In this document: positions 1-64,000 of the stretch, piece by piece | How positions within the stretch are numbered: the stretch's first letter is position 1 | Layout of the letters: every line of letters starts with the position of its first letter | Assembly: GCA_023481175.1 (NCBI GenBank) | Contig: JAMCWM010000026.1 | Location: 1 to 64,000, forward strand | DNA length: 64,000 nt | Direction of reading: 5' to 3' | Origin: Nitrospirota bacterium | Lineage (GTDB): Bacteria > Nitrospirota > Leptospirillia > Leptospirillales > Leptospirillaceae | Notes under the pieces: model-generated | Told to the model about the DNA's origin: nothing | What the model saw: only the letters and a program-made list of their open reading frames with translations | The model's database searches: none | Position numbers and translations under genes: made by a program

Positions 1-67
1 CAGAGGCCGCCTCTTCCCGGATCGTGTCGAGAATCGATGTGTCGAGAGTCTGGCCGAAGATTTTCAT
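1..67 (-). CDS. Start of an unknown gene cut by the left edge
   Basis: On the minus strand an ATG at 67 opens a reading frame that runs off the window after 22 codons, beginning MKIFGQTLDTS and ending in an acidic IREEA stretch. The opening has the look of a real amphipathic protein start and is weakly reminiscent of DUF4338 or other transposase-associated proteins, but 22 residues cannot settle a family. No convincing ribosome binding site precedes the ATG. Confidence 0.3.
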   Translation of the reverse strand, partial: MKIFGQTLDTSILDTIREEAAS

Positions 68-284
68 GCCCACAGACTACACGAAAACTTTGGCCGTGTC
101 CACCCCCTACTTATGGGGCAAGGTCAGGGGTAGAAGCCCCGGGAGAAATACTCGTCCTGCTCGGCCTCCCCGCGGTCGATGCTGGGGAAATCGACGGCTG
201 GTTCGGCCGGGAGATGGTCCCGTAGGGGCTCGCAAACCCCGGGCTGTCCCGGTTGTCGGGCTCGAGCCAGGAGACCGCCGGAAT
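68..284. other. Intergenic, nothing recognised
   Basis: This stretch lies between the edge gene and the decayed antitoxin. It is GC-rich. Open frames exist on both strands but have no recognisable domain or ribosome binding site. Confidence 0.4.
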
Positions 285-545
285 CTTCCGCACGAAGGAG
301 ATTCCGGTTATGGAAGGAGAATGTTTTCCGGAGCCCTGCGTCGATCCGGTTCGGGCAAGAGCCGGTTGGGAACCCCTCTCCGGGACGCGATTTGCTTCTG
401 CGTCAATCCGTCGGTTTTCGTGCCAGAGGAGTTCGTCCAGGCCGGAGAATTCATCCTCGATGACCTCCCGGCCTCCCTGAATTCCGGCTCCGAAAGGTCT
501 CGCTCTATCTCGGCCTTTGGATCGAGCGACGGGGACGATCCTCGC
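285..545 (-). pseudogene. Decayed HTH antitoxin (HigA-like), paralogue of the next gene
   Basis: Read on the minus strand in shifting frames, this segment reproduces the neighbouring antitoxin piece by piece. IERDLSEPEFREA matches the intact WMEDPAFKAEYEA block; in another frame EDEFSGLDELL matches EDEFATLDALL; in a third GLTQKQIASRRGV matches HLTQTEVAARMGV; then PALARTGST and KHSPS match SALARIESS and RHSPS. The order is conserved, so this is a frameshifted relic of a duplicated antitoxin gene and not chance. At least three frameshifts are needed, so no functional product is expected. It lies just downstream of the intact toxin-antitoxin pair. Confidence 0.6.
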
Positions 546-547
546 CG

Positions 548-907
548 TTATCCACGAGTCGCGGATCGGGAGGGCATCTCGATTGTGATTTTAAGCTTTC
601 CTCCGCAGGCTTTGGCATATTTGCGGAGCGTTTCGAGGGACGGGGAATGCCGTCGGCTTCCCAGACTGGACTCGATGCGCGCGAGTGCCGAAGGGTGCAC
701 CCCCATTCGTGCCGCGACCTCAGTTTGGGTCAGATGCGCAGACTTCCGGGCTTTTAAAAGCGCGTCCAGGGTGGCAAACTCGTCTTCCAGGGCCTCATAT
801 TCCGCTTTAAATGCCGGGTCCTCCATCCATTCCGTTTTGGTTTTTTCAACATTGAGGACGACCGGTTCGTATCGGTCATCTTTGTCGAAGACATTCTTTT
901 TATCCAT
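548..907 (-). CDS. XRE/HigA-type helix-turn-helix antitoxin
   Basis: A 119-aa protein with an acidic N-terminal half and a Cro/C1-type helix-turn-helix at roughly residues 57-105. The HTH carries the typical LTQTEVAARMGV helix pair and the ALARIESS turn. In HigBA-like and RelBE-like modules such a protein neutralises the toxin and represses the operon promoter through the HTH. The ATG at 907 overlaps the last eight bases of the upstream toxin gene. An AAGGAGG ribosome binding site lies inside the toxin's final codons, so translation is likely coupled. The gene order is toxin first, as in higBA. A broken copy of this gene lies immediately downstream. Confidence 0.85.
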   Translation of the reverse strand: MDKKNVFDKDDRYEPVVLNVEKTKTEWMEDPAFKAEYEALEDEFATLDALLKARKSAHLTQTEVAARMGVHPSALARIESSLGSRRHSPSLETLRKYAKACGGKLKITIEMPSRSATRG

Positions 908-1226
908 GCCTGACCTCCTTGGACCGCTTTCTGGCGATCGTCAGTTCTCTTTCCGGAGTTTTTTCGGATTTTTTGATAAAGCCGTGCAGAAGGACAATCT
1001 GCCGGTCAATCAGCGTACAGAAGAATATTCGTCCGATTCCTTCCGGACCTCTCGCCCGGATCTCGAACAACCCCTGTCCCATGGAGCGCGTATAAGGCAA
1101 ACCCAGATCGGGTCCTTCGGAGACCATCCGTTCGAGAATCCTGATAAGACTTGCCCGGATTCCATTTGGCCAAGACCAAAGGCAATTTTGCACGGTCTTG
1201 CTGTAGTAGACGATCGTATAATCCAT
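900..1226 (-). CDS. HigB/RelE-superfamily (Gp49-like) toxin
   Basis: A 108-aa basic protein beginning MDYTIVYYSK, with the Gp49/HigB-like signature: a central GLPYTRSMGQGLFEIR segment and a RIFFC...IVLLHGFIKKSEKTP segment, ending in a lysine/arginine-rich helix. Toxins of this family are ribosome-dependent mRNA endonucleases, and the basic KK...R...R residues fit RNA contact. The frame stays open far upstream, but the homology starts exactly at the ATG at 1226. The stop overlaps the antitoxin start, giving one bicistronic unit. The product appears intact. Confidence 0.8.
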   Translation of the reverse strand: MDYTIVYYSKTVQNCLWSWPNGIRASLIRILERMVSEGPDLGLPYTRSMGQGLFEIRARGPEGIGRIFFCTLIDRQIVLLHGFIKKSEKTPERELTIARKRSKEVRHG

Positions 1227-1282
1227 GTGTCGAATATTAACATGCATGTTTATCTTTGGCAATCTCCTTCCGCCGGATCCCC

Positions 1283-1314
1283 TTGCATTTTCCTTCCAAA
1301 AGGATAAAATGCAA
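1283..1314 (+). promoter_or_regulatory. Sigma70-like promoter inside an inverted repeat
   Basis: TTGCAT at 1283-1288 and TAAAAT at 1305-1310 are separated by 16 bases, a good sigma70 arrangement facing the 29-aa gene at 1383. Both elements lie in an inverted repeat: TTGCATTTTCCTT at 1283-1295 pairs with AAGGATAAAATGCAA at 1300-1314 apart from a two-base bulge. A protein bound there would cover the whole promoter, so this is a candidate operator as well. It is equally close to the toxin start on the other strand. Confidence 0.5.
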
Positions 1315-1382
1315 CAGACCGTATCGTGACAGGGCGGAAGGGGCGTTCCCTTTCTGCCGCAAACCATCGAAAGGGGACAACA

Positions 1383-1472
1383 ATGGGTGACATGCACTGG
1401 ATGGTCTCTCTCCTGGTCGGCACCATCGTTCTGGCCGCTCTTCTGGCCGGAAACCAGATCAAGGAGCACTAG
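1383..1472 (+). CDS. 29-residue single-pass membrane protein
   Basis: The ATG at 1383 starts a 29-codon frame: MGDMHWM, then a continuous hydrophobic stretch VSLLVGTIVLAALLAG, then a polar NQIKEH tail. This is the pattern of a small single-span membrane protein. A purine-rich GAAAGGGGACA lies just upstream, a promoter at 1283-1310 and a rho-independent terminator at 1603, so it has its own complete transcription unit. The family is not recognised. Proteins this small are often accessory subunits or regulators of membrane complexes, but nothing here says which. The hydrophobic composition and isolated unit argue for a real gene. Confidence 0.55.
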   Translation: MGDMHWMVSLLVGTIVLAALLAGNQIKEH

Positions 1473-1602
1473 GTTCCGACTTCGACCGGAGTCCGCCCGC
1501 ACCGCCGCGTCCTTCGTCCGGGAATGATTTCCTGATCCCCGGTCTTCCTTCCGTTTTATTTTCCTGATCCCGGGAAGGGCGCGCGACGGCCGGGTCCGGC
1601 TC

Positions 1603-1640
1603 GGCCAGTCTCCGGAGTCTTCCGGACGCTGGCCTTTTTT
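1603..1640 (+). terminator. Rho-independent terminator
   Basis: GGCCAG at 1603-1608 pairs with CTGGCC at 1629-1634. The loop region can fold further (TCCGGA repeats), and six T follow at 1635-1640. It lies downstream of the 29-aa gene and just upstream of tmk. Confidence 0.7.
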
Positions 1641-1694
1641 GTGGCCCTTCCTTCCCCGATTCCCGTGGTCCTTCTTCCATCCGGCGAGCGTGCG

Positions 1695-2378
1695 ATGACC
1701 CCTTCCGACCCGATCTCCCCTTCGGTCTCCCCTCCGGCCGGTCCGCCCGGCCTCCTCGTGGCCTTCGAGGGGGTGGACGGCTCGGGAAAGTCCACCCAGC
1801 TCCGGCGGCTCTCCGCCCGGCTCGCGGCGGCGAAAATCCCCCACACCGTGACGAAGGAGCCGGGAGCCACCCCCCTCGGGAAAAAGCTCCGGGAGATCCT
1901 CCTCGATCCCGCCCTCCCCGCCTCCGCCCTGGCCCAGCTCTTTCTCTTTCAGGCCGACCGGGCCCAGCACCGCCAGGAGGTCCTTTCTCCGGCCCTGGAC
2001 CGGGGGGGGATCGTCCTCTCCGACCGCCTCTCCGACGCCACGATGGCCTACCAGGCCTTCGGCTTCGGCCTCTCCCGGGAGCTGGTGGCCACCCTGACCC
2101 GTGTGGCTCTTGACGGCCTCCGGCCGGACCTCACCGTCCTTCTCGACCTTCCCGTGGAGGCCCTCGAAGGCCGCCTCTCCGCCCGGGCCGAAGGGCGGAC
2201 CCGCTTCGAGCGCCTGGGACGCGACTACTTCGACCGCGTGCGGCGGGGCTATCTCGAGATCGCCCGGGTCCACGCCGACCGGACCCTTTTCCTCGACGCG
2301 ACCCTCCCCCCCGACCTCCTCGAGAAGCAGATCGACGCGGAACTCGCGCGGCGCTTCCCGGGACGGTTCGGCAGGTGA
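1695..2378 (+). CDS. tmk: Thymidylate kinase
   Basis: A 227-aa dTMP kinase, which phosphorylates dTMP to dTDP in the cytoplasm for DNA synthesis. The P-loop GVDGSGKST is at about residues 26-34. The DR(L/Y) motif appears as LSDRLSDATMAYQ, followed by a conserved LFLFQADRAQH segment and the C-terminal lid RFERLGRDYFDRV. An in-frame GTG lies 54 bases upstream, but the ATG at 1695 gives the normal family length. The stop overlaps the GTG of holB in a four-base GTGA. The tmk-holB order is common in bacteria and supports both calls. Confidence 0.95.
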   Translation: MTPSDPISPSVSPPAGPPGLLVAFEGVDGSGKSTQLRRLSARLAAAKIPHTVTKEPGATPLGKKLREILLDPALPASALAQLFLFQADRAQHRQEVLSPALDRGGIVLSDRLSDATMAYQAFGFGLSRELVATLTRVALDGLRPDLTVLLDLPVEALEGRLSARAEGRTRFERLGRDYFDRVRRGYLEIARVHADRTLFLDATLPPDLLEKQIDAELARRFPGRFGR

Positions 2379-3397
2379 GCTCCGCCCCGCTCCCCTCCGG
2401 CTCCGTCCGGGTCCGGGGCCACGACCGCCCCATGGAGACCGTCCTCCGGATCGTCCGGGAGGGCTACACCTCCGGAGCCCTCCTCCTCTGGGGGCCCGAG
2501 GGGGTGGGCAAGCGCACCGCCGCCCTGTCCCTTTGCCGGACGCTTCTCTGCGGAGCGGGTCCCGAGCGGGCCCCCTGCGGGGAATGCCCCTCCTGCCGGA
2601 CCCCCCTCGCGAGCCATCCGGACTTTCGCCTCCTCGACCGGGGCGAGGCCGCCTCGATCGGGGTCGATCCCGTCCGGGCGCTTCTCTCCGGAACCCTCGA
2701 GGCCCCGCTCCTCTCCCCCTTGCGCGCGGCGGTGATCGACGAAGCCCATCTCCTCACTCCGGAGGGGGCCAACAGCCTTCTGAAGACCCTCGAGGAGCCG
2801 GCCGGAGGCCAGCTCTTCTTCCTGGTGACCTCCGCCCCCGACCGCCTGCTCCCGACGCTCCGCTCCCGCCTCCTTCCGGTCCGGTTCCGTCCCCTGTCCG
2901 ACCCCGATCTTTCGGAGCTCGCCCGGGAGGCCTTTCCCGAGGTCTCCGCCGAAGAGATCGCCCCCCTCTTGCCCGAAGCCTGCGGCTCCCTCTCCCGCCT
3001 CGCTCTCCTTCTCGATCCCTCCGGCCGGAAGATCCGGGACGGGGCCGTCCTCTTTCTCGGGGCCTTCCGGCCGGACGGGACCGCCGACATGGCCGCCGTC
3101 TCGGAGGCCCTGTCCATCCTCTCCGAAAAGGAGGCCTTCGACCGCTTTCTCGACCTTCTCGAAGGCCTTCTCCTCTCGGCGGAGCGCCGCCTGGCAAGGG
3201 AAGCCCCCGAGCCGTCCTGGGCGGACAGCCCCCTCCCCGAAAGGTTTGTCGGGGGGCTTCCCGATTTCGCGCGGGCCCGGATCCATGATAGGATAGGCGA
3301 TATGCGCCGCATGGCGGTCCACAACCCGAACCGGGGTCTCGCCCTCGAACAGGTCTTCTGGCAGCTGGAACAGGCCTTTGCCGCCGGAGGCCGTTAG
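2375..3397 (+). CDS. holB: DNA polymerase III delta' subunit
   Basis: A 340-aa clamp-loader AAA+ protein. Walker A is GPEGVGKR near residue 40. The zinc-binding cysteines CGAGPERAPCGECPSC follow at about 55-75. Walker B is read in VIDEAH, and the NSLLKTLEEP sensor segment and SRLLP are present. The delta' subunit normally does not hydrolyse ATP but helps load the beta clamp. It starts with GTG overlapping the tmk stop by four bases. The stop lies after an in-frame region that already contains the leader of the next gene. Confidence 0.92.
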   Translation: MSSAPLPSGSVRVRGHDRPMETVLRIVREGYTSGALLLWGPEGVGKRTAALSLCRTLLCGAGPERAPCGECPSCRTPLASHPDFRLLDRGEAASIGVDPVRALLSGTLEAPLLSPLRAAVIDEAHLLTPEGANSLLKTLEEPAGGQLFFLVTSAPDRLLPTLRSRLLPVRFRPLSDPDLSELAREAFPEVSAEEIAPLLPEACGSLSRLALLLDPSGRKIRDGAVLFLGAFRPDGTADMAAVSEALSILSEKEAFDRFLDLLEGLLLSAERRLAREAPEPSWADSPLPERFVGGLPDFARARIHDRIGDMRRMAVHNPNRGLALEQVFWQLEQAFAAGGR

Positions 3398-3434
3398 ATC
3401 CGGACTCCGCACGCGATATGCGAAAGGCTTTTTT

Positions 3435-4307
3435 ATGAACAGGTCCGTCCTTCCCCAGGCCGACCACGAGACGGAAGCGGTCTGGATCCTGACCGCCCAG
3501 ATCAAGAAGCTGGGGCCGAATATCACCCTCTGGGCTCCCCGCCGGGACGACCCGGAGACCCTGCCCTTCCGGCGCCACGACGCGATCCTGGGAGAAAGCC
3601 GCCTGGGACCCGCCCCCATGACTTTGGTCGAGAACCCCCGGATCCTCTCCGGGGAGGACCGCCCCGCCCTTCCCGAATACCGCTTCATCCGGCGGCTTTC
3701 GGCGGAGGACGCGCCACGCCTCAAGACCCTGGCCGAGCGGGAGGCGGGGATGCTCTCCTTCGTCCGGGAGCGGGCCGCCGCCCGGAATCTCCCCATGATC
3801 TTCGTCGACGCCGTCGGCAACTTCGCCGGAAACGACTTCCTCCTCTACTACACCGCCGACGGCCGCGTCGACTTCCGGGAGCTCCTGAAGGACATCCACG
3901 GCCGCTACCGCGGCCGGGTCGAGCTCCGGCAGATCAGCCCCCGGGAGCACACCTCGCTTCTGGACGGCCTCGGGACCTGCGGCAAGACCCTCTGCTGCTC
4001 CTCCTTCCTCAAGTCCTTCCGGACGATCTCGACAAAGGTGGCCCGGGAGGCCGACACCGAACCCAACTCTCTCCGCTCGACCGGCATGTGCGGGCGGCTC
4101 AAGTGCTGTCTCACCTTCGAGGGGGCCGCCTCCGGGGAGGAGGGTGCGGGCGGCTCCTGCTGCTCCCGGAAGTCCCGGAAGGAGGAGTGGGTCCCGGTGG
4201 CGCCCCCCTCTCCCTCCTCCCTTCCCGGGGCGCCCGACTCCCAGGCCGAAAGAGCCGCCCGTTCCCCAGACAACCGCTATCGAAAGGATCCCCGTTCCCG
4301 TGGCTGA
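3435..4307 (+). CDS. PSP1 domain protein, RicT/YaaT-like
   Basis: A 290-aa protein with a PSP1 C-terminal domain. Two conserved cysteine motifs, CGKTLCC near residue 182 and GMCGRLKCCL near 220, are the hallmark of this family. In Bacillus subtilis the homologue RicT/YaaT joins RicA and RicF in an iron-sulfur complex that assists RNA maturation; that role is known there and only inferred here. The tmk-holB-yaaT-metG order matches Firmicutes and other phyla, which supports the call. The ATG at 3435 was chosen because the upstream extension overlaps holB and has no homology. The C-terminus is a proline/serine-rich tail. Confidence 0.88.
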   Translation: MNRSVLPQADHETEAVWILTAQIKKLGPNITLWAPRRDDPETLPFRRHDAILGESRLGPAPMTLVENPRILSGEDRPALPEYRFIRRLSAEDAPRLKTLAEREAGMLSFVRERAAARNLPMIFVDAVGNFAGNDFLLYYTADGRVDFRELLKDIHGRYRGRVELRQISPREHTSLLDGLGTCGKTLCCSSFLKSFRTISTKVAREADTEPNSLRSTGMCGRLKCCLTFEGAASGEEGAGGSCCSRKSRKEEWVPVAPPSPSSLPGAPDSQAERAARSPDNRYRKDPRSRG

Positions 4308-6333
4308 CCTCCGCACCCCCTGGTTCTACCTGACGACCCCCATCTACTACGTCAACGACATCCCCCATATCGGCCACGCCTACACCACCGTCGCCGCCGA
4401 CGTCCTGGCCCGCACCCGCCGCCAGGAAGGGGAGCCGGTCTTCTTCCTCACCGGCACCGACGAGCACGGCCAGAAGGTCTGGCAGAGCGCGGAGAGGCAC
4501 GGACTCTCCCCCCAGCTCTACGTCGACCGGATCCTGCCGCGCTTCCGCGACCTCTGGAGCCGGCTCGCCATCTCCAACGACGACTTCGTCCGGACGACCC
4601 AGCCCCGGCACGTCAAGGGGGTCTCGGAGGTGCTGGCCCGGCTCCGGGAGAAGGGGGACCTCTACGAGGGGAGCTACGAGGGGTGGTACTGCCTTCCGGA
4701 CGAACGGTTCTGGACCGACAAGGACGTGGAGAACGGCCTCTGCCCCGACTGCCACCGGCCGGTGGAGCGCATCAGCGAGACCAACATCTTCTTCCGCATG
4801 AGCCGCTACCAGGACTGGCTCGTCTCCTGGTACGAATCCCACCCCGAGGCCATCCGTCCCGAGTCCCGCTACAACGAGATCATGGGCTTTCTCAAAAAGC
4901 CCCTCTCCGACCTCTGCATCTCCCGGCCCAAGAGCCGGGTGCCCTGGGGGATCCCCATCCCCTTCGCCCCCGACTACGTGACCTACGTCTGGTTCGACGC
5001 CCTCCTGAACTACATCACCGTCCCCTGGTCCCTGGGGGCGACCCCGGAGGAGGGGCTTTCCCGCCTCTGGCCGGCCGTCCACCTGATCGGCAAGGACATC
5101 CTGACCACCCACGCCGTCTACTGGCCCATTCTCCTCGCGGCGCTGGAGCTTCCGCCCCCCCGCCTGATCTTCGCCCACGGCTGGTGGACGGTGGACGGGG
5201 AGAAGATGTCCAAGAGCCGGGGCAACGTCGTCGATCCCGTGGCCCTGGTCGACCGCTTCGGGACCGACCCCGTGCGCTTCTTCCTTCTCCGGGAGGGCCA
5301 GTTCGGCCAGGACGTGGATTTCTCGCAGGAGGCGCTCATAAACCGGATCAACCGGGACCTGGCGAACGATCTCGGGAATCTCCTCTCCCGGGTGACGGCC
5401 ATGGCCTGCCGCTACTTCCCCGAGACGGGGGTGGCCCGTCCCGCCTCCGGCTGCTCCGCCGAGCTTCTGGAGGCGGCCGTGTCCCTTCTTCCCCCGGTGC
5501 GGAAGAGGACCGAGTCTTTCGAGTTCCACCGCGCCCTCGGGTCCCTCTGGGAGTTCGTGGCCTTTCTGAACCGGTTCGTCGACGTCCGGGCCCCCTGGGT
5601 CCTGGCCCGGGATCCGGAGCGCCGGGAGGAGCTCTCCGCCGTCCTCTACGATCTTCTGGAGGGGCTCCGGCTCGTCGCCCTCTATCTGGCCCCCTTCCTG
5701 CCGGAGACGGCCGGAAAGATCCTCGAATCCCTCGAGGTCCCGGCGGGACTCTCCCTCCTTTCCTACGCCGCCCACGGGAGGCCGGGGACCGAGGCCCTCT
5801 ACCGGGTCCGGCCGGCCGGACCCCTCTTCCAGAAGCGCGACGCCCAGGGAAATCCCCTGGCCGAGGAGGGGGAGAAGCCCCGGAAGGCTCCGCGAACGGA
5901 AACGGCCGAGCCTTCCGCCGGAAAGGCGTCCCCCGAAACGGCGCAGTCCCCTCCGGCTCCGACCTCCCCGTCGTCCGTCGCGGAGGCTCCCGAGGGTCCG
6001 GCCGCGCCTCCGATCGACTATGCCGACTTCCAGAAGGTTCTCCTCCGGACCGGGGTGGTCCGGGAGGCCGTTCCCGTGCCCAAGTCGAAGAAGCTCCTGA
6101 AGCTCTCCGTCGACATCGGGGAGGCGGCGCCCCGGACGGTGGTGGCCGGGATCGCCGGCTCCTACGCTCCGGAGGAGCTCGTGGGCAAGACGGTGGTCGT
6201 GGTCGCGAACCTCGCCCCGGCGACCCTGATGGGCGTCACCTCCCAGGGGATGCTCCTGGCCGCCTCCACCGAAAACGGAGTCTCGCTTCTCACCGTCGAC
6301 CGGCCGGCCGGACCCGGCGCCGGGATCAGGTAG
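4300..6333 (+). CDS. metG: Methionyl-tRNA synthetase with C-terminal tRNA-binding domain
   Basis: A 677-aa class I synthetase that charges tRNA-Met. HIGH is at residues 23-26, after the typical TTPIYYVND opening, and KMSKS is near residue 300 in GEKMSKSRG. Zinc-site remnants are CLPDERF and LCPDCH. The helical anticodon-binding domain runs to about 500. A proline/alanine-rich linker (about 525-570) then leads to a Trbp111/EMAPII-like OB fold, with VGKTVVVVANLAP near the end, which dimerises and binds tRNA. The GTG at 4300 overlaps the previous stop by eight bases and has AAAGGAT upstream. The frame stays open further 5' but without homology. Confidence 0.95.
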   Translation: MADLRTPWFYLTTPIYYVNDIPHIGHAYTTVAADVLARTRRQEGEPVFFLTGTDEHGQKVWQSAERHGLSPQLYVDRILPRFRDLWSRLAISNDDFVRTTQPRHVKGVSEVLARLREKGDLYEGSYEGWYCLPDERFWTDKDVENGLCPDCHRPVERISETNIFFRMSRYQDWLVSWYESHPEAIRPESRYNEIMGFLKKPLSDLCISRPKSRVPWGIPIPFAPDYVTYVWFDALLNYITVPWSLGATPEEGLSRLWPAVHLIGKDILTTHAVYWPILLAALELPPPRLIFAHGWWTVDGEKMSKSRGNVVDPVALVDRFGTDPVRFFLLREGQFGQDVDFSQEALINRINRDLANDLGNLLSRVTAMACRYFPETGVARPASGCSAELLEAAVSLLPPVRKRTESFEFHRALGSLWEFVAFLNRFVDVRAPWVLARDPERREELSAVLYDLLEGLRLVALYLAPFLPETAGKILESLEVPAGLSLLSYAAHGRPGTEALYRVRPAGPLFQKRDAQGNPLAEEGEKPRKAPRTETAEPSAGKASPETAQSPPAPTSPSSVAEAPEGPAAPPIDYADFQKVLLRTGVVREAVPVPKSKKLLKLSVDIGEAAPRTVVAGIAGSYAPEELVGKTVVVVANLAPATLMGVTSQGMLLAASTENGVSLLTVDRPAGPGAGIR

Positions 6334-6343
6334 GGGAGGGGCC

Positions 6344-7141
6344 GTGGCCGAGAGCTCCGGGACGCTTCCCTTTTTCGACACCCACGCCCACCTGAATCTC
6401 CTGCCCCCGGAGCTTCCGGCCCGGCAGGCCTACGACCGGGCGGTCTCCCGGGGAATGGCCGGCCTCGTGAACATCGGCACCCGCCTCGCCTCCTCCCGGG
6501 AGTCGATCGCCCTGGCGGAGGAGCTCCCCCAGGTCTGGGCCACGGTGGGGATCCACCCCTCCGAGGCCTCCGCGACGGATGCGGAGGCCGTGAACCGGCT
6601 TCGGGAGCTTTCGCGCCATCCCCGGGTCGTGGGCATCGGGGAGACCGGCCTCGACCGGGCCGACATCCCGGAGACCCCGCTCGCCGTCCAGGAGGCCTCC
6701 CTCCGGGAACACGTCCGGCTCGCCCGGGAGCGCGACCTCCCCCTGATCCTCCACTGCCGCGACGCCTTCGCCCCCCTCTTCGCCGTCCTCGACTCGGAGG
6801 AGCTTTCCGGCCGGCGGGGGGTCTTCCACTGCTTCACCGGCTCCCGGGAGGAGGCCTACGGGGCCCTCGACCGGGGGTTCTGGCTCTCCTTTTCGGGGAT
6901 CCTTACCTTCAAGAGCGCCCAGGGGCTCCGGGACCTCCTCCCGGAGATCCCCCGGGACCGGATCCTTCTCGAGACCGACTGCCCCTACCTGGCCCCCGTT
7001 CCCTTCCGGGGGAAGACCAACGAACCGGCCCTCCTTCCCGAGACCCTCGCGGTGGCGGCCCGGGTCCTGGGAGAGGAACCGCAGGCCTTCTCCGAAACGG
7101 TCCTCGCGAACACCCGCCGGTTTTTCGCCATCGAATTCTAG
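6344..7141 (+). CDS. tatD: TatD-family metal-dependent deoxyribonuclease
   Basis: A 265-aa TIM-barrel hydrolase. Metal ligands are visible in order: DTHAHL near residue 12, GETGLD near 104, LHCRD near 143, HCFTG near 168 and ETDCPYLAP near 213. TatD/YcfH proteins are 3'-5' DNases acting on nicked or oxidised DNA. The gene begins with GTG preceded by AGGGGAGGGG, 10 bases after metG. The metG-tatD pair is common, and the gene is probably cotranscribed with it. Confidence 0.93.
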   Translation: MAESSGTLPFFDTHAHLNLLPPELPARQAYDRAVSRGMAGLVNIGTRLASSRESIALAEELPQVWATVGIHPSEASATDAEAVNRLRELSRHPRVVGIGETGLDRADIPETPLAVQEASLREHVRLARERDLPLILHCRDAFAPLFAVLDSEELSGRRGVFHCFTGSREEAYGALDRGFWLSFSGILTFKSAQGLRDLLPEIPRDRILLETDCPYLAPVPFRGKTNEPALLPETLAVAARVLGEEPQAFSETVLANTRRFFAIEF

Positions 7142-7180
7142 CGCGGCCGGATGTCCGGCCCCCCTTTCCCGGAGACGGCC

Positions 7181-7723
7181 ATGGCCCGAATCCTGATTCT
7201 GGACGGCTACAACATCATCGGCGCCCGGGGGGCGATGCGCCGGGACCGGGATCTCCTGGCCCGGGAGCGGGCCTCCCTCGTCCGGGAAATCTCGGCGTGG
7301 GCGCAGGGGAAGGACTTTCCCGAGATCCATCTGGTCTTCGACGGCTATCCCACCGACCGGGATCTTCTTCTGACGGGCTCCGGGACCGTCCGGGTGGTTT
7401 TTTCGGAGGGGGCGGAAAATGCCGATGCGGTGATCGTGGCGCTGGCGGGCCGCTTCCGGGAGCGGGCGGCGGTGGTGAGTTCAGACCGGGAGGTGATCCG
7501 GGAGATCGCAAGGCTGGGGGCGGAGCCGGTCTCCTCCCGGGACTTTCTCGCGCGGCTCGGCCGGGCCGGGGAGAGATCGCCGGTCCGGCCCTCCGCCCCC
7601 GGGGCCGACTCCGGGAAGGGGGACGAGGAGCCCCCGCCCCCCTCCTACGGGAAAAAACGCGGGAACCCCCGGCGGCTCTCCAAGAAGGAGCGGGCTCAGA
7701 GAAGGCTCCTGGACAAGTTCTGA
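7181..7723 (+). CDS. NYN-domain (YacP/Rae1-like) ribonuclease-type protein
   Basis: A 180-aa protein with a PIN-like NYN fold. The N-terminal ILDGYNII carries the first acidic residue, VFDGYPTD the second, and EGAENADAVIV and VVSSDREV complete the acidic cluster. The Bacillus relative Rae1/YacP cleaves mRNA on the ribosome, but family members vary, so this activity is inference. The C-terminus is a basic tail (KKRGNPRRLSKKERAQRR) likely to contact nucleic acid. The ATG at 7181 is preferred over the ATG at 7151 because GGAGAC precedes it. The last 28 bases overlap the oppositely oriented gene that follows. Confidence 0.78.
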   Translation: MARILILDGYNIIGARGAMRRDRDLLARERASLVREISAWAQGKDFPEIHLVFDGYPTDRDLLLTGSGTVRVVFSEGAENADAVIVALAGRFRERAAVVSSDREVIREIARLGAEPVSSRDFLARLGRAGERSPVRPSAPGADSGKGDEEPPPPSYGKKRGNPRRLSKKERAQRRLLDKF

Positions 7724-10700
7724 GCGGCCTTTCCGCAGAGTCCCAGGACCCTGTCCACCATCGTCTCCCCGATCTCCCCCAGATCGGCCAGGGCGCCTGG
7801 TCCGTGGCCCGGAGACTCCCATTTTTGCGGGTCGACCGCCTCCGCAAGCCTCCGGTGAAAGAGGTCGTGGTGGTTCCGGACCTCTGCGAAATCCTCCCCC
7901 GCCTTCTCCCCCAGAAGTCTCTGCGTATAGTCGATCCAGCGGCAGACCAGGCACCGGTCCCGGGCCTCGCTCCATCCCGTCCATTCGTCCACCTCCCCGG
8001 GATTCCTGGGAAGTCGCCGGCAGAGATCCCGGGCGGCCCGGGCCACCATCAGGAGCGAGAGCTCCTCCATGTCGAACTCGGGCCACCGGAGGGCCTCGGT
8101 CCAGGCGGCGGGAGTCCGGAATCCGGAAATCCATCCGGGAACCTCCCCGGGGGGGAGCGGAAGGGAGAGAACGGCCCCCTGGAGGACCGGACAGCCCAGG
8201 TGGGCCAGGATCTGGCCCTCCGCCTCGCTCTCGGCTCCCTTGGCCACCGGCCGGATCAGAAGCATGCGGGCCGTCCGCAGGAGGTTGGCGACGACGGCCA
8301 GGTCCTTGGGGTCCTCCATCAGGTTCCGGATGAAGCTCCGGTCGATCTTCACCTCGTCGATATCGAGCTCCTGGAGGGTCCGGATCGAGGCCTGCCCCGT
8401 TCCGAAGTCGTCGAGGCTCACCCCGAGCCCCAGGCTCCGGCATCCCGCAATCCCGCGCCTGGCCCGGACAGGGTCTCTCAGAACCTCGGACTCGGGGACC
8501 TCGAGCAGGATCTCCGGGGCCTTTGGATCCTCCTTCCTCCGGAGAAGGGCAGGAATCTCCCGGAGCTGGGAGACGAATTCCTCGGAGAGAAAGTGGCGGG
8601 CCCCGATGTTCACGCTCATCCGGAGGGGAAGCCCCGCCTCGCGCCAGCGCTCCTGCTGGGCCAGGGCCTCGGAGAGGACAAACCGTCCCAGGGCCGCCGT
8701 GAGGTTCGAGGACTCGACGACCTCGATGAAGGCGGAGGGGAGGAGGAGGCCCCGCTCCGGATGGTTCCATCGGACCAGGGCCTCGACCCCGGCGATCCCT
8801 CCGGTATGGAGGTCCACCTGGGGCTGGTAGTGGAGAAAGAGCTCGCCTGACACAAGGGCCCGGGAGAACTCCTCCCGGACGTGCTGGGCCTTTCTGGCCT
8901 TCTCCTCCATCTCCGGCTCGAAGAGGGCCCAGGTATTGCGCCCCCGCCCCTTGGCCCGGTAGAGGGCCAGGTCGGCGTGAGCGAGCAGGGTTTCGGGACT
9001 GGCCGGATCCTCGGGAAAGAGGACGATCCCCAGGCTCCCCGATATCTGCACGGGCGGGAAGGGGCCCGGCCCCAGCTCGAAGGGCTCCCGGAGAACGGCC
9101 AGGAGACGCTCGCAGAGGCGGGGAAGAATCCCGGGGGAGGCTCCCCCCAGAAGGAGCCCGAACTCGTCACCTCCCAGGCGGGCCAGGGTGTCGGTCGACT
9201 TCAGGACCCGTTCCAGGCGTCGGGCGACCTGGGTCAGGAGGCGGTCTCCCGCCGCGTGGCCCAGGGAGTCGTTCACCTCCTTGAAGTAGTCGAGGTCGAG
9301 GATGCCCGCCGCGAAGCCTTCCCCGGAGCGTCTGGCCTTCTCCCAGGCCGCGTCGAGGCGCTCCCGGAAGAGCCCCCGGTTCGGAATCCCGGTGAGGAGG
9401 TCGTGGCTCGCGAGGTAGGCGATCCGCATCTCCCCCTCCTTCCGGTGGGAGATGTCGGAGAAGATCCCGATGTAGTGGGTGACCTCTCCCCCTTCCGTGA
9501 GGGAGAAGATGGAGAGCCATTCGCAGTAGGACTCCCCCGAGCGCTTCCGGTTCCAGATCTCCCCCTCCCATCCTCCCGTGCGCGCGATCGCGTCCCACAT
9601 CGCCTCGTAGAAGGCCGGATCCTGCCGGTCCGACCGGAGGATCCGGGGCGTCCGGCCCAGCGCCTCCTCCCGGAGGAATCCGGTGATCCGGGTGAAGGCG
9701 GGGTTCACCTCCACGATCCGGCGGTTTTTGTCGGTGATCATGATCCCCTCGCCGGTGTGTTCGAAGATCCGGGCGTAGCGCTCCCGGATCTCCTCGTCCT
9801 TTCGCCGCTCGGTCACGTCCCGGGCGGCGATGACCAGCCCCTTGCGGGATCCGTCCTCGTGGAAGAGGGGAATCTTCGAGACCTCGAGCACCCGGGGCTC
9901 CCCGGAGGGGTCCGGGAGGGGTTCGAGGCCGGAGAGGGGACCTTTCGCCTCCCACGCGCGGGCGTCGGAACGATGGCAGGACTTGAAGACCTCCTCCAGG
10001 GCGGGATTCTGCTGTGCCAGCTCGAGGTCGGTCCGGTCCTGCCACTCGCCCGGGTCCCCCAGGGCGAAGAGCCGGCGGCCCGCCGGGTTCACCGTCTTCC
10101 AGCGGCCCTCTCCGTCCTTGAAGAGGATGGAATCGGGGAGATGGTCGATGAGGGTCGCGAGCCGCTCCTCCGATTCCTCCCGCAGGCGCAGGGCGTCGAT
10201 CCGGTCCAGGGCCAGGGAGATAAGGCGGGAGGTTTCGACGACGAGCTCCCGGATCTCGGGGGAAAAGCGGCCGGGGACGTCGGAGACGACGGCGAAGACC
10301 CCGATGATGGCCCCGCCCCGGAAGAGCGGGCAGAGTCCGGTCGAGCGGAAGGAGAGAGCCCGGTAGTCCCGGGCCCGGGAAGAGATTCCTGCGGCTTCGT
10401 ATTCCACGTCGAGGTTGTTGATGAAGACGGGCTCCCGGCTGTTGAAGCAGCGGACCGCGCCGGTCCGGGCGTCCATGGATGCCGGGTCGAGGGAAAAGGC
10501 GAGCGGGTGGCGGCTCCTGTCGCTTTCGGGGTCCTCGATGTGGTGGACGCCCAGCCGAAGAAAGTCGCCCTGGCGTTCGTAGAAGCCGGCCGCGATGAAG
10601 CCCGCATGTTCGATCAGGATGCGGATCGTTCCTTCGCGAAGCGTCGCCTCGTCGGGACGGGCGAGGATCAGGGTGTTGACCGCGGAGAGGGCCCGGTAGA

Positions 10701-11220
10701 GGCGGGAGACGACGGCGAGCCGGTTTTCCGTATGGGAGAGGCGGTCCCGGAGGGAGGACCGGGCGAGAGAGTCTTCGAAAAGCCGGGCGAGGGAGGCGTC
10801 GAGAGAAGGGTTTTTCTCCCTGTCGGGCCGGACCTCCCCTGAAAATTCCAGGAGCAGGACCGCCTCGACCCCTCCGTCGTTACGGAGGGGAAGGGCCGCC
10901 GCCCGGACTCCCTCTCCATTCTCCGGGCCGGGATCGTCCCAGGGGGAGAGCGCGCTCTCCTCGATCCGGAGGGGCGCCCCCTTTTCGAAGACGGCCCTCG
11001 CCAGGGTCTCGAGAGGTTTCGGGAGGGGGTCCGGGCCGGGATCGGCCGCGGTCTCTTCGGAGATCTCCCCCCGGAAGACGAGACGGGTCCTCCGGGCGCC
11101 GGTCAGCGCCCGGGCGCCCGCGAGAAGAATCTCGATCTCTCCCCCGGGGTCCTCCCCCGGGGCGGGGGAGAACCCCGGCCTATTCGCGGCCCTTTCCGGG
11201 CCGTGCGATTCGGAATCCAT
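7696..11220 (-). CDS. GAF-PAS-PAS-GGDEF-EAL signalling protein
   Basis: A 1174-aa cyclic-di-GMP signalling protein. Approximate layout: a divergent N-terminal GAF-like region, a GAF domain 170-340, PAS 350-470, PAS 475-600, GGDEF 605-780, EAL 790-1040 and a C-terminal 130-residue domain. The diguanylate cyclase half looks active: DLDYFKEVNDSLGHAAGD and an intact GGDEF near 683, although the inhibitory-site arginine reads KSTD. The EAL half keeps EALVRW, DDFGTG and KIDRSF, but the usual VAEGVE reads VAKGAE near 991, so the glutamate thought to act in catalysis is lysine. The tail has a CRW...RNHHDLFH pattern resembling CZB zinc-binding domains. No membrane span was seen, so it is probably cytosolic. 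Confidence 0.9.
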   Translation of the reverse strand: MDSESHGPERAANRPGFSPAPGEDPGGEIEILLAGARALTGARRTRLVFRGEISEETAADPGPDPLPKPLETLARAVFEKGAPLRIEESALSPWDDPGPENGEGVRAAALPLRNDGGVEAVLLLEFSGEVRPDREKNPSLDASLARLFEDSLARSSLRDRLSHTENRLAVVSRLYRALSAVNTLILARPDEATLREGTIRILIEHAGFIAAGFYERQGDFLRLGVHHIEDPESDRSRHPLAFSLDPASMDARTGAVRCFNSREPVFINNLDVEYEAAGISSRARDYRALSFRSTGLCPLFRGGAIIGVFAVVSDVPGRFSPEIRELVVETSRLISLALDRIDALRLREESEERLATLIDHLPDSILFKDGEGRWKTVNPAGRRLFALGDPGEWQDRTDLELAQQNPALEEVFKSCHRSDARAWEAKGPLSGLEPLPDPSGEPRVLEVSKIPLFHEDGSRKGLVIAARDVTERRKDEEIRERYARIFEHTGEGIMITDKNRRIVEVNPAFTRITGFLREEALGRTPRILRSDRQDPAFYEAMWDAIARTGGWEGEIWNRKRSGESYCEWLSIFSLTEGGEVTHYIGIFSDISHRKEGEMRIAYLASHDLLTGIPNRGLFRERLDAAWEKARRSGEGFAAGILDLDYFKEVNDSLGHAAGDRLLTQVARRLERVLKSTDTLARLGGDEFGLLLGGASPGILPRLCERLLAVLREPFELGPGPFPPVQISGSLGIVLFPEDPASPETLLAHADLALYRAKGRGRNTWALFEPEMEEKARKAQHVREEFSRALVSGELFLHYQPQVDLHTGGIAGVEALVRWNHPERGLLLPSAFIEVVESSNLTAALGRFVLSEALAQQERWREAGLPLRMSVNIGARHFLSEEFVSQLREIPALLRRKEDPKAPEILLEVPESEVLRDPVRARRGIAGCRSLGLGVSLDDFGTGQASIRTLQELDIDEVKIDRSFIRNLMEDPKDLAVVANLLRTARMLLIRPVAKGAESEAEGQILAHLGCPVLQGAVLSLPLPPGEVPGWISGFRTPAAWTEALRWPEFDMEELSLLMVARAARDLCRRLPRNPGEVDEWTGWSEARDRCLVCRWIDYTQRLLGEKAGEDFAEVRNHHDLFHRRLAEAVDPQKWESPGHGPGALADLGEIGETMVDRVLGLCGKAAQNLSRSLL

Positions 11221-11513
11221 GGGGCCGGGCCTTTCTCGTGAAAGGGAGGCTCCTCTTTCCTCCGGCCTCGGGAAGAGAAAGACGGAGGAAAGAGGGCCGT
11301 CGGCGCTTGTTCTTTAGTCGCGACCTGTGGTAGTTTTTGATTGTCGATTGAAGATTGAATTGTCGTTATGGCCGGATGTCAGGGCTCGGCCTAGCCATCC
11401 TAGCGAAATCCGGGAATCGGGTAAACGGCAGGTCTGAAATCATTTTTCAGAGTCCGGGGCGGAGGGCCGGGGGAGCCGTCCCAAGACCGCCCCCGGTCCG
11501 GAGGGGAAGGACC
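11221..11513. promoter_or_regulatory. Divergent intergenic region
   Basis: This 293-base gap separates two divergent regulatory genes. It contains an AT-richer patch near 11330-11365 with three ATTGA repeats, the likeliest place for promoters, but no textbook -35/-10 pair stands out. GGAGGGGAAGG just before 11514 is the ribosome binding site of the plus-strand gene. Confidence 0.35.
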
Positions 11514-14500
11514 ATGGTGGACCCGCCTTTGTCTCGCCTTCGTCTCCTGGGGTTTCCCACCGTCTTCCGGGACGGGCGGGACCACTCCGTTCCCGTCGTC
11601 GACAAGCCCTGGGCCCTCCTGTTCTACCTCGCTCTGGAACGGGGCCCCCAGCCCCGGGAGGCTCTTGTCCCCCTTCTCTGGCCGGACAAGAGTCTCCGCG
11701 CAGGCCGCGCCAATCTGAGCGCCACTCTCTACACCCTGGGCCGCTGGTTCGGCCCGGCCCTTCCCCTCGACAAATCCCCGGACGCCCTCGCCTTCCGCTC
11801 CCCCCTGTCCGGCCAAACGGAGGATCCGGTCGATGCGGTGGAATTTTTCTCGGACCGTGCCCCCGCCTCCTGCGACCGTCTCCACGACCCGGCCTTCTGT
11901 CCCGACTGCCGCGCTCTTCTGGCCGGACGTCTCGCCCTCTTCCGGGGCTCCTTCCTCGAGGGGGCCTTCCTGCGTGCGCCGGAGCCCTTCCTCCGCTGGA
12001 CAGAGCTTGTGGGGACAAGGGTCTCCGCCCGGAGGGAGGAGCTCCGGCGGCGTCTTGGGGATCCCGGTCTTTCGGCCAGGGTCTCCCCCTCCCTTTCCGG
12101 CCCTTTTCTGGAGCGCCGCCAGATCACCCTTCTCGCCTTCCTTCTCTCCGCTCCTTCCGATCTTGAGCCCGAAGAAAGGCTCGAGGCGGAGCGGGCCTGG
12201 CGCCCTGCGGCGGAATCGCTCCTCAGAACCGGGGGAGGATGGCTTCTGCCGTCCGTCGAGTTTTCCCTTCTCGCCGCCTTCGGCTTCCCGAAGGCCCGGG
12301 AGGAGGCGGCGCCGGGGGCCTTCCAGGCGGCCCGGGCAGTCATCCGGGCCTTCCGGGAGCTGGCGCCGGAAGGACTTGAAATCCGCGCAGGCCTTCATGC
12401 GGGGGAGGGCACGGTCGACTGGTCCCGGAACTCTCCCGACGCGACCGGAGACCGGACCCTCGAGGCGGGTCGGGTGGCCCGGGAAGCCCCGTCCGGGGAG
12501 ATCGCCGCGAGCGACGCGGCCGTCCGGCTCCTTTCCCGCGTCGCCCGGGCGATTCCGCTCGGGAAGAGCGTTCCCGACAGGACCGGCGGGAAGATCGATC
12601 TCTTCCTCCTTGCGGAGGGGGTACCCCCGGAGACGGGAGGCGAACGTCTCCTGGTGGGCCGGGAAGAGGAGCAGGCCCGCCTCCGGGAACTCTGGACGGA
12701 GGTGGGCCGGGGGATCTCCCGGACGGTCTGGATCGTGGGGGAGGCCGGTCTCGGGAAATCCTCCCTGACCGGAGCCATGGCGCGTCTGGTGGCGTCGGGG
12801 GCCGAGATTCCGGCGGGAAAGGTTCGGAACTATTGCTGCCGCCCCGGATCCCGGGAGATCCCCTGGGATCCGGTGGCCCGGGGGCTTCGCCGCGACCTGG
12901 AGTTCGAAGGCGAACGGCTGATTCCCTCCGAGCGCCGCTACCGGGCGGAACGCCTCCTTCTCTCCCTGGATCTGCCCGTGTCGGAGACCCTTCCGGTCCT
13001 CCTCCATCTTCTCGAGGGTCCCGGTCCCTGGTCGGGCGATCTTCTTCGCCATCCCCCCGAGGGACTGGGGCCGAAGATCGAGCGCCTCCTCCTCACGATT
13101 TTCGCCCGTCCGGAGGGGGACCTCCCGCTTTTTCTGGTGGTCGAGGACCTTCACTGGGTCGACCACGCCACGGGAGAGCTTCTCCGGAAATGGCCGCTCC
13201 GCAAAGAGGGTCCCCCCGTCCTTCTTTTGCTCACCGCCCGGGAGAAGTCCGCCCTGACCTCCCGCCTTCTTCCCGAGCCCGATCTCATCCTTCCTCTTCG
13301 CCGGCTCGACCGGGGGGCCAGCCGTCTCCTGGTCGAGTCGATTTCCGGGGGATCCCTTCCGCAAAGGCGCCTCCGGGAGATCCTCGATCTCGGGGAGGGG
13401 GTTCCGCTTTTTCTCCGGGAGCTCGCCCGCTCCGGTTCGACCGACCGTCTTCCCGCCACGGTCCGGGATCTTTTGGCCTCCCGCATCCCCGATCCGGGAG
13501 AGGACCGGGAGATCGTCGAAGCGGCCGCCTGCCTGGGCGGGCCCTTCGAGTGCTCTCTCCTCGCGGCGGTCGTGGCGGCCCGGGCCGGCCTCCCTCTCTC
13601 CGTCGACAGGGTCCGGGAGCGCCTCTCTCTTCTCGGAGAGCAGGGAATCCTCGAGGAGGACCGACCCGGCTCCGACCCGGTCTTCGATTTCACCCATGCC
13701 CTTCTCCGGGAGGCGATCGTGGCGGCCCTCCCTCCCGGACGCCGGCGGGCGCTTCACGGCATCATCGCCGGAACTCTCCGGGACAAATTCCCCGAGCGGG
13801 TCGCCCGGGCCCCGGAAATCCTGGCCGAACATCTGGAACGTTCCGGGGATCGTCCGGGATCGGTGGCGGCCTGGATCACCGCCGCCGGGCGCTCCGCCTC
13901 CCTGGGGGCCTTCCGGGACGCTCTGGAAGATCTCGAGCGGGCCCTCTGTCTGTTCCGGAAAGACCCGAAGAGCGGAGGCGATCCCGTCCGGGAACTCGAG
14001 ATCCTCCTGGCCATGGGCCCTCTCGCCCTGGCCGTCCATGGATACGGGTCTCGAAGGGTGGAGGAGGTCTACGGGCGCGCCTTCGCCCTCTGCGGGGAGG
14101 CCCTGGGACGCGCCCTCCCCTTTCCCGTCCTCCTCGGGGTGGCCGCAAGCGCCTTCACCCGGTCGGGCCCTTCCGGGGCGCGTCCCTTTATGGAACAGCT
14201 CGAACGCCGGGCCGGGGAGACGGGAGGGGAGGAGGCCAAACGGGCGATGGCCCGGATCGGGGCGGCCAGGTTCTGGGAGGGGCGGCTCTCCGGGGCGGAG
14301 GAATGTCTTCTGGAGGTGCTCGCCTCCCCGTCTCCCGCCCGGGATCCGGAGCGCGGGGAGAGCCTCCTCCTCCCCTATGCCGAGGATCCGGCGGTCGGGG
14401 CCTTCTCCTATCTCTCCTTTTCCGCCCAGATCGCGGGACGGGCGGAGGAAGCCCTCCGCCTGTCGAAAGAGGGGGAGCGCCGGGCCCGGGAGATCGACCA

Positions 14501-15134
14501 TCCCTTTTCGGAGGGTTTAGCGGCCACCTTCGCGGCCTTCCTGCAGGTTTTTCGGGGAGACCGGGAACGGGCTCCGGAGGCGGCCTTCCGAACCGTTTCC
14601 CTTTCGGAGAAATACGGATTCCGACAGTGGGAGGCGATAGGACGGCTGGTCCTCGATTGGTGCCGGGGGGACGGGGAGGCCGCGCTTTCGGCCCGGGAGA
14701 GGGTTGCAAGCCTTCGGGAGATGGTGCCCGGCGTCATTCCGATCTTTGTCCTGGCCGAGGCGGAGACGGCCCTTTCGGCCGGCCTTCCGGAGATGGCCCT
14801 CGAGGCGCTTCGCCGGGGGCAGGAGGAGGCCCGCAAGACGGGGACCGCTCTTTTTGACACGGAACTCTCCCGGTTGTGCGGAGAGGCCCTCTTCCGTCTC
14901 GACCCGGACGGGAACCGCCGGGAGGCGGCCCGTCTGTTCCGGAAGGCGCGGGACGGGGCCCGCAAGGCCAAAATGGGCTGGTTCGCCTTCCGGGCGGCCC
15001 TGGCCCTCGTTCGCCTGGATCCCGCCCTGACCTCCTGTCTGGGGGACTCCCTCTCACGGCTTTCGGGAGGCGACGGTCTTCCCGAGGTGGCCCGGGCCCG
15101 GGAGATCCTCGGGAAGACCCCATACCCGGTCTGA
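11514..15134 (+). CDS. BTAD / degenerate cyclase / NTPase / TPR-like regulator
   Basis: A 1206-aa protein of the AfsR/MalT-like type. Residues 1-200 form a winged-helix plus BTAD region ([30 protein letters not shown]...[12 protein letters not shown]-like). Residues about 200-395 resemble a class III nucleotide cyclase without its metal-binding aspartates, opening RRQITLLAF and closing with a GLHAGEG segment. A P-loop GEAGLGKS at about 409 and [12 protein letters not shown] near 542 mark a STAND-type ATPase. The remaining 500 residues are helical, TPR-like repeats. Such proteins integrate a ligand signal with transcription control. The ATG at 11514 follows a strong GGAGGGGAAGG; the open frame upstream shows no homology. 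Confidence 0.82.
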
Positions 15135-15245
15135 AACCGAATCCCGGGCCGTCAGGAAAAGGAGGGGCGTATTCCGGTCGCGTCTCCGAAGTGTCCGGAG
15201 GACGCCCCAAGCGTCCCGTTCAGGCCACATGACATCGAGAATCAC
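15114..15245 (-). pseudogene. Remnant of an OmpR-type response-regulator receiver domain
   Basis: The minus strand encodes [18 protein letters not shown] followed by [19 protein letters not shown]. This is the phosphorylation-site strand (the D of ILDVM) and the TAR strand of an OmpR/PhoB-family receiver domain. Before it the frame meets a stop within ten codons; after it the frame continues only as antisense of the BTAD gene. Only the middle 44 residues of a regulator of about 225 survive, so this is a fragment. Its partner kinase and DNA-binding domain are absent. Confidence 0.65.
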
Positions 15246-15305
15246 GAAGTCGAGGATTCATTTGCCGCCAATTTTCAGGTCCGGGATCTTACGTCGTTGA
15301 TATTA

Positions 15306-15340
15306 TGGAGCGGGAAACGGGACTCGAACTCTCGTCTTGG
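15306..15340 (-). other. 3' fragment of a tRNA, Gly-like
   Basis: On the minus strand this segment reads as the 3' end of a tRNA: a T-arm with GTTCGAGTCCCG, acceptor strand TTCCCGC, then discriminator and CCA. TTGCCAA, the anticodon loop expected for tRNA-Gly(GCC), occurs a few bases upstream, but too close for a complete tRNA. No D-arm follows. Integrative elements often carry or leave such tRNA 3' ends at their attachment sites. Confidence 0.45.
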
Positions 15341-15619
15341 CAATCTGGAGGGCGGTATTGATCGAGGCAGAAAAAACAACCTTCTCCATGGGGGCCCGCC
15401 ATTCCCTTGTTATTCATTGATCCCGAAAGTCGGTCCCTACGGATTACGTAATAAATACGGCATATCTCTAAAAGGAGGATGGATCCAAAAACGTCCCAAA
15501 AATCAGGAGGAAGGCCGCCAGTTCATCCGGAAACGTGTCGAGAAATACAACCGGTGTTCATATTCGCTTCAGTTTTTGGGGACTTTGCAAAATATATTCA
15601 AACGGATATACCTTCTGGC
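15341..15619. other. AT-richer intergenic stretch
   Basis: No gene is recognised. An open plus-strand frame crosses it but has no family and poor composition. A GGAGG at 15475-15479 is directly adjacent to an ATG, too close to serve it. TTGCAA followed by TATA-rich sequence at about 15583-15612 could be the promoter of the deleted toxin-antitoxin pair that follows. Confidence 0.35.
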
Positions 15620-15703
15620 ATGAAACCCGTGAGATTTCTCGGTGATTCGCTCAAGTGCCTGCGAGACTTTCCGGAGGAGGCGCGACGCTATGCGGGCTAT
15701 TAA
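15620..15703 (+). pseudogene. N-terminal stub of a Gp49/HigB-like toxin
   Basis: The ATG at 15620 opens 27 codons beginning MKPVRFLGDSLKCLRDFP, followed by a stop. This is the standard start of the Gp49/HigB toxin family (MKP..LGDSLK.LR.FPEDARREAGYQL). The remaining two thirds of the toxin are missing. The sequence passes directly into the back half of a HigA-type antitoxin, so a deletion joined the two genes. The stub lacks the catalytic region and should be inactive. Confidence 0.7.
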
Positions 15704-15872
15704 CGAGATCGTGAAGGGGAAAAGGGCCATCACGGCAGACACGGCCCTTCGCTTGTCCAGATTCTTCGGAATGTCGGAAGGCTTTTGGTTCGACCTTCAA
15801 TCGGACCACGACCTGGAAAAGACCAGAGAAAATCTCCATGAGGAGATGGACCGCAAACCGTTATTGGCATAA
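15690..15872 (+). pseudogene. C-terminal part of a HigA/VapI antitoxin
   Basis: The frame gives 60 residues beginning MRAINEIVKGKRAITADTAL, then LRLSRFFGMSEGFWFDLQ and an LEKTRENLHEE tail. This matches HigA antitoxins from the middle of the HTH to the end; the first 30 or so residues are gone with the deleted toxin tail. An ATG at 15690 is preceded by GGAGGAGG nine bases upstream, so a short product could still be translated. With half an HTH it is unlikely to bind DNA normally, but it might still bind a toxin. Confidence 0.7.
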
Positions 15873-15923
15873 GGGTATCCGCTTCACCCCATTCGCTGCT
15901 GTCCCCCTTTTGGAGGGGAGATC

Positions 15924-16199
15924 TTACCGTTTAACGTCATGATGAGACAATTCTTCACGTAGAATTCGACGAAAAGAGTCTTCCGTAATAGAGGATTTCT
16001 GCAAGCCGATACCTGTTCGCAAGATTTCGTTCATTAGTGTTTGATAGCCCTTTCCGGATTTTTCCGCCTGGGAGCGGCAAGCTTCCAGAATGTCGTTGTC
16101 GATCCATATCGTGATGCGTGTTTTCTCAGGACGAGATACGACTGGGCCTCTACGGGCATTTGTCATGTCATATTCTGGTTTCATGTCAAATATTTTCAT
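15924..16199 (-). CDS. brnA: BrnA-type antitoxin
   Basis: A 91-aa ribbon-helix-helix protein. The C-terminal half has RITIWIDNDILEACRSQAE, then GKGYQTLMNEILR, the pattern of BrnA antitoxins. BrnA binds BrnT and represses the shared promoter. The ATG at 16199 was preferred over a GTG at 16214 because GAGAGGAAAG lies just upstream, inside the toxin gene. The start overlaps the toxin stop by 14 bases in another frame, in the usual brnT-brnA order. It appears intact. Confidence 0.85.
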   Translation of the reverse strand: MKIFDMKPEYDMTNARRGPVVSRPEKTRITIWIDNDILEACRSQAEKSGKGYQTLMNEILRTGIGLQKSSITEDSFRRILREELSHHDVKR

Positions 16200-16455
16200 A
16201 GCCTTTCCTCTCACTTGTCGACGCTTTTCTCGCGGATATGATCCGGATATTGTCCTTCCTCTCTGTCCAAACTACCGTCAAAATCCTACCAAGAGCATCC
16301 ATTCCCACCGTGATAAAGCGTTGTTCCATTTCGGATGACGTGTCATCCAAGGTTAGGGCTCGTGGATCGTAAAGCACCGGCTCCGAATCGGATAGGCTGA
16401 CACCGTGTTTTTTAAGGTTTTCCTTCGCCTTGGAAGGATCGAACTCAATCCCCAT
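16186..16455 (-). CDS. brnT: BrnT-type ribonuclease toxin
   Basis: An 89-aa protein with the full BrnT pattern: GIEFDPSKAKENLKKHGVS at the start, a DPRAL segment, an EQRFITVG...GRILTVVWTER core and RIISARKAS near the end. BrnT is a RelE-fold toxin that blocks translation by cleaving RNA. The ATG at 16455 is used; the open frame begins two codons earlier with a TTG. A palindrome 9-29 bases upstream probably serves as operator. Confidence 0.88.
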   Translation of the reverse strand: MGIEFDPSKAKENLKKHGVSLSDSEPVLYDPRALTLDDTSSEMEQRFITVGMDALGRILTVVWTERKDNIRIISARKASTSERKGYENI

Positions 16456-16463
16456 AACCAATA

Positions 16464-16484
16464 ATACATACAGTATATGTATAC
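16464..16484 (-). promoter_or_regulatory. Palindromic operator candidate for brnTA
   Basis: ATACATA at 16464-16470 and TATGTAT at 16476-16482 form an inverted repeat nine bases upstream of the brnT start. The position and the AT-rich sequence suit autoregulation by BrnA. Confidence 0.5.
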
Positions 16485-16525
16485 GTCAATCCTGACTCCT
16501 TTTATCCCTTCTTTAAGGCCGAATA

Positions 16526-16557
16526 CCCCCTCTTAGGCGTTTCTTGCCAAGAGGGGG
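16526..16557. repeat. Left-end hairpin of the IS605-type element
   Basis: CCCCCTCTT at 16526-16534 pairs with AAGAGGGGG at 16549-16557, and GGC at 16536-16538 with GCC at 16546-16548, leaving a single bulged base. Copies occur at 51.79 kb and 53.71 kb on the other strand. Such subterminal hairpins are the TnpA recognition structures of this family. Confidence 0.75.
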
Positions 16558-16611
16558 ATGAATGCTTGCATCTTGTTTTTTTAAGGATATTTATGGTATT
16601 CCATAAGCAAG

Positions 16612-17781
16612 ATGAAAGCCTATCGATACCGGATCGAGCCGGATGAAAAACAGGTCGAGTTTCTTGCCAAACAGTTCGGATGCTCCCGCTTCGTCTACAA
16701 CTGGGCCTTGGATCTCAAAACGAAAGCGTGGCAGACGGAACGGAAGGGGATTTCCGTCTTCGAGATCAGTCGCCAGATGACGCTTCTCAAAAAGGAAAAG
16801 GAATGGCTGTCGGAAGTCGCGTCCCAGCCTCTCCAGCAATCCCTGATCCATCTCGACAAGGCATTCACGGGGTTCTTCAAGAAGAAGACCGACTACCCGA
16901 GGTACAAGAGCAAGTGGGGAAAACAGTCGGCCTCTTTCCCCCAAAACGTCGAAGTGGAATTTTCCTCCGGAACGATCGTTTTTCCGAAAATCGGGCGCAT
17001 CAAGGCCCGGTTCTCCCGGACCTTCACGGGAGTCGTCAAGACGGTCACGATCACCAAAACCGTGACCGGGAAATACTTCGCCTCCGTTCTGGTCGAGAGC
17101 GAAAACCAAGCTCCCGTTCCCGTTCCGGATGTCGAAGAAACGGCCGTCGGTCTCGATCTTGGGCTGACGCACTTCCTGACGCTCAGCACAGGAGAAAAGG
17201 TCGAGCATCCGAAGCATCCCGAAAAAGATCTGGATCGAATCAAGGCATTGCACCAGAGAGTCAGTCGAAAGAAAAAAGGCTCCAAGAACAGAAGGAAAGC
17301 TATCGTCAAGCTGGCATTGGCCTATGAAAGAGTCTCCAACAAACGGGACGACTTCCTTCAGAAAGTTTCGACAAGACTCGTCCGGGATTTCGGAACCTTG
17401 TGTTTCGAGGATCTGAACGTCGCCGGAATGACGCAGAATCGCCATCTGTCCAGACATATCGGACAGAGCGGATGGTCGAAGTTCAAGATTCTTTGCGAAG
17501 GGAAAGCCTCCGCAAACGGAAAACACATTCGGACCATTGGACGATTTGAGCCAAGTTCCAAGCTTTGTTCTTGTGGATATCGGAACAAAGACCTTTCCTT
17601 GTCCGACAGAACATGGGTCTGTCCCGTCTGCAAAACAACCCATGACCGGGACATTCTGGCGGCGAACAACATCAAGCGTTTCGCTTTCGTAAAACAGAAT
17701 ACATCCGGGGGCACCGGAGGTGAGTCTGGGGAGATGCCCGTCAATAAAAGGGATCGAAGAACCAGAAAATCTCAGGAGTGA
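16612..17781 (+). CDS. tnpB: TnpB RNA-guided nuclease, intact
   Basis: A 389-aa TnpB/OrfB protein, the family ancestral to Cas12 that cuts DNA guided by an omega RNA from its own right end. The N-terminal OrfB HTH region begins MKAYRYRIEPDEKQ. The RuvC aspartate is in GLDLGLTHFL near residue 184, the glutamate in FEDLNVAGM near 265 and the last aspartate in DRDILAANNI near 347. The zinc ribbon is CSCG...CPVC. All catalytic residues are present and the length is normal. The basic tail runs into the right end, where the guide RNA would be encoded. Confidence 0.92.
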   Translation: MKAYRYRIEPDEKQVEFLAKQFGCSRFVYNWALDLKTKAWQTERKGISVFEISRQMTLLKKEKEWLSEVASQPLQQSLIHLDKAFTGFFKKKTDYPRYKSKWGKQSASFPQNVEVEFSSGTIVFPKIGRIKARFSRTFTGVVKTVTITKTVTGKYFASVLVESENQAPVPVPDVEETAVGLDLGLTHFLTLSTGEKVEHPKHPEKDLDRIKALHQRVSRKKKGSKNRRKAIVKLALAYERVSNKRDDFLQKVSTRLVRDFGTLCFEDLNVAGMTQNRHLSRHIGQSGWSKFKILCEGKASANGKHIRTIGRFEPSSKLCSCGYRNKDLSLSDRTWVCPVCKTTHDRDILAANNIKRFAFVKQNTSGGTGGESGEMPVNKRDRRTRKSQE

Positions 17782-17791
17782 TCCTGGGAAT

Positions 17792-17830
17792 CCCCCGCTA
17801 CAACCGCTTCTCAGGTTTAGCGGCGGGAGG
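17792..17830 (+). repeat. Right-end hairpin of the IS605-type element, likely omega-RNA region
   Basis: CCCCCGCTA at 17792 folds onto TAGCGGCGGG at 17818-17827, with ACC/GGT pairs extending the stem. The same sequence, with few changes, is present inverted at about 51690-51730. In TnpB elements the guide RNA overlaps this end and its guide is read from the flanking DNA. Confidence 0.55.
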
Positions 17831-17833
17831 ATG

Positions 17834-18005
17834 TCAATTCAACTCCTCAAGGTCCTCCGCTTTCAGGTGAGTATATCTTTTTAACATCTGCAATGTCTTG
17901 TATCCGGCAATGGCTGCTACCTGCATCGGATTCAGGCCCTTCTCGAAAAATCGTGACGTGGCCTCGTGGCGGAGATCGTGGAAAATGAACTCTCCCGCCA
18001 CTAAG
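17834..18005 (-). pseudogene. C-terminal fragment of a tyrosine recombinase (integrase)
   Basis: The minus strand encodes [17 protein letters not shown], then [19 protein letters not shown] and [12 protein letters not shown] before a TGA at 17834-17836. This is the HxLRH box and the tyrosine box of a phage-type integrase, with the catalytic Tyr in LKRYTHL. The rest of the gene is missing; upstream of about 18005 the sequence becomes a broken IS1182-type transposase. It probably marks the edge of a degraded integrated element. Confidence 0.8.
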
Positions 18006-19252
18006 TTAACGCTGTCGTGGAGGTTTCCTGTCTCGCGACCGACAGTTCCTCTTTCGCCGAGGATGCGCGAAGCCGTTACGGTGGAGGCCCTGGATCTGTC
18101 GGCCTTCGAGCGCTCTCCGGCAAAGGACTCCCGGGGACGTCCGGGCTATGTTCCCCGGATCATGGCGGCGCTGCTTCTCTATGCTTACCGGCTTACTGCC
18201 AGGGAGAGCGGTCGAGCCGGAAGATCGAGGGGCTGTGCGTGCGGGATGTCTCCTACCGGGTGGTGTCGGCCCAGCTTTTCCCGGACCACACCTCTATCGC
18301 CCGGTTCCGGAAGGAGCATGGAGCGGCGTTGGAAGACCTTTTTCCCAAGATCCTTCTGCTCTGCAAGAAGGCCGGACTGGCCGAAGCGGAGATGACGGAC
18401 CGGGAGAAAAACAGGACGGGAGAGGAACACGGAAACCGTCTTCCAAAGGCTCTGGCCAAGAAGGCCGAGCGGAAGAGCCGGATCCGGAAATGTCTGGCCG
18501 ATCTGGAGGCCAAGGCCGAGCGGCTTCGGCGGGAGAAGGAAGAAAAGGCCGAAAAGCGGACTGGGCGGGAAGAAGCCTCCGGTCCTCTTCGCGGCCGAAA
18601 GCCCCAGAAGGAGGCCCCGGTCGATCCCGAAGCCCTCAAGGCCAACACGACCGATCCGGAGAGCCGGATCATGGGGAGCCGCAAGGAAGGATCTGTGCAG
18701 GCGTACAATGCCCAGATTGTAGTGACTGAAGACTAGATCATCGTGGAGGCCGAGATCACTCAGGAGGCCAACGACCAGAATCAACGGCTTCCCATGCTGG
18801 AAGCGACCAGGCAAACCCTGAAGTCTGCGGGGATTGACGAAACTCCCCGTGAGGTCGTGGCCGATACCGGATACTGGAACGAAGCGGCGATCGCGAAAGT
18901 CAAGGCGGGAGAGACGGAGTTCTTCATCAATCCCTTCCGGAAGGCCCGGGGACGAAAGCGAAAAGATGGGGCCGAACCGAAGAAAAAGCCCCCCACGCCG
19001 TCCGAGGAGAAGATGCACAGAGATCGGGCCGGGGAGATCCTGAAACGGCGAGGCGCCATGGTGGAGGGAGTCTTCGGCCAGATCAAGACCGTCCAGGGAG
19101 CGACCCGGTTCATGCGGCGAGGAATTGCGGCGTGTGCGTCGGAATGGAAGCTCATCTGCGCTGCCCACAACCTGTTGAAGATCTGGAGAGCCTTGACCAA
19201 AAGACGAAAAGAGGCAATCCCCTGCCTGGCTGCGTCCCCCTGTCCGGGATGA
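18006..19252 (+). pseudogene. IS1182-family transposase, broken
   Basis: Pieced together, this encodes an IS1182/DUF772 transposase: [12 protein letters not shown], then PRIMAALLLYAY, then CQGERSSRKIEGLCVRDVSYR, a long charged helix, GSVQAYNAQIVVTED, and the C-terminal VVADTGYWNE and VEGVFGQIKTVQGATRFMRRG. Three kinds of lesion are visible. The N-terminus is split over frames. An eight-base insertion at about 18185-18198 (a CGGCTTAC tandem copy) shifts the frame after LLYAY. A TAG at 18734-18736 interrupts TED-IIVEAE where the family has Gln, consistent with CAG to TAG. No active transposase is expected. Confidence 0.82.
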
Positions 19253-19514
19253 GGGGAGAGAGGCCACCGGGGAGGTCCGTCCGTCTCGGATCTGCCGAAG
19301 AGATGCGGGAGAGAGCTTGGTCCGGTTCTGATCACAGTCTTCCTCGCTTCGTTTCGGGCATTCGAGGTCAGGGGATGGAAAAGTGGGGAAGATGACGGAA
19401 GAGATGATCACGCACTATATGGAACTTCATTTCGAACCGCGCCCCAATGATGAGTTCAAAATGGAAGGGGAGTCCTCCCGATGCTCCCCACAGCGAGCGA
19501 AGCGCAACGGCGCC
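19253..19514. other. Post-IS spacer, no gene recognised
   Basis: Probably contains the right end of the IS1182-type element. No inverted terminal repeat could be fixed by eye, and open frames here lack families. Confidence 0.35.
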
Positions 19515-19571
19515 CGGCCGGCCCGCCCCCACGAAGAGTGGGTGTCTCCGGTTATTGCAAACCAAGCCACC
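19515..19571 (-). pseudogene. Sliver of a metallo-beta-lactamase-fold hydrolase gene
   Basis: On the minus strand about 50 bases closely match the persulfide-dioxygenase-like gene at 24.1 kb: TGGTTTGCAATAACCGGAGA here against TGGTTCGCCATCACCGGAGA there, followed by a shared CTCTTCGTGGGGGCGG and GGCCGGCC. The encoded WFAITGDT is the same, and a small insertion then breaks the frame. The rest of the gene is gone. Confidence 0.6.
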
Positions 19572-19574
19572 CTC

Positions 19575-20714
19575 TCAACGCTGAAGGATTCCTTTGCCGA
19601 AATAGTACCAGAGGGAAAAATTGGGGGTCGTGGCCAGGTATTCGTTGTTGCCCCAGGCGGGAAGAAGAACCCCGGCCGACAGAGCCAGCCTCGGCGTCAG
19701 GTTCACTTCGACGGTCGGCTGTACGGCGATCAGGTTGAAACTGGAGGGAGTGGTATTGACCGGAATGCCGTCCAATGAAAAGGGAAGCTCCGAAAGGCCG
19801 ACGACCTCCAGAATCAATCCCAGGCCATGCTTTTCGTTGATCACGTCCTCGACCGCCATCCGGTACTGGATCAGGTCCCCGAACTGGGCAAAGATCTTGG
19901 GATCTGCCGCGGTGAGGGATTCGAGGCCGGGAAAACTGTACGTATAGTACAGGCCCCCGTAAAATCGGAAGGGACGGATGTTTTTCCGAAGCAAAAGGGT
20001 CCCGGTCAGGGAAGGGCTTCCAAAACGGGTGGAAGGAAGCACCGAAATGGGGGGCAATCCGCCCTTCGGGACCGGCGTTCCCAGCCAGGAGGTGGTCGGA
20101 AGGGTCAGAAAGAGAAAAGAGGCGAAGGAGGGACGGGCCGAATTCGGGTTCTGGATGATCCACCGGTGCTTGACTCCCAAGGTGAGGTCGTTGAGTCCTG
20201 CGCCATTGATCGAGGATCCTCCGATCGACGAGAAAGTCCCGATGAGGGAAGGCAGGAGTGCCAGTTCCGTATTGGACCCGATCCCGAAATACATCGCTTC
20301 CAGCGCGAGCAGCTGGGTTTCGCGAAACCCCTGGGGCAACGCCGCGACGCCGCCGCTGTCGGTATATTGGGCCTGGGTGAAACGGGTATAAAAAAAGAAG
20401 CGGGCGTTGAAGACCCCTTCGGGAAGGGTGTCGGCGTAGGAAACGAGGTTTGGCCCCGCCGTGAGGGGGTTCCATGAATGCTGATAGGCGGAAAGGGCGT
20501 CAGGACCGTTGAGCGACAGGGGAACCTCCGCCGGGCTTCCCGGAAAGGAGGCGGAATCCCCGGATGTCCCCTGAACGGAAGGAGAACTGTGAGGCGATGC
20601 CGGGTCCGGCGGATCGGCCGCCCAACATCCCGGGTTCTCCGACAAAAGTCCTGTGGACAGAAAAACAACGAACAGACAAAGGCTTGCCATCGTCTTTGCA
20701 GTCCGGTCCCCCAA
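19575..20714 (-). CDS. Outer-membrane beta-barrel protein, unknown substrate
   Basis: A 379-aa exported protein. The signal peptide is ASLCLFVVFLSTGLL with a likely cut after CWA. A proline/serine-rich spacer follows, and then alternating hydrophobic/polar strands with aromatic ends to a final WYYFGKGILQR, typical of a porin-like barrel. It resembles the broad MetA-pathway/transporter-like outer membrane group, but function is unknown. The TTG at 20714 is chosen because GGAAGGGAGG lies about seven bases upstream; ATG at 20690 is possible, and a longer frame reaches 20843. The gene lies alone between mobile debris and the PstS-like gene. Confidence 0.72.
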   Translation of the reverse strand: MGDRTAKTMASLCLFVVFLSTGLLSENPGCWAADPPDPASPHSSPSVQGTSGDSASFPGSPAEVPLSLNGPDALSAYQHSWNPLTAGPNLVSYADTLPEGVFNARFFFYTRFTQAQYTDSGGVAALPQGFRETQLLALEAMYFGIGSNTELALLPSLIGTFSSIGGSSINGAGLNDLTLGVKHRWIIQNPNSARPSFASFLFLTLPTTSWLGTPVPKGGLPPISVLPSTRFGSPSLTGTLLLRKNIRPFRFYGGLYYTYSFPGLESLTAADPKIFAQFGDLIQYRMAVEDVINEKHGLGLILEVVGLSELPFSLDGIPVNTTPSSFNLIAVQPTVEVNLTPRLALSAGVLLPAWGNNEYLATTPNFSLWYYFGKGILQR

Positions 20715-20843
20715 TAGGGCCTCCCTTCCGATTCTCGAGTCCCGATTTCTCCTCTCGAAGAATTTTTTTCGGGGCATCGAGAATCTTGCGGACGTTCGAT
20801 TGTTCTGATAACACTCATATAGGTTTATGCCATTGCCTGACAT

Positions 20844-21056
20844 ATTGGTCTATCCGCGTCCATTTTCTTCCAAAATCTGGCCGGATCCGGCTCCGATAAG
20901 AAGACGGACCAGAAAAACCCGGACCCGTCGACCCTTTCCGGACTGCCTGCACATTCCCTCTGGCCCTCCCGGCCGATCGAGAATCCGGGATCCTGTTTTT
21001 TCGTCGAGACTCCCTGTTTCACGACTTCGGAACCCCGGGAAATCCCGGAAGGAGGT
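20844..21056. other. Intergenic, nothing recognised
   Basis: A 213-base gap between two minus-strand genes that presumably holds the promoter of the barrel gene. No clear terminator hairpin with a T-run was found. Confidence 0.35.
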
Positions 21057-22154
21057 CTATCCCCCGGTCTCGATCTCGAAGCTGTTGCCAGGCAACAGCC
21101 GGTTCATGATCTTTTCCAGGCGCGGCCTGAGCGGAGCAAAGGGAAGGGGGGCAAAGCCGGTCCTGTCCGTGTATTTTTCGCTCTGTCCCCGGGTGAGGAC
21201 CCAGACAAGAAGGCGCTTCACGTCTCTCATGGTCTGGGACGGAAGGGTGGTGCTGACCGTCCAGAATTCGAAATTGACATCCGGATAAACGTCCTTGCCG
21301 TGAAGCTTCCAGACCAGGGAGCGGTTGAAGTCCTCAGGAAAGGACGGGTCGTGGAGGGCCGCCAAGGCGGCGGCCTGGACAGATGCGGCAGACTCCACGA
21401 TGTAGCGCCCCTCCCGGTTCTTCAGCGCCATGGATTTGAGATGAGACTTCCTGACCCATCCGAGACCGGCATACCCGATCGCGCCGGGGGTTGTCCGAAC
21501 GGCATGCACCAGGGCGGCAGAGCCTTTGTATCCCTGTCCCGCCGGCCAGTTTGGGGAACGGTCGCGCCCGATGGTGTCGAACCAGTCCTTCGAGGTCTGG
21601 TTCAGGTAATCGGTAAAGACAAAGGTCGTCCCGGAGGCGTCGGCGCGGTGGAGGACCCGGATTCTCCGATGGGGAAAATTCACACCCGGATTCATGGCCC
21701 GGATGGCCTTGTCGTCCCAGAAGCGGATCTTTCCCCGGTAAATGGCGGACAGGGTCGGACCGTCCATCCGGAGGGCTCCGGACTTCGAAAGGCCCGGGAG
21801 ATTGTAGATGACCTGGGTATCCTCGAGGGCGACGGGTATGGAGACGAGAGAGGGGTACCGCTTCTTCAGGTCCCGGGTCAGATAGGCGTCGGAGGCGCCG
21901 ATGGTGACATTCCCGTCGGCGGCCTTGGACATTCCGGCTCCCGATCCGGTCGGGGCGATCGAAACATGGACCCCGGGGTGGTGCTTCATGTACTCCCGGG
22001 CCCAGACCTGCTCGAGGGGAACGAGCATGGTCGAACCGGAAATGGAGAGGTCGGCCGCAAACGTTCTGCCCGGGACAAGGGCGAGGGCACAAGCCACGAC
22101 AGCGATCCCCATCGTGGTCAGGGTGGTCAGGGAGCGCTTGACGAGTCGTTCCAT
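21057..22154 (-). CDS. PstS-like periplasmic phosphate-binding protein
   Basis: A 365-aa periplasmic binding protein with a signal peptide (about residues 1-34, cut after TFAA). Family motifs are SGSTMLVPLEQVW, APTGSGAGMSKAADG, then RADASGTTFVFTDYLNQTS and TPGAIGYAGLGWV. PstS delivers phosphate to the PstCAB importer. No pstC, pstA, pstB or phoU is in this window, so this copy is either an orphan or serves a distant transporter. A CCAAGGAGGAATCG leader with AGGAGG precedes the ATG at 22154. Confidence 0.85.
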   Translation of the reverse strand: MERLVKRSLTTLTTMGIAVVACALALVPGRTFAADLSISGSTMLVPLEQVWAREYMKHHPGVHVSIAPTGSGAGMSKAADGNVTIGASDAYLTRDLKKRYPSLVSIPVALEDTQVIYNLPGLSKSGALRMDGPTLSAIYRGKIRFWDDKAIRAMNPGVNFPHRRIRVLHRADASGTTFVFTDYLNQTSKDWFDTIGRDRSPNWPAGQGYKGSAALVHAVRTTPGAIGYAGLGWVRKSHLKSMALKNREGRYIVESAASVQAAALAALHDPSFPEDFNRSLVWKLHGKDVYPDVNFEFWTVSTTLPSQTMRDVKRLLVWVLTRGQSEKYTDRTGFAPLPFAPLRPRLEKIMNRLLPGNSFEIETGG

Positions 22155-22363
22155 CGATTCCTCCTTGGAAAGGCCGCACTGGGAAAAACGGCATGTGAAA
22201 CGGTTTCGGACGCGACACTCCGGGGGAAAGGAGACATCCGGCGAGTCTGTTTTTTTCCGGTTTCGTCAAGAGTCGATGGTACCACGGACACGATCGGTCT
22301 CTTGAGAGCTTGTCCCGCCCTTGCGAATGGACGTTGTTCGTGTCCTTTCATGCGCGAAGAGGC

Positions 22364-23806
22364 TCATTCCTCCCCGGAAAGAGGGGAGGGTTCATCCCTG
22401 TCCGGCCTGTCCGGATTGATGAGGGGATGCGTTTCGACGCTGCCGAAGGCGACCCACAGCCCGGAAACGAAGAGAAGACCGGCCGTGATCCAGAAAAGAA
22501 CGGGGATCCGCTGGGTCCATTGTCCCGCGGCCCCCAGAACCACCGCCCCTATCGCATATCCGAAATCTCTCCAGAAACGGTAGGTTCCCAAGGCCTTCCC
22601 GCGCCAGACCGCGGGAGAAATATCGGCAACCGCGGCGATCAGGTTCGGATAGAGAAGAGCCATGCCGAGGCCCATGACGACCGCCCAAAAACACCAAAAG
22701 GCCTTCGTTTGGCTTTCCACAGTTCCAAGAATTCCCAGAGCCAGGCACCAAAGGCCGGAAACGATGACGGGCTTTCGGCCGATCCGGTCGGACAGAACGC
22801 CGGTCCCCAACTGGGCGACTCCCCACACCATCGCATAGAGTCCCGTGATCCATCCGATGGAGACGATATCGAGCCCCTGCCTTCGGAAAAAAAGAGGAAC
22901 AATCGCCCACACCAGCGTATCGGCCACCTTGTTGGCGACGCCGGCCTGGGACAGAGCCCGGAATGTGGGGTGGCGGAACGAGACCAGAAGAAAGATGGCC
23001 CCGGCGGAAGACTGATCCGGAACACCCTTGGGAAAGCGGGGTCTCGGTCCGAAGGATCGGTTTTCCTGATAGTCGGCATGTTCGGCCTTGGCCCAGAAGA
23101 GCGTCTCCCGGACAAACAGAAGCGCCGTCGCCAGCGCCAGAAGGCATACGGCCAGTCCCCAAACGAAGAGGGCGGGCCGGGCGCCCCACAGGGAGGCCAG
23201 GTATCCCGTGGCCACACCGGAAACCCCCACCGCGAGATATCCCGCGAATTCGTTGATGCCGGTGGCAAACCCCCTCTGTCCGGGTCGGGTGATGTCGATC
23301 TTGCTGGTGACCGTCATGGTCCACGCCAGGGCCTGGTTGACGCCGAGAAACACGTTCGCCCCGACGATCCACCACCAGTCGGGCGCCCACAGGATGAGGA
23401 ACGGCACCGGGATTCCGAAGCACCACCCCAGAATCAGGACCGGTTTCCGCCCGATCCGGTCGGCCAGTGTTCCTCCCGCGAAATTGAGCGCGCTTTTGAC
23501 GAGCCCGAAGGAAAAGATAAAAGACAGGAGAAAAAGAAGGGAGGCAGGAGCGACCCCGAAATCGCGATGGGCCAGACTCGGGAGGACATTCCGTTCCATC
23601 CCGATCATGAGGCCCACGAAAAAAACCTGGAGAATCTGGTGCAAAAATTGACCCAGGTTGACCCGGATTCCCCGACGGTAAGGCCGTTCCCCCTCACCCA
23701 TCGGATTCGCTTCATGGCCTCCGTGAGGACCGGGGGCCTTCCCCCGCTGGCGGCCTGTCTCCAAAGTCGGCTCTTCCTCCTCCCGGATTCCTCCCGTCAA
23801 CGACAT
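22364..23806 (-). CDS. MFS transporter, third gene of the ArsR-rhodanese operon
   Basis: A 480-aa major facilitator with about 12 predicted spans. The loop motif GGTLADRIGRKP lies between spans 2 and 3, with a second copy GVLSDRIGRKP in the C-terminal half. The substrate cannot be read from sequence; similar carriers beside sulfur-detoxification genes may export sulfite or related anions, which is inference. The ATG at 23806 lies within the end of the upstream hydrolase gene (10-base overlap), preceded by GGGGAGA, so translation is coupled. The frame stays open upstream only as antisense-like sequence. The C-terminus is a charged cytoplasmic tail. Confidence 0.85.
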   Translation of the reverse strand: MSLTGGIREEEEPTLETGRQRGKAPGPHGGHEANPMGEGERPYRRGIRVNLGQFLHQILQVFFVGLMIGMERNVLPSLAHRDFGVAPASLLFLLSFIFSFGLVKSALNFAGGTLADRIGRKPVLILGWCFGIPVPFLILWAPDWWWIVGANVFLGVNQALAWTMTVTSKIDITRPGQRGFATGINEFAGYLAVGVSGVATGYLASLWGARPALFVWGLAVCLLALATALLFVRETLFWAKAEHADYQENRSFGPRPRFPKGVPDQSSAGAIFLLVSFRHPTFRALSQAGVANKVADTLVWAIVPLFFRRQGLDIVSIGWITGLYAMVWGVAQLGTGVLSDRIGRKPVIVSGLWCLALGILGTVESQTKAFWCFWAVVMGLGMALLYPNLIAAVADISPAVWRGKALGTYRFWRDFGYAIGAVVLGAAGQWTQRIPVLFWITAGLLFVSGLWVAFGSVETHPLINPDRPDRDEPSPLSGEE

Positions 23807-24537
23807 TCTCCCCGGTTGACGGCGACGATCCGCTCCATCTCTCCGGGTACGGGCGGGATATCGGAAAGGACCGCGCGGATGAAGGACTCCCGGTCCGGGG
23901 AGGAGAGGAGGGGGTTGGTGCGCTTTTCGAATCCGAAGGTCGAAGACGGCTTCCCCGAGAGGCCCTTCCCGCAGACAGAGCCGGACGTATGCGCCGGATA
24001 AATCTCGATGTGGTCCGGAAGGGGGAGAATTTTCTCCTGGAGGCTGTCGAAAAGCTGTCCGGCCCATTCTTCGGAATGGCCCCCCAAGTCCGGCCGGCCG
24101 ACCGCCCCCACGAAGAGGGTGTCTCCGGTGATGGCGAACCAGGGCTCATCGCCCCTTCTCCGATCGGTGACCAGGAGGCAGAGACTGTCCGGGGTATGCC
24201 CCGGTGTATGGATCACCCGGATTCCCACGTTCCCTGCTTCGATGAAATCATTGTCGCGAAGCGGGTGGAACGGGAATCGGACCAGCGAGGCGTCGCTTTC
24301 GTGAAGGGCGTATCGGGCGCCCACCCTCTCCGCAAGGTTTCGGCCGCCCGAATAATGATCCGCATGGATGTGCGTGTCGATCACATGGGTGATGGAGACA
24401 TTTTCCATCCGGGCCTGTTCGAGGAACATCTCTTCGTCTCCGGCAACCACGTCCACGGCGACCGCCTTTCCCAGAGTCGCGCACCCAAAAAAATAGGAAA
24501 GGGAGGATTCTTTGGTGCGAATCTGTCTGAAAAACAT
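23797..24537 (-). CDS. Persulfide dioxygenase-like metallo-hydrolase (ETHE1/Blh type)
   Basis: A 246-aa metallo-beta-lactamase-fold protein. The metal box THIHADH is near residue 56, TPGHTPDSLCLL near 111 and TGDTLFVGAVGRPDL near 137, and PAHTSGS near 183 supplies the last histidine. The GRPDL segment is typical of ETHE1-type persulfide dioxygenases, which oxidise glutathione persulfide to sulfite. It sits between an ArsR-rhodanese protein and an MFS carrier, a context typical of sulfide/persulfide detoxification. A good GAAGGAGAAGAG ribosome site precedes the ATG. A fragment of a close relative is at 19.5 kb. Confidence 0.87.
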   Translation of the reverse strand: MFFRQIRTKESSLSYFFGCATLGKAVAVDVVAGDEEMFLEQARMENVSITHVIDTHIHADHYSGGRNLAERVGARYALHESDASLVRFPFHPLRDNDFIEAGNVGIRVIHTPGHTPDSLCLLVTDRRRGDEPWFAITGDTLFVGAVGRPDLGGHSEEWAGQLFDSLQEKILPLPDHIEIYPAHTSGSVCGKGLSGKPSSTFGFEKRTNPLLSSPDRESFIRAVLSDIPPVPGEMERIVAVNRGECR

Positions 24538-24605
24538 CTCTTCTCCTTCACGTTAAGGTATCGCCGCCTTTCCCCCGACACTCCGGACAGACCGGCCGTC
24601 TTGAC

Positions 24606-25268
24606 CTATCGGGCCAAGGAAAGACCCCGCGCCCGCCATTCCGCGACCCCGTCTTCCAGACGCACGGCGTCGAATCCCTCCTGAGACAGTATGCCCACCG
24701 CCTCCTTGGCCATCAGGCAGAAGGGGCCCCGGCAATAGGCCACGATCATCCGGTCGCCCGGAAGCTCCGAAATCCTCTGCTTCAATTCGGGCAGGGGGAT
24801 GGAAAGAGCGCAGGGAAGATGGGCCGTTTGGTACTCGGCCAAAGGGCGGACATCGAGGACGACGACTTCGCCCTTCCGGGCCTTCCGGAGCAGTTCCCGG
24901 CCCGAGACCGGAGACAGCTCCCGGGGATTCGAAAGCAGCGTTATCATTGTCGCCCGGAGTTCGTGGAACCGTTCTTCGGCCAGCGTCCGAAGAGCCACCC
25001 AAAGGTCCGCCACATGATCGTCGGAGAGCCGGTAAAACATGTTCTTGCCGTCCCTTCGCCAGGAAACCAGATTCGCCCCTTTGAGCTCCTTCAGGTGGGC
25101 GCTGGCAAGCTTGATCGAGATTCCGGCCTCGACCGCAAGCTGATCGACGCATTTTTCGCCCTGAGAGAGAAGTTCGATCAGTTCCAGCCGCTTCGGGCTT
25201 CCCAGGGACTTTCCGATCCGGGCCACCTGTTCGTACAGAAATGTCTTTGTCTCCCGATGGTCGCTCAC
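24606..25268 (-). CDS. ArsR-family regulator fused to a rhodanese domain
   Basis: A 220-aa fusion. Residues 1-95 are an ArsR winged helix (LIELLSQGEKCVDQLAVEAG, then ASAHLKELKGANLV). Residues 115-215 are a rhodanese domain with EVVVLDVRPLAEYQTAHLPCAL and the active-site loop AYCRGPFC, whose cysteine can accept a persulfide. Such fusions could sense reactive sulfur directly through the rhodanese cysteine; that is inference. It starts with GTG preceded by AAGGAGAG. A 20-base palindrome lies 34 bases upstream. It is the first gene of a three-gene operon. Confidence 0.88.
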   Translation of the reverse strand: MSDHRETKTFLYEQVARIGKSLGSPKRLELIELLSQGEKCVDQLAVEAGISIKLASAHLKELKGANLVSWRRDGKNMFYRLSDDHVADLWVALRTLAEERFHELRATMITLLSNPRELSPVSGRELLRKARKGEVVVLDVRPLAEYQTAHLPCALSIPLPELKQRISELPGDRMIVAYCRGPFCLMAKEAVGILSQEGFDAVRLEDGVAEWRARGLSLAR

Positions 25269-25301
25269 GCGTCAGGCTCTCCTTGATAGATTATTCAAAC
25301 A

Positions 25302-25321
25302 AATTCTAGAATGTTAGAATT
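25302..25321. promoter_or_regulatory. Palindromic operator candidate for the ArsR-rhodanese operon
   Basis: AATTCTA at 25302-25308 and TAGAATT at 25315-25321 form a perfect inverted repeat with a six-base spacer. It lies in an AT-rich promoter region directly upstream of the ArsR-family gene, a usual position for autoregulation. Confidence 0.55.
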
Positions 25322-25441
25322 AATATAAACAAAAAACCTCTTGGGAATCAAGAGATTCTTTCGGCAACGGTCGGCGGTTGAAGAAGAGCTTGGCCCCGGG
25401 GCGACCCGCTCCGGAACGACAAAAATAAGGAGCCTCCCGGA

Positions 25442-25537
25442 ATGTCGGGGATCATGAAAGAGGTCGGTGCGAAGAGGCTGCCGGAAGAGTTTGCGAGGGG
25501 GCATCCTGATCGCCACGAAGAGGAACGGGATCCGTAA
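25442..25537 (+). CDS. Possible 31-residue leader ORF
   Basis: AAGGAG lies about ten bases before the ATG at 25442. The 31 codons begin MSGIMKEVGAKRLPEEF, end in a His/Glu-rich RHEEERDP and stop at TAA 25535-25537. The good ribosome site is the main argument; there is no homologue I recognise. It precedes the copper island by about 70 bases and could be a leader peptide, or chance. Confidence 0.28.
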   Translation: MSGIMKEVGAKRLPEEFARGHPDRHEEERDP

Positions 25538-25610
25538 AAAAAGCCCCCGACAGAAGGACGGACGACTCTGCCTCTTGACACGATCCCAGAGATGCTCCAT
25601 GCTTTTGCCT

Positions 25611-26039
25611 ATGAATAGGATTGGAAGGTTCAGGAAAAATTTTGTCTGGCTCGTTTTTCTTGTGGGGTTCGTCTGGCTTCTTCCGGGAACCGGAACACCG
25701 CCTGCCGCTTATGCCATGTCTCCGATGGGAGCGTCTCTCCATTCCTCAAAAGGGACGACCCCCTCTTCCTGCCCGATGAAGGGGCGCCTTCCCTGTTGTC
25801 GCCACAAGGCCCAGGTCTCCCTCTGCCGGGCCTCGCTATGCGACCTTTGCCTTCTGTCCCATCCCCGTCTGCCGGGGATCGTCTCACAAACCCAAAGGCT
25901 TCAGGCGCCTCTCGCGCGCGTCTTCATCGCTTTCGAATCCGTCCTCCCGGCGGCTTTCCACAACGGGATTCCGATACGCGCGCCCTTTCCCCCCCGATTT
26001 TCCTTTGCCCCCTCGGTGAATCGCCCTCTCCTGATCTGA
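25611..26039 (+). CDS. Small exported Cys/His-containing protein heading the copper island
   Basis: A 142-aa protein with a clear signal peptide: RKN, the hydrophobic FVWLVFLVGFVWLLPG, and a cut after AYA. The mature part starts MSPMGASLHSS and contains SCPMKGRLPCCRHK and CRASLCDLCLL, that is seven cysteines plus Met and His in a short span. The composition suits metal binding, and small exported proteins of this kind (CopL-like) are common upstream of copper operons, but no family is certain. TTGACA at 25575-25580 may belong to its promoter. It is followed 60 bases later by the cusC-type gene. Confidence 0.6.
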   Translation: MNRIGRFRKNFVWLVFLVGFVWLLPGTGTPPAAYAMSPMGASLHSSKGTTPSSCPMKGRLPCCRHKAQVSLCRASLCDLCLLSHPRLPGIVSQTQRLQAPLARVFIAFESVLPAAFHNGIPIRAPFPPRFSFAPSVNRPLLI

Positions 26040-26098
26040 GATCCCCCCGTTCGATAAAAACCGGTTTTTCACACCGTTTTTTAACATGGGGAGGATTT

Positions 26099-27526
26099 AT
26101 GGCATTCCTTTGGATTTTGTTCTTCGGGGGAAACCCCCCTAAAGGGTTTCCCCCCTTCAAGACCAGACAGCAATTGGCCATTCACAACGCCCGAAATATC
26201 GCCCATCTCCTGATTTGCCTGGCAGGGCTTCTGTCCATTTCGATGCCGTGGAGCTTCGAATCGGCCCTGGCGTGGGCCGATTCGCCTCCCGCTTTGGAAG
26301 TTCTCCCTCACCCGGGGGCCTCCCTCCCTGTCCTCACTCTCGATCAGGCCATTCGTCAGGCCCTGGACAGGAACCCGGAACTCGCCCGCGACAAAGCCGT
26401 CATCGCCCGGAACAAAGCCCGATCTGTCGAGGTCAGGGAACTTCCTGATCCCAGGATCGTCGTAGGGGAGGAGTATTTCCCCATCAGCTTCGACATGGGG
26501 GAAAGCCTCCTGGCCATGACAACCGTGGGGATACGACAGGACTTCTCCCCGTGGGGAAAGAGAGCTCTTGTCGGCCGAAGCGCCCGTAAAAAGGAAGCCG
26601 CTTCCCGATGGGAGCTGGAGGACAAGAAGGCTTCTCTCGTCCGAAACATCCGCCTCGCCTGGCTCGACTATGTCGGGGCCCGGCGGACCCGGGATTTTCT
26701 CAAGTCGATCGGTGCGCTCTGGGAGAAAGCCTTTCAGGCGGCCCTGGTCCGCTATCGTCAGGGGATCGGCCCGGAATCGGACGTCCTTTCGGCCCAGTTT
26801 CAGAAAGACGACATTCGGGACAGGCAGGAAGGCCTTCGGATCCAGGAGGAAGAAAGTCTCCATCGCCTGATGCGCCTCATGCATTTCTTCCGGCCCTTCC
26901 GGATATCGTCCGAGGAGCCGCGCATTCCGGATCCCTTGCCGGAGGCCGTCCTTCTTGAGCGGCTCGAGGCCCACCCGTCCCTCGAATCCCGGGACGCGAG
27001 AGATGCCTCCCAGGCCCTTCTCGTCCGGGCCGCCGAAAAAGACAAGATTCCCGCGTTCAGCGTCGAAGGCGACTACAACTATTTCATGGGACCGAGTCCG
27101 ATCACGGCGACACCCAACCTGTTTTCCCTCGTGCTGACCTTCAACCTTCCGGTTCGCCCCGGAGAGCGCCAGGACCAGAAGATCGCGGAAAGCGAGCATG
27201 AACTGGAAGCTCTTGAAGCCGAACGGGAAAATCTGCGCCAGAAACTCATCGAAGAGATCCGGAATACGGAAGAGGCCTACCGGCTCCTCGGACGACGGGC
27301 GGTTCTTCTGCGTCAGGATCTCCTTCCGGAGGCCGACAGGAATATGGACGCCGCGTTGATCGGCTACAGAACCGGCACGGAAGGGATGGGACAGGTCCTG
27401 TCCGCGATGAAAAAGGTCGAGACGACCGGAATCCGCGAACTTTCCAACCGCATAGACCGGCTCAAGACAAAGGCCGAGCTTTCCTATCTGGCCGGAGCGA
27501 CTCAGGGAGGATCCCGTGAACCGTAA
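26099..27526 (+). CDS. CusC-type outer-membrane efflux channel (TolC family)
   Basis: A 475-aa outer-membrane factor. After an N-terminal export region (hydrophobic core HLLICLAGLLSISMPW near residues 38-53), it has the TolC repeats: TLDQAIRQALDRNPELARDKA, long coiled helices, LFSLVLTFNLPV and a second ...RQDLLPEADRNMDAALIGYRTG half. It forms the outer-membrane exit for the Cu/Ag pump. GGGGAGGA precedes the ATG at 26099. The first 20 codons contain a perfect hairpin (26126-26154), and the signal peptide begins unusually late, so a downstream start cannot be excluded. It overlaps cusB by 11 bases. Confidence 0.87.
   Translation: MAFLWILFFGGNPPKGFPPFKTRQQLAIHNARNIAHLLICLAGLLSISMPWSFESALAWADSPPALEVLPHPGASLPVLTLDQAIRQALDRNPELARDKAVIARNKARSVEVRELPDPRIVVGEEYFPISFDMGESLLAMTTVGIRQDFSPWGKRALVGRSARKKEAASRWELEDKKASLVRNIRLAWLDYVGARRTRDFLKSIGALWEKAFQAALVRYRQGIGPESDVLSAQFQKDDIRDRQEGLRIQEEESLHRLMRLMHFFRPFRISSEEPRIPDPLPEAVLLERLEAHPSLESRDARDASQALLVRAAEKDKIPAFSVEGDYNYFMGPSPITATPNLFSLVLTFNLPVRPGERQDQKIAESEHELEALEAERENLRQKLIEEIRNTEEAYRLLGRRAVLLRQDLLPEADRNMDAALIGYRTGTEGMGQVLSAMKKVETTGIRELSNRIDRLKTKAELSYLAGATQGGSREP
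26126..26154 (+). promoter_or_regulatory. Perfect 11-bp hairpin inside the start of the cusC-type gene
   Basis: GGGGGAAACCC at 26126-26136 pairs exactly with GGGTTTCCCCC at 26144-26154 around a seven-base CCCTAAA loop. There is no T-run, so it is not a simple terminator. It lies 27 bases after the chosen ATG and could act on translation or mRNA stability. Confidence 0.5.
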
Positions 27527-28775
27527 ATTCATTTCTCTTGTTGTTGTTCTTTCCCTCGCGGCCGGAGTCGCGATCGGCGCCATCGGGGTCCGGTGGTTTT
27601 TTCATACCAAAAATCTGGAGTCAAAAGACCGGCGCTCTCCGGGACAATCGGGACCCACCATCCTCTACTGGCGCAACCCGATGAATGCCAGCATCCATTC
27701 GGACCATCCGATGAAGGACAACATGGGCATGGACTACATTCCCGTCTATGCCGAGCCTTCGGAATCCAACAAAAAATCCGTATCGGTGGACCCCCGGATC
27801 CGGCAAACGCTGGGAATAAGGGTCGTCCCTGTGGTGCGGCGGACCTTTTCGCGCACGATTCATGCGGCGGCGACCGTCGGCTTCGACAGGCACCGGAGCC
27901 GGACGGTGTCGACACGGTTCCGGGGCTTTATCCAGGAACTGTCCGTCCGGGCGCCGGGAGACGCCATCCGCAAGAATGACCTTCTGGCCCGTGTCTATTC
28001 TCCCGAACTCGCCAGTACCGAGGACGAAGCACTGATCGCCCTCGGTGCGACCCGTGCCGATCCGGCATCCGGCGACAACCGAAAACTTTTTGAAGCCGCC
28101 CGGGAACGACTCCGTCTCCTGGGAGTTCCGGATTCAGAGATCGACCGGCTGGAGAAAACCGGGAAGCCGCAGTCGGTCATCCCGGTCCGTTCGCCCTATT
28201 CAGGGACCGTGTCATCGATTTCCGTTCGCGTGGGAGGCGCGATTCTACCGGGCATGACGCTGATGACCCTGGAGGATCTCACCCGGGTCTGGGTCGATGT
28301 GGCTCTTTACCCCGCCCAGCTGGCCTGGGTCAAGCCGGGAGATCGTGTGGCTCTCCGGGTTCCGGCCATGCCTTCCAGGATTTATCGGGGAATCCTCCGC
28401 TTCGCGGATCCGGAACTCAACGGCAAGAGCCGGACCGTCCGGGCCCGGGTCCTTGTCGACAACCCGGACGGGTTCCTGAAGCCCGGGATGTATCTCGAGG
28501 CCACCTTGCATCCGGATCCCCTTTCCAATGTTCTTGTCATTCCCCGGGAGGCCCTGATCCGCACGGGAACAAAGACAGTCGTGATCACCGAAATCGGACG
28601 GGGACACTTCCGGCCGGCAAGCGTGACCGTCGGCGCCCGCTCCTCACATTGGGTCGAAGTCCTTTCCGGACTTTTTGAAGGAGACAAGGTGGTCGTCAGC
28701 GGAGAGTTCCTCCTCGATGCCGAATCCCGGTTCGAAAACGTGTCCGAACGGATGGCGAAAGGGGGAAGGCCATGA
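27516..28775 (+). CDS. cusB: CusB-type periplasmic adaptor
   Basis: A 419-aa membrane-fusion protein. An N-terminal anchor (FISLVVVLSLAAGVAIGAIG) is followed by a heavy-metal-binding domain (ILYWRNPMNASIHSDHP...GMDYIPVY, residues about 49-79), then the beta-barrel/lipoyl regions with VSVDPRIRQTLGI, PYSGTVSSISVRVGGAILPG and FLKPGMYLEATL. CusB links CusA to CusC and passes Cu(I)/Ag(I). It starts with GTG inside the end of the upstream gene. The stop overlaps cusA in ATGA. Confidence 0.92.
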   Translation: MNRKFISLVVVLSLAAGVAIGAIGVRWFFHTKNLESKDRRSPGQSGPTILYWRNPMNASIHSDHPMKDNMGMDYIPVYAEPSESNKKSVSVDPRIRQTLGIRVVPVVRRTFSRTIHAAATVGFDRHRSRTVSTRFRGFIQELSVRAPGDAIRKNDLLARVYSPELASTEDEALIALGATRADPASGDNRKLFEAARERLRLLGVPDSEIDRLEKTGKPQSVIPVRSPYSGTVSSISVRVGGAILPGMTLMTLEDLTRVWVDVALYPAQLAWVKPGDRVALRVPAMPSRIYRGILRFADPELNGKSRTVRARVLVDNPDGFLKPGMYLEATLHPDPLSNVLVIPREALIRTGTKTVVITEIGRGHFRPASVTVGARSSHWVEVLSGLFEGDKVVVSGEFLLDAESRFENVSERMAKGGRP

Positions 28776-31700
28776 TCGCGCGCATCATCGATTTGTCGAT
28801 CCGGAGGAGATACTGGGTCCTCGCCCTGTCGCTCCTTCTGCTGGGGTGGGGCGCGGTCTCCCTGATCGAAAGTCCCCTCGACGCCATTCCGGACCTCTCC
28901 GACACCCAGGTCATCGTCAAGACCGTCTACCAGGGGCAGCCCCCGTCCGTCGTGGAAAACCAGGTCACCTATCCCCTTGCGACCGCTTTCCTGACGATCC
29001 CCGGGGTCCGGCATGTCCGGGGTTACTCCGACTTCGGAAACTCCCTCATCTACATTCTGTTCAAGGAAGGAACCGATCAATACTGGGCGCGCTCCCGGGT
29101 CCTGGAATACCTGAATCAGGCGGAAAGCCGCCTTCCGCAGGGGGTCACCGCCACGCTGGGACCCGACGCCACCGGCCTGGGATGGGTTTATGAGTACGCT
29201 CTTGTCGATCGCACCCACCGATACGATCTCTCCAGGCTTCGGGCTCTCCAGGACTGGTTTATGAAATTCGAACTCCAGAGCATCCGCGGAGTGGCGGAGG
29301 TCGCTCCCGTCGGCGGGATGGTGAAGGAATTCCAGGTCGAAGTGGACCCCTTGAAGCTTCTCGCCTACCACGTCAGCCTCCCCCGGGTGGAGCGGGCGAT
29401 CCGGGCTTCGAACGGGGATGTGGGCGGGTCGGTCGTGGATATGGGCGAAGCCCAGTACATGGTCCGGACCCGCGGATACATCCGTTCCCTTTCGGACATC
29501 CGGAACATCCCGCTCGCGGTCGGGGTCCGGGGGGACCCGGTCCGTCTTTCCGACGTGGCCGACGTCCATTTCGGCCCCGAACTGAGACAGGGGGTGGCGG
29601 AGCTCGATGGCAAGGGCGAAGTCATCGGCGGCATCGTCATCGTCCGGGGCGGCTCCAATGCGCTCGACGTCATCCGGGAGGTGAAGAAAAAGATCAGGTC
29701 GCTTTCCCCGATGCTGCCCCCCGGGGTCGAGGTCGTCACAACATACGACCGTTCGCGGCTGATCCAAAACAGCATCCGGAATCTTCTGGAAAAACTCCTG
29801 GAAGAGTCGATTGCGGTGTCCCTGGTCTGCCTTTTGTTCCTGTCCCGGATCCGATCCTCCCTGGTGGCGATCCTGAGCCTTCCGGTCGGAATTTTTGCGG
29901 CCTTCGTCCTGATGGCCCGCCAGGGCCTCACCGCCAACATCATGTCTCTCGGCGGAATAGCGGTATCCGTCGGGGTGATGGTGGACGCGGCGATCGTGAT
30001 GATCGAGAACATGCACAAACACCGGGAGCACGGGGGGGACGCGGAAAGTCCCTGGAACACGGCTCTCCGCTCCGCCCGGGAAGTGGGACCGTCTCTTTTC
30101 TTCTCGCTTCTTGTCATCACGGTTTCGTTTCTTCCGATTTTCGCCCTTCAGGAACAGGAAGGCCGGCTCTTCAAACCCCTGGCGTTCACTAAAACCTACT
30201 CCATCGCCATTTCGGCCGCCCTTTCGATCACGCTGGTCCCGGTCCTGATGGGATTTCTGATCCGGGGAAGGATCGCTCCGGAACAGGACAACCCCCTCAA
30301 CCGGATCCTGATCTCTCTCTATAGGCCGGTGATCGGATGGGCGCTCAAACACCGTCGCTTCACGCTTCTGATGGCCGGAGGGCTGCTCTTGACGGCTGTC
30401 ATACCCCTTTTGCATCTGGGGACGGAATTCATGCCCCCGCTCTATGAGGGCGATCTTCTGTATATGCCGACCCTGACGCCCGGCGTTTCCGTGGGAGAGT
30501 CGGCCCATCTTCTCCAGATCACCGATCGCCTGATCCGTACCGTTCCGGAAGTGGATCGGGTCTTCGGGCAATCGGGCCGCGCGGAAACCGCGACCGACTC
30601 GGCGCACCTCACGATGTTCGACACGGTCGTAACCCTCAAGCCCCGGAGCCGGTGGCGCCCCGGGATGACCCTTTCCCGCCTCAGGGAAGACCTCGACCGG
30701 GTCGTCGCGCTTCCGGGGGTCTCGAACATCTGGACGATGCCGATCATCAACCGGGTCAACATGCTGTCGACCGGGATCAAGTCTCCGCTCGGCCTCAAGG
30801 TCACGTCCCCTTCCCTCGACACGATCGACCGGGTCGACCGGCAAATCCGGAACGTGTTGCAAAAGCTTCCGGAAACCGCCTCGGTGTATGCCGACCGGCT
30901 TACGGGAGGACGCTATATTTCGGTGGACATCCATCGGGTCCGCGCGGCCCGGTACGGACTGAACGTCGACGACGTGAACCGCATGGTTCGCACCGCCATC
31001 GGCGGAGAGACGTTGACGACAGTGGTCCGGGGCCGCGAACGTTTTCCCGTGAACCTCCGGTTCCCCCGGGATGAGAGAGGATCTCTGGACGCCATCGGGT
31101 CCTTGCCGGTTTCCACGCCGGGCGGGGGGCAGGTGCCCCTTTCCCGGCTCGCCTCTCTCGCGATCGAAGACGGGCCGACCATGATCAAAACCGAAAATGC
31201 CCGGCTGACGGGGTGGATTTACATCGACATCAAGGGAGGCGACCTGGGGGGGTATGTTTCCCGCGCCAGAAAGGCGATCGCCCGTTCCGTCGCCCTTCCG
31301 CCGGGAACGACCCTCACCTGGTCCGGACAGTACACCTCGATCGAGCGGGCCCGCAAGAGGCTGGCTCTCGTGCTGCCCTTCACCCTCCTGATCATCGTCG
31401 CCCTTCTTTATGTCCATTTCCGAAGCGTCGCCAAGACGGGCATCGTTCTTTTGTCCCTGCCGTTCGCTGTCCTCGGCAGCCTGTGGTTTCTCTATGGCCT
31501 TCATTACCGGCTGTCGGTGGCCGTGGTCACCGGAATGATCGCGTTGGCCGGCGTGGCGGTCGAATTCGGGATCGTGATGATCCTGTATCTCGACCGGTCC
31601 GTCGAGCGGCGCATGGAGGAAGGAAGGCTCGCGACGCCGGAGGACCTCGATCGGGCGATCGTCGAGGGAACCCTCTATCGTCTCCGGCCGATCGCCATGA

Positions 31701-31921
31701 CGGGAACCGTGATCCTCGCGGGTCTTCTTCCGATCATGGTGAGTCACGGGACCGGGTCGGACGTCATGAAACGGATCGCCGCCCCGATGGTCGGCGGAAT
31801 GGTGACGGCGATCGCACTGAGCCTTCTGGTGATCCCCGTGCTTTACAGACTGTGGAGGCAGAGGCCGACATCCGCCGCATCGGTGCAAGCGGCGGACAGG
31901 AGCGGGGATCTCCGCAACTGA
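28772..31921 (+). CDS. cusA: CusA-type heavy-metal RND efflux pump
   Basis: A 1049-aa HME-RND transporter of the inner membrane, driven by protons. It has 12 spans with two large periplasmic loops. The first span region reads RRRYWVLALSLLLLGWG, the first porter domain opens PLDAIPDLSDTQVIV, and the TM4 acidic segment reads GGIAVSVGVMVDAAIVMIEN. MLSTGIKSPLGLKV is closer to CusA (Cu/Ag) than to the zinc pump CzcA. Methionines in the cleft suit Cu(I)/Ag(I). Start ATG overlaps the cusB stop by four bases. The cusF-type gene follows 51 bases downstream. Confidence 0.94.
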   Translation: MIARIIDLSIRRRYWVLALSLLLLGWGAVSLIESPLDAIPDLSDTQVIVKTVYQGQPPSVVENQVTYPLATAFLTIPGVRHVRGYSDFGNSLIYILFKEGTDQYWARSRVLEYLNQAESRLPQGVTATLGPDATGLGWVYEYALVDRTHRYDLSRLRALQDWFMKFELQSIRGVAEVAPVGGMVKEFQVEVDPLKLLAYHVSLPRVERAIRASNGDVGGSVVDMGEAQYMVRTRGYIRSLSDIRNIPLAVGVRGDPVRLSDVADVHFGPELRQGVAELDGKGEVIGGIVIVRGGSNALDVIREVKKKIRSLSPMLPPGVEVVTTYDRSRLIQNSIRNLLEKLLEESIAVSLVCLLFLSRIRSSLVAILSLPVGIFAAFVLMARQGLTANIMSLGGIAVSVGVMVDAAIVMIENMHKHREHGGDAESPWNTALRSAREVGPSLFFSLLVITVSFLPIFALQEQEGRLFKPLAFTKTYSIAISAALSITLVPVLMGFLIRGRIAPEQDNPLNRILISLYRPVIGWALKHRRFTLLMAGGLLLTAVIPLLHLGTEFMPPLYEGDLLYMPTLTPGVSVGESAHLLQITDRLIRTVPEVDRVFGQSGRAETATDSAHLTMFDTVVTLKPRSRWRPGMTLSRLREDLDRVVALPGVSNIWTMPIINRVNMLSTGIKSPLGLKVTSPSLDTIDRVDRQIRNVLQKLPETASVYADRLTGGRYISVDIHRVRAARYGLNVDDVNRMVRTAIGGETLTTVVRGRERFPVNLRFPRDERGSLDAIGSLPVSTPGGGQVPLSRLASLAIEDGPTMIKTENARLTGWIYIDIKGGDLGGYVSRARKAIARSVALPPGTTLTWSGQYTSIERARKRLALVLPFTLLIIVALLYVHFRSVAKTGIVLLSLPFAVLGSLWFLYGLHYRLSVAVVTGMIALAGVAVEFGIVMILYLDRSVERRMEEGRLATPEDLDRAIVEGTLYRLRPIAMTGTVILAGLLPIMVSHGTGSDVMKRIAAPMVGGMVTAIALSLLVIPVLYRLWRQRPTSAASVQAADRSGDLRN

Positions 31922-31972
31922 AGGGGAGGGTCCCCTTCATTCGCAGTACTAACTTCTCAAAGGAGGAAAATC

Positions 31973-32356
31973 ATGAATCGCCTGGCAAAACGGATGACAG
32001 CAGTGACGGGAACGTTCTTCGGAGTGATCCTTGCCGGCACGGTGGCCGTGGCGGACGACACGGGGGAGATGAACGGGATGCCGGGCATGACGTCCGGGAG
32101 GGGCGGACATGCCGCCGCGCAGGCTTTGGTCGGTCACGGCAGGGGAGTCGTAAAAAACATTGATCCGAAGGCCGGGACGGTCACCGTCAAACACGGGCCG
32201 ATCAAGGAGTTCGGCTGGAGCGGCATGACCATGACCTTCAGCGTAAAACATCGATCTTTCCTGACCCCTCTCAAGAAGGGAGATCCTGTCGCCTTCGAGG
32301 TGACAAAGGACAGGGAGGGTCATTACACGATCACGAAGATCCGTCTGGTACATTGA
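31973..32356 (+). CDS. cusF: CusF-type periplasmic copper chaperone
   Basis: A 127-aa exported protein with a signal peptide (cut near VAVA). A Met/Gly/His-rich segment (GEMNGMPGMTSG) follows, and then the CusF OB fold: GVVKNIDPKAGTVTVKH, GWSGMTMTFSVK and PLKKGDPVAFEV. The His, Trp and two Met that bind Cu(I) or Ag(I) by cation-pi and thioether contacts are present in KHGPIKEFGWSGMTM. CusF hands metal to CusB. A strong AAAGGAGGAAAATC precedes the ATG. Confidence 0.93.
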   Translation: MNRLAKRMTAVTGTFFGVILAGTVAVADDTGEMNGMPGMTSGRGGHAAAQALVGHGRGVVKNIDPKAGTVTVKHGPIKEFGWSGMTMTFSVKHRSFLTPLKKGDPVAFEVTKDREGHYTITKIRLVH

Positions 32357-32378
32357 AGAAGGGCACAGGGAGGAAAAA

Positions 32379-32750
32379 ATGATGGACCGGAGGCAGGCTT
32401 TAAAAAAGATGATCGTGACGGCGGCGGCGATTGTGTTTTACCGCCTTCTGGCCGTGGAGGGGAAGGCTCAGGCCGGGCCCGCCCCCTCGCCCCCGCCCCG
32501 CAAGGTCGACAAAAAGACCGCCCATTACCAGGACCGTCCGCTGGATGGGAAGATGTGCATGAATTGCCGGTATTTCGTCCCCCCCGAGGGGATGTCGTCC
32601 ATGATGGACAACATGCGACAGGGCATGGGGGGAATGAATGGCATGAACGGCTCAGGGAGCATGGGAAGAATGATGGCGGGAGAATGCACGGTTGTCGCCG
32701 GTCCGATCAGTCCCATGGGGTATTGCCGATTCTATCAGGAAATACGCTGA
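32379..32750 (+). CDS. HiPIP-family iron-sulfur protein with a methionine-rich insert
   Basis: A 123-aa exported protein. DRRQALKK near the start followed by MIVTAAAIVFYRLLAV is a Tat-like signal. Cysteines at 60, 63, 103 and 116 in MCMNCRYF, GECTV and PMGYCRFY match the four-cysteine cluster of high-potential iron-sulfur proteins (CxxC ... C ... C). Between the second and third cysteines, residues 72-99 are an insert with ten methionines interspersed with Gly, Asn and Ser (MSSMMDNMRQGMGGMNGMNG). HiPIPs are small periplasmic electron carriers. The Met-rich loop suggests a copper site, which is inference. The gene follows cusF by 22 bases with AGGGAGGAAAA as ribosome site. Confidence 0.85.
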   Translation: MMDRRQALKKMIVTAAAIVFYRLLAVEGKAQAGPAPSPPPRKVDKKTAHYQDRPLDGKMCMNCRYFVPPEGMSSMMDNMRQGMGGMNGMNGSGSMGRMMAGECTVVAGPISPMGYCRFYQEIR

Positions 32751-32880
32751 CCGGGTCCGGGGAGGATAAACATGTCCGGTCGGGTCCGGAGAAAGACAGG
32801 CACATCGACTCTTTCGTGTCCGACGACTGAAAGAGAGGCCTGTCCGATGGCCAACAGTCTCTGCGGAAGGAGAAATCGTC

Positions 32881-33291
32881 ATGAACATGCGTCTTGTACT
32901 GGTGGCTGTTATTGTTATTCTGTTGGGGCTGTCCCCGGCGCTCGCGAATGCCGCCAATCCTTACACAATCCTGATGGATCAACGGATGGAGCAAGCCCAG
33001 CACAAGCTGGATCTGGCCCGGAAAAAGGAAGGAGCGGAACGGGAAAAACTGGTCCTCCAGAATCTTGATCTCATGAAGAAGAACCTCGGTCTGATGTCCA
33101 AAAATATGGAGAAAATGGACAATCGACTGGAAAAAATGATCCCGAAATACCGAAGCCTGCATCACCGTCGCATGGCGGAAATGATGCAAGCCATGATCGA
33201 GGAACACCGGTACGTTCTTGCCGTTCTGAAACAGATGGTGGAAGGAGTGGAACTTCGCCATCCTTCTTTGAACAAGGGCGCCGGGAAATAG
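32881..33291 (+). CDS. Exported Met-rich helical protein, unknown family
   Basis: A 136-aa protein with a signal peptide (LVLVAVIVILLGLSPALANA). The mature part is almost all helix, with heptad-like patterning: MEQAQHKLDLARKKEGAE, LMKKNLGLMSKNMEKM, HHRRMAEMMQAMIEEHR. It holds many Met and several His, as in CopM/CnrX-like or Spy-like periplasmic sensors and chaperones, but no family is certain. A GGAAGGAGAAATCGTC ribosome site precedes. It lies inside the copper island and probably binds copper or protects periplasmic proteins; both are inference. Confidence 0.7.
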   Translation: MNMRLVLVAVIVILLGLSPALANAANPYTILMDQRMEQAQHKLDLARKKEGAEREKLVLQNLDLMKKNLGLMSKNMEKMDNRLEKMIPKYRSLHHRRMAEMMQAMIEEHRYVLAVLKQMVEGVELRHPSLNKGAGK

Positions 33292-33544
33292 ATCGGGAAG
33301 AGGGAAAGCCCGGAGGGAGGGGATCCCGCCTTCCGGGCAATGGGGATCGGAGACAGGTCCGTTCATCCCGGAGAAGAATTGATCGTTTCCCCGAGAAACG
33401 GGCGGGGGAACAAGAGGCCGTGATATCCCCGCATGGCTACGTGTTTTTGGGGAAAAACAGTCAAGAGGTGTCCGGTTCGGCGAAAGCGGCAACTAAAGAC
33501 AAAAATCGCCGAAACCCCAAAGTCAGGCAACACGGGAGACAAAG
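33292..33544. other. Gap before copA with a hairpin
   Basis: GCCCGGA at 33308-33314 pairs with TCCGGGC at 33332-33338, a likely stop or pause of the upstream unit, though no T-run follows. The remaining 200 bases would hold the copA promoter. GGGAGACAAAG precedes the ATG at 33545. Confidence 0.4.
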
Positions 33545-36097
33545 ATGCAAAACCCGGAGAGGGTCCCTTCATTGGAGGGATCGGATTCTTTGGATCCTGT
33601 CTGCGGAATGAAGGTAAGGGGCAAAGGGGCAAGGGGCGACAGCTTGTATCGGCATTCATACGAGGGCGGCGAGTTTCTGTTTTGCAGCGATGTCTGTCTC
33701 GGCAAGTTTCTGAAAGAGCCGGAACGATACATGAATCCGGCGTCGGGCCGGACTGGGGACAGGCATGATGGCGGCCTCACTGGACGCGTTTATCCGGTTG
33801 GCGCAGTCTCGGCCGATCATTCGCACGAGGATGAGGTAACCGACCGTTGTCACGACGACATCGGTGATATCGGCTCGACCTTCTCTTGCCCCATGCACCC
33901 GGAGGTTCGTCAGCAGGGGCCGGGGACCTGTCCCCAGTGCGGCATGGCGCTGGAACCGGTGGAAGCACCGGTTCCTTTGGACCGCATCTTCTACACCTGT
34001 CCCATGCATCCGGAGATTGTGCAGGATCAACCCGGCAACTGCCCCAAGTGCGGCATGGCACTGGAGCGCCGCACCGCGGGGGGGGAGGAAAGGAATGAAG
34101 AACTGATCGACATGAGCCGGCGCTTCTGGGTAAGCACGGGGCTTGCGACCCCTGTATTCCTGCTGGCAATGCTTTCGGATCTCTCCCCTCGATGGTTGCC
34201 TGGGGGGCTTTCCATGCACGCCGTTCAGTGGATCGAGGGCCTTCTCGCGACTCCAGTCGTGCTATGGGGAGCTTGGCCGTTTTTTGTGCGTGGCTTCCAG
34301 TCCGTGGTGACCTGGAATCTGAACATGTTTACCCTGATCGGTCTGGGGATTTCGGTCGCCTGGGCCTACAGCGCGGTCGCCTTGCTGTTTCCGGGACTAT
34401 TCCCTCCCGACATGCGGATGGCGGGTGGAACGGTGGATGTCTACTTCGAGGCGGCGGCAGTCATCACCGCACTGGTCCTTCTGGGCCAGGTGCTGGAACA
34501 AAGAGCCAGGAGCAATACCAATGCGGCCATCCGGTTGCTGCTCGGGCTGTCTCCCAAATCTGCGCGTGCCGTACGTCCGGACGGAACGGAAGAGGATATC
34601 CGCCTCGATCGGGTCAAGCCCGGGGATACCCTGCGTATCCGTCCGGGAGAGAAAGTGCCGGTTGACGGGATCGTGCTCGAAGGCCTGAGCAATGTCGACG
34701 AATCCATGATGACCGGGGAGTCCGTTCCGGTTCCCAAGACGGGCGGAGACCGGGTGATCGGCGCCACGATCAACGGGACCGGAAGCCTGCTGATGCGCGC
34801 CGAGAAGGTGGGCACGAACACCTTGCTGGCGCAGATTGTCCGCATGGTCGGCGAGGCCCAGCGCTCCCGCGCGCCGATCCAGAAACTGGCGGACATGGTC
34901 TCCGGATACTTCGTCCCGGCCGTGGTGGGCGTGGCGGTGATCGCCTTTGTTGCGTGGTTTTTGTGGGGGCCGGAACCTCGTCTGGCGCACGCCGTCGTCA
35001 ACGCCGTGGCGGTGCTGATCATCGCCTGTCCCTGCGCTCTGGGCCTGGCGACTCCCATGTCGATCATGGTCGGGACCGGCAAGGGGGCCACCTTGGGCGT
35101 GCTGATCAGGAATGCGGAGGCTTTGGAAATCATGGAAAAAGTCGACACTCTCGTCCTCGACAAGACCGGGACCCTGACCGAAGGCAAACCCACACTGGTG
35201 GCGGTGCAGGCGGCGCAGGGGTTTCGTGAGGAAGGGGTTTTGAGTCTGGCCGCGAGTCTGGAGCGCGCCAGCGAACACCCGCTGGCCGAGGCCATCGTGC
35301 GAGGCGCCGAGGCCAAAGGGACAACGTTGTTGCCGGCCGAAAACTTTCAGTCGGTCACAGGGGAAGGGGTGGCCGGAGAAGTCGATGGCCACGCCGTGGC
35401 GCTTGGCAACCTCAAATTGATGGAGCGTCTCGGCATCGCATCGGACGACCTGCAGAAACAGGCGGATCCTCTGCGGGGGGAGGGACAGACGGTCATGTTT
35501 CTGGCCGTTGACGGCAAGGCCGCCGGTCTGATCGGCGTCGCCGATCCTGTCAAGATCTCCACGCCCGAAGCCATTCGAGACCTGCACCATGAAGGGCTCA
35601 CGATCGTCATGCTGACCGGTGACAGCCGCACGACGGCCAGTGCCGTGGCGAAGCGCTTGGGGATCGACCGTTTCGAGGCCGAGGTTCTGCCCGAACAGAA
35701 AGCCTGGATCATAAAACAGCTTCAAAGCGAAAACCGTGTGGTGGCCATGGCCGGAGACGGAATCAACGACGCACCGGCGCTGGCTCAGGCCCATGTGGGC
35801 ATCGCCATGGGAACCGGCACCGATATCGCCATGGAAAGCGCCGGTGTCACCCTCGTGAAAGGGGATCTGCGGGGCATCGTGCGCGCCCGGCGCCTGAGTC
35901 GCATCACCATGGGCAATATTCGCCAGAACCTGTTTTTTGCGTTTATCTACAACGCCGTGGGAGTGCCCATTGCCGCCGGTGTGTTGTACCCCATTTTCGG
36001 GCTGCTGCTTTCGCCGATCATCGCCGCCGCGGCAATGAGCTTCAGTTCGGTTTCGGTGATCGGCAACGCCTTGCGCCTGCGTCATGCGAAAATATGA
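33545..36097 (+). CDS. copA: Cu(I)-exporting P1B ATPase with YHS and two metal-binding N-domains
   Basis: An 850-aa P-type ATPase exporting cytoplasmic copper. The N-terminus is modular: a YHS domain (DPVCGM...EFLFCSDVC, residues 17-60), then two heavy-metal-binding domains, FSCPMHPE...[10 protein letters not shown] near 114-140 and YTCPMHPE...CPKCGMALE near 150-176. The core has TGES near 390, CPC in the membrane near 495, DKTGT near 538, SEHPL near 576 and GDGIND near 737. [11 protein letters not shown] and MSFSSVSV near the end are typical Cu(I) transport-site residues. There is no classic CxxC HMA domain. It appears intact. Confidence 0.95.
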
Positions 36098-36185
36098 GCC
36101 ATCCGTACGAACCGACGGGTTTTGTCTTATAAGCTCTGGTTTTTCAGGCCAGACACGTCAAAATCTTTGGAAAAGAGGGCGACCG

Positions 36186-36437
36186 ATGCCATGGGTAAAC
36201 AATATGGGAGGAGGGATGGTCTGGATGTGGATCTTTCCCGTTCTTTTTGTGGGGGGACTTCTTCTTTTCCTGGGCATTATTGCGAGAGGAATGGGGAGCT
36301 TTCGATGCGGTATGCGCGAAAGCGATGAAAAGAAAGGGCCTCCCGGAGAAACGCCGAAAGAAATACTGGATCGCCGATACGCCAGAGGGGAGATCACCCG
36401 GGAGCAGTATCTCGGGATGCGGAAGGATCTGGAGTGA
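36186..36437 (+). CDS. Small SHOCT-domain membrane protein
   Basis: An 83-aa protein with one membrane span (MVWMWIFPVLFVGGLLLFLGIIA) and a C-terminal SHOCT motif (EILDRRYARGEITREQYLGMRKDL). SHOCT proteins often lie beside copper ATPases, and their role is not well known. An in-frame ATG-less extension upstream to 36084 overlaps copA, but the ATG at 36186 follows AAAAGAGGG. It is probably cotranscribed with copA. Confidence 0.82.
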   Translation: MPWVNNMGGGMVWMWIFPVLFVGGLLLFLGIIARGMGSFRCGMRESDEKKGPPGETPKEILDRRYARGEITREQYLGMRKDLE

Positions 36438-36635
36438 GACAGCCGGAGACCTCCGGTTCGAAAGGTCCCGATCCTTTAAAGCCATGGGCAGGAATCGATC
36501 GAAGAAATCTTTCAGCAGCGCCTTCGGTCGGACTCTTGGAGGAGTCCGGATCAATCTCGGCCTCTTCACTCATGTCAGCGGAGATCGATCTTGCGGGGGT
36601 CGTCCGATCGACGCCTGTCACCGGATGACCTCCTG

Positions 36636-37280
36636 ATGGATGCCGCTTCTTATGACAGATGGTATGAAACTCCGAGAGGACAATGGGTCGGAGAAGCGGA
36701 ATATCGTCTGATTTCCCGATCTCTCGAACCCCGACCCGGCGATTCGCTCTTGGACGTGGGATGCGGGACCGGATGGTTCACGCGCCGTTTTTTTCGGAGC
36801 GGGCTCCACGTCACCGGCCTCGATCCGAATCTTGAGTGGCTCGCCTATGCCCGTGACCGAAGTCCCGATGCGATTCACTGGGTCGGGGGAGAGGCTCGAG
36901 CGCTCCCTTTTCCCGATCGAACCTTCGATCTTGTGGTTTCGGTCGCCGCCCTGTGTTTTGTCGATGACGAACATCGGGCAGCGGGAGAAATCGTACGGGT
37001 GACGGATCGCCGATTTGCCATCGGTTGGCTCAACCGCGAGAGTCTTCTTTTCAACCTAAAAGGTAAAAATGGAGGCGTCGGATCTTATCGCGGAGCCAGA
37101 TGGCACCGGCCGGAGAACCTTCTGGATCTTTTTACCGGTTTGCCCGTAGCCAGGCTGACGGTCCGTTCTGCGGTCTTCCTGCCATCAGGATCTGCGTTGG
37201 CGAGAGGAGTCGAGAAGATTATGCCCGATAGGGTGCTCCGTGGGGGGTTGATCATTGTATCGGGAGAAAGACTCTCTTGA
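36636..37280 (+). CDS. Class I SAM-dependent methyltransferase
   Basis: A 214-aa methyltransferase. The SAM-binding glycine loop is LLDVGCGTGWFTR near residue 47, motif II acidic residue in VTGLDPNLEWL near 68, and ALPFPDRTFDLVVSVAAL near 101. The substrate is unknown; the fold is the ubiE/COQ5-like or Methyltransf_11 group. The ATG at 36636 is used since homology (YDRWYETPRGQW) starts there, though no strong ribosome site is seen. It follows the copper island but has no obvious link to it. No terminator was seen before the tRNA. Confidence 0.85.
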   Translation: MDAASYDRWYETPRGQWVGEAEYRLISRSLEPRPGDSLLDVGCGTGWFTRRFFRSGLHVTGLDPNLEWLAYARDRSPDAIHWVGGEARALPFPDRTFDLVVSVAALCFVDDEHRAAGEIVRVTDRRFAIGWLNRESLLFNLKGKNGGVGSYRGARWHRPENLLDLFTGLPVARLTVRSAVFLPSGSALARGVEKIMPDRVLRGGLIIVSGERLS

Positions 37281-37372
37281 AGGAGACAAAAAGGATCGCT
37301 GAGTTTTTCACAGGTTCCCGTTTTGTTTTCGCAACAGGCTTGTAGGAATTTTTAATGTTTGGCTAAAGTAGG

Positions 37373-37448
37373 TGGGGTGAGTGAGGGGTTTCGAACCCCC
37401 AACCCCTGGAGCCACAGTCCAGTGCTCTGCCCTTGAGCTACACTCACC
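37373..37448 (-). tRNA. tRNA-His (GTG)
   Basis: The minus strand folds as a full cloverleaf. The acceptor stem is GTGAGTG paired with CACTCAC, with the extra 5' G (position -1) opposite C73, the hallmark of tRNA-His. The anticodon arm is CTGGA-CTGTGGC-TCCAG with anticodon GTG, the T-loop is GGTTCGAAACC, and CCA is encoded. Nothing is degraded. Confidence 0.97.
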
Positions 37449-37929
37449 ATGAGAGATGCGGACAGACCCTGAAGAACGGGTCCAAGAGATTATTCTAGAA
37501 CAGACCGGGGGAAAAAGACAACCCGTCTTCCTCGCCCGATCTTGGCCGGTGTGCCGTCCGAGACCGCCAGGATCGTTGGTCGCGGAAAGAGTCGGATCCT
37601 GGCAGGAAGGGAGTTCTTTCGGTCCTTTGGACAGTTCGCAAGGCCGTTCCCGCACGAACGAACACACACCCGCGCCCTTCTTCCCGACGCTTTCGAGCCT
37701 GTCCCAAGCCAGCCATCTCCCCCGATTCGACATTCGCGGCGGCCTCCCCGATCCCCATCCAGGGCAGGGTCGCGCCATTCGGGACCAAGTGTGGGGCTCC
37801 CTCTGTTGCCGGTCGGCCCGTGACCTCTTCGGGCCGGTTCATGGCGTTCGACGTCGAGGCCTCGCTCCTCGAGAACAGGGTCCTTCTTCGCTCCCTGTCG
37901 CGTGAAGGGTGAAGGGATCCCGGGAGGAC
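37449..37929. other. 481-base gap with no recognisable gene
   Basis: Several open frames cross this GC-rich stretch on both strands, but none has a domain, signal or ribosome site I can support. It holds the promoter of the tRNA-His gene on the minus strand. It might contain a gene relic too decayed to name. Confidence 0.35.
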
Positions 37930-39444
37930 TCAGTCCTTCCCCGGGCCCGAGGGCGGGGGCGGGTTCACGGTCCGGACGAGAAGATACTGGCCGGGGCCCA
38001 CCGTCACCCGTTCGGTCATCGTCCCTCCCGGCCCGAAATCCGTCCGGGTCCTCACAGTGAGATCGTAGGTTCCGGGAGGGAGATCCACCATCGCGGCGTC
38101 GATCGTCGCCGGAAGGAGTCTCCAGCTCCGGATGTCCGCCTGGTCGGAGGCCACGTCGAAGATCCCGCCCCCCACCATCGTGAGGATCTGCGCCAGGGAA
38201 CCCTCCTGCCGGGCGATCTCCTGGGCCGTGATCTGCTCGACCGTCTTGAGGGTCGAACGGATCGCCTCCCGCAGGATGATCCGGGAGAGATGGTCCTTGA
38301 AATTGGTCGCTCCGATCGCCATGAGGTCGTCACCGAGCTCCGAGGAAACCCGGGCCACGGGCACGCCGGGCTGTCCGGGGGAGGTCACGACAATCTCGTG
38401 GCCCCGGACGTCGGTGCCTCCGCCCACCGGTTTCGGGACGGCAAAGGAGACCATCGAAATCGTGTTCGCCAGAGGCAGAGGAAAGATGAAACGGTCCTGG
38501 GTCAGGTGGAAGATCTTTCCGTTGTAGCCCACGAAGAGAACATGGCCCATCCGGGCGTAGTCCCCGGGGCGGATGTAGCTCTGGCCGGCGTAGACCTTCT
38601 TCCAGCGGGCCAGTTCGTTTGTGCGTCCCGCCGCCTCGGCGGTCCGGAGAAGGGCGGGTTCGAGGAAGGAGGGAACCGGCGTGTGGTAGAGGAGGGCGTA
38701 CTTTTCGTAGGTCCGCTCCGCCTTCAGGTAGGAGAGGTAGGCCGACTGGTAGCTTCCGGCGCCGCTTTCGACCTGGGCCTCCTCGAAGACCCCCGAAAGG
38801 TACCGGGCGAAGGCGTCGTCGGTGTAGTGGTTCAGCTGGGCGGGGTTGTAGGCGATGTGGTGGCGGTCGAGAAGGGAGCGGGCCATCCCTTCGTACCGGG
38901 CGTACCGGCCGGGGGCCGCCCCCGCCGCCTTCGGATACATCCGGTTGTAGGACAGAAGCTTGCGCCGGATCTTCCGGGTTTCGACCAGGGCCCCGTTCCA
39001 GTCGCCGGTGGCGGCGTAGTTCAGGGAGTTGACGAGATTGATCATGACCCGCTCGTAGGGCAGACCCTTGTAAGGGAGGGAGTAGTCGTTCAGCTGGTAG
39101 GCGAGGAGGATGTCGGTGAAGGACTTGGTGAAGAGGGCCTCTCCCAGGCGGTTGGCCTCCCGGAAGGTCTTTTCCGACTCCCGGTAGCGGGCGGCCACAT
39201 GGGTCGCCATGCCGAGGTCCATTCCCAGGAGGAGCTGGTCCTTCGATCCGTAAAGGTTCTTTTTCCGGGCCTTCTCGATCTCGGCCAGGGCCCTTTCCGC
39301 CGCGGGAGTCCTTCCCTCCCCGATCACGCCTCCCGGGGCCGTCGCCAGGTCGTTGTAGAAAACCCGGTCCTGGACGAAGGAGGGGGCGCAGGCCCCGAGA
39401 ACGGCGCAGAAGGCGGCCAGGAGAATCCCGCGGGCGGACTTCAC
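37930..39444 (-). CDS. Outer-membrane lipoprotein, COG3014-like
   Basis: A 504-aa lipoprotein. The signal peptide ends in a lipobox AVLGAC (Cys 19). Helical, TPR-like repeats follow (ESEKTFREANRLGEALFTKSF, then LLDRHHIAYNP). The C-terminal third is a beta-rich domain with GTYDLTVRTRT and VTVGPGQYLLVRTV, as in COG3014 lipoproteins. These often accompany LpoB and YcfL-like genes, as here, suggesting a cell-wall or envelope-assembly role; the molecular function is unknown. It is the second gene of a minus-strand pair 96 bases after the LpoB-like gene. Start and length match the family. Confidence 0.8.
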   Translation of the reverse strand: MKSARGILLAAFCAVLGACAPSFVQDRVFYNDLATAPGGVIGEGRTPAAERALAEIEKARKKNLYGSKDQLLLGMDLGMATHVAARYRESEKTFREANRLGEALFTKSFTDILLAYQLNDYSLPYKGLPYERVMINLVNSLNYAATGDWNGALVETRKIRRKLLSYNRMYPKAAGAAPGRYARYEGMARSLLDRHHIAYNPAQLNHYTDDAFARYLSGVFEEAQVESGAGSYQSAYLSYLKAERTYEKYALLYHTPVPSFLEPALLRTAEAAGRTNELARWKKVYAGQSYIRPGDYARMGHVLFVGYNGKIFHLTQDRFIFPLPLANTISMVSFAVPKPVGGGTDVRGHEIVVTSPGQPGVPVARVSSELGDDLMAIGATNFKDHLSRIILREAIRSTLKTVEQITAQEIARQEGSLAQILTMVGGGIFDVASDQADIRSWRLLPATIDAAMVDLPPGTYDLTVRTRTDFGPGGTMTERVTVGPGQYLLVRTVNPPPPSGPGKD

Positions 39445-39540
39445 GCGCGTTCCCTCCGGGAGAAGACGAGCGACAGCGGCCGCTCGTCCCGGGTCCGGCC
39501 GTGTTCTGGCAAGGATGGCATCCCTGTCGGGGTCCGGGGG

Positions 39541-40158
39541 CTAAAAGCCCATGGAGGATTGATGGGCGATCTTCTTGACCTGGTACTGGCTCCCCCAGAG
39601 GATCTCGTTGGTGGAGAGGTCGATGGCCTTCAGGTGGGTCTCGTAGTAGCGGACCGTCTTTCCTCCCCGGGAGGCGGTGTAGGAGTTGATCGACCCGGTG
39701 ATCAGGACGTCGGCCCCCGTCTGCTGTCCGGGGCCGTGGACGGTGGAGGAGCGGGCGTGCTTCATCTGGTACTCCCGCTCGGCCGCCGCCTGGCGCCGGT
39801 GGGCTTCGGAGGCGGTGACGAAGATGACCTTCCCAGAATTGATCAGGTCGTCCTGGAAGTGGTTCAGGAAGAGACGGGTGTTGATGTGCTGGTCGGAGCG
39901 GTTGATGATCTGTCCGAGTTCCACCACCGGCCGCCGGCCGTTCTTGTCTTTGAAGTGCCGGAGCCAGGGGGCGTCGAGGGCCTTTCTGATCATGGTCTTG
40001 GCGGTGAGGCGGGCGTCGGTGTCGGTCCAGCGGCTGGTGACGCCGCCGGAGGTGTCGACGCTCACGCGCTGGACGCTGTAGCTCGAGCATCCGGCCAGTC
40101 CGAGCGAAAGGACCGCCCCGAGCAACAGTCCCCTGGTTGTCGTCTTTCCGAAGATCAT
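39541..40158 (-). CDS. LpoB-like penicillin-binding-protein activator
   Basis: A 205-aa lipoprotein with lipobox LGLAGC (Cys 24). The mature domain resembles LpoB (PF13036): VVELGQIINRSDQHINTRLF, LINSGKVIFVTASE, and near the end GADVLITGSINSYTASRGGKTVRYYETHLKAIDL. In enterobacteria LpoB spans the periplasm to stimulate PBP1b; related lipoproteins exist widely with unproven roles. It heads a two-gene unit with the COG3014-like lipoprotein. GGGGGAGACCG precedes the ATG at 40158. Confidence 0.85.
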   Translation of the reverse strand: MIFGKTTTRGLLLGAVLSLGLAGCSSYSVQRVSVDTSGGVTSRWTDTDARLTAKTMIRKALDAPWLRHFKDKNGRRPVVELGQIINRSDQHINTRLFLNHFQDDLINSGKVIFVTASEAHRRQAAAEREYQMKHARSSTVHGPGQQTGADVLITGSINSYTASRGGKTVRYYETHLKAIDLSTNEILWGSQYQVKKIAHQSSMGF

Positions 40159-40328
40159 CGGTCTCCCCCTGGGTTGGCTCTCCCGGACCTTCCGGACCGG
40201 AAGGATGCGACAGTGACATATCTCTTGACGGGCGGATTATAATGAATCCGGCCGAAAAAAAACAGGGGACCGAACGGTCCCCCCCCTTCCCTCCACGAGG
40301 TTTCCATCTGTCCGGACGTCCGCTGACC
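40159..40328. promoter_or_regulatory. Divergent promoter region, lpoB-like / pabB
   Basis: TATAAT at 40238-40243 with GTGACA at 40213-40218 (19-base spacer) is a promoter candidate for pabB. An in-frame ATG at 40242 falls within this -10 box, so it cannot be the start if that promoter is used. Confidence 0.4.
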
Positions 40329-41672
40329 ATGCCTTTCGAGATCCTCTCCGTCTCCTCCTTCGATCCCGCCGCCCTCCTCTTTCGCCTCCGCAGCAAAAAC
40401 CCCGCCCTCCCCCTTCTCCACATCGACCGGGAGAGGGAGACGGGGTGGAGCCACGTTCCCGTCCACTTCTCCCGGATTCTGGAGGAAGGTCCAGGCGGCC
40501 TCCGGTGGTACGGGGAGACGGGAGAGCCGCTTGCCGACGGACCGGGAGGATGGGGGGAGGACCCCCTCCTTTCCGATCCCCTGGCCTTTGCCGGACGGGA
40601 GGAGTCGACTCCCCCGCCCTCCGGGGGGGACCGGCCGCCCTTCTCCCGGGGTCTCGCCCTTCTTCTTCCTTTCGAGATGGCCGAAATCTGGGAACCATCC
40701 GGCGGCCCGTTTTCCGGTCCGCAGGTTCCGGCCTTTCGGCTCTCCTGTTCCGGAGTGGTCTCCTACCATGCCCCTACGGGCCGTCTTTTTCTTCCCCCTG
40801 GCTTCGACAAAAGCCTTCTCGCCCCCGTCGACCTGTCCCCCCCGCCTCCTGTCTCCCTCCGTCCCTCCCATACCCGGGACGCCTTCTCCGGGCTCTTCCG
40901 GCCCATCCGGGCGGGACTCGAACGGGGGGATTACTTCCAGGTGAACATCGCGCTCCGGTTCGAGGCGGACCTCCCGGAAGGATTCGATCCGCTCTCGGCC
41001 TACGCCCGGCTTCGGGCCCGTTCCCGTTCCCGCTACGGCGGATTTTTCGCCTTCCGGGAGCGCTTCCTTCTCTCCCACTCCCCGGAGCAGCTCCTCGCGC
41101 TCTCGAAAGACCGGGTCCGGACCCGTCCCATCGCCGGCACGGCCCCCGGCGCCCCCCCTCCCGGTGGGACCGATCCCCTGCTCACGGACAAAAAGCTCCT
41201 GGCCGAGCACATCATGACCGTGGATCTTCTGAGAAACGACATCGGGCGAGTCTGCCGGGCGGGGACGGTCGAGGTTCCCGCCCTTTTGGCCATCGAATCC
41301 TATCCGCATCTGCGCCATCTTGTCTCCGAGGTGAGAGGACGGATCGATCCGCGCCTCTCCCGGGGCGAGGTGCTGCGCTCCCTCTTCCCGGGGGGATCGG
41401 TGACCGGGGCTCCCCGGATCCGGGTGCGCCGGGAGATCGGAACCCTCGAGGGAGTCCCCCGGAACTACTACTGCGGGACCCTGGGGTATCTTTCGGCGGA
41501 AGGGGAGATGGACATGGCCCTCCTGATCCGGAGCCTCGAAGGGGTGCGGGAGGGGGCGGGGGGGCGTCTGGTCTTCGGGGCGGGAGCCGGTCTCGTGGCC
41601 GACTCCCGGGAGGACGAGGAGTACGGGGAGATCCTGCTCAAGGCCAAAGCCATGGGGGAGGTGCTGTCGTGA
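40329..41672 (+). CDS. pabB: Aminodeoxychorismate synthase component I-type enzyme
   Basis: A 447-aa chorismate-binding enzyme. The C-terminal catalytic domain has RTRPIAGTAPG, a KLLAEHIMTVDLLRNDIGRV helix, SVTGAPR and a final AGAGLVADS. It would convert chorismate with ammonia to aminodeoxychorismate in folate synthesis. The active-site position that is Lys in classical PabB (PIKGT) is Ala here (PIAGT), as in anthranilate synthase TrpE. Assignment to PabB rests on overlap with pabC. The ATG at 40329 is used because the upstream ATG lies in a promoter; neither has a good ribosome site. Stop overlaps pabC by four bases. Confidence 0.85.
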   Translation: MPFEILSVSSFDPAALLFRLRSKNPALPLLHIDRERETGWSHVPVHFSRILEEGPGGLRWYGETGEPLADGPGGWGEDPLLSDPLAFAGREESTPPPSGGDRPPFSRGLALLLPFEMAEIWEPSGGPFSGPQVPAFRLSCSGVVSYHAPTGRLFLPPGFDKSLLAPVDLSPPPPVSLRPSHTRDAFSGLFRPIRAGLERGDYFQVNIALRFEADLPEGFDPLSAYARLRARSRSRYGGFFAFRERFLLSHSPEQLLALSKDRVRTRPIAGTAPGAPPPGGTDPLLTDKKLLAEHIMTVDLLRNDIGRVCRAGTVEVPALLAIESYPHLRHLVSEVRGRIDPRLSRGEVLRSLFPGGSVTGAPRIRVRREIGTLEGVPRNYYCGTLGYLSAEGEMDMALLIRSLEGVREGAGGRLVFGAGAGLVADSREDEEYGEILLKAKAMGEVLS

Positions 41673-42553
41673 CGGTCCGGGGCTATGTGGTGGTCGACGG
41701 GGTGGCGGCGGGGATGGAGGACCCGGTGATCGCGGCCACCGACATGGGATTCCTGCACGGAGACACCCTCTTCACGACCCTGGCGGTGCACGCCGGGCGT
41801 CCGGTCCTCTGGAAGGCGCATTACGCGAGGATATCGGAGAGCGCCCGGGTCTCCGGATTTCCGCCTCTGCCGGGGGAGGCGCGCCTTTTGGCCGAACTCC
41901 TCGAGGCGATCCGGATCCAGCCCGAGCCCCCTTCGGCTCTCCGCCTCACCCTCTCCCGCGGTCGGGCGGCCCTCCCCGGGATCGACGGCGCCTCGACGGC
42001 GGCGGTCCGGGTCGTCCTTCCCCTCTTCCGGCCTCCCCGGCCGGAGGCCCTCCTCCGGGAGGGGGGAATGGCCGAAACCTTCCTCCTGCCCTGGGACCCC
42101 GCCGCCGATCCCCGCTTCGGCCACAAGACCGGCAACCTCCTCTGGGTCAAGGCCATCCGGGCCATGAAGCGCTCACCCGAATCGGTCGAGCAGCTCCTTC
42201 TTGGACGCCGCGGGGAGATCCTCGAGGGGACGACAAGCTCGGTCTTCGCCGTCGACGCCGACGGCGTCCTTCTGACCGCCCCCTTGTCCGCCGGGATCCT
42301 GCCCGGGATCCTGAGGGGAGAGGTCCTGGCCTGGGCGCGCCGGGAGGGACGGCCGGTCCGTGAGGAGGCCCCTCTCTTCGCGGAGGCCGCTTCCTTCCGG
42401 GAACTCTTCCTCACCTCCGCGACCCTTCCGGTCCAGCCTCTCCGCATTGTCGGCGATCCCGCGGGGACGGTCTCTCTTCCTCCGGACTTTACGGTCGCGA
42501 CGGCTTTTCTCGCCCATTACCGGGAGCGGATGCTCCCCGTCTTCGCCGAATGA
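41669..42553 (+). CDS. pabC: Aminodeoxychorismate lyase (class IV PLP enzyme)
   Basis: A 294-aa fold-type IV PLP enzyme. The lysine that binds PLP is in FGHKTGNLLWV near residue 157, followed by EILEGTTSSVFAV and LTAPLSAGILPGILR, the usual PabC/Ilve signature. It makes p-aminobenzoate and pyruvate from aminodeoxychorismate. It starts with GTG overlapping the pabB stop. A D-amino-acid transaminase is the alternative for this fold, but the pabB neighbour decides. Confidence 0.87.
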   Translation: MTVRGYVVVDGVAAGMEDPVIAATDMGFLHGDTLFTTLAVHAGRPVLWKAHYARISESARVSGFPPLPGEARLLAELLEAIRIQPEPPSALRLTLSRGRAALPGIDGASTAAVRVVLPLFRPPRPEALLREGGMAETFLLPWDPAADPRFGHKTGNLLWVKAIRAMKRSPESVEQLLLGRRGEILEGTTSSVFAVDADGVLLTAPLSAGILPGILRGEVLAWARREGRPVREEAPLFAEAASFRELFLTSATLPVQPLRIVGDPAGTVSLPPDFTVATAFLAHYRERMLPVFAE

Positions 42554-42557
42554 AAAA

Positions 42558-42587
42558 GGCGCCCGTCCCCTCTCGGGAACGGACGCC
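42558..42587 (-). terminator. Rho-independent terminator of nrdJ
   Basis: GGCG at 42558 pairs with CGCC at 42584-42587, and CCGTCCC pairs imperfectly with GGGAACGG around TCTC. On the minus strand five T follow (42557-42553). It ends nrdJ and may also act on pabC in the other direction. Confidence 0.65.
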
Positions 42588-42617
42588 GTCCGTCAGACAA
42601 GTTCCGGAAGGATCCGG

Positions 42618-45600
42618 CTAGCACTGGCTCCAGCCGCAGGACCCTCCCGTCTTCTTCGATCCCATGCATTTGAGGCAGCCCTCGAGAAAGGCCACCTGGC
42701 CCCCGCAGGAGGGACAAGCCACCTCGATCACCATGCCGTTCTCCCCGGTCAGTCCCTCCCGGGAGAGGATCGTCCCGATCGCCTTGGCGATGGCGTAGGG
42801 GTCGGAGCCCAGCTTGCCGGCCTCCTCGTGGCTCTTGATGAACTGCCCCACCACCTCCTCGACCGGAGCGCCGAACTGGAGGGCCAGCGACCCCAGGCGT
42901 CCGAAGAGGATGGCCGACTCCCGCTCCCGGTGGTCGGCGGCCGGAGTGACGAAGATCTCGATGGGCCGCTTCTCCTCGTCGAAGTAAAGATGGACGTAGG
43001 ACTTTCCGGACTTTCCGGAAATCTTGACCCGAACGCCCCGGCTGATGTCCCCGGGGGAGCGGCGCTGGCCCCAGCCGGGAGCGGCGCCGGCGCCCTTTTT
43101 CTGGCTTCCCAGGTTCAGGACCTGGTTCGAGCGGCTGCCGTCGCGATAGACGGTGATTCCCTTGCAGCCGAGCGAATAGGCCAGCATGTAGGCGTTCTCC
43201 ACATCGCCTACGGTGGCCGTCTCCGGCATGTTGATGGTCTTGGAGACGGCGGCGTCGATGGACTTCTGGAAGGCGGCCTGCATGCGGACATGCCACTCCG
43301 GGGCGATGTCGTGGGCGGTGGCGAAGACCTTCTGCCATTTCTCGGGAACCTCGGCAAGACCCCGGCAGGAGCCGTGGTTCTCGACGATGCGGGCCGGGAG
43401 ATCCTCCGACCAGAAGCCCTCCTTCCGGGCCACCCGTTCGAACATTTCGAGGGTGTAGGGAAGGTGGGTGCCGTCCATGACGTTCTTGTACCAGATGATG
43501 GAGAACTCCGGCTCGCAGCCGGAGGAGGTGTCGGCGATCATGCTGATCGTTCCCGTGGGGGCGATCGTGAGAAGATGGCTGTTCCGCTTGGGCGAGCCGA
43601 TGCCCTCGAAATAGGGGAAGGGGCCGTGGACCTTGGCGAGATCGAGGGAGGTCTTTTCCGCCTCCTCCCGGATGAAGGCCATGACCTTCTCCGCCATCTC
43701 GAGCCCCTCCTCCGAGTCGTAGGGGATCCCGAGCAGCATCAGGAGCCGGGCGAAACCCATGATCCCCAGGCCGATCCTCCGGGCCCCCTGGTTGATCTCC
43801 GAGAGCTCCTTGATGGGGAAGCGGTTGGCGTCGACCACGTTGTCGAGGAAGCGGACGCCCAGATAGACGGAGCGGGCGAGCTTCTCCCAGTCGACGACGG
43901 TTTCGCCCCGGCTGTCCACCTTCGTGTGGCGCTCGAGGTTGATCGACCCCAGGTTGCAGGACTCGTAGGGGCCCAGAACCTGCTCCCCGCACGGATTGGT
44001 GGCCTCGTAGCTCCAGCGGGAGGGGGTGGGGTTGTAGCGGTTGGCGGTGTCGATGAAGAAGAGACCCGGCTCGCCGTTGGCCCAGGCGTTCTTCGCGATC
44101 CGGTCGAAGACCATCCGGGCGGAGAGGGAGGCGACGACTTCTCCGCTATGGGGGGCGACGAGGTTGTAGTCCCGGTCCTCCTTCACCGCCGACATGAACT
44201 CGTCGGTGATCGCCACCGAGATGTTGAAGTTGGTGATCTGGGTCTGGTCGAGCTTGCAGTCCACGAACTCGAGCACATCCGGATGGTCCACCCGAAGGAT
44301 TCCCATGTTCGCTCCTCGGCGCGTGTTATGGGTGACGATGCCGTTGGCGACATAGGCATGACGATCTTGGACAGACAGGTCGAGGGTCAGGTTCTGCCCG
44401 GCAGGCACGATGTCCAGCACCTCGACATGCCACATATTCCGCTGATTTTCATAGGCATTTTCGAGCTCCGTGTCTTTCAGGATGGGGCCGAAGGCCTTGA
44501 AGATACGGTTCAGGGATCCGCGTGTGACCCCCCGGAAACCCGGCGAGGGGGGATAGAGGAAATGGCTGACTGCCCGGTAGAGGGCCCTGTGCACCCCTTG
44601 GCCGAACCTTTCCCGGACGGTTTCGAGGGTCGATAAAAAAGTTTGGGGAGAGACGGGAACGATTCCATGCCTTTCATTGACGGCATCGCCGTTGATACGG
44701 CCCGACAGGATGCCCCGTTTCCAGCCCACGATCCGGTTAAAGGTCTGCAGGGAGTCCGCGGTCCGGATCTCGAGCGTGAAAACCGGCTGGTTTCCGAAAC
44801 GGTTGCTGGCGGGGGATTTTTGACGGAGGACGGAATAGACTCCCGCCCCCAGGAGCAGGGTCTGGATCGTCTCCAGAAATCCACGGGATGTGGATGTGAC
44901 GATGGGGTGACCATCGTTGAGGGAACCGTCCGCCTCGAAGTATCCCCGGATGAAGGCTGCAACCACCGGGAGCGGAGACCTCCGGATCGCGGTTGGAAGC
45001 TCGATCTCGTGAGACCGACCCTTGTCGAATCCGTTGGTCTTGAGCCATTCATGAAGCCCCTTAGAATGGACGACGAAGGTTTCAGAGGCATCATTCGGCT
45101 TTTTCTGGGAGGAGACATGGAGACCGAAAAGACATTCGGACAACCGGACGAGCTCGGTCTTCAGCTCCGGGGCTGTGTCGGCGACGGTCCAGCCGACCTT
45201 TTTTCCTCCGGTCTTCGAAACAAATCCGTCTCCATAAAGATATCCAAGCCAGAAGGCCAGGCTTTCGTCCAGAACAGCCGGAAAGTCGTGTTTGAGGGAG
45301 GAGAGGGGAAGAAGATTTGCCGGATCCTTGGGAAACGGAAGGGCCCCGAGACTCAGGAGAACGAGATCGCCCTTGGCCAAGGATCGGAATTCCTTCCAGA
45401 GGGTCTGGCCGTTTTCGGAGATCAGGACCTTGTGCTCCGGCGTTCCGACAAGGCGGCTTCCGTTGGAGAAGCGAGCCTCAAGGGTCTCCGAGACACCGTG
45501 GACATGACCTTCGTAGGCCGCGTTCCATCCCATGTCCGTCATGACCGATTCCGAAATCGTCTGCCATTCGGGACCCCCGGCATCGACGAGTTCATCGAGA

Positions 45601-46133
45601 CGCAACACACCCCTGTCCGTGAAGACGAGGGTTGAGGGGTGCAGGCATCCCCCCTGGCTGACGGCCCCCGTGGAGGCGTTGAAGACGGTCATGAAGGAGA
45701 CGGGACCGGAGGCCTGTCCTCCGGTGGAGCGGACGATCGCCCCCTTCTGGCGGAGACGGGAGAAGGAGAAGCCGGTGCCGCCGCCGGTCTGGTGGATCAG
45801 GGCGGTGGCCTTGACGGTGTCGAAGATCTCCGGCATCGAATCCCCCACCGGCAGGACGAAGCAGGCGGAGAGCTGGCCCAGGGGCCGGCCCGCGTTCATG
45901 AGGGTGGGGGAATTCGGCAAAAAGTCGAGGGAGGAGATGAACCGGTAGTACTCCTCCGCCAGGAACTCGCGCTCGGACGGGTTGGCGTTGACGCCGGCGA
46001 TGGCGTTCGCCACCCGGCGGAACATGGTCTCGGGGGTCTCGGTCACCCGGCCCTCGGAGTCCTTTCCGAGGTAACGCTTTTCCAGGACCTTGATCGCATT
46101 GGCGGAGAGAGGGGTCTCGATTCGTGGTTCCAT
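42618..46133 (-). CDS. nrdJ: Class II (B12-dependent) ribonucleotide reductase with intein
   Basis: A 1171-aa precursor of 730 extein residues and a 441-residue intein (precursor 163-603). Extein motifs include [24 protein letters not shown] with a catalytic cysteine, [34 protein letters not shown] and a C-terminal zinc ribbon [17 protein letters not shown] plus terminal GWSQC. It reduces ribonucleotides with adenosylcobalamin, with or without oxygen. The ATG at 46133 was chosen because AAGGAG lies seven bases upstream; the ATG at 46148 overlaps that site. A terminator follows at 42587. Confidence 0.95.
44325..45647 (-). mobile_element. LAGLIDADG intein in nrdJ
   Basis: The splice junctions are GG^[13 protein letters not shown] at the N-terminus and VANGIVTHN^TRRGANMG at the C-terminus: first residue Cys, penultimate His-Asn, next extein residue Thr. 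Inside are the Hint blocks (GTPEHKVLI) and a two-motif homing endonuclease ([11 protein letters not shown] and [12 protein letters not shown]) with the expected acidic residues. It is 441 residues. All splicing and endonuclease residues appear present, so it should excise itself and could home. Confidence 0.95.
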
Positions 46134-46611
46134 GGGGATCTCCTTCATCGTGAAACGGAACGGTCTATGAGGAAAAAAAAGGCCAAAAAATCAAAAGGCA
46201 TCCCCACATCCCCTGCATATCTTGTATAAAGCGACAAGGAATATACTATATGTAGTGGTCTGAGGATGGGATGCTATCCTAGACCTCCCGGAGGCGGCTG
46301 TCAAGGATTTTTCTTCCCCGTCCCTTTTGGGAGACGGAGCCCGGAGGCTGTGATCTTCCAGGAGGAGAGGGGGCAGGATCCCGCCGGAACGAACCCGGGG
46401 ACCGGGTCCGTCCAAAGATGCCGGAGGCGGCACAGACCGGAAAGGCCCTTCGCCCCTTCCTTGTTCCGCTCTCCCTCGGATCTTCCAGTCCAAGTCTTCG
46501 GGTTCCCTGGATTATTTTTTTTCCTGTGATACCTTTTAAGGCAGGATGAAGGACGGGGAGTCCGGGCAGTCTCCGGAGGTCCCAGGATGTCGGAGAGGAA
46601 AGGAGGAAATT
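46134..46611. promoter_or_regulatory. Divergent region upstream of nrdJ with NrdR-like boxes
   Basis: TACTATATGTAGTG at about 46244-46257 is close to the NrdR box ACACTATATATAGTGT. A weaker second site, GCATATCTTGTATA at 46215-46228, lies about 29 bases centre to centre, close to the 31-32 bases typical of NrdR pairs. NrdR represses reductase genes when dATP is high. The rest, 46260-46611, holds no recognised gene; it ends in GGAAAGGAGGAAATT before the Memo-type gene. Confidence 0.55.
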
Positions 46612-48003
46612 ATGGAGAGCGTTCGCCCTCCGGCGGTGGCCGGAGCCTTTTACGAGAGGGGACGGGAGGAACTTCGGACGACGGTGACGGCGCTCCTGGA
46701 GGAGGCGAGGAAGGAGGTCCATGTCCGGCCGGGACTGCCCCCCAAGGCCCTGATCGTCCCCCATGCCGGTTACGTCTATTCGGGGCCGGTCGCGGCCAGC
46801 GCCTATGTCCTTCTGACCGGCGCCCGGGGAATCGTCTCCCGTGTGGTCCTTCTGGGGCCGGCCCACCGGGTCTACCTGACGGGGCTGGCCCTTCCCGAGG
46901 CCCTGGCCTTCCGGACCCCCCTGGGGGAGGTCCCGGTCGACCGGGACCTCATGAAACGGGTCGCCGGCCTGCCCCAGGTCTCCGTCAACGGGGAGGCCCA
47001 CCGGCTCGAGCACTCGCTTGAGGTCCAGCTGCCCTTCCTTCAGGTCCTTCTCGGAGAATTCAGCCTCCTGCCGATCGTGGTGGGACAGGCCTCTCCCGAG
47101 GAGGTGGAGGAGGTTCTCGCGGCGGTCCGGGGCGGGCCTGAAACCCTCATTGTCATAAGCTCGGATCTCTCCCACTACCTGAAAAGCTCCCTCGCCCGGG
47201 AGATCGATGCCCGAACGGCCAGAGCCATCCTGGATCTCGATCCCGAGATCGTTCCTGAGGAGGCCTGCGGGGCCTTTCCGGTGAACGGCCTTCTCCTGGC
47301 CGCCCGGAAATGGCATCTCCGCCCCTTCGAGGTCGATCTCAGGAATTCCGGGGATACCGCCGGGACTCCCGATCAGGTCGTGGGCTACGGATCCTTCGCC
47401 TTCTTCGAGGAGACGGGCGGCGGGGGATCCCGGGCCCTTGAGGAGGAAGAAGAAGACGTCGACGGCCCCCGTCTCGTGGATCTGGCCCGGGAAGCGGTGG
47501 AGGAAAAGCTGGGCCATGGACGCCTCTCCCGCCCCGACGGTCCCCCCTCCCTGTTCCGTCCGGGAGCGACCTTCGTCACCCTGACGAAGCACGGTCAGCT
47601 TCGGGGGTGCATCGGGGCTCTCGAGGCCTGGCGCCCTCTCCTGGAGGATCTCCGGGCCAACGCCGTGGCGGCGGCCTTCCACGACCCCCGGTTTCCTCCG
47701 GTGGGGCGGGGAGAACTCGACCGGATCCGGTTCGAGGTCTCTCTTCTCTCTCCCCCCGAACCGCTGGAGGTCCTCGGGGAGTCCGACCTTTTCGCGCGCC
47801 TGCGGCCGGGAGTGGACGGCCTGGTCCTGTCCCTGGGCCGGGCCCGGGGGACCTTTCTTCCCCAGGTCTGGGAGCAGCTGCCCGACCCGAAGATCTTCGT
47901 CGGGCACTTGAAGGAAAAGGCCGGACTCCCCGCGAACTTCTGGTCGGAAGAACTCCGGTTCTGGCGCTACACCGTCCGGAAGTGGAAGGAGGACGACCGA
48001 TGA
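46612..48003 (+). CDS. Memo-AMMECR1 fusion (AmmeMemoRadiSam proteins B and A)
   Basis: A 463-aa fusion. Residues 1-270 are a Memo-like domain (VRPPAVAGAFYERG, LIVPHAGYVYSGPVA with the metal histidine, VVLLGPAHRV, VISSDLSHYL). Residues 290-463 are an AMMECR1 domain with GATFVTLTKHGQLRGCIGAL (LRGCIG hallmark) and AFHDPRFPPV. The AmmeMemoRadiSam set is widespread, but its reaction is not established to my knowledge. An AGGAGG ribosome site is seven bases upstream. The stop overlaps the radical SAM gene in ATGA, so the three parts are made together. Confidence 0.92.
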   Translation: MESVRPPAVAGAFYERGREELRTTVTALLEEARKEVHVRPGLPPKALIVPHAGYVYSGPVAASAYVLLTGARGIVSRVVLLGPAHRVYLTGLALPEALAFRTPLGEVPVDRDLMKRVAGLPQVSVNGEAHRLEHSLEVQLPFLQVLLGEFSLLPIVVGQASPEEVEEVLAAVRGGPETLIVISSDLSHYLKSSLAREIDARTARAILDLDPEIVPEEACGAFPVNGLLLAARKWHLRPFEVDLRNSGDTAGTPDQVVGYGSFAFFEETGGGGSRALEEEEEDVDGPRLVDLAREAVEEKLGHGRLSRPDGPPSLFRPGATFVTLTKHGQLRGCIGALEAWRPLLEDLRANAVAAAFHDPRFPPVGRGELDRIRFEVSLLSPPEPLEVLGESDLFARLRPGVDGLVLSLGRARGTFLPQVWEQLPDPKIFVGHLKEKAGLPANFWSEELRFWRYTVRKWKEDDR

Positions 48004-49085
48004 TCGGCCCCGACGACGCCCGATGGTGGCACCTGTTGCCTGACGGAAGGATTTCCTGCGATCTCTGTCCCCGGGACTGCCGGCTTCACGAGGGGCAGCG
48101 GGGACTCTGTTTTGTCCGGAAACGGGAGGGGGACCGGATGGTCCTTGATACCTGGGGCCGGTCGAGCGGGTTCTGCCTCGATCCCATCGAGAAGAAGCCG
48201 CTCAACCATTTCTACCCCGGCTCCTCCGTCCTTTCCTTCGGGACGGCCGGGTGCAATCTCTCCTGCAAGTTCTGCCAGAACTGGGACATGTCCAAGTCCC
48301 GGGAGATGGACACCCTGATGGACCGGGCCATGCCGGAGGAACTCGCCAAAACGGCCGAGGCGTGGGGAGCCCAGAGCCTCGCCTTCACCTACAACGATCC
48401 GGTCATCTTCGCGGAGTACGCCATGGACGTGGCCGACGCCTGCCGGGACCGGGGCATCCGGACGGTGGCCGTCACCGCGGGCTACATCAACGAGGTTCCC
48501 CGCCGGGAATTCTTTGCCCGCATGGACGCCGCCAACGTCGATCTCAAGTCCTTCTCGGAGGAGTTCTACTTCCGTCTGACCGGAGGTCACCTGAAACCGG
48601 TTCTGGAGACCCTTCTCTACCTGCGCCGCGAGACGCGGGTCTGGTTCGAGATCACGACCCTCCTGATCCCCGGACACAACGATTCCGAGGCGGAGATCGT
48701 CGCACTCTCCGACTGGATCTTCCGGGAGTTGGGCCCCGACGTGCCGCTCCATTTTTCCGCCTTCCATCCCGACTACCAGATGATCGACGTCCCTCCGACC
48801 CCTCCGGAGACGACAGCCATGGCGAGGCGCCTGGCCCTTTCCCGGGGCCTCCGGTACGTCTATACGGGAAATGTGCGGGACCGGGAGGGAGGGACCACCT
48901 TCTGCCCCTCCTGCCGGACCCCCCTCATCCTTCGGGACGGCTACCGCATCGACCGGTACGACGTCGACCGGGAGGGCCGCTGTTCCGTCTGCCGCACGCC
49001 CATCCCCGGCCACTTCGGGGATCCCGAGACCTTCTCCTCCTTCGGGAACCGCCGGATTCCCGTGCTCCTTCATCCCGGCGGCTGA
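48000..49085 (+). CDS. amrS: AmrS-type radical SAM protein
   Basis: A 361-aa radical SAM enzyme. The cluster motif is GCNLSCKFCQNWD near residue 84 (CxxxCxxC), preceded by an N-terminal CDLCPRDC-type site. FTYNDPVIFAEY and VDLKSFSEEFYFRLTGGHLKPV are typical of PflA-like activases. The C-terminus adds a second cysteine set (CPSCRTPL, CSVCRTP), a likely extra metal site. It is translationally coupled to the Memo-AMMECR1 gene. PflA-activating enzyme homologue is the usual database name; the genomic partner identifies it as the AmmeMemoRadiSam component. Confidence 0.92.
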   Translation: MIGPDDARWWHLLPDGRISCDLCPRDCRLHEGQRGLCFVRKREGDRMVLDTWGRSSGFCLDPIEKKPLNHFYPGSSVLSFGTAGCNLSCKFCQNWDMSKSREMDTLMDRAMPEELAKTAEAWGAQSLAFTYNDPVIFAEYAMDVADACRDRGIRTVAVTAGYINEVPRREFFARMDAANVDLKSFSEEFYFRLTGGHLKPVLETLLYLRRETRVWFEITTLLIPGHNDSEAEIVALSDWIFRELGPDVPLHFSAFHPDYQMIDVPPTPPETTAMARRLALSRGLRYVYTGNVRDREGGTTFCPSCRTPLILRDGYRIDRYDVDREGRCSVCRTPIPGHFGDPETFSSFGNRRIPVLLHPGG

Positions 49086-49646
49086 GGGGACGCCCTTTCC
49101 TCTCCGGAGTTTCTGGCAAGTACCCGCCGGACCTCGTCGTCTTCCACCTGGGGAAAGGAGGCGTAATACTGGCTCACGGCCCGGAAGTCCTCCGGGATCC
49201 GGAGGCAGACGATCCGGTCGGCCAGGGAGCGGATCCGGTCCAGCGCCTCCCGGGGGCGACCGGAAGCGCGACGAGGAGGGAGGCCGGCCGTCCCTTTCCC
49301 CAGAGCCTCCGGCGTTCCCGGATCACTGAAAGTTCCCCCTTTGGCGTTCCTCTTCGGCCTCCTCCGGCCCGATTCCCAAAAGCTCCGCCTCCTGAGAAAG
49401 GAGAAAGAAGAAGATCCCCGTTCTCGTCGACGGCCCCGATCGCGAACTCAGGGTCGCCCGGGGCGCCGATCTTTCGCACCATGACGATATCGAGGTCCCC
49501 GGAGAGCTCCCGGGCCAGGATCTCCCCCATGGGGACGGCCCCCCGGGGAATGGCCAAGACGAGGGGGGACGGGAGGAGCGGAAGGAGGAGAGGGAGTCTG
49601 CGAGTTCCCGGGCCGCCGCCTCCCGGTTCCTGAAGAGGACCGACAT
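49070..49646 (-). pseudogene. Phosphoribosyltransferase-like gene, frameshifted and missing its core
   Basis: The ATG at 49646 overlaps the stop of the upstream gene. Reading MSVLFRNREAAARELADSL, then in another frame LAIPRGAVPMGEILARELSGDL, VMVRKIGAPGDPEFAIGAVD, then GIGPEEAEEERQRG, and after more shifts VALPVAP, REALDRIRSLADRIVCL and SQYYASFPQVEDDEVRRVL gives a type I phosphoribosyltransferase of the common bacterial group. The DD(G/V)xATGxT PRPP-binding region, normally before VALPVAP, is deleted. At least three frameshifts and this deletion make it inactive. Its end overlaps amrS by 16 bases. Confidence 0.82.
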
Positions 49647-50092
49647 CAGACGAGGAGGACGGAGGCGAGCTTCTCCCGGAGTTCCCTGGCGGTCAGGATC
49701 GTGTAGTCGCGGACGACCGTCGCCGCCACTTTTTCCTGGAGCCGGTTGTCGAGAGATTCGCGGATCTTCCCCATGAAGTCCGGGGAGGCGGCAAGAAGGA
49801 GGCGGTCGTACTTCCGGGCGGAGAGTCCGGCGGAGAGTTCGTGGACGAGTTCCCGTGCGAATTTTTCGGACTCCACTTCCCGGGGGGAGGTCGACCACTG
49901 GGTTCCCGGCCGGGATCCCTGGCCATCCGGCGTGGCGTTCCGGCCTCCGGCGTCGCTGGCCAAGTCCAGGTTTTTGAGCCGTCCTTCGGGATGTTCGAAG
50001 CGACGTTCGAGCTCGAGATCGTGGCCGGTCCCCCGGCTTTTCCAGAGAAGGGCGGAGGTGGCGTTGGCGACGAGAATCCATGTGGTGGTCAT
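49646..50092 (-). CDS. Host-attachment-family protein (PF10116-like)
   Basis: A 148-aa cytosolic protein. TTTWILVANATSALLWKS at the start, ARELVHELSAGLSARKYDRLLLAASPDFMGKIRESL and a final DYTILTARELREKL match the host-attachment/baeRF-related family. The family name comes from an Agrobacterium study; the fold resembles eRF1 domain 2, and its general role is unclear. An AAGGAGGCTTCCC leader is present. It is intact, while the gene immediately downstream is broken. Confidence 0.8.
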   Translation of the reverse strand: MTTTWILVANATSALLWKSRGTGHDLELERRFEHPEGRLKNLDLASDAGGRNATPDGQGSRPGTQWSTSPREVESEKFARELVHELSAGLSARKYDRLLLAASPDFMGKIRESLDNRLQEKVAATVVRDYTILTARELREKLASVLLV

Positions 50093-50307
50093 GGGAAGCC
50101 TCCTTGGCGTGATGGGAAAACCGAGAATGAATCTGATTCCGATTGTGCTCCAAAATCCTGAAATAATCGAGAGGCCGGGAAAACCTTGGAGCCAATCTTT
50201 CCATCGGGTCCCGTTGCGGTTAGAATGGAGGGAGGAGCCCCGGGGACGCCGGGGGCACGGACCCCCCCCGATCGGGTCGGTCCCGGACCTAATTCATTAG
50301 GAGAACG

Positions 50308-51639
<1,332 letters not shown>

Positions 51640-51689
51640 GGCCGAAGACCGGATCCGGAGATCGTCACGGCAAAAGAAGGGCAAGGTGA

Positions 51690-51831
51690 TCAACGACCCA
51701 CCGCTAAACCTGAAAAGCGGTTGTCGTGGGGGGGTGCAGTTCAAGCGTTAACTTCAGACCGCTGATAGAAAGGAGAGCGCATTCTTCCCCCCTCTTGGCA
51801 AGAAACGCCTAAGAAGGGGTATCCTGCGCAA
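51690..51831 (-). mobile_element. IS605-type mini-element: both ends, no tnpB
   Basis: In inverted orientation, 51690-51730 matches the right end at 17.8 kb (AACCGCTTTTCAGGTTTAGC on the minus strand) and 51785-51831 matches the left-end hairpin at 16.5 kb (CTTGGCAAGAAACGCCTAAG on the plus strand). Only about 50 bases lie between, including AAGGAGAGCGCATTC, which also occurs at the 53.7-kb copy. This is a non-autonomous, MITE-like derivative. Boundaries are approximate. Confidence 0.7.
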
Positions 51832-51838
51832 AAACAGA

Positions 51839-52210
51839 ATGAACAAAGGTGGCACGAAAGGAACGGTCCTCTTTATAGGACGCGACATTTTCCTCGGGAC
51901 GATGGTCTCCCAGGCGGTTCAGAAGGCCGGCTTCTCTTCCCGCTCGGCCTCGCCCGCCCAGGTCATAAGCACCGTCTCGGGGGATCCTTCCATCCGGGCG
52001 GTGGTGGCCGACATGAAGGAAGCCAAGGAATTTCTTTCCGAAATCGTGGAGGCGGGGGCGACCGGCAGCCATCCGAGGCTCATTGCCATCACCTTCCACA
52101 CCGATCTCGAGTCCAAGCGCCAGGCCCAGAAGGCGGGCTTCGAGCATGTGATCCACCGCTCCCAGATCCAGTCTTACCTTCCCCAGATCCTGACCGAAAA
52201 GAAGCCGTGA
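51839..52210 (+). CDS. Receiver-like protein with missing phosphorylation residues
   Basis: A 123-aa protein with the secondary structure of a response-regulator receiver domain: GTVLFIGRDIFLGTMVSQAVQ, then AVVADMKEAKEFLSEIVEAG, LIAITFHTDLESKRQAQKAGF and EHVIHRSQIQSYL. The aspartate at the phosphorylation position (VVADM) remains, but the acidic pair after the first strand (FIGRD) and the late lysine are absent. It may work without phosphorylation. Its ATG lies only eight bases after the mini-element end, so its promoter would lie in or across that element. Confidence 0.6.
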   Translation: MNKGGTKGTVLFIGRDIFLGTMVSQAVQKAGFSSRSASPAQVISTVSGDPSIRAVVADMKEAKEFLSEIVEAGATGSHPRLIAITFHTDLESKRQAQKAGFEHVIHRSQIQSYLPQILTEKKP

Positions 52211-52217
52211 GCCGGCG

Positions 52218-52898
52218 ATGTCCCGTCTTTTTTTCGCACTTCTCCTGTTCCTGTACCCGGGATCTCCGGTCTGGGGATTCTCCTTCGCCTCCGCCCCCTT
52301 GTCGTCCTGTCCCGGTCCCGCCTCGATCGCTCTTCCGGCCGCGACCGGCGGCCCTCCCTCGGACTCCGATCTTCGTGCCCTCCTTCTGGTGGCCCGCACG
52401 GTCCGGGACATGCCCGGTCGCCGGAGCGTCGGGGAGGCGGCCCTGGTCCGGGCCGGACGGGAGATCGGGCCTCTGTTGGCGGCCCGCCCCGGGGACGCCA
52501 CTCTCCACGCCCTGGCCGGAGAGCGGGACCTTCTGATGGTCCAGTACCGGGGGTTCCCGGGGGGGATGCCCTGGGGGAAGAAGGCCCAGGCCCAAAACGA
52601 CCGGGCCCTGGCTCTCGACCCCCGAAACCCCGAAGCCCGTCTGGCAAAGGGGATCGAACTCTATTTCAAACCCTGGTTCGTGGGGGGGTCGGTGTCGAAG
52701 GCCCTGGTCGAGTTCGAGCGGGCGAACGCCCTCCGTCCGGGGGATCCCCGGATCCTCTCCTGGATCGGGATCGCCCGCCATCGTCTGGGTCGTCCCGACT
52801 CCCGCCGTTTCTTGGAGGCGGCCCTGAAAATCTGCCCTGAGAGCCCCTTCTACCGGGCCCGGGCCCGGACCTTCGATCCTCGCGCGAGCCACCGGTGA
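52218..52898 (+). CDS. Exported TPR-like protein
   Basis: A 226-aa protein with a signal peptide (LFFALLLFLYPGSPVWG). The mature part is helical: AGREIGPLLAARPGDATLHALAGERDLL, AQNDRALALDPRNPEARLAKGIEL and EFERANALRPGDPRILSWIG are tetratricopeptide-like repeats. Periplasmic TPR proteins scaffold envelope complexes; the partner here is unknown. It starts eight bases after the receiver-like gene and its stop overlaps the next gene. Confidence 0.7.
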   Translation: MSRLFFALLLFLYPGSPVWGFSFASAPLSSCPGPASIALPAATGGPPSDSDLRALLLVARTVRDMPGRRSVGEAALVRAGREIGPLLAARPGDATLHALAGERDLLMVQYRGFPGGMPWGKKAQAQNDRALALDPRNPEARLAKGIELYFKPWFVGGSVSKALVEFERANALRPGDPRILSWIGIARHRLGRPDSRRFLEAALKICPESPFYRARARTFDPRASHR

Positions 52899-53131
52899 TG
52901 GAGTCCGGGGTACGGCGATACCTCCGCCGCGAGGAGCGGGTTCGCCACCGGGACTATCCGGAATGGGGAACGGGACGTGTCCTCGAGACCCGGGAGTCCT
53001 CGGTGCCGGGGGGCGCCTGCTTCGTGCTGGTCCTTTTCGAAGACGGCCAGGAAAGGCTCTTTTTCAACGATCTCAACGACAGCCGCTGCTGCTACTATGC
53101 GGGGCTGGTGCGCTGTCTCGTCTCCCTCTGA
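52895..53131 (+). CDS. Small DUF3553-like protein
   Basis: A 78-aa protein with REERVRHRDYPEWGTGRVLE, FEDGQERLFFNDL and a Cys-rich SRCCYYAG near the end. The first part resembles DUF3553 (RVRHPDRPEWGVGQV), also found fused to UvrD-type helicases, and may form an SH3-like barrel. Function is unknown. A GTG at 52895 overlaps the previous stop, with ATG as the next codon; either can be the start. A truncated TnpB gene meets its end on the other strand. Confidence 0.65.
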   Translation: MMESGVRRYLRREERVRHRDYPEWGTGRVLETRESSVPGGACFVLVLFEDGQERLFFNDLNDSRCCYYAGLVRCLVSL

Positions 53132-53646
53132 CCGGAGGTCGGTAAAGAAGATTTCCCTGCCAGGGGATCGTCCGGCAGGTCGATCACGAGATTCAGGAAG
53201 AATGTCCCCTTGGAATAGGTCAGATCGGCTTGTCCGAGCATCTTGTTTTTGTCGAGCGGGGCGTAATGTCCGAACACGAGAGGAACCTTGATCCGTCCCC
53301 GAACCGTGGCGAGAGAGGCCTGGGAGAGATCCTTGAACGAAAGCGTCCGCTTGTCGTATTCCATCGCCGAACGGTCACGGAAAAAATGGCGCTTTTTCCT
53401 GTCGAGCTTGTCGCTGTCGGAGACCTTGGCGATCGCCCGGATCATCGACTGGGAGGGAAGAGACGGAAAAACGTCCCGACCTTCCTTGTACAGAAGGTAA
53501 TGGAGATCGTAGGCATTGAAGACCTTGGCCTCGAACGCCCTCTCGGAGATCCAGTCGCACGCCTTGTTGAACGATTCCATCGTTTCAAGAAGGATCCTGG
53601 CCTGTTCGTCCGTCGTCATCAGTTTGACCTTCAATGCGATCTTCAT
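53095..53646 (-). pseudogene. TnpB, truncated before the RuvC domain
   Basis: The ATG at 53646 begins MKIALKVKLMTTDEQARILL, with KACDWISERAF and SQSMIRAIAKVSD following: the N-terminal half of a TnpB of another subfamily than the one at 16.6 kb. The homology ends near FFLNLVIDLPDDP (about 53150), just before the first RuvC aspartate; the rest is antisense of the DUF3553-like gene. The zinc ribbon and all catalytic residues are lost. Its left end (53700-53768) is the same as that of the intact element. Confidence 0.8.
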
Positions 53647-53699
53647 GGAAACTATTTTAGTTTAAAAACAAGCCTAATATCAACCTTTGATAGATTAAG

Positions 53700-53768
53700 G
53701 AGAGCGCATTCTTCCCCCCTCTTGGCAAGAAACGCCTAATAAGAAGGGGTATCCTGCGCTAAAAAAGA
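53700..53768 (-). repeat. Left end of an IS605-type element, third copy
   Basis: CCCCTCTTGGCAAGAAACGC matches the hairpin at 16526-16557 (reverse complement) and the mini-element at 51.8 kb. It lies directly upstream of the truncated tnpB. The right end of this copy is missing. Confidence 0.75.
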
Positions 53769-53938
53769 TGAATTTGTAAAAGACCATTTTTAAAAGAGAT
53801 TATTGTCTTGAGGAGGGTTTGGAGGGAGACCATCCGTAACCACCTCCACGATGCGGGCATGAGAGCCTCCGGACTCGAATACCGGGAAGGGGTTCATTAA
53901 GGCGATCACACTCACCGTCAAGGAGGCGGGCACGGTAA
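53769..53938. other. Intergenic, nothing recognised
   Basis: The gap between the IS end and the brnA-type gene. One minus-strand frame crosses it but overlaps brnA and has no family. Confidence 0.35.
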
Positions 53939-54253
53939 TCAATCCGCTGAAATTTTTTTCTGCGCGGTGGGATGACTTAGGAGCCAATCTCTCAAAGCAT
54001 CGTTCATGCGTGTCTGCCATCCCCGGCCAGTCCGACGGAATGATTCAACGATATCCGCATCCAGTCGAAGCGTGATGGGGATTTTCGTCACTGTTTTCGG
54101 AGGACGACCTCGGGAGCGCCGGTATGCTTCGACGATCTCCGGCACGACTTCGGGGGCGGGATTCATCCGGGAGAAATCCTCTTCGGTCAGTTCAGGGATA
54201 TCCCCGGCCTCCCGGTCTTCTTGGCTAATGTGGTCTGGTTTTCGCTTTTCCAT
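53939..54253 (-). CDS. BrnA-type antitoxin, second copy
   Basis: A 104-aa protein with an acidic N-terminus (EDREAGDIPELTEEDFSRM) and a ribbon-helix-helix tail: KIPITLRLDADIVESFRRTG, GWQTRMNDALRDWLL. This is the BrnA pattern (RITIRLD...GKGWQTRIN). It would repress the operon and bind the partner toxin. The ATG at 54253 lies 67 bases inside the toxin gene in another frame, an unusually long overlap. No obvious damage. Confidence 0.82.
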   Translation of the reverse strand: MEKRKPDHISQEDREAGDIPELTEEDFSRMNPAPEVVPEIVEAYRRSRGRPPKTVTKIPITLRLDADIVESFRRTGRGWQTRMNDALRDWLLSHPTAQKKISAD

Positions 54254-54507
54254 TTTAAAATCTCTCTCTTGTTGACTTTTCGAAGACCGATCAATCGGAC
54301 TGTGTTGTTGTTTCGCTGGGTGAAGACAAGAACAAACAATCGGTCTTCGATGCGTCCAAAGGCATTGGAACGGGTTTCTCCATACTCGAATCGGGAATCT
54401 CTCTCGATCTGCGCCGTGTCCCAATCGAATTCTTCCGCAAGGGAAAAATCGTCTCCGTGCTTGGCATTGTTGGCCTGTCGTTTGAGTTCGTCCCATTCAT
54501 CATTCAC
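54187..54507 (-). CDS. BrnT-type toxin, second copy
   Basis: A 106-aa BrnT relative. WDELKRQANNAKHGDDFSLAEEF replaces the usual FDPxKAxxNxxKHGVSF start; DSRFEYGETRSNAFGRI and VLVFTQRNNNTVRLIGLRKVNKRE form the RelE-type core (usually RIISARKAxxRE). The C-terminus extends about 20 residues past the family norm, covering the antitoxin start. Its first codons lie in the left copy of a long direct repeat; the right copy at 57.4 kb holds a stub of the same start. Confidence 0.75.
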   Translation of the reverse strand: MNDEWDELKRQANNAKHGDDFSLAEEFDWDTAQIERDSRFEYGETRSNAFGRIEDRLFVLVFTQRNNNTVRLIGLRKVNKREILKWKSENQTTLAKKTGRPGISLN

Positions 54508-54653
54508 TATTTATAGTGCATACAATAAATAAGGAATTCAAGTCCGGATTCCGACAACCTCTCCCGTTTACCTACGCACTCCGGGGCGGAATTCGTGAAG
54601 ATCTCTCTGAGGCACGGGATGAGGGATTGGACCGTGTCGGGGATGTTGGAACC
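54481..54653. repeat. Left copy of a ~175-bp imperfect direct repeat
   Basis: This segment matches 57448-57624 closely, beginning TTTGAGTTCGTCCCATTCAT and continuing through ATAAATAAGGAATTCAAGTC and GATCTCTCTGAGGC. It carries the brnT start plus the last codons of a HIT gene (IPDTVQSLIP...LREIF) without its stop. The 2.8 kb between the copies hold lipoproteins and mobile-element remnants. Confidence 0.8.
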
Positions 54654-54863
54654 GACCACCCACTTCACTGGCCGGTCAGGGGTTCATCGGTCCGTTCCAG
54701 CTTGATGCCCATCTGTCCGTTTCGTACCATGATCCTGTGACCCTCCGACTCTGTTGTGGTTTTCTCCTGACAGGTGAGATTGTATCTCTCATAAAATCCA
54801 ATAACAAAGATTGGTTATTTATTTTATTTGCTCCTATTTCGGAATCAGGGAGAGATTTTTGTA
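54654..54863. other. AT-rich spacer with a possible gene tail
   Basis: On the minus strand a frame at about 54676-54810 gives ERYNLTCQEKTTTESEG, then RIMVRNGQMGIKLERTDEP, and a stop. It looks like the tail of a lost gene, but the family is unknown. The AT-rich part near 54790-54840 has no gene. Confidence 0.3.
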
Positions 54864-54891
54864 TTGACAAAGCCACCCGCTTAATTATAGG
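54864..54891 (+). promoter_or_regulatory. Sigma70-like promoter of the lipoprotein pair
   Basis: TTGACA at 54864-54869 and TATAGG at 54886-54891 are separated by 16 bases, in AT-rich DNA about 130 bases before the first lipoprotein gene. Confidence 0.55.
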
Positions 54892-55018
54892 CTAAAATTT
54901 ATAGTATTAGATTTTCTTTTTCTATTTTCATGTTTGTGGACCAGGGAATCGGATTCTGACTCAGGCATTGGGCAGGGGGCATTTGATGCTCAATGATAAC
55001 CACATAAGGAGGTAAGAG

Positions 55019-55414
55019 ATGGATTTTCCGACCAATGCTCTACGTGTCGCATCCGCAACCATTGCACTTTGTGCCGCCATTGCGCTTAGCAGTTGCTCAA
55101 GTTCAGGCCCGAAGCCTGTTATCGCCCTGTCCGAGGCAAAAACAGCCGTGGATCAGGCGGACAGAGCAGGAACCCGGAACTATGCGGCTTTCGATCTGAC
55201 AATGGCTCAGGACAAACTCAAGAAAGCAGAAAAAGAAATGAAGGAAGGCGATTACAAGGAGGCCCGCTATTTGGCCGATGAAGCCAAGGTGGATGCCCAG
55301 CTTGCCCTTGCCAAGACTCTGAAAGCGAAAACAAAAGAGGCGGAAACCCAGCTGATGCAAAGCATGCATTCGTTGAAACATGAAATAAATAACCAGGGAA
55401 GCGGCATGCAGTAG
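55019..55414 (+). CDS. DUF4398-like lipoprotein
   Basis: A 131-aa lipoprotein. The lipobox is ALSSC (Cys 26) after an ATIALCAAIA core. The mature part is a helical hairpin: ALSEAKTAVDQADRAGT, AAFDLTMAQDKLKKAEKEM and ARYLADEAKVDAQLAL, the DUF4398 pattern. AAGGAGGTAAGAG precedes the ATG. Such proteins commonly pair with OmpA-type lipoproteins, as here, and probably help anchor the envelope. GC is lower than in the neighbouring core genes. Confidence 0.8.
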   Translation: MDFPTNALRVASATIALCAAIALSSCSSSGPKPVIALSEAKTAVDQADRAGTRNYAAFDLTMAQDKLKKAEKEMKEGDYKEARYLADEAKVDAQLALAKTLKAKTKEAETQLMQSMHSLKHEINNQGSGMQ

Positions 55415-55461
55415 ATATCTGCCAGAGAGATTCAGAACTTCCATCCAACGGAGGCTTCGAT

Positions 55462-56259
55462 ATGAAAAGAATTTCCCGCATAAGTCAGGTAGCTCTTTTT
55501 GTTTTTGCCGGCACGCTTTTCTCTGCTTGCGCGAGTGTTCCACCGCACAACTCGAATGTAGATGAGGCCCATTCGGCGTACGATGCTGCCAGCACTGACC
55601 CTGTCATCATGCAATCGGCCCCGGAGCAGATGCAAAAAGCCTCGTCTTCCCTCAATCGGGCGGACGAACTCCTGAAAAAAGGAGCGCCGGAATCCGAAGT
55701 CGACCATTACGCCTATTTGGCTCGACTGCGTGTTGAGATTGCGAAACAGAAAGCAGAAACCGATTCCATTCAGGCGAAGATCAAAAAAGCCGGAGCCGAG
55801 CGGGACAAGTATATGCTTGAAGCCAAACAGAACAGGATTGCAAGGCTCCGCGAGCAGCTTGCAAATCTCAAGGCCAAGAAAACGGATCGGGGACTGGTCC
55901 TGACGCTTGGAAGCGTCCTGTTTGACTTAAACAGGGCTTCCCTTAAATCGGGAGGAATCAAGAATGTCAACCGGCTTGCCCGTTTCATGCAAAGCGATCC
56001 CAAGCGTAATGTCATGATCGAAGGCTATACCGACAGCACCGGAAGCCCCGAATACAACAAGAAGCTTTCAAAAAGACGGGCGGACGCTGTTCGGGATGCC
56101 CTGATTAAAGATGGAATCAATCCGCAAAGAATTGTCACAAAAGGCTTCGGGAAAGATTATCCGGTGGCATCGAACAAGACTGCCGAAGGCCGCCAGGAAA
56201 ACCGTCGCGTTGAAGTGGTGATTTCAGATGAAAACGGAAATTTTCCGGGAATCAGATAG
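55462..56259 (+). CDS. OmpA-family lipoprotein with DUF4398-like N-domain
   Basis: A 265-aa lipoprotein with lipobox TLFSAC (Cys 23). Residues 35-135 are helical, with SAPEQMQKASSSLNRADELL; residues 145-260 are an OmpA C-terminal peptidoglycan-binding domain (GSVLFDLNRASLKSG, IEGYTDSTGSPEYNKKLSKRRADAV, VTKGFGKDYPVASN and the NRRVEVVI end). It links the outer membrane to peptidoglycan. It follows the DUF4398 lipoprotein by 47 bases in one unit. Confidence 0.9.
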   Translation: MKRISRISQVALFVFAGTLFSACASVPPHNSNVDEAHSAYDAASTDPVIMQSAPEQMQKASSSLNRADELLKKGAPESEVDHYAYLARLRVEIAKQKAETDSIQAKIKKAGAERDKYMLEAKQNRIARLREQLANLKAKKTDRGLVLTLGSVLFDLNRASLKSGGIKNVNRLARFMQSDPKRNVMIEGYTDSTGSPEYNKKLSKRRADAVRDALIKDGINPQRIVTKGFGKDYPVASNKTAEGRQENRRVEVVISDENGNFPGIR

Positions 56260-56434
56260 CCGATCGAAATTCTTTTTGACCCCTTGGACACTGTCCGTAT
56301 GCGCTCCGTCTGCTACGGACATGGCCAGGATTTATGCAGGTTTGACGGACAAGGGCCCTTTGTTCAGAAATCTCTCTTGACCATTTTGAACGGTGGGTTT
56401 TTTTAGAACAGATCGGTCTTCATGGGCATATTCC
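56260..56434. other. Post-operon spacer
   Basis: No gene is recognised. The left part of a decayed integrase may begin here but cannot be traced with confidence. Confidence 0.35.
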
Positions 56435-56559
56435 GGCGATGATTGCCACTCTCATGGGATACCAATCCCATGACAACGATTCTCCGGTATGCGCATCTCG
56501 GTCCGACTCATCTTTGTGTTAGCAGTCGGTCAAAACCAGCCACTTTGAGAAATGAATGA
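56435..56559 (+). pseudogene. C-terminal fragment of a tyrosine recombinase
   Basis: IATLMGYQS in one frame and, after a +1 shift, MTTILRYAHLGPTHL in the next reproduce the tyrosine box of phage-type integrases (LMGHKS...T.LRYAHL). The second frame continues to a TGA at 56557-56559. Everything upstream of the last 45 residues is lost or unrecognisable. It is a different integrase from the remnant at 17.8 kb. Confidence 0.7.
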
Positions 56560-57328
56560 CCATACAACCTCCACCAACATGGAGGTGCTTATGGTAAATG
56601 CACTCAAAATGGCACAAGGAGACGCGATCTCAGGGTTGCTGGCGTTGGGGTGGTCCCATCGCCGCATTGCCCGTGAACTTGGGGTCAATCGAGAAACAGT
56701 CAGCCGCTACGCCAGGCTTCAACAGTCTCCGTCAAACCCGGCCATTCCGACCCCCGGGCCTTCCTCCCGAAATCTGAAATCCGGACGGCAAAGCCACTGC
56801 GTGTTCTTTGACGAGATCATCAAGAAAAAGATCGAACAGAAGCCGAATGCACAGCGAATCTATCAAGACATCGTTGCCGATCATGAATTTTCCGGATCCT
56901 ACAGCTCCGTCAAGCGCTATGTGCGATCGATCCGCGAAAAGACTCCCCTTCCCTTTCGCCGCATGGAGGTCGAGCCTGGGACAGAAGGGCAGGTGGACTA
57001 CGGACAGGGATGGTGGCTCAAAGAGGATGGAAAACTGCGCAAGGCTCATGTTCTCCGTATTGTCCTGAGCCACTCCCGGAAAGGGTATAGCGAAGCCGTC
57101 CTGAAAGAATCGACCCAGGCATTCATCCGCATTCTGGAAAACTCGTTTTATGCCTTTGGGGGCGTCCCTGAAACCCTGGTTCCGGACAACACGTCGTCGG
57201 CCGTCAAGAAAGCCGATTGGTACGACCCGGAGCTGCACCCGATCAACCGGGATTTTTGCCGCCACTACGGGACCGTTCTGCTTCCAACGCGATCCTATTC
57301 TCCAAATCTGGTTAGAAAATGGGAATAA
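56552..57328 (+). pseudogene. IS21-family IstA transposase, truncated
   Basis: 258 residues of an IstA of about 500. The HTH region is GLLALGWSHRRIARELGVNRETVSRY; the integrase core shows EGQVDYGQGWWL with the first catalytic aspartate, VPDNTSSAVKKADWYDPEL with the second, and TRSYSPN where the frame ends. The third catalytic residue and the C-terminal half are missing, and no istB follows. A stop at 57326 precedes the right copy of the direct repeat. Confidence 0.85.
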
Positions 57329-57447
57329 GCGGAGTGAAAAATCCGCTAAGCCACCGGCTCAAGAATGACTTTCTGTCCCAACCGTTCCCTTGATCGCTTC
57401 AATGGCCACTTTCTTATCACACTGTCCAGTTTTCGGGGAGCAATATA
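57329..57447. other. Junction between IstA remnant and repeat
   Basis: A stretch of 119 bases without a gene. TGTCCAGTTTTCGGGGAG near 57423-57440 looks like an IS terminus, but no partner was found. Confidence 0.3.
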
Positions 57448-57624
57448 TTTGAGTTCGTCCCATTCATAATCACCGTCTTGTAGTGCATGCGATAAATAAG
57501 GAATTCAAGTCCGGATTTCGATAACCTCTCCTGTTTACCCACGGACTCCGGGGGGCGGAATTCATCTGAAGATCTCTCTGAGGCGCGGGATGAGGGACTG
57601 GACCGTGTCGGGGATGTCGGGACC
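57448..57624. repeat. Right copy of the ~175-bp direct repeat
   Basis: It matches 54481-54653. It starts within a stub of a brnT-type gene (DYEWDELK on the minus strand) and ends inside the intact HIT gene, including its true stop. It shows that the HIT gene once lay directly next to brnT. Confidence 0.8.
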
Positions 57625-58017
57625 GGCCAGCCTCTTTCTCCAGAAGTCGAAGATCTTCGGACCGTCCGGAATCCCGTCGGAGAGGCAACCGGGACCGGCC
57701 AGCATGGCATCGGTTCGCGGAAAAAGGTGAAGATGGAGGTGAGGGACGGCCTCTCCAAAGCTCAGGATGTAGACCTTCCTGACCCCGGGCAGGCCGAGGA
57801 TCGTTTGAACGGCCCGGGATTGGAGTCGTGCCATTTCCTCCCGTTCAGAATCCTCGAGGACCCCTGCGTCTTCGACATGCCGGAAGGGAGAGATGACTAG
57901 GTATCCCGGCAAGTCGATCCCGGGCATGTGGTAGAGAGCGACCTTTTGGGACTTAAAGACGATCAGAGGATTGGAAGCATCGGCGAAACGGTCGCAGAGG
58001 CTGCAGGATGAGATCAT
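57562..58017 (-). CDS. HIT-family protein
   Basis: A 151-aa histidine-triad protein. It begins MISSCSLCDRFAD (zinc-type cysteines), and the triad is PHLHLHLFPR near residue 103. HIT proteins hydrolyse nucleotide conjugates such as AMP-lysine or dinucleoside polyphosphates. The ATG at 58017 starts where family homology begins; the frame is open to an ATG at 58224 but that extra region has no HIT similarity. Its C-terminal codons are duplicated at 54.6 kb. Confidence 0.82.
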   Translation of the reverse strand: MISSCSLCDRFADASNPLIVFKSQKVALYHMPGIDLPGYLVISPFRHVEDAGVLEDSEREEMARLQSRAVQTILGLPGVRKVYILSFGEAVPHLHLHLFPRTDAMLAGPGCLSDGIPDGPKIFDFWRKRLAGPDIPDTVQSLIPRLREIFR

Positions 58018-58224
58018 CGTTCCGTCGCGTTTGAGCGTTTTGTCGAAGTGGCCCCGGTCTCCTGAAAACAAGTGATCATGAATCACCCCGTGAAAAAATA
58101 CAGAGGGCTCTTTCCGCGACTGATGAAGGTCTTTCGGGCGCTCGCCTTTTGGCGGAAGCGATCCCGACTCTGTCCTTAGCGGTTCCACCTCCGGGAGAGA
58201 GGCTTTTTCCCAAAATTCTCTCAT

Positions 58225-58515
58225 GATTATCGTTGTTTCGTTATTTTGTCAAGATCTGTCTGTTTAAAATTTGATCGACGGTTTCTTTCCTTATCTTTTC
58301 CAATCGTCCCGCACCAGAAAGTGCGATATCGCACATTTCGACAGGATTCTCCTGGTCCGACGGGAGTGCCACTGGCATTTGATTTTTTTAACTTATGGCC
58401 AATGAAAAACTTTGGAAAATGGCATTTCGATTGCTAATGCAATCGGATCCCCTCGAGGTCCTTTCGTCTGTCCGGATCCTTCCGGAGGGGGCGACACGTT
58501 CCAAAGGAGACCGAC
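58225..58515. promoter_or_regulatory. Intergenic region upstream of the dab operon
   Basis: A 291-base, AT-richer gap between the divergent HIT and dabB genes. It carries the perfect palindrome at 58321-58334 and GGAGACCGAC just before dabB. No textbook -10/-35 pair is certain. Confidence 0.45.
58321..58334. promoter_or_regulatory. Perfect 14-bp palindrome upstream of dabB
   Basis: GTGCGATATCGCAC is a perfect palindrome, flanked by AAA and ATTT that nearly extend the symmetry. It lies 182 bases before dabB. The position suits an operator for a dimeric regulator; the protein is unknown. Confidence 0.5.
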
Positions 58516-60207
58516 ATGTCCTCTTTCCCTTTCGTTTCGGCCGCCTCGGCATTTCTTCTGGTTCTTCCCTGGCCCTTGCTCGCCACGGGGATTCTCTCCG
58601 GGCTGGGCGTGGCGGACCGTCATCCCCGCCTCATGAAAAGGGCCACGACGGCCTCCGCCGGCTTCGCCCTGGTCGCCTCCCTCCTGGCCATTGCCACCTA
58701 TGCCCTGGGTCTTGTCCGCTCCCATCCCTGGCTTTCGCTTCCCCTCCCCTGGGGACTCGGGGCCTTCGAGATCCGGGTGGGCGTCAATCCCCTGAGCCTC
58801 GCGATGGCCCTCCTGGTGGCCTTCGTGGGATTCGCCGTGGCCCGGTTTTCGGTGCGCTACCTGGACGGAGAGCGGGGAGAGGGCCATTTCATGCGCTTCA
58901 TGAGTCTGACGCTCGGGTTCTTCTTCACCATGGTCGTGGTGGACAACCTCTGGGCCTTCCTCCTCTCCTGGGTCGCCAAAGGACTCTGTCTCCACCGGCT
59001 GCTCCTCTTTTATCCCGACCGTCCGAAGGCCCGCCTGGCCGCCAGAAAGAAATTCTTCCTCCATCGGATCGCCGACGCGGCCCTTCTCCTGGCCTTTGTC
59101 CTGGTGGCGCGGACTCTGCATACCGATCGGTTCTCGGGGCTTGGCTCCGCCCTGTCCGGCCTCACCTCCCTCCCCTCTCCCCTGGGGCTGGCCGCCGGCC
59201 TGCTCATTCTGGCGGTGGTCCTGAAAAGTGCCCAGTTCCCCCTGCAGGGATGGCTCATCCAGGTGATGGAGGCGCCCACGCCGGTCTCGGCCCTCATGCA
59301 CGCCGGGCTCATCTACTCCGGGACCTTCCTCTTCCTGAGGATGGCTCCCTTGGTGTCCCTGGCGACGGGATGGCGGGACCTGCTCATTGCCAATGCCCTG
59401 GCGACCATCGTGGTGGCCGCCCTGGCCATGATGATCGCAAGCGACATCAAGGGATCGCTCGCCTGGTCGACCAGCGCCCAGATGGGGTTCATGCTCCTGG
59501 AATGCGGCCTGGGTCTCTATAGCGTCGCGGTCATGCATATCATCGCCCATTCCCTTTACAAGGCTCACGCCTTTCTTTCGTCGGGATCCGTGGTCGAGCC
59601 CTACCGGGGCCCGGAGCTCACCCTCTCGCCCCGGACGGGGAGCACCCCGGGACGGATGTTTCTGGCCCTGGGAACAGGAATCGTCCTGACGCTTCTTTCC
59701 GGGGGGCTCTTCGGAGTCGACCTGGTCAAAAATCCCGCGCTGCTCCTTTTGGGGATGGTTCTTTCCGTGGCCCTGGCCCGGCTCCTTCTCTCCGGACTTT
59801 CGGCCCGGGGAGAGGCGGGCCTCCCCTTGCTTCTCCCGACGGCCGGCCTCGTGGCGGCCGTCTCCCTGGCCACCTTCGGTCTCCACCGCCTCTTCGAGCT
59901 TGTCCTGGGGCGGGTGCTTCCCTCCTCCCCGCTTCCGCCAACTCCCCTCCAGACAGGGATGCTTTTCCTGGTGGCGACCGTCTTCATCGGTCTTCTCTGG
60001 GTCGAAGAGATCCTTCCCCACTCCGGAGACCGGCCCTTCTGGAAGAGCCTCTATGTCCACATCGGATCGGGCTTGTACAGCGATTGTCTTCTGGACCGGA
60101 TCGTCGCGCCCCGGGCGACCGGGGGAACCGCTCCGGACAGGTCCCGCGGACAGGATCGCCTATCCGCCGGCAGACACGCCCACAATTCCCGGGAGGTCCT
60201 TCCATGA
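58516..60207 (+). CDS. dabB: DabB-type membrane subunit of inorganic-carbon uptake (NuoL/MrpA-like)
   Basis: A 563-aa polytopic protein of the proton-translocating antiporter family: about 13 spans, a central WLIQVMEAPTPVSALMHAGLI segment (the broken-helix lysine/histidine region), and SDIKGSLAWSTSAQMGFML. With DabA it forms a two-protein complex that uses the proton gradient to accumulate bicarbonate. Its stop overlaps the ATG of dabA. NADH dehydrogenase subunit L is the common misannotation, but the DUF2309 partner decides. Confidence 0.92.
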   Translation: MSSFPFVSAASAFLLVLPWPLLATGILSGLGVADRHPRLMKRATTASAGFALVASLLAIATYALGLVRSHPWLSLPLPWGLGAFEIRVGVNPLSLAMALLVAFVGFAVARFSVRYLDGERGEGHFMRFMSLTLGFFFTMVVVDNLWAFLLSWVAKGLCLHRLLLFYPDRPKARLAARKKFFLHRIADAALLLAFVLVARTLHTDRFSGLGSALSGLTSLPSPLGLAAGLLILAVVLKSAQFPLQGWLIQVMEAPTPVSALMHAGLIYSGTFLFLRMAPLVSLATGWRDLLIANALATIVVAALAMMIASDIKGSLAWSTSAQMGFMLLECGLGLYSVAVMHIIAHSLYKAHAFLSSGSVVEPYRGPELTLSPRTGSTPGRMFLALGTGIVLTLLSGGLFGVDLVKNPALLLLGMVLSVALARLLLSGLSARGEAGLPLLLPTAGLVAAVSLATFGLHRLFELVLGRVLPSSPLPPTPLQTGMLFLVATVFIGLLWVEEILPHSGDRPFWKSLYVHIGSGLYSDCLLDRIVAPRATGGTAPDRSRGQDRLSAGRHAHNSREVLP

Positions 60208-62735
60208 CACCCTCTCCCATGTCCCGTCCCCTTTCGGAGAGCATCGACCGGGCCTGCCGCCGCATCGCCCCTCTCTGGCCCCTCAAGCATTTTGTGGCCG
60301 TAAGCCCCTATTTCGGACTCGTGGACAAGCCCTGGGAGGAGGCCCACCGCACCCTCGCACGGGTTGCCGGAACGGGGCTCTTCATGCCCCGTTCCTACTT
60401 TCGCGAACAGATCCGGACGGGACGGATCACAGCGCAGGACCTGACCATGGCCCTCCGGGAATGCGGAAGTTCCCTGAAGATCGAAACCCTTCTCGGCGCG
60501 ATCGGGCGGGAGGCCCCGCCCGTCCGCCCCGCCCCCTTGCTGGTCGGCCCCCTGAGAGGCGAGATCGAGGGCCGTGCCTGGGAAGACTTTGTGGTGGACC
60601 GCATCAGTCCGGTCCTGGCCTCCTGGTTCGACATGGGCCAGGCCCTCTGGAAGAATCCCTGGAAAGGCCAGTCTCTCTTCTCGGCCTGGAAATTCCAAGC
60701 GCGGATCGACCGTACCCCTCGCTTGAGCGGCCTTCGAGGGGTCCCCGCCATTGTCGACGGACTTCCGGAGGAGCCGGAGAAGGCGATCGCCAGTGTCATG
60801 GAGGAGATCCCCCTTCCCGGGGAGCTTACGGAAGACCGGCTCCATGCCGCCCTTCTCTCCGTGGGTGGCTGGGCCGCCTGGGCCCGCTACCGGCTCTGGC
60901 AGGCGGAGCTTTCGGGCACGAAGGACACGGCCATGGTCGATCTTCTGGCCATCCGGATGGCCTGGGAGCGGATCCTGTTCCGGACCGCGCCCGAGGAGAC
61001 ACTCGCCCGTCTCCGTGAGAGGCGGCTGGCAAAATGGCTGGAAGGACAGGGATCCGAAAAGGCTGAGGAGGCCTTTGAGCGCGAGATCGACCAGGTCCTT
61101 CAGACGGCCTTCGAGATCGGCTATCGGAAGTCCCTCTTCGCCCGCCTCGGGGGGGAGGCCCCTCTCCCCCCCGAGACCGGCGCCCCGGCCGCTCCCCGGG
61201 CGCTGGCGGTCTTTTGTATCGACGTGCGTTCCGAGGTCTTCCGCCGCGCCCTGGAGCGGGTCGCACCGGGGGTCGAGACCGCCGGCTTCGCGGGGTTCTT
61301 CGGGATCCCGGCCGCCGTCCGCTCCATCGGAACCGCCGGAGCCCGCGCCCATCTTCCCGTCCTTTTCTCTCCTGCCTACCAGATCGAGGAGCGACCGGCT
61401 TCGGGAGCCCGAGATGAGGCCGGGCGCCTGGAGTCCCGCCGGGAGATCCGGCTCGGCACCGGGAAGGCCTGGAAGATTTTCAAGACGTCGGCCTCCTCCG
61501 CCTTCGCCTTCGTCGAATCGGCGGGGATTCTCTCTGCCGGAAAGCTCCTGGCCAACGTCCTGGGGATCGGAGCCGTCGCCCCCCCACCCCGTCACCGGGG
61601 GCTCAGGGAAGACGAGCGCAAGTCCCTCGTCCCGGACCTCGACGGCATTCCGGGGGAGACGGGGATTCCTCCCGCGGAGCGTCCCCGGGTGGCGGCCGCC
61701 ATTCTCCGGAACATGGGCCTCGTGGGCCGGTTTCCGCGGATCGTTCTTCTGGTAGGACACGGGTCGACCACGGCCAACAATCCCCAGGCCAGTGCCCTGG
61801 ACTGCGGAGCCTGCGCCGGACAGAGCGGGGAGGCCAGCGCCCGGATCGCCGCCGCCCTCCTGAACGATCCCGGGACCCGGCAGGGCCTTCGTGAGGCCGG
61901 CCTCACGATCCCGGAGGAGACCTTCTTCCTGCCGGCCCTTCACGACACCACCACCGATTCCGTCACTCTTTTCGGGGAGGATCGCCTTCCGGAAAGCCGG
62001 CAGGACGAGATTGCCCGGCTCCGTGAAGATTTCGTGCGGGCGGGGGCGTTTGCCCGCGCGGAACGGGCCGTCCTCTTCGGAGGCCGCTCTCTGGAGCGGG
62101 ATGGTCTGGAGAGGGAGGTTTCGCGCCGGGGGCGGGACTGGTCCGAGGTCCGTCCCGAATGGGGCCTTGCGAACAACGCGTCCTTCATTGTCGCCCCGAG
62201 GCGCCGGACGGCCGGAAGGGATCTTTCGGGCCGGGCCTTCCTTCACGACTACGACTGGCAAAAGGATCCGGATTTTGAGACCCTTGAACTGATCCTGACG
62301 GCCCCGCTGATCGTGGGACACTGGATCAACATGCAGTATTATGGATCGGTGGTGGACAACCGGCGGTTCGGGAGCGGCAACAAGGTCCTCCACAATGTGG
62401 TGGGTGGGGCCATCGGGGTCCTCGAGGGGAACGGCGGAGATCTTCGGACCGGCCTGGCCCTCCAGTCCCTTCACGACGGGAGGCGATTCGTCCATGAGCC
62501 CCTGCGGCTCCAGGTCCTGGTCGAGGCCCCCCGGGATCCGATCGATCGCATCGTCGGACGCCATGCCCTCCTTCGGAACCTGATGGAGGGGGGATGGATG
62601 CCTCTCTTCCGCCTGGTCCCGGGAGAGCCCCCGGAGCGCCGGACGCGAGAGGGACAATGGGTGAGCTGTGGCCTGGGGGAGAGGGATCTTCCGCCTTCCC
62701 CTCCGGAGAAAATGGGTCTGACATGGCCGAAATGA
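60204..62735 (+). CDS. dabA: DabA-type carbonic-anhydrase-like subunit (DUF2309)
   Basis: An 843-aa protein of the DUF2309/DabA family. The zinc ligands known from the Halothiobacillus system are present: Cys338 and Asp340 in FCIDVRSE, His519 in VGHGSTTANN and Cys534 in LDCGACAG; the 15-residue spacing of the last two agrees with the described protein. DabA is thought to hydrate CO2 to bicarbonate vectorially. GGGAGG precedes the ATG at 60204. The frame is open upstream only through overlap with dabB. The stop overlaps the next gene in ATGA. Confidence 0.94.
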   Translation: MTPSPMSRPLSESIDRACRRIAPLWPLKHFVAVSPYFGLVDKPWEEAHRTLARVAGTGLFMPRSYFREQIRTGRITAQDLTMALRECGSSLKIETLLGAIGREAPPVRPAPLLVGPLRGEIEGRAWEDFVVDRISPVLASWFDMGQALWKNPWKGQSLFSAWKFQARIDRTPRLSGLRGVPAIVDGLPEEPEKAIASVMEEIPLPGELTEDRLHAALLSVGGWAAWARYRLWQAELSGTKDTAMVDLLAIRMAWERILFRTAPEETLARLRERRLAKWLEGQGSEKAEEAFEREIDQVLQTAFEIGYRKSLFARLGGEAPLPPETGAPAAPRALAVFCIDVRSEVFRRALERVAPGVETAGFAGFFGIPAAVRSIGTAGARAHLPVLFSPAYQIEERPASGARDEAGRLESRREIRLGTGKAWKIFKTSASSAFAFVESAGILSAGKLLANVLGIGAVAPPPRHRGLREDERKSLVPDLDGIPGETGIPPAERPRVAAAILRNMGLVGRFPRIVLLVGHGSTTANNPQASALDCGACAGQSGEASARIAAALLNDPGTRQGLREAGLTIPEETFFLPALHDTTTDSVTLFGEDRLPESRQDEIARLREDFVRAGAFARAERAVLFGGRSLERDGLEREVSRRGRDWSEVRPEWGLANNASFIVAPRRRTAGRDLSGRAFLHDYDWQKDPDFETLELILTAPLIVGHWINMQYYGSVVDNRRFGSGNKVLHNVVGGAIGVLEGNGGDLRTGLALQSLHDGRRFVHEPLRLQVLVEAPRDPIDRIVGRHALLRNLMEGGWMPLFRLVPGEPPERRTREGQWVSCGLGERDLPPSPPEKMGLTWPK

Positions 62736-64000
62736 AACGCGACTTCCCCGGAACGCTGTCCTTTACGATCCCCCTGGAGAGGATCCTCGCCCGGGGTCCG
62801 GTCGAGGACGGCCCCGGAGGCTTCTGCCTGGTCGATCTCCGGGGGCGCCTTCTCTTCCGGACCCCGGGCTGCGCCCGGATCCTGGAGGAGCTGTCGGTCG
62901 CCGACCCGGAGGGAGAGCCCCGTCCTCTCGAGGGACTTCTTCTTTCCCAGGCCCGGGAGACCACCTCCGGGTCGCCGGAGCTCCGGAGAAAGTTTGCGGC
63001 GGTGACCCGCGAAGGGCAGGCGCGGATCGTCGACTGCCAGACGACCTTTCTTCCCCCGGAGCCGGGGGAGGAGGGAAAGATCCTCATACATGTCCAGGAC
63101 ATGACCGACCTCGAGGTCCTGTCCCGGGAGACCCTGGCCTTCGGCCGATACCAGGAGGTCCTGGGAAAGATCGCCCATCTGGCGGTCAAAGGGGTCGAGC
63201 TCTCCGAAATCGCCACCGTGGCCGCTCGCGAGACAGCCCGGGCCCTGGACGTGGAGTTCTGCAAGATCCTGATCCCGGGGGATTCCGATCCCCTTCTCCA
63301 TCTTCTCGCGGGGGTCGGGTGGCGGCCGGGGCTTGTGGGTAGCTATGTCCAGGAGGGGGGAATCCATTCCCAGGCGGGTTTTGCCATCCGACAGAAAAAG
63401 CCGGTGGTCGTTTATGATCTCCTGACCGAGACCCGTTTTTCCCCCTCGGTTCTTCTTTCCGAGCACAAGGTCCGCTCGGGGGTCAGCGTCCCGATGATGT
63501 TCCACGACCAGGTCCTGGGAGCCATGAGCGCCCACACGGTCTCGGTGCGCCGCTTCGACAAGAGCGAGATCGGGTTCCTCGAGACGGTGGCGAACACCAT
63601 CGCGACCCTGCTCGAGCGCTGGAAGCGGGAGGAGACCCAGCTGTCCCTCTACAAGCGGCTCTTTGCCCAGCTCCAGGACGGCGTGATCCTGACCGACACC
63701 CGGGGGGTGATCCTCGAGTGGAACCCGGCCATGGAGCGGATGTCGGGGTGGAGTCGCCGGGAGGCCACCGGCCGGACCCCTCGCCTCCTTTCTTCCGGCC
63801 GGCAGCCCCCGGAGTTCTACGATCTCCTCTGGCAGACCCTTCTCTCGGGAAAGCCCTATACCGGGCGGTTCATCAACCGCCGCAAGGACAGGAGCGAGTT
63901 TCTGGTCTGGGAGAACATCAGCCCCGTGATGGACCCCGACAACACCATCCGATACTTTCTGGCGATCCTGACCGATCTCTCGGAGCGGGAAAGACTCCTC
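62732..64000 (+). CDS. PAS-GAF-PAS sensor protein, cut by the right edge
   Basis: 423 codons of a signalling protein. Residues about 10-120 are PAS-like (GGFCLVDLRGRLLFRTPGCARIL), 140-300 are GAF (LSEIATVAARETARALDV, VRSGVSVPMMFHDQVLGAMSAHT, FLETVANTIATLLERW), and 310-423 are PAS (QLQDGVILTDTRGVILEWNPAMERMSGWS) with the start of a linker DLSERERLL. The output domain, a kinase or GGDEF, lies outside the window. The ATG at 62732 overlaps the dabA stop by four bases; another in-frame ATG is at 62723. Coupling to dabA suggests a role tied to carbon supply, which is inference. Confidence 0.85.
   Translation, partial: MKRDFPGTLSFTIPLERILARGPVEDGPGGFCLVDLRGRLLFRTPGCARILEELSVADPEGEPRPLEGLLLSQARETTSGSPELRRKFAAVTREGQARIVDCQTTFLPPEPGEEGKILIHVQDMTDLEVLSRETLAFGRYQEVLGKIAHLAVKGVELSEIATVAARETARALDVEFCKILIPGDSDPLLHLLAGVGWRPGLVGSYVQEGGIHSQAGFAIRQKKPVVVYDLLTETRFSPSVLLSEHKVRSGVSVPMMFHDQVLGAMSAHTVSVRRFDKSEIGFLETVANTIATLLERWKREETQLSLYKRLFAQLQDGVILTDTRGVILEWNPAMERMSGWSRREATGRTPRLLSSGRQPPEFYDLLWQTLLSGKPYTGRFINRRKDRSEFLVWENISPVMDPDNTIRYFLAILTDLSERERLL

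Follow-up and report, generated by a model that had tools for sequence, protein, structure and literature searches.

The window (the entire 64,000-nucleotide stretch of Leptospirillaceae DNA that we analysed) contains a cusCBAF-copA operon, within which stands a gene for a HiPIP-family protein. The features of the operon and of this gene are as follows:

25796–27526, + strand: CusC-like outer-membrane channel (listed ORF, true start probably later; conserved in syntenic loci)
27516–28775, + strand: CusB adaptor (Pfam and NCBIfam scans)
28772–31921, + strand: CusA RND pump (TIGR00914, 1162 bits)
31973–32356, + strand: CusF, periplasmic copper chaperone (PF11604, E = 6.9e-25)
32367–32373, + strand: Shine-Dalgarno-like AGGGAGG, read from the sequence, 5 bases before the HiPIP start
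32379–32750, + strand: HiPIP-family protein with a Met-rich C2–C3 loop (sequence, PDB and NCBIfam matches, homologues)
32379–32474, + strand: predicted Tat-type signal segment, approximately residues 1–32, with MDRRQALKKM, a hydrophobic stretch and AQA (twin Arg invariant in 12 homologues)
32556–32567, + strand: CMNC, putative cluster cysteines 1 and 2, residues 60–63 (sequence, homologues)
32592–32675, + strand: Met-rich insert, residues 72–99, ten Met (sequence, Met statistics, conservation)
32685–32726, + strand: putative cluster cysteines 3 and 4 (residues 103 and 116) with SPMGYC (sequence, homologues)
32881–33291, + strand: Met-rich exported 136-residue protein, co-conserved (ORF list, scans, synteny, Met count)
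33545–36097, + strand: copper-type P-type ATPase with YHS and HMBD domains (Pfam and NCBIfam scans)

The HiPIP-family open reading frame encodes 123 residues from an ATG at 32379, starts 22 bp after the cusF stop codon and is the only copy of this gene in its genome. As the sequence-only reading had proposed, it lies between cusF and the gene for a Met-rich exported protein, and its four cysteines (residues 60, 63, 103 and 116; C-x2-C-x39-C-x12-C, the first two in the motif GKMCMNC) bear out the HiPIP pattern claimed for it. The segment between the second and third cysteines is indeed stretched to 39 residues, with ten Met in 28 (residues 72, 75, 76, 79, 83, 86, 89, 95, 98 and 99); the Met stretch is followed by ECTVVAGPISPMGYC. 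With a Met background of 2.6%, taken from five neighbouring proteins, the probability of at least ten Met among 39 residues is 4e-8. Together with conservation of the loop in 13 copies (see below), this rules out chance or composition as the source of the Met richness. In all six frames, the HiPIP loop is the most Met-rich 39-residue stretch of the window and the second is in the downstream exported protein. A plasmid origin was also considered and rejected, the sole matches being weak ones to ordinary HiPIPs of Haloferax.

Several neighbouring genes deserve description in their own right. The 136-residue exported protein has 14 Met and no trusted family, and adjoins most HiPIP copies; it is possibly another copper-binding protein. 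The copper ATPase carries a YHS and two HMBD domains at its N-terminus. The cus operon is headed by an ORF at 25467–26039 whose product seems to carry a signal segment and has a tail containing Cys, Met and His (SSCPMKGRLPCCRH); there was no Pfam match for it. Upstream of the operon, at 23797–25268, are a divergent ArsR-type regulator–rhodanese fusion and a metallo-beta-lactamase-fold protein.

The window protein scores 12.8 bits against Pfam HIPIP (PF01355), below the gathering threshold of 22, because the insert splits the match; this is a limit of detection rather than of biology. The NCBIfam Iro model (NF041615) matched with E = 2.9e-8, split over two stretches; at 33.9 bits against an equivalog cut-off of 100 bits, the protein is ruled out as an Iro orthologue. 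In a single-sequence search of the PDB only HiPIP chains were matched (PioC at 8e-5), and with a family profile the matches were PioC (2e-6), 3h31 (1.2e-4) and 1isu (2.7e-4), both flanks of the insert being aligned. Since the PDB matches are exclusively HiPIPs and lie on both sides of the insert, we take the window protein, by sequence, to be a HiPIP. It agrees with the family's cysteine pattern, including the G[WY]C ending after C-x12-C. Tyr50 (before the first Cys), Phe66 (after the second) and the GYC are invariant in 12 homologues; aromatic residues of the Tyr50/Phe66 kind have a described role in HiPIPs, in cluster packing (PMC10512742). Pfam and NCBIfam scans found no Cu-oxidase domain in the protein, and AlphaFold2 models from two runs had pLDDT values of 47 and 38, the alignment being too shallow. 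Together, the sequence matches support a HiPIP-type product for 32379–32750, in which one [4Fe-4S] cluster would be expected.

A contig scan with the single HiPIP sequence returned no match; an alignment-based scan did find relatives. There are 13 intact Met-loop HiPIP copies in 9 of the 61 genomes searched, and all nine carriers, Leptospirillaceae-type acid-mine MAGs, belong to the window's family. All 13 copies keep the four cysteines, a C3–C4 spacing of 12 and the twin Arg, and have a loop of 36–42 residues with 8–13 Met. Among the 21 genomes of the family, 15 of 15 full CusF copies have the HiPIP gene or a remnant of it just downstream (a further, sixteenth match to CusF, G019:C94, is fragmentary, lying at the end of a contig, and falls outside the 15), and no HiPIP copy was found without CusF. 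Wherever the contig is long enough the family copies share a conserved order with cusCBAF, namely cusC-B-A-F-HiPIP-Met136 (Met136 being the 136-residue protein); one genus has cusC-B-A-F-Met136-HiPIP. Two of the loci, L027 and L041, have only a decayed HiPIP remnant after an intact cusF, so the HiPIP gene can be lost whilst the pump stays. The Met-loop HiPIP is thus firmly tied to the copper operon in Leptospirillaceae, and the copper-operon setting first suggested by the window stands on every full CusF copy.

The pattern of conservation distinguishes parts of the protein. Across the 12 homologues all four cysteines and the twin Arg are invariant, so the protein probably still binds a cluster and is still exported folded. 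Three Met next to the cluster cysteines (M59, M61 and M113) are likewise invariant. Within the loop, identity to the window is 84% at Met positions, 67% at Gly and 30% at the remaining residues; the difference between 84% and 30% indicates that selection keeps the Met. The dN/dS ratio is 0.31 for the insert and 0.11 for the core and, together with the Shine-Dalgarno-like sequence and the homologues, rules out a misread frame or a truncated gene.

We also looked for long-loop HiPIPs beyond the family. A search around Proteobacteria MAGs (235 genomes) recovered ordinary HiPIPs, with loops of 8–16 residues and 0–1 Met, and long-loop ones, with 27–39 residues and 2–9 Met. Further draws, one with 369 genomes from the class and another with 399 from the phylum, yielded just three carriers of this group (G062, with a short loop, G272 and G070), all other matches being ordinary HiPIPs. 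In two Proteobacteria MAGs a HiPIP with a short loop containing GMGGMC lies downstream of cusF, in one case with a full cusCBAF. Most gammaproteobacterial long-loop HiPIPs have a 27–28-residue loop with 2–5 Met; these adjoin CbbQ/CbbO-type, nusA/IF2-type or other non-metal genes, and no Cus, CopA or Mer gene was found within ~7 kb of them. The five with 8–9 Met are mostly in metal loci: L080 comes after cusCBA, L081 (9 Met) sits in a CopA/CueR-like/MerA/bufferin island, L089 adjoins a heavy-metal RND pump and L078 has a mer cluster in its vicinity; for the fifth (L090, 8 Met) no metal gene was found nearby. This association between Met count and metal loci was noticed post hoc, among related sequences. 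The original proposal had made an insert in HiPIPs with no link to copper count against it. An exclusive link to copper is thus refuted for the short form of the loop (27–28 residues, 2–5 Met), near which no metal gene was found, but not for the Met-rich form. Two other features of these gammaproteobacterial loci may be recorded. The island in L081 includes a match to a BufA2-type bufferin metallophore (12347–13087). In the window, a SAM-dependent methyltransferase is encoded downstream of the copper ATPase (36591–37280), and relatives of it (~46–60% identical) lie within ~1–3 kb of gammaproteobacterial HiPIPs of the long-loop clade in L079, L084, L086, L088, L092 and L097.

A tree was built on 73 columns with the insert excluded; with so few columns and long branches, it groups all the long-loop HiPIPs and the two short-loop cus-linked ones as one clade with support of 98/94. 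This clade spans Leptospirillaceae and gammaproteobacteria, and within it the Leptospirillaceae copies are a single clade (100/95). Linkage to cus requires three changes on the tree, versus ~13 in shuffles. Constraining all cus-linked HiPIPs to one clade gave p-AU = 0.36, which is compatible with either a single origin or several origins of the linkage.

We conclude that the Met-loop HiPIP is a previously undescribed HiPIP variant recruited to copper handling. As to what it does there, judging from sequence and context the loop likely binds Cu(I), and redox coupling of the HiPIP to copper is plausible. HiPIPs are known from photosynthesis, respiration and iron oxidation, where they act as soluble carriers. 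At strongly acidic pH, where Cys and His are protonated, Cu(I) can still be bound by thioethers. Our preferred reading, which we hold tentatively, is of a Tat-exported HiPIP with the Met loop as its Cu(I) site and with Cu(I)-to-cluster electron transfer serving Cus. The C2–C3 loop would have been turned into a flexible Met-thioether site. It would capture Cu(I) in the periplasm, which is very acidic, and keep it near the high-potential cluster, such that an electron could move between copper and cluster. The direction we favour is that Cu(I) would be oxidised and its electron would go on to the cytochrome pool. The sequence, the loop, the conservation of its Met, the signal motif and the operon linkage are observed; that the protein holds a cluster, binds Cu(I) and passes electrons, and which way these go, we infer. 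A stronger proposal seems to us somewhat unlikely: that copper held in the loop and the [4Fe-4S] cluster trade electrons directly, making this a dedicated copper-redox iron-sulfur protein, a copper-detoxifying redox module other than a multicopper oxidase, spread among acidophiles of two phyla.

Of the alternatives, the one that survives best is that the loop only binds up Cu(I) or hands it on to CusF/CusCBA, on a HiPIP fold that serves as a scaffold, compact, stable in acid and exported by Tat, but plays no redox part in copper handling. The neighbouring CusF and Met-rich exported protein are themselves plausible buffers, and the number of Met is held whilst loop length varies from 36 to 42. 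However, there is no variation in the four cysteines, Tyr50 or Phe66, and dN/dS for the core is 0.11, a constraint that a scaffold would not obviously need, and we regard a pure buffer as unlikely. It is more doubtful still that the long loop is a general trait of acidophile HiPIPs (for partner docking, acid stability or Met scavenging of oxidants) and the copper operon coincidental. The 98/94 clade does include members without metal genes nearby, and the gammaproteobacterial 27–28-residue loops suggest that the loop may have had another reason to arise; but the Leptospirillaceae gene never occurs without cusF, Met rise to 8–13, and separate gammaproteobacterial members with 8–9 Met are again found in a cus or metal context. 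Least probable is a cupric reductase, passing electrons from respiration or iron oxidation via the cluster to Cu(II) to yield Cu(I), the form exported by Cus: CusF and CusCBA handle Cu(I), and the hosts presumably oxidise iron and are exposed to Cu(II), but Cu(I) is the more toxic form and making it would be risky. Replacement of a multicopper oxidase is unsupported: PF07732 occurs in 4 of the 9 genomes with the HiPIP versus 5 of the 12 without, a presence unrelated to the HiPIP gene that gives no indication of such a role. The multicopper oxidases examined scored well below the cut-offs for CopA, CueO and nitrite reductase.

If the preferred reading of copper-to-cluster electron transfer is true, the Met-loop lineage would tie copper resistance in the periplasm to electron transfer by iron-sulfur proteins, in organisms related to those used for copper bioleaching. 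In the type strain of L. ferriphilum, Cus proteins rise on chalcopyrite (PMC5772234). The Met-loop HiPIP makes a simple testable case: a single protein, small and soluble, for which nature supplies loops ranging from 0–1 to 13 Met. The suggestion that no protein of this kind had been described agrees with the open-access literature searched, where we found no paper joining HiPIP with methionine-rich and copper; the few mentions of HiPIP with CusF or copper efflux were unrelated in the texts examined.

Compared with known systems, the protein shares with the HiPIP family (PF01355; Iro of Acidithiobacillus, PioC) Tat-type export, the C-x2-C...C-x12-C pattern with G[WY]C, a Tyr ahead of the first Cys and sequence similarity to PDB entries. 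Whereas the ordinary C2–C3 loop has 8–16 residues and 0–1 Met, that of the Leptospirillaceae variant has 36–42 and 8–13; the variant also differs in being encoded in a cus operon and in falling below the Pfam and Iro cut-offs. The gammaproteobacterial long-loop HiPIPs (L078–L101) fall in one clade with the Leptospirillaceae copies on insert-free columns but, unlike them, mostly have shorter loops, fewer Met and no copper neighbours. With CusF and other periplasmic Met-type Cu(I) proteins the window HiPIP shares operon, compartment and, likely, Met ligands; CusF, however, is of another family (PF11604) and is without an iron-sulfur cluster. The closest functional parallel, by analogy only, is CueO, likewise a periplasmic copper-resistance redox protein in which a Met-rich insert lies next to a redox centre (PMC6155172). 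Cu(I) is bound by the Met-rich region of CueO, which gives the enzyme its cuprous oxidase activity; when the region is removed, that activity falls (PMC6155172). The Met loop and cluster may act as do the Met-rich segment of CueO and the adjacent T1 copper. CueO, however, has cupredoxin domains and T1/T2/T3 copper, which the window HiPIP lacks; with one presumed [4Fe-4S] cluster, the latter would by itself be incapable of reducing oxygen to water.
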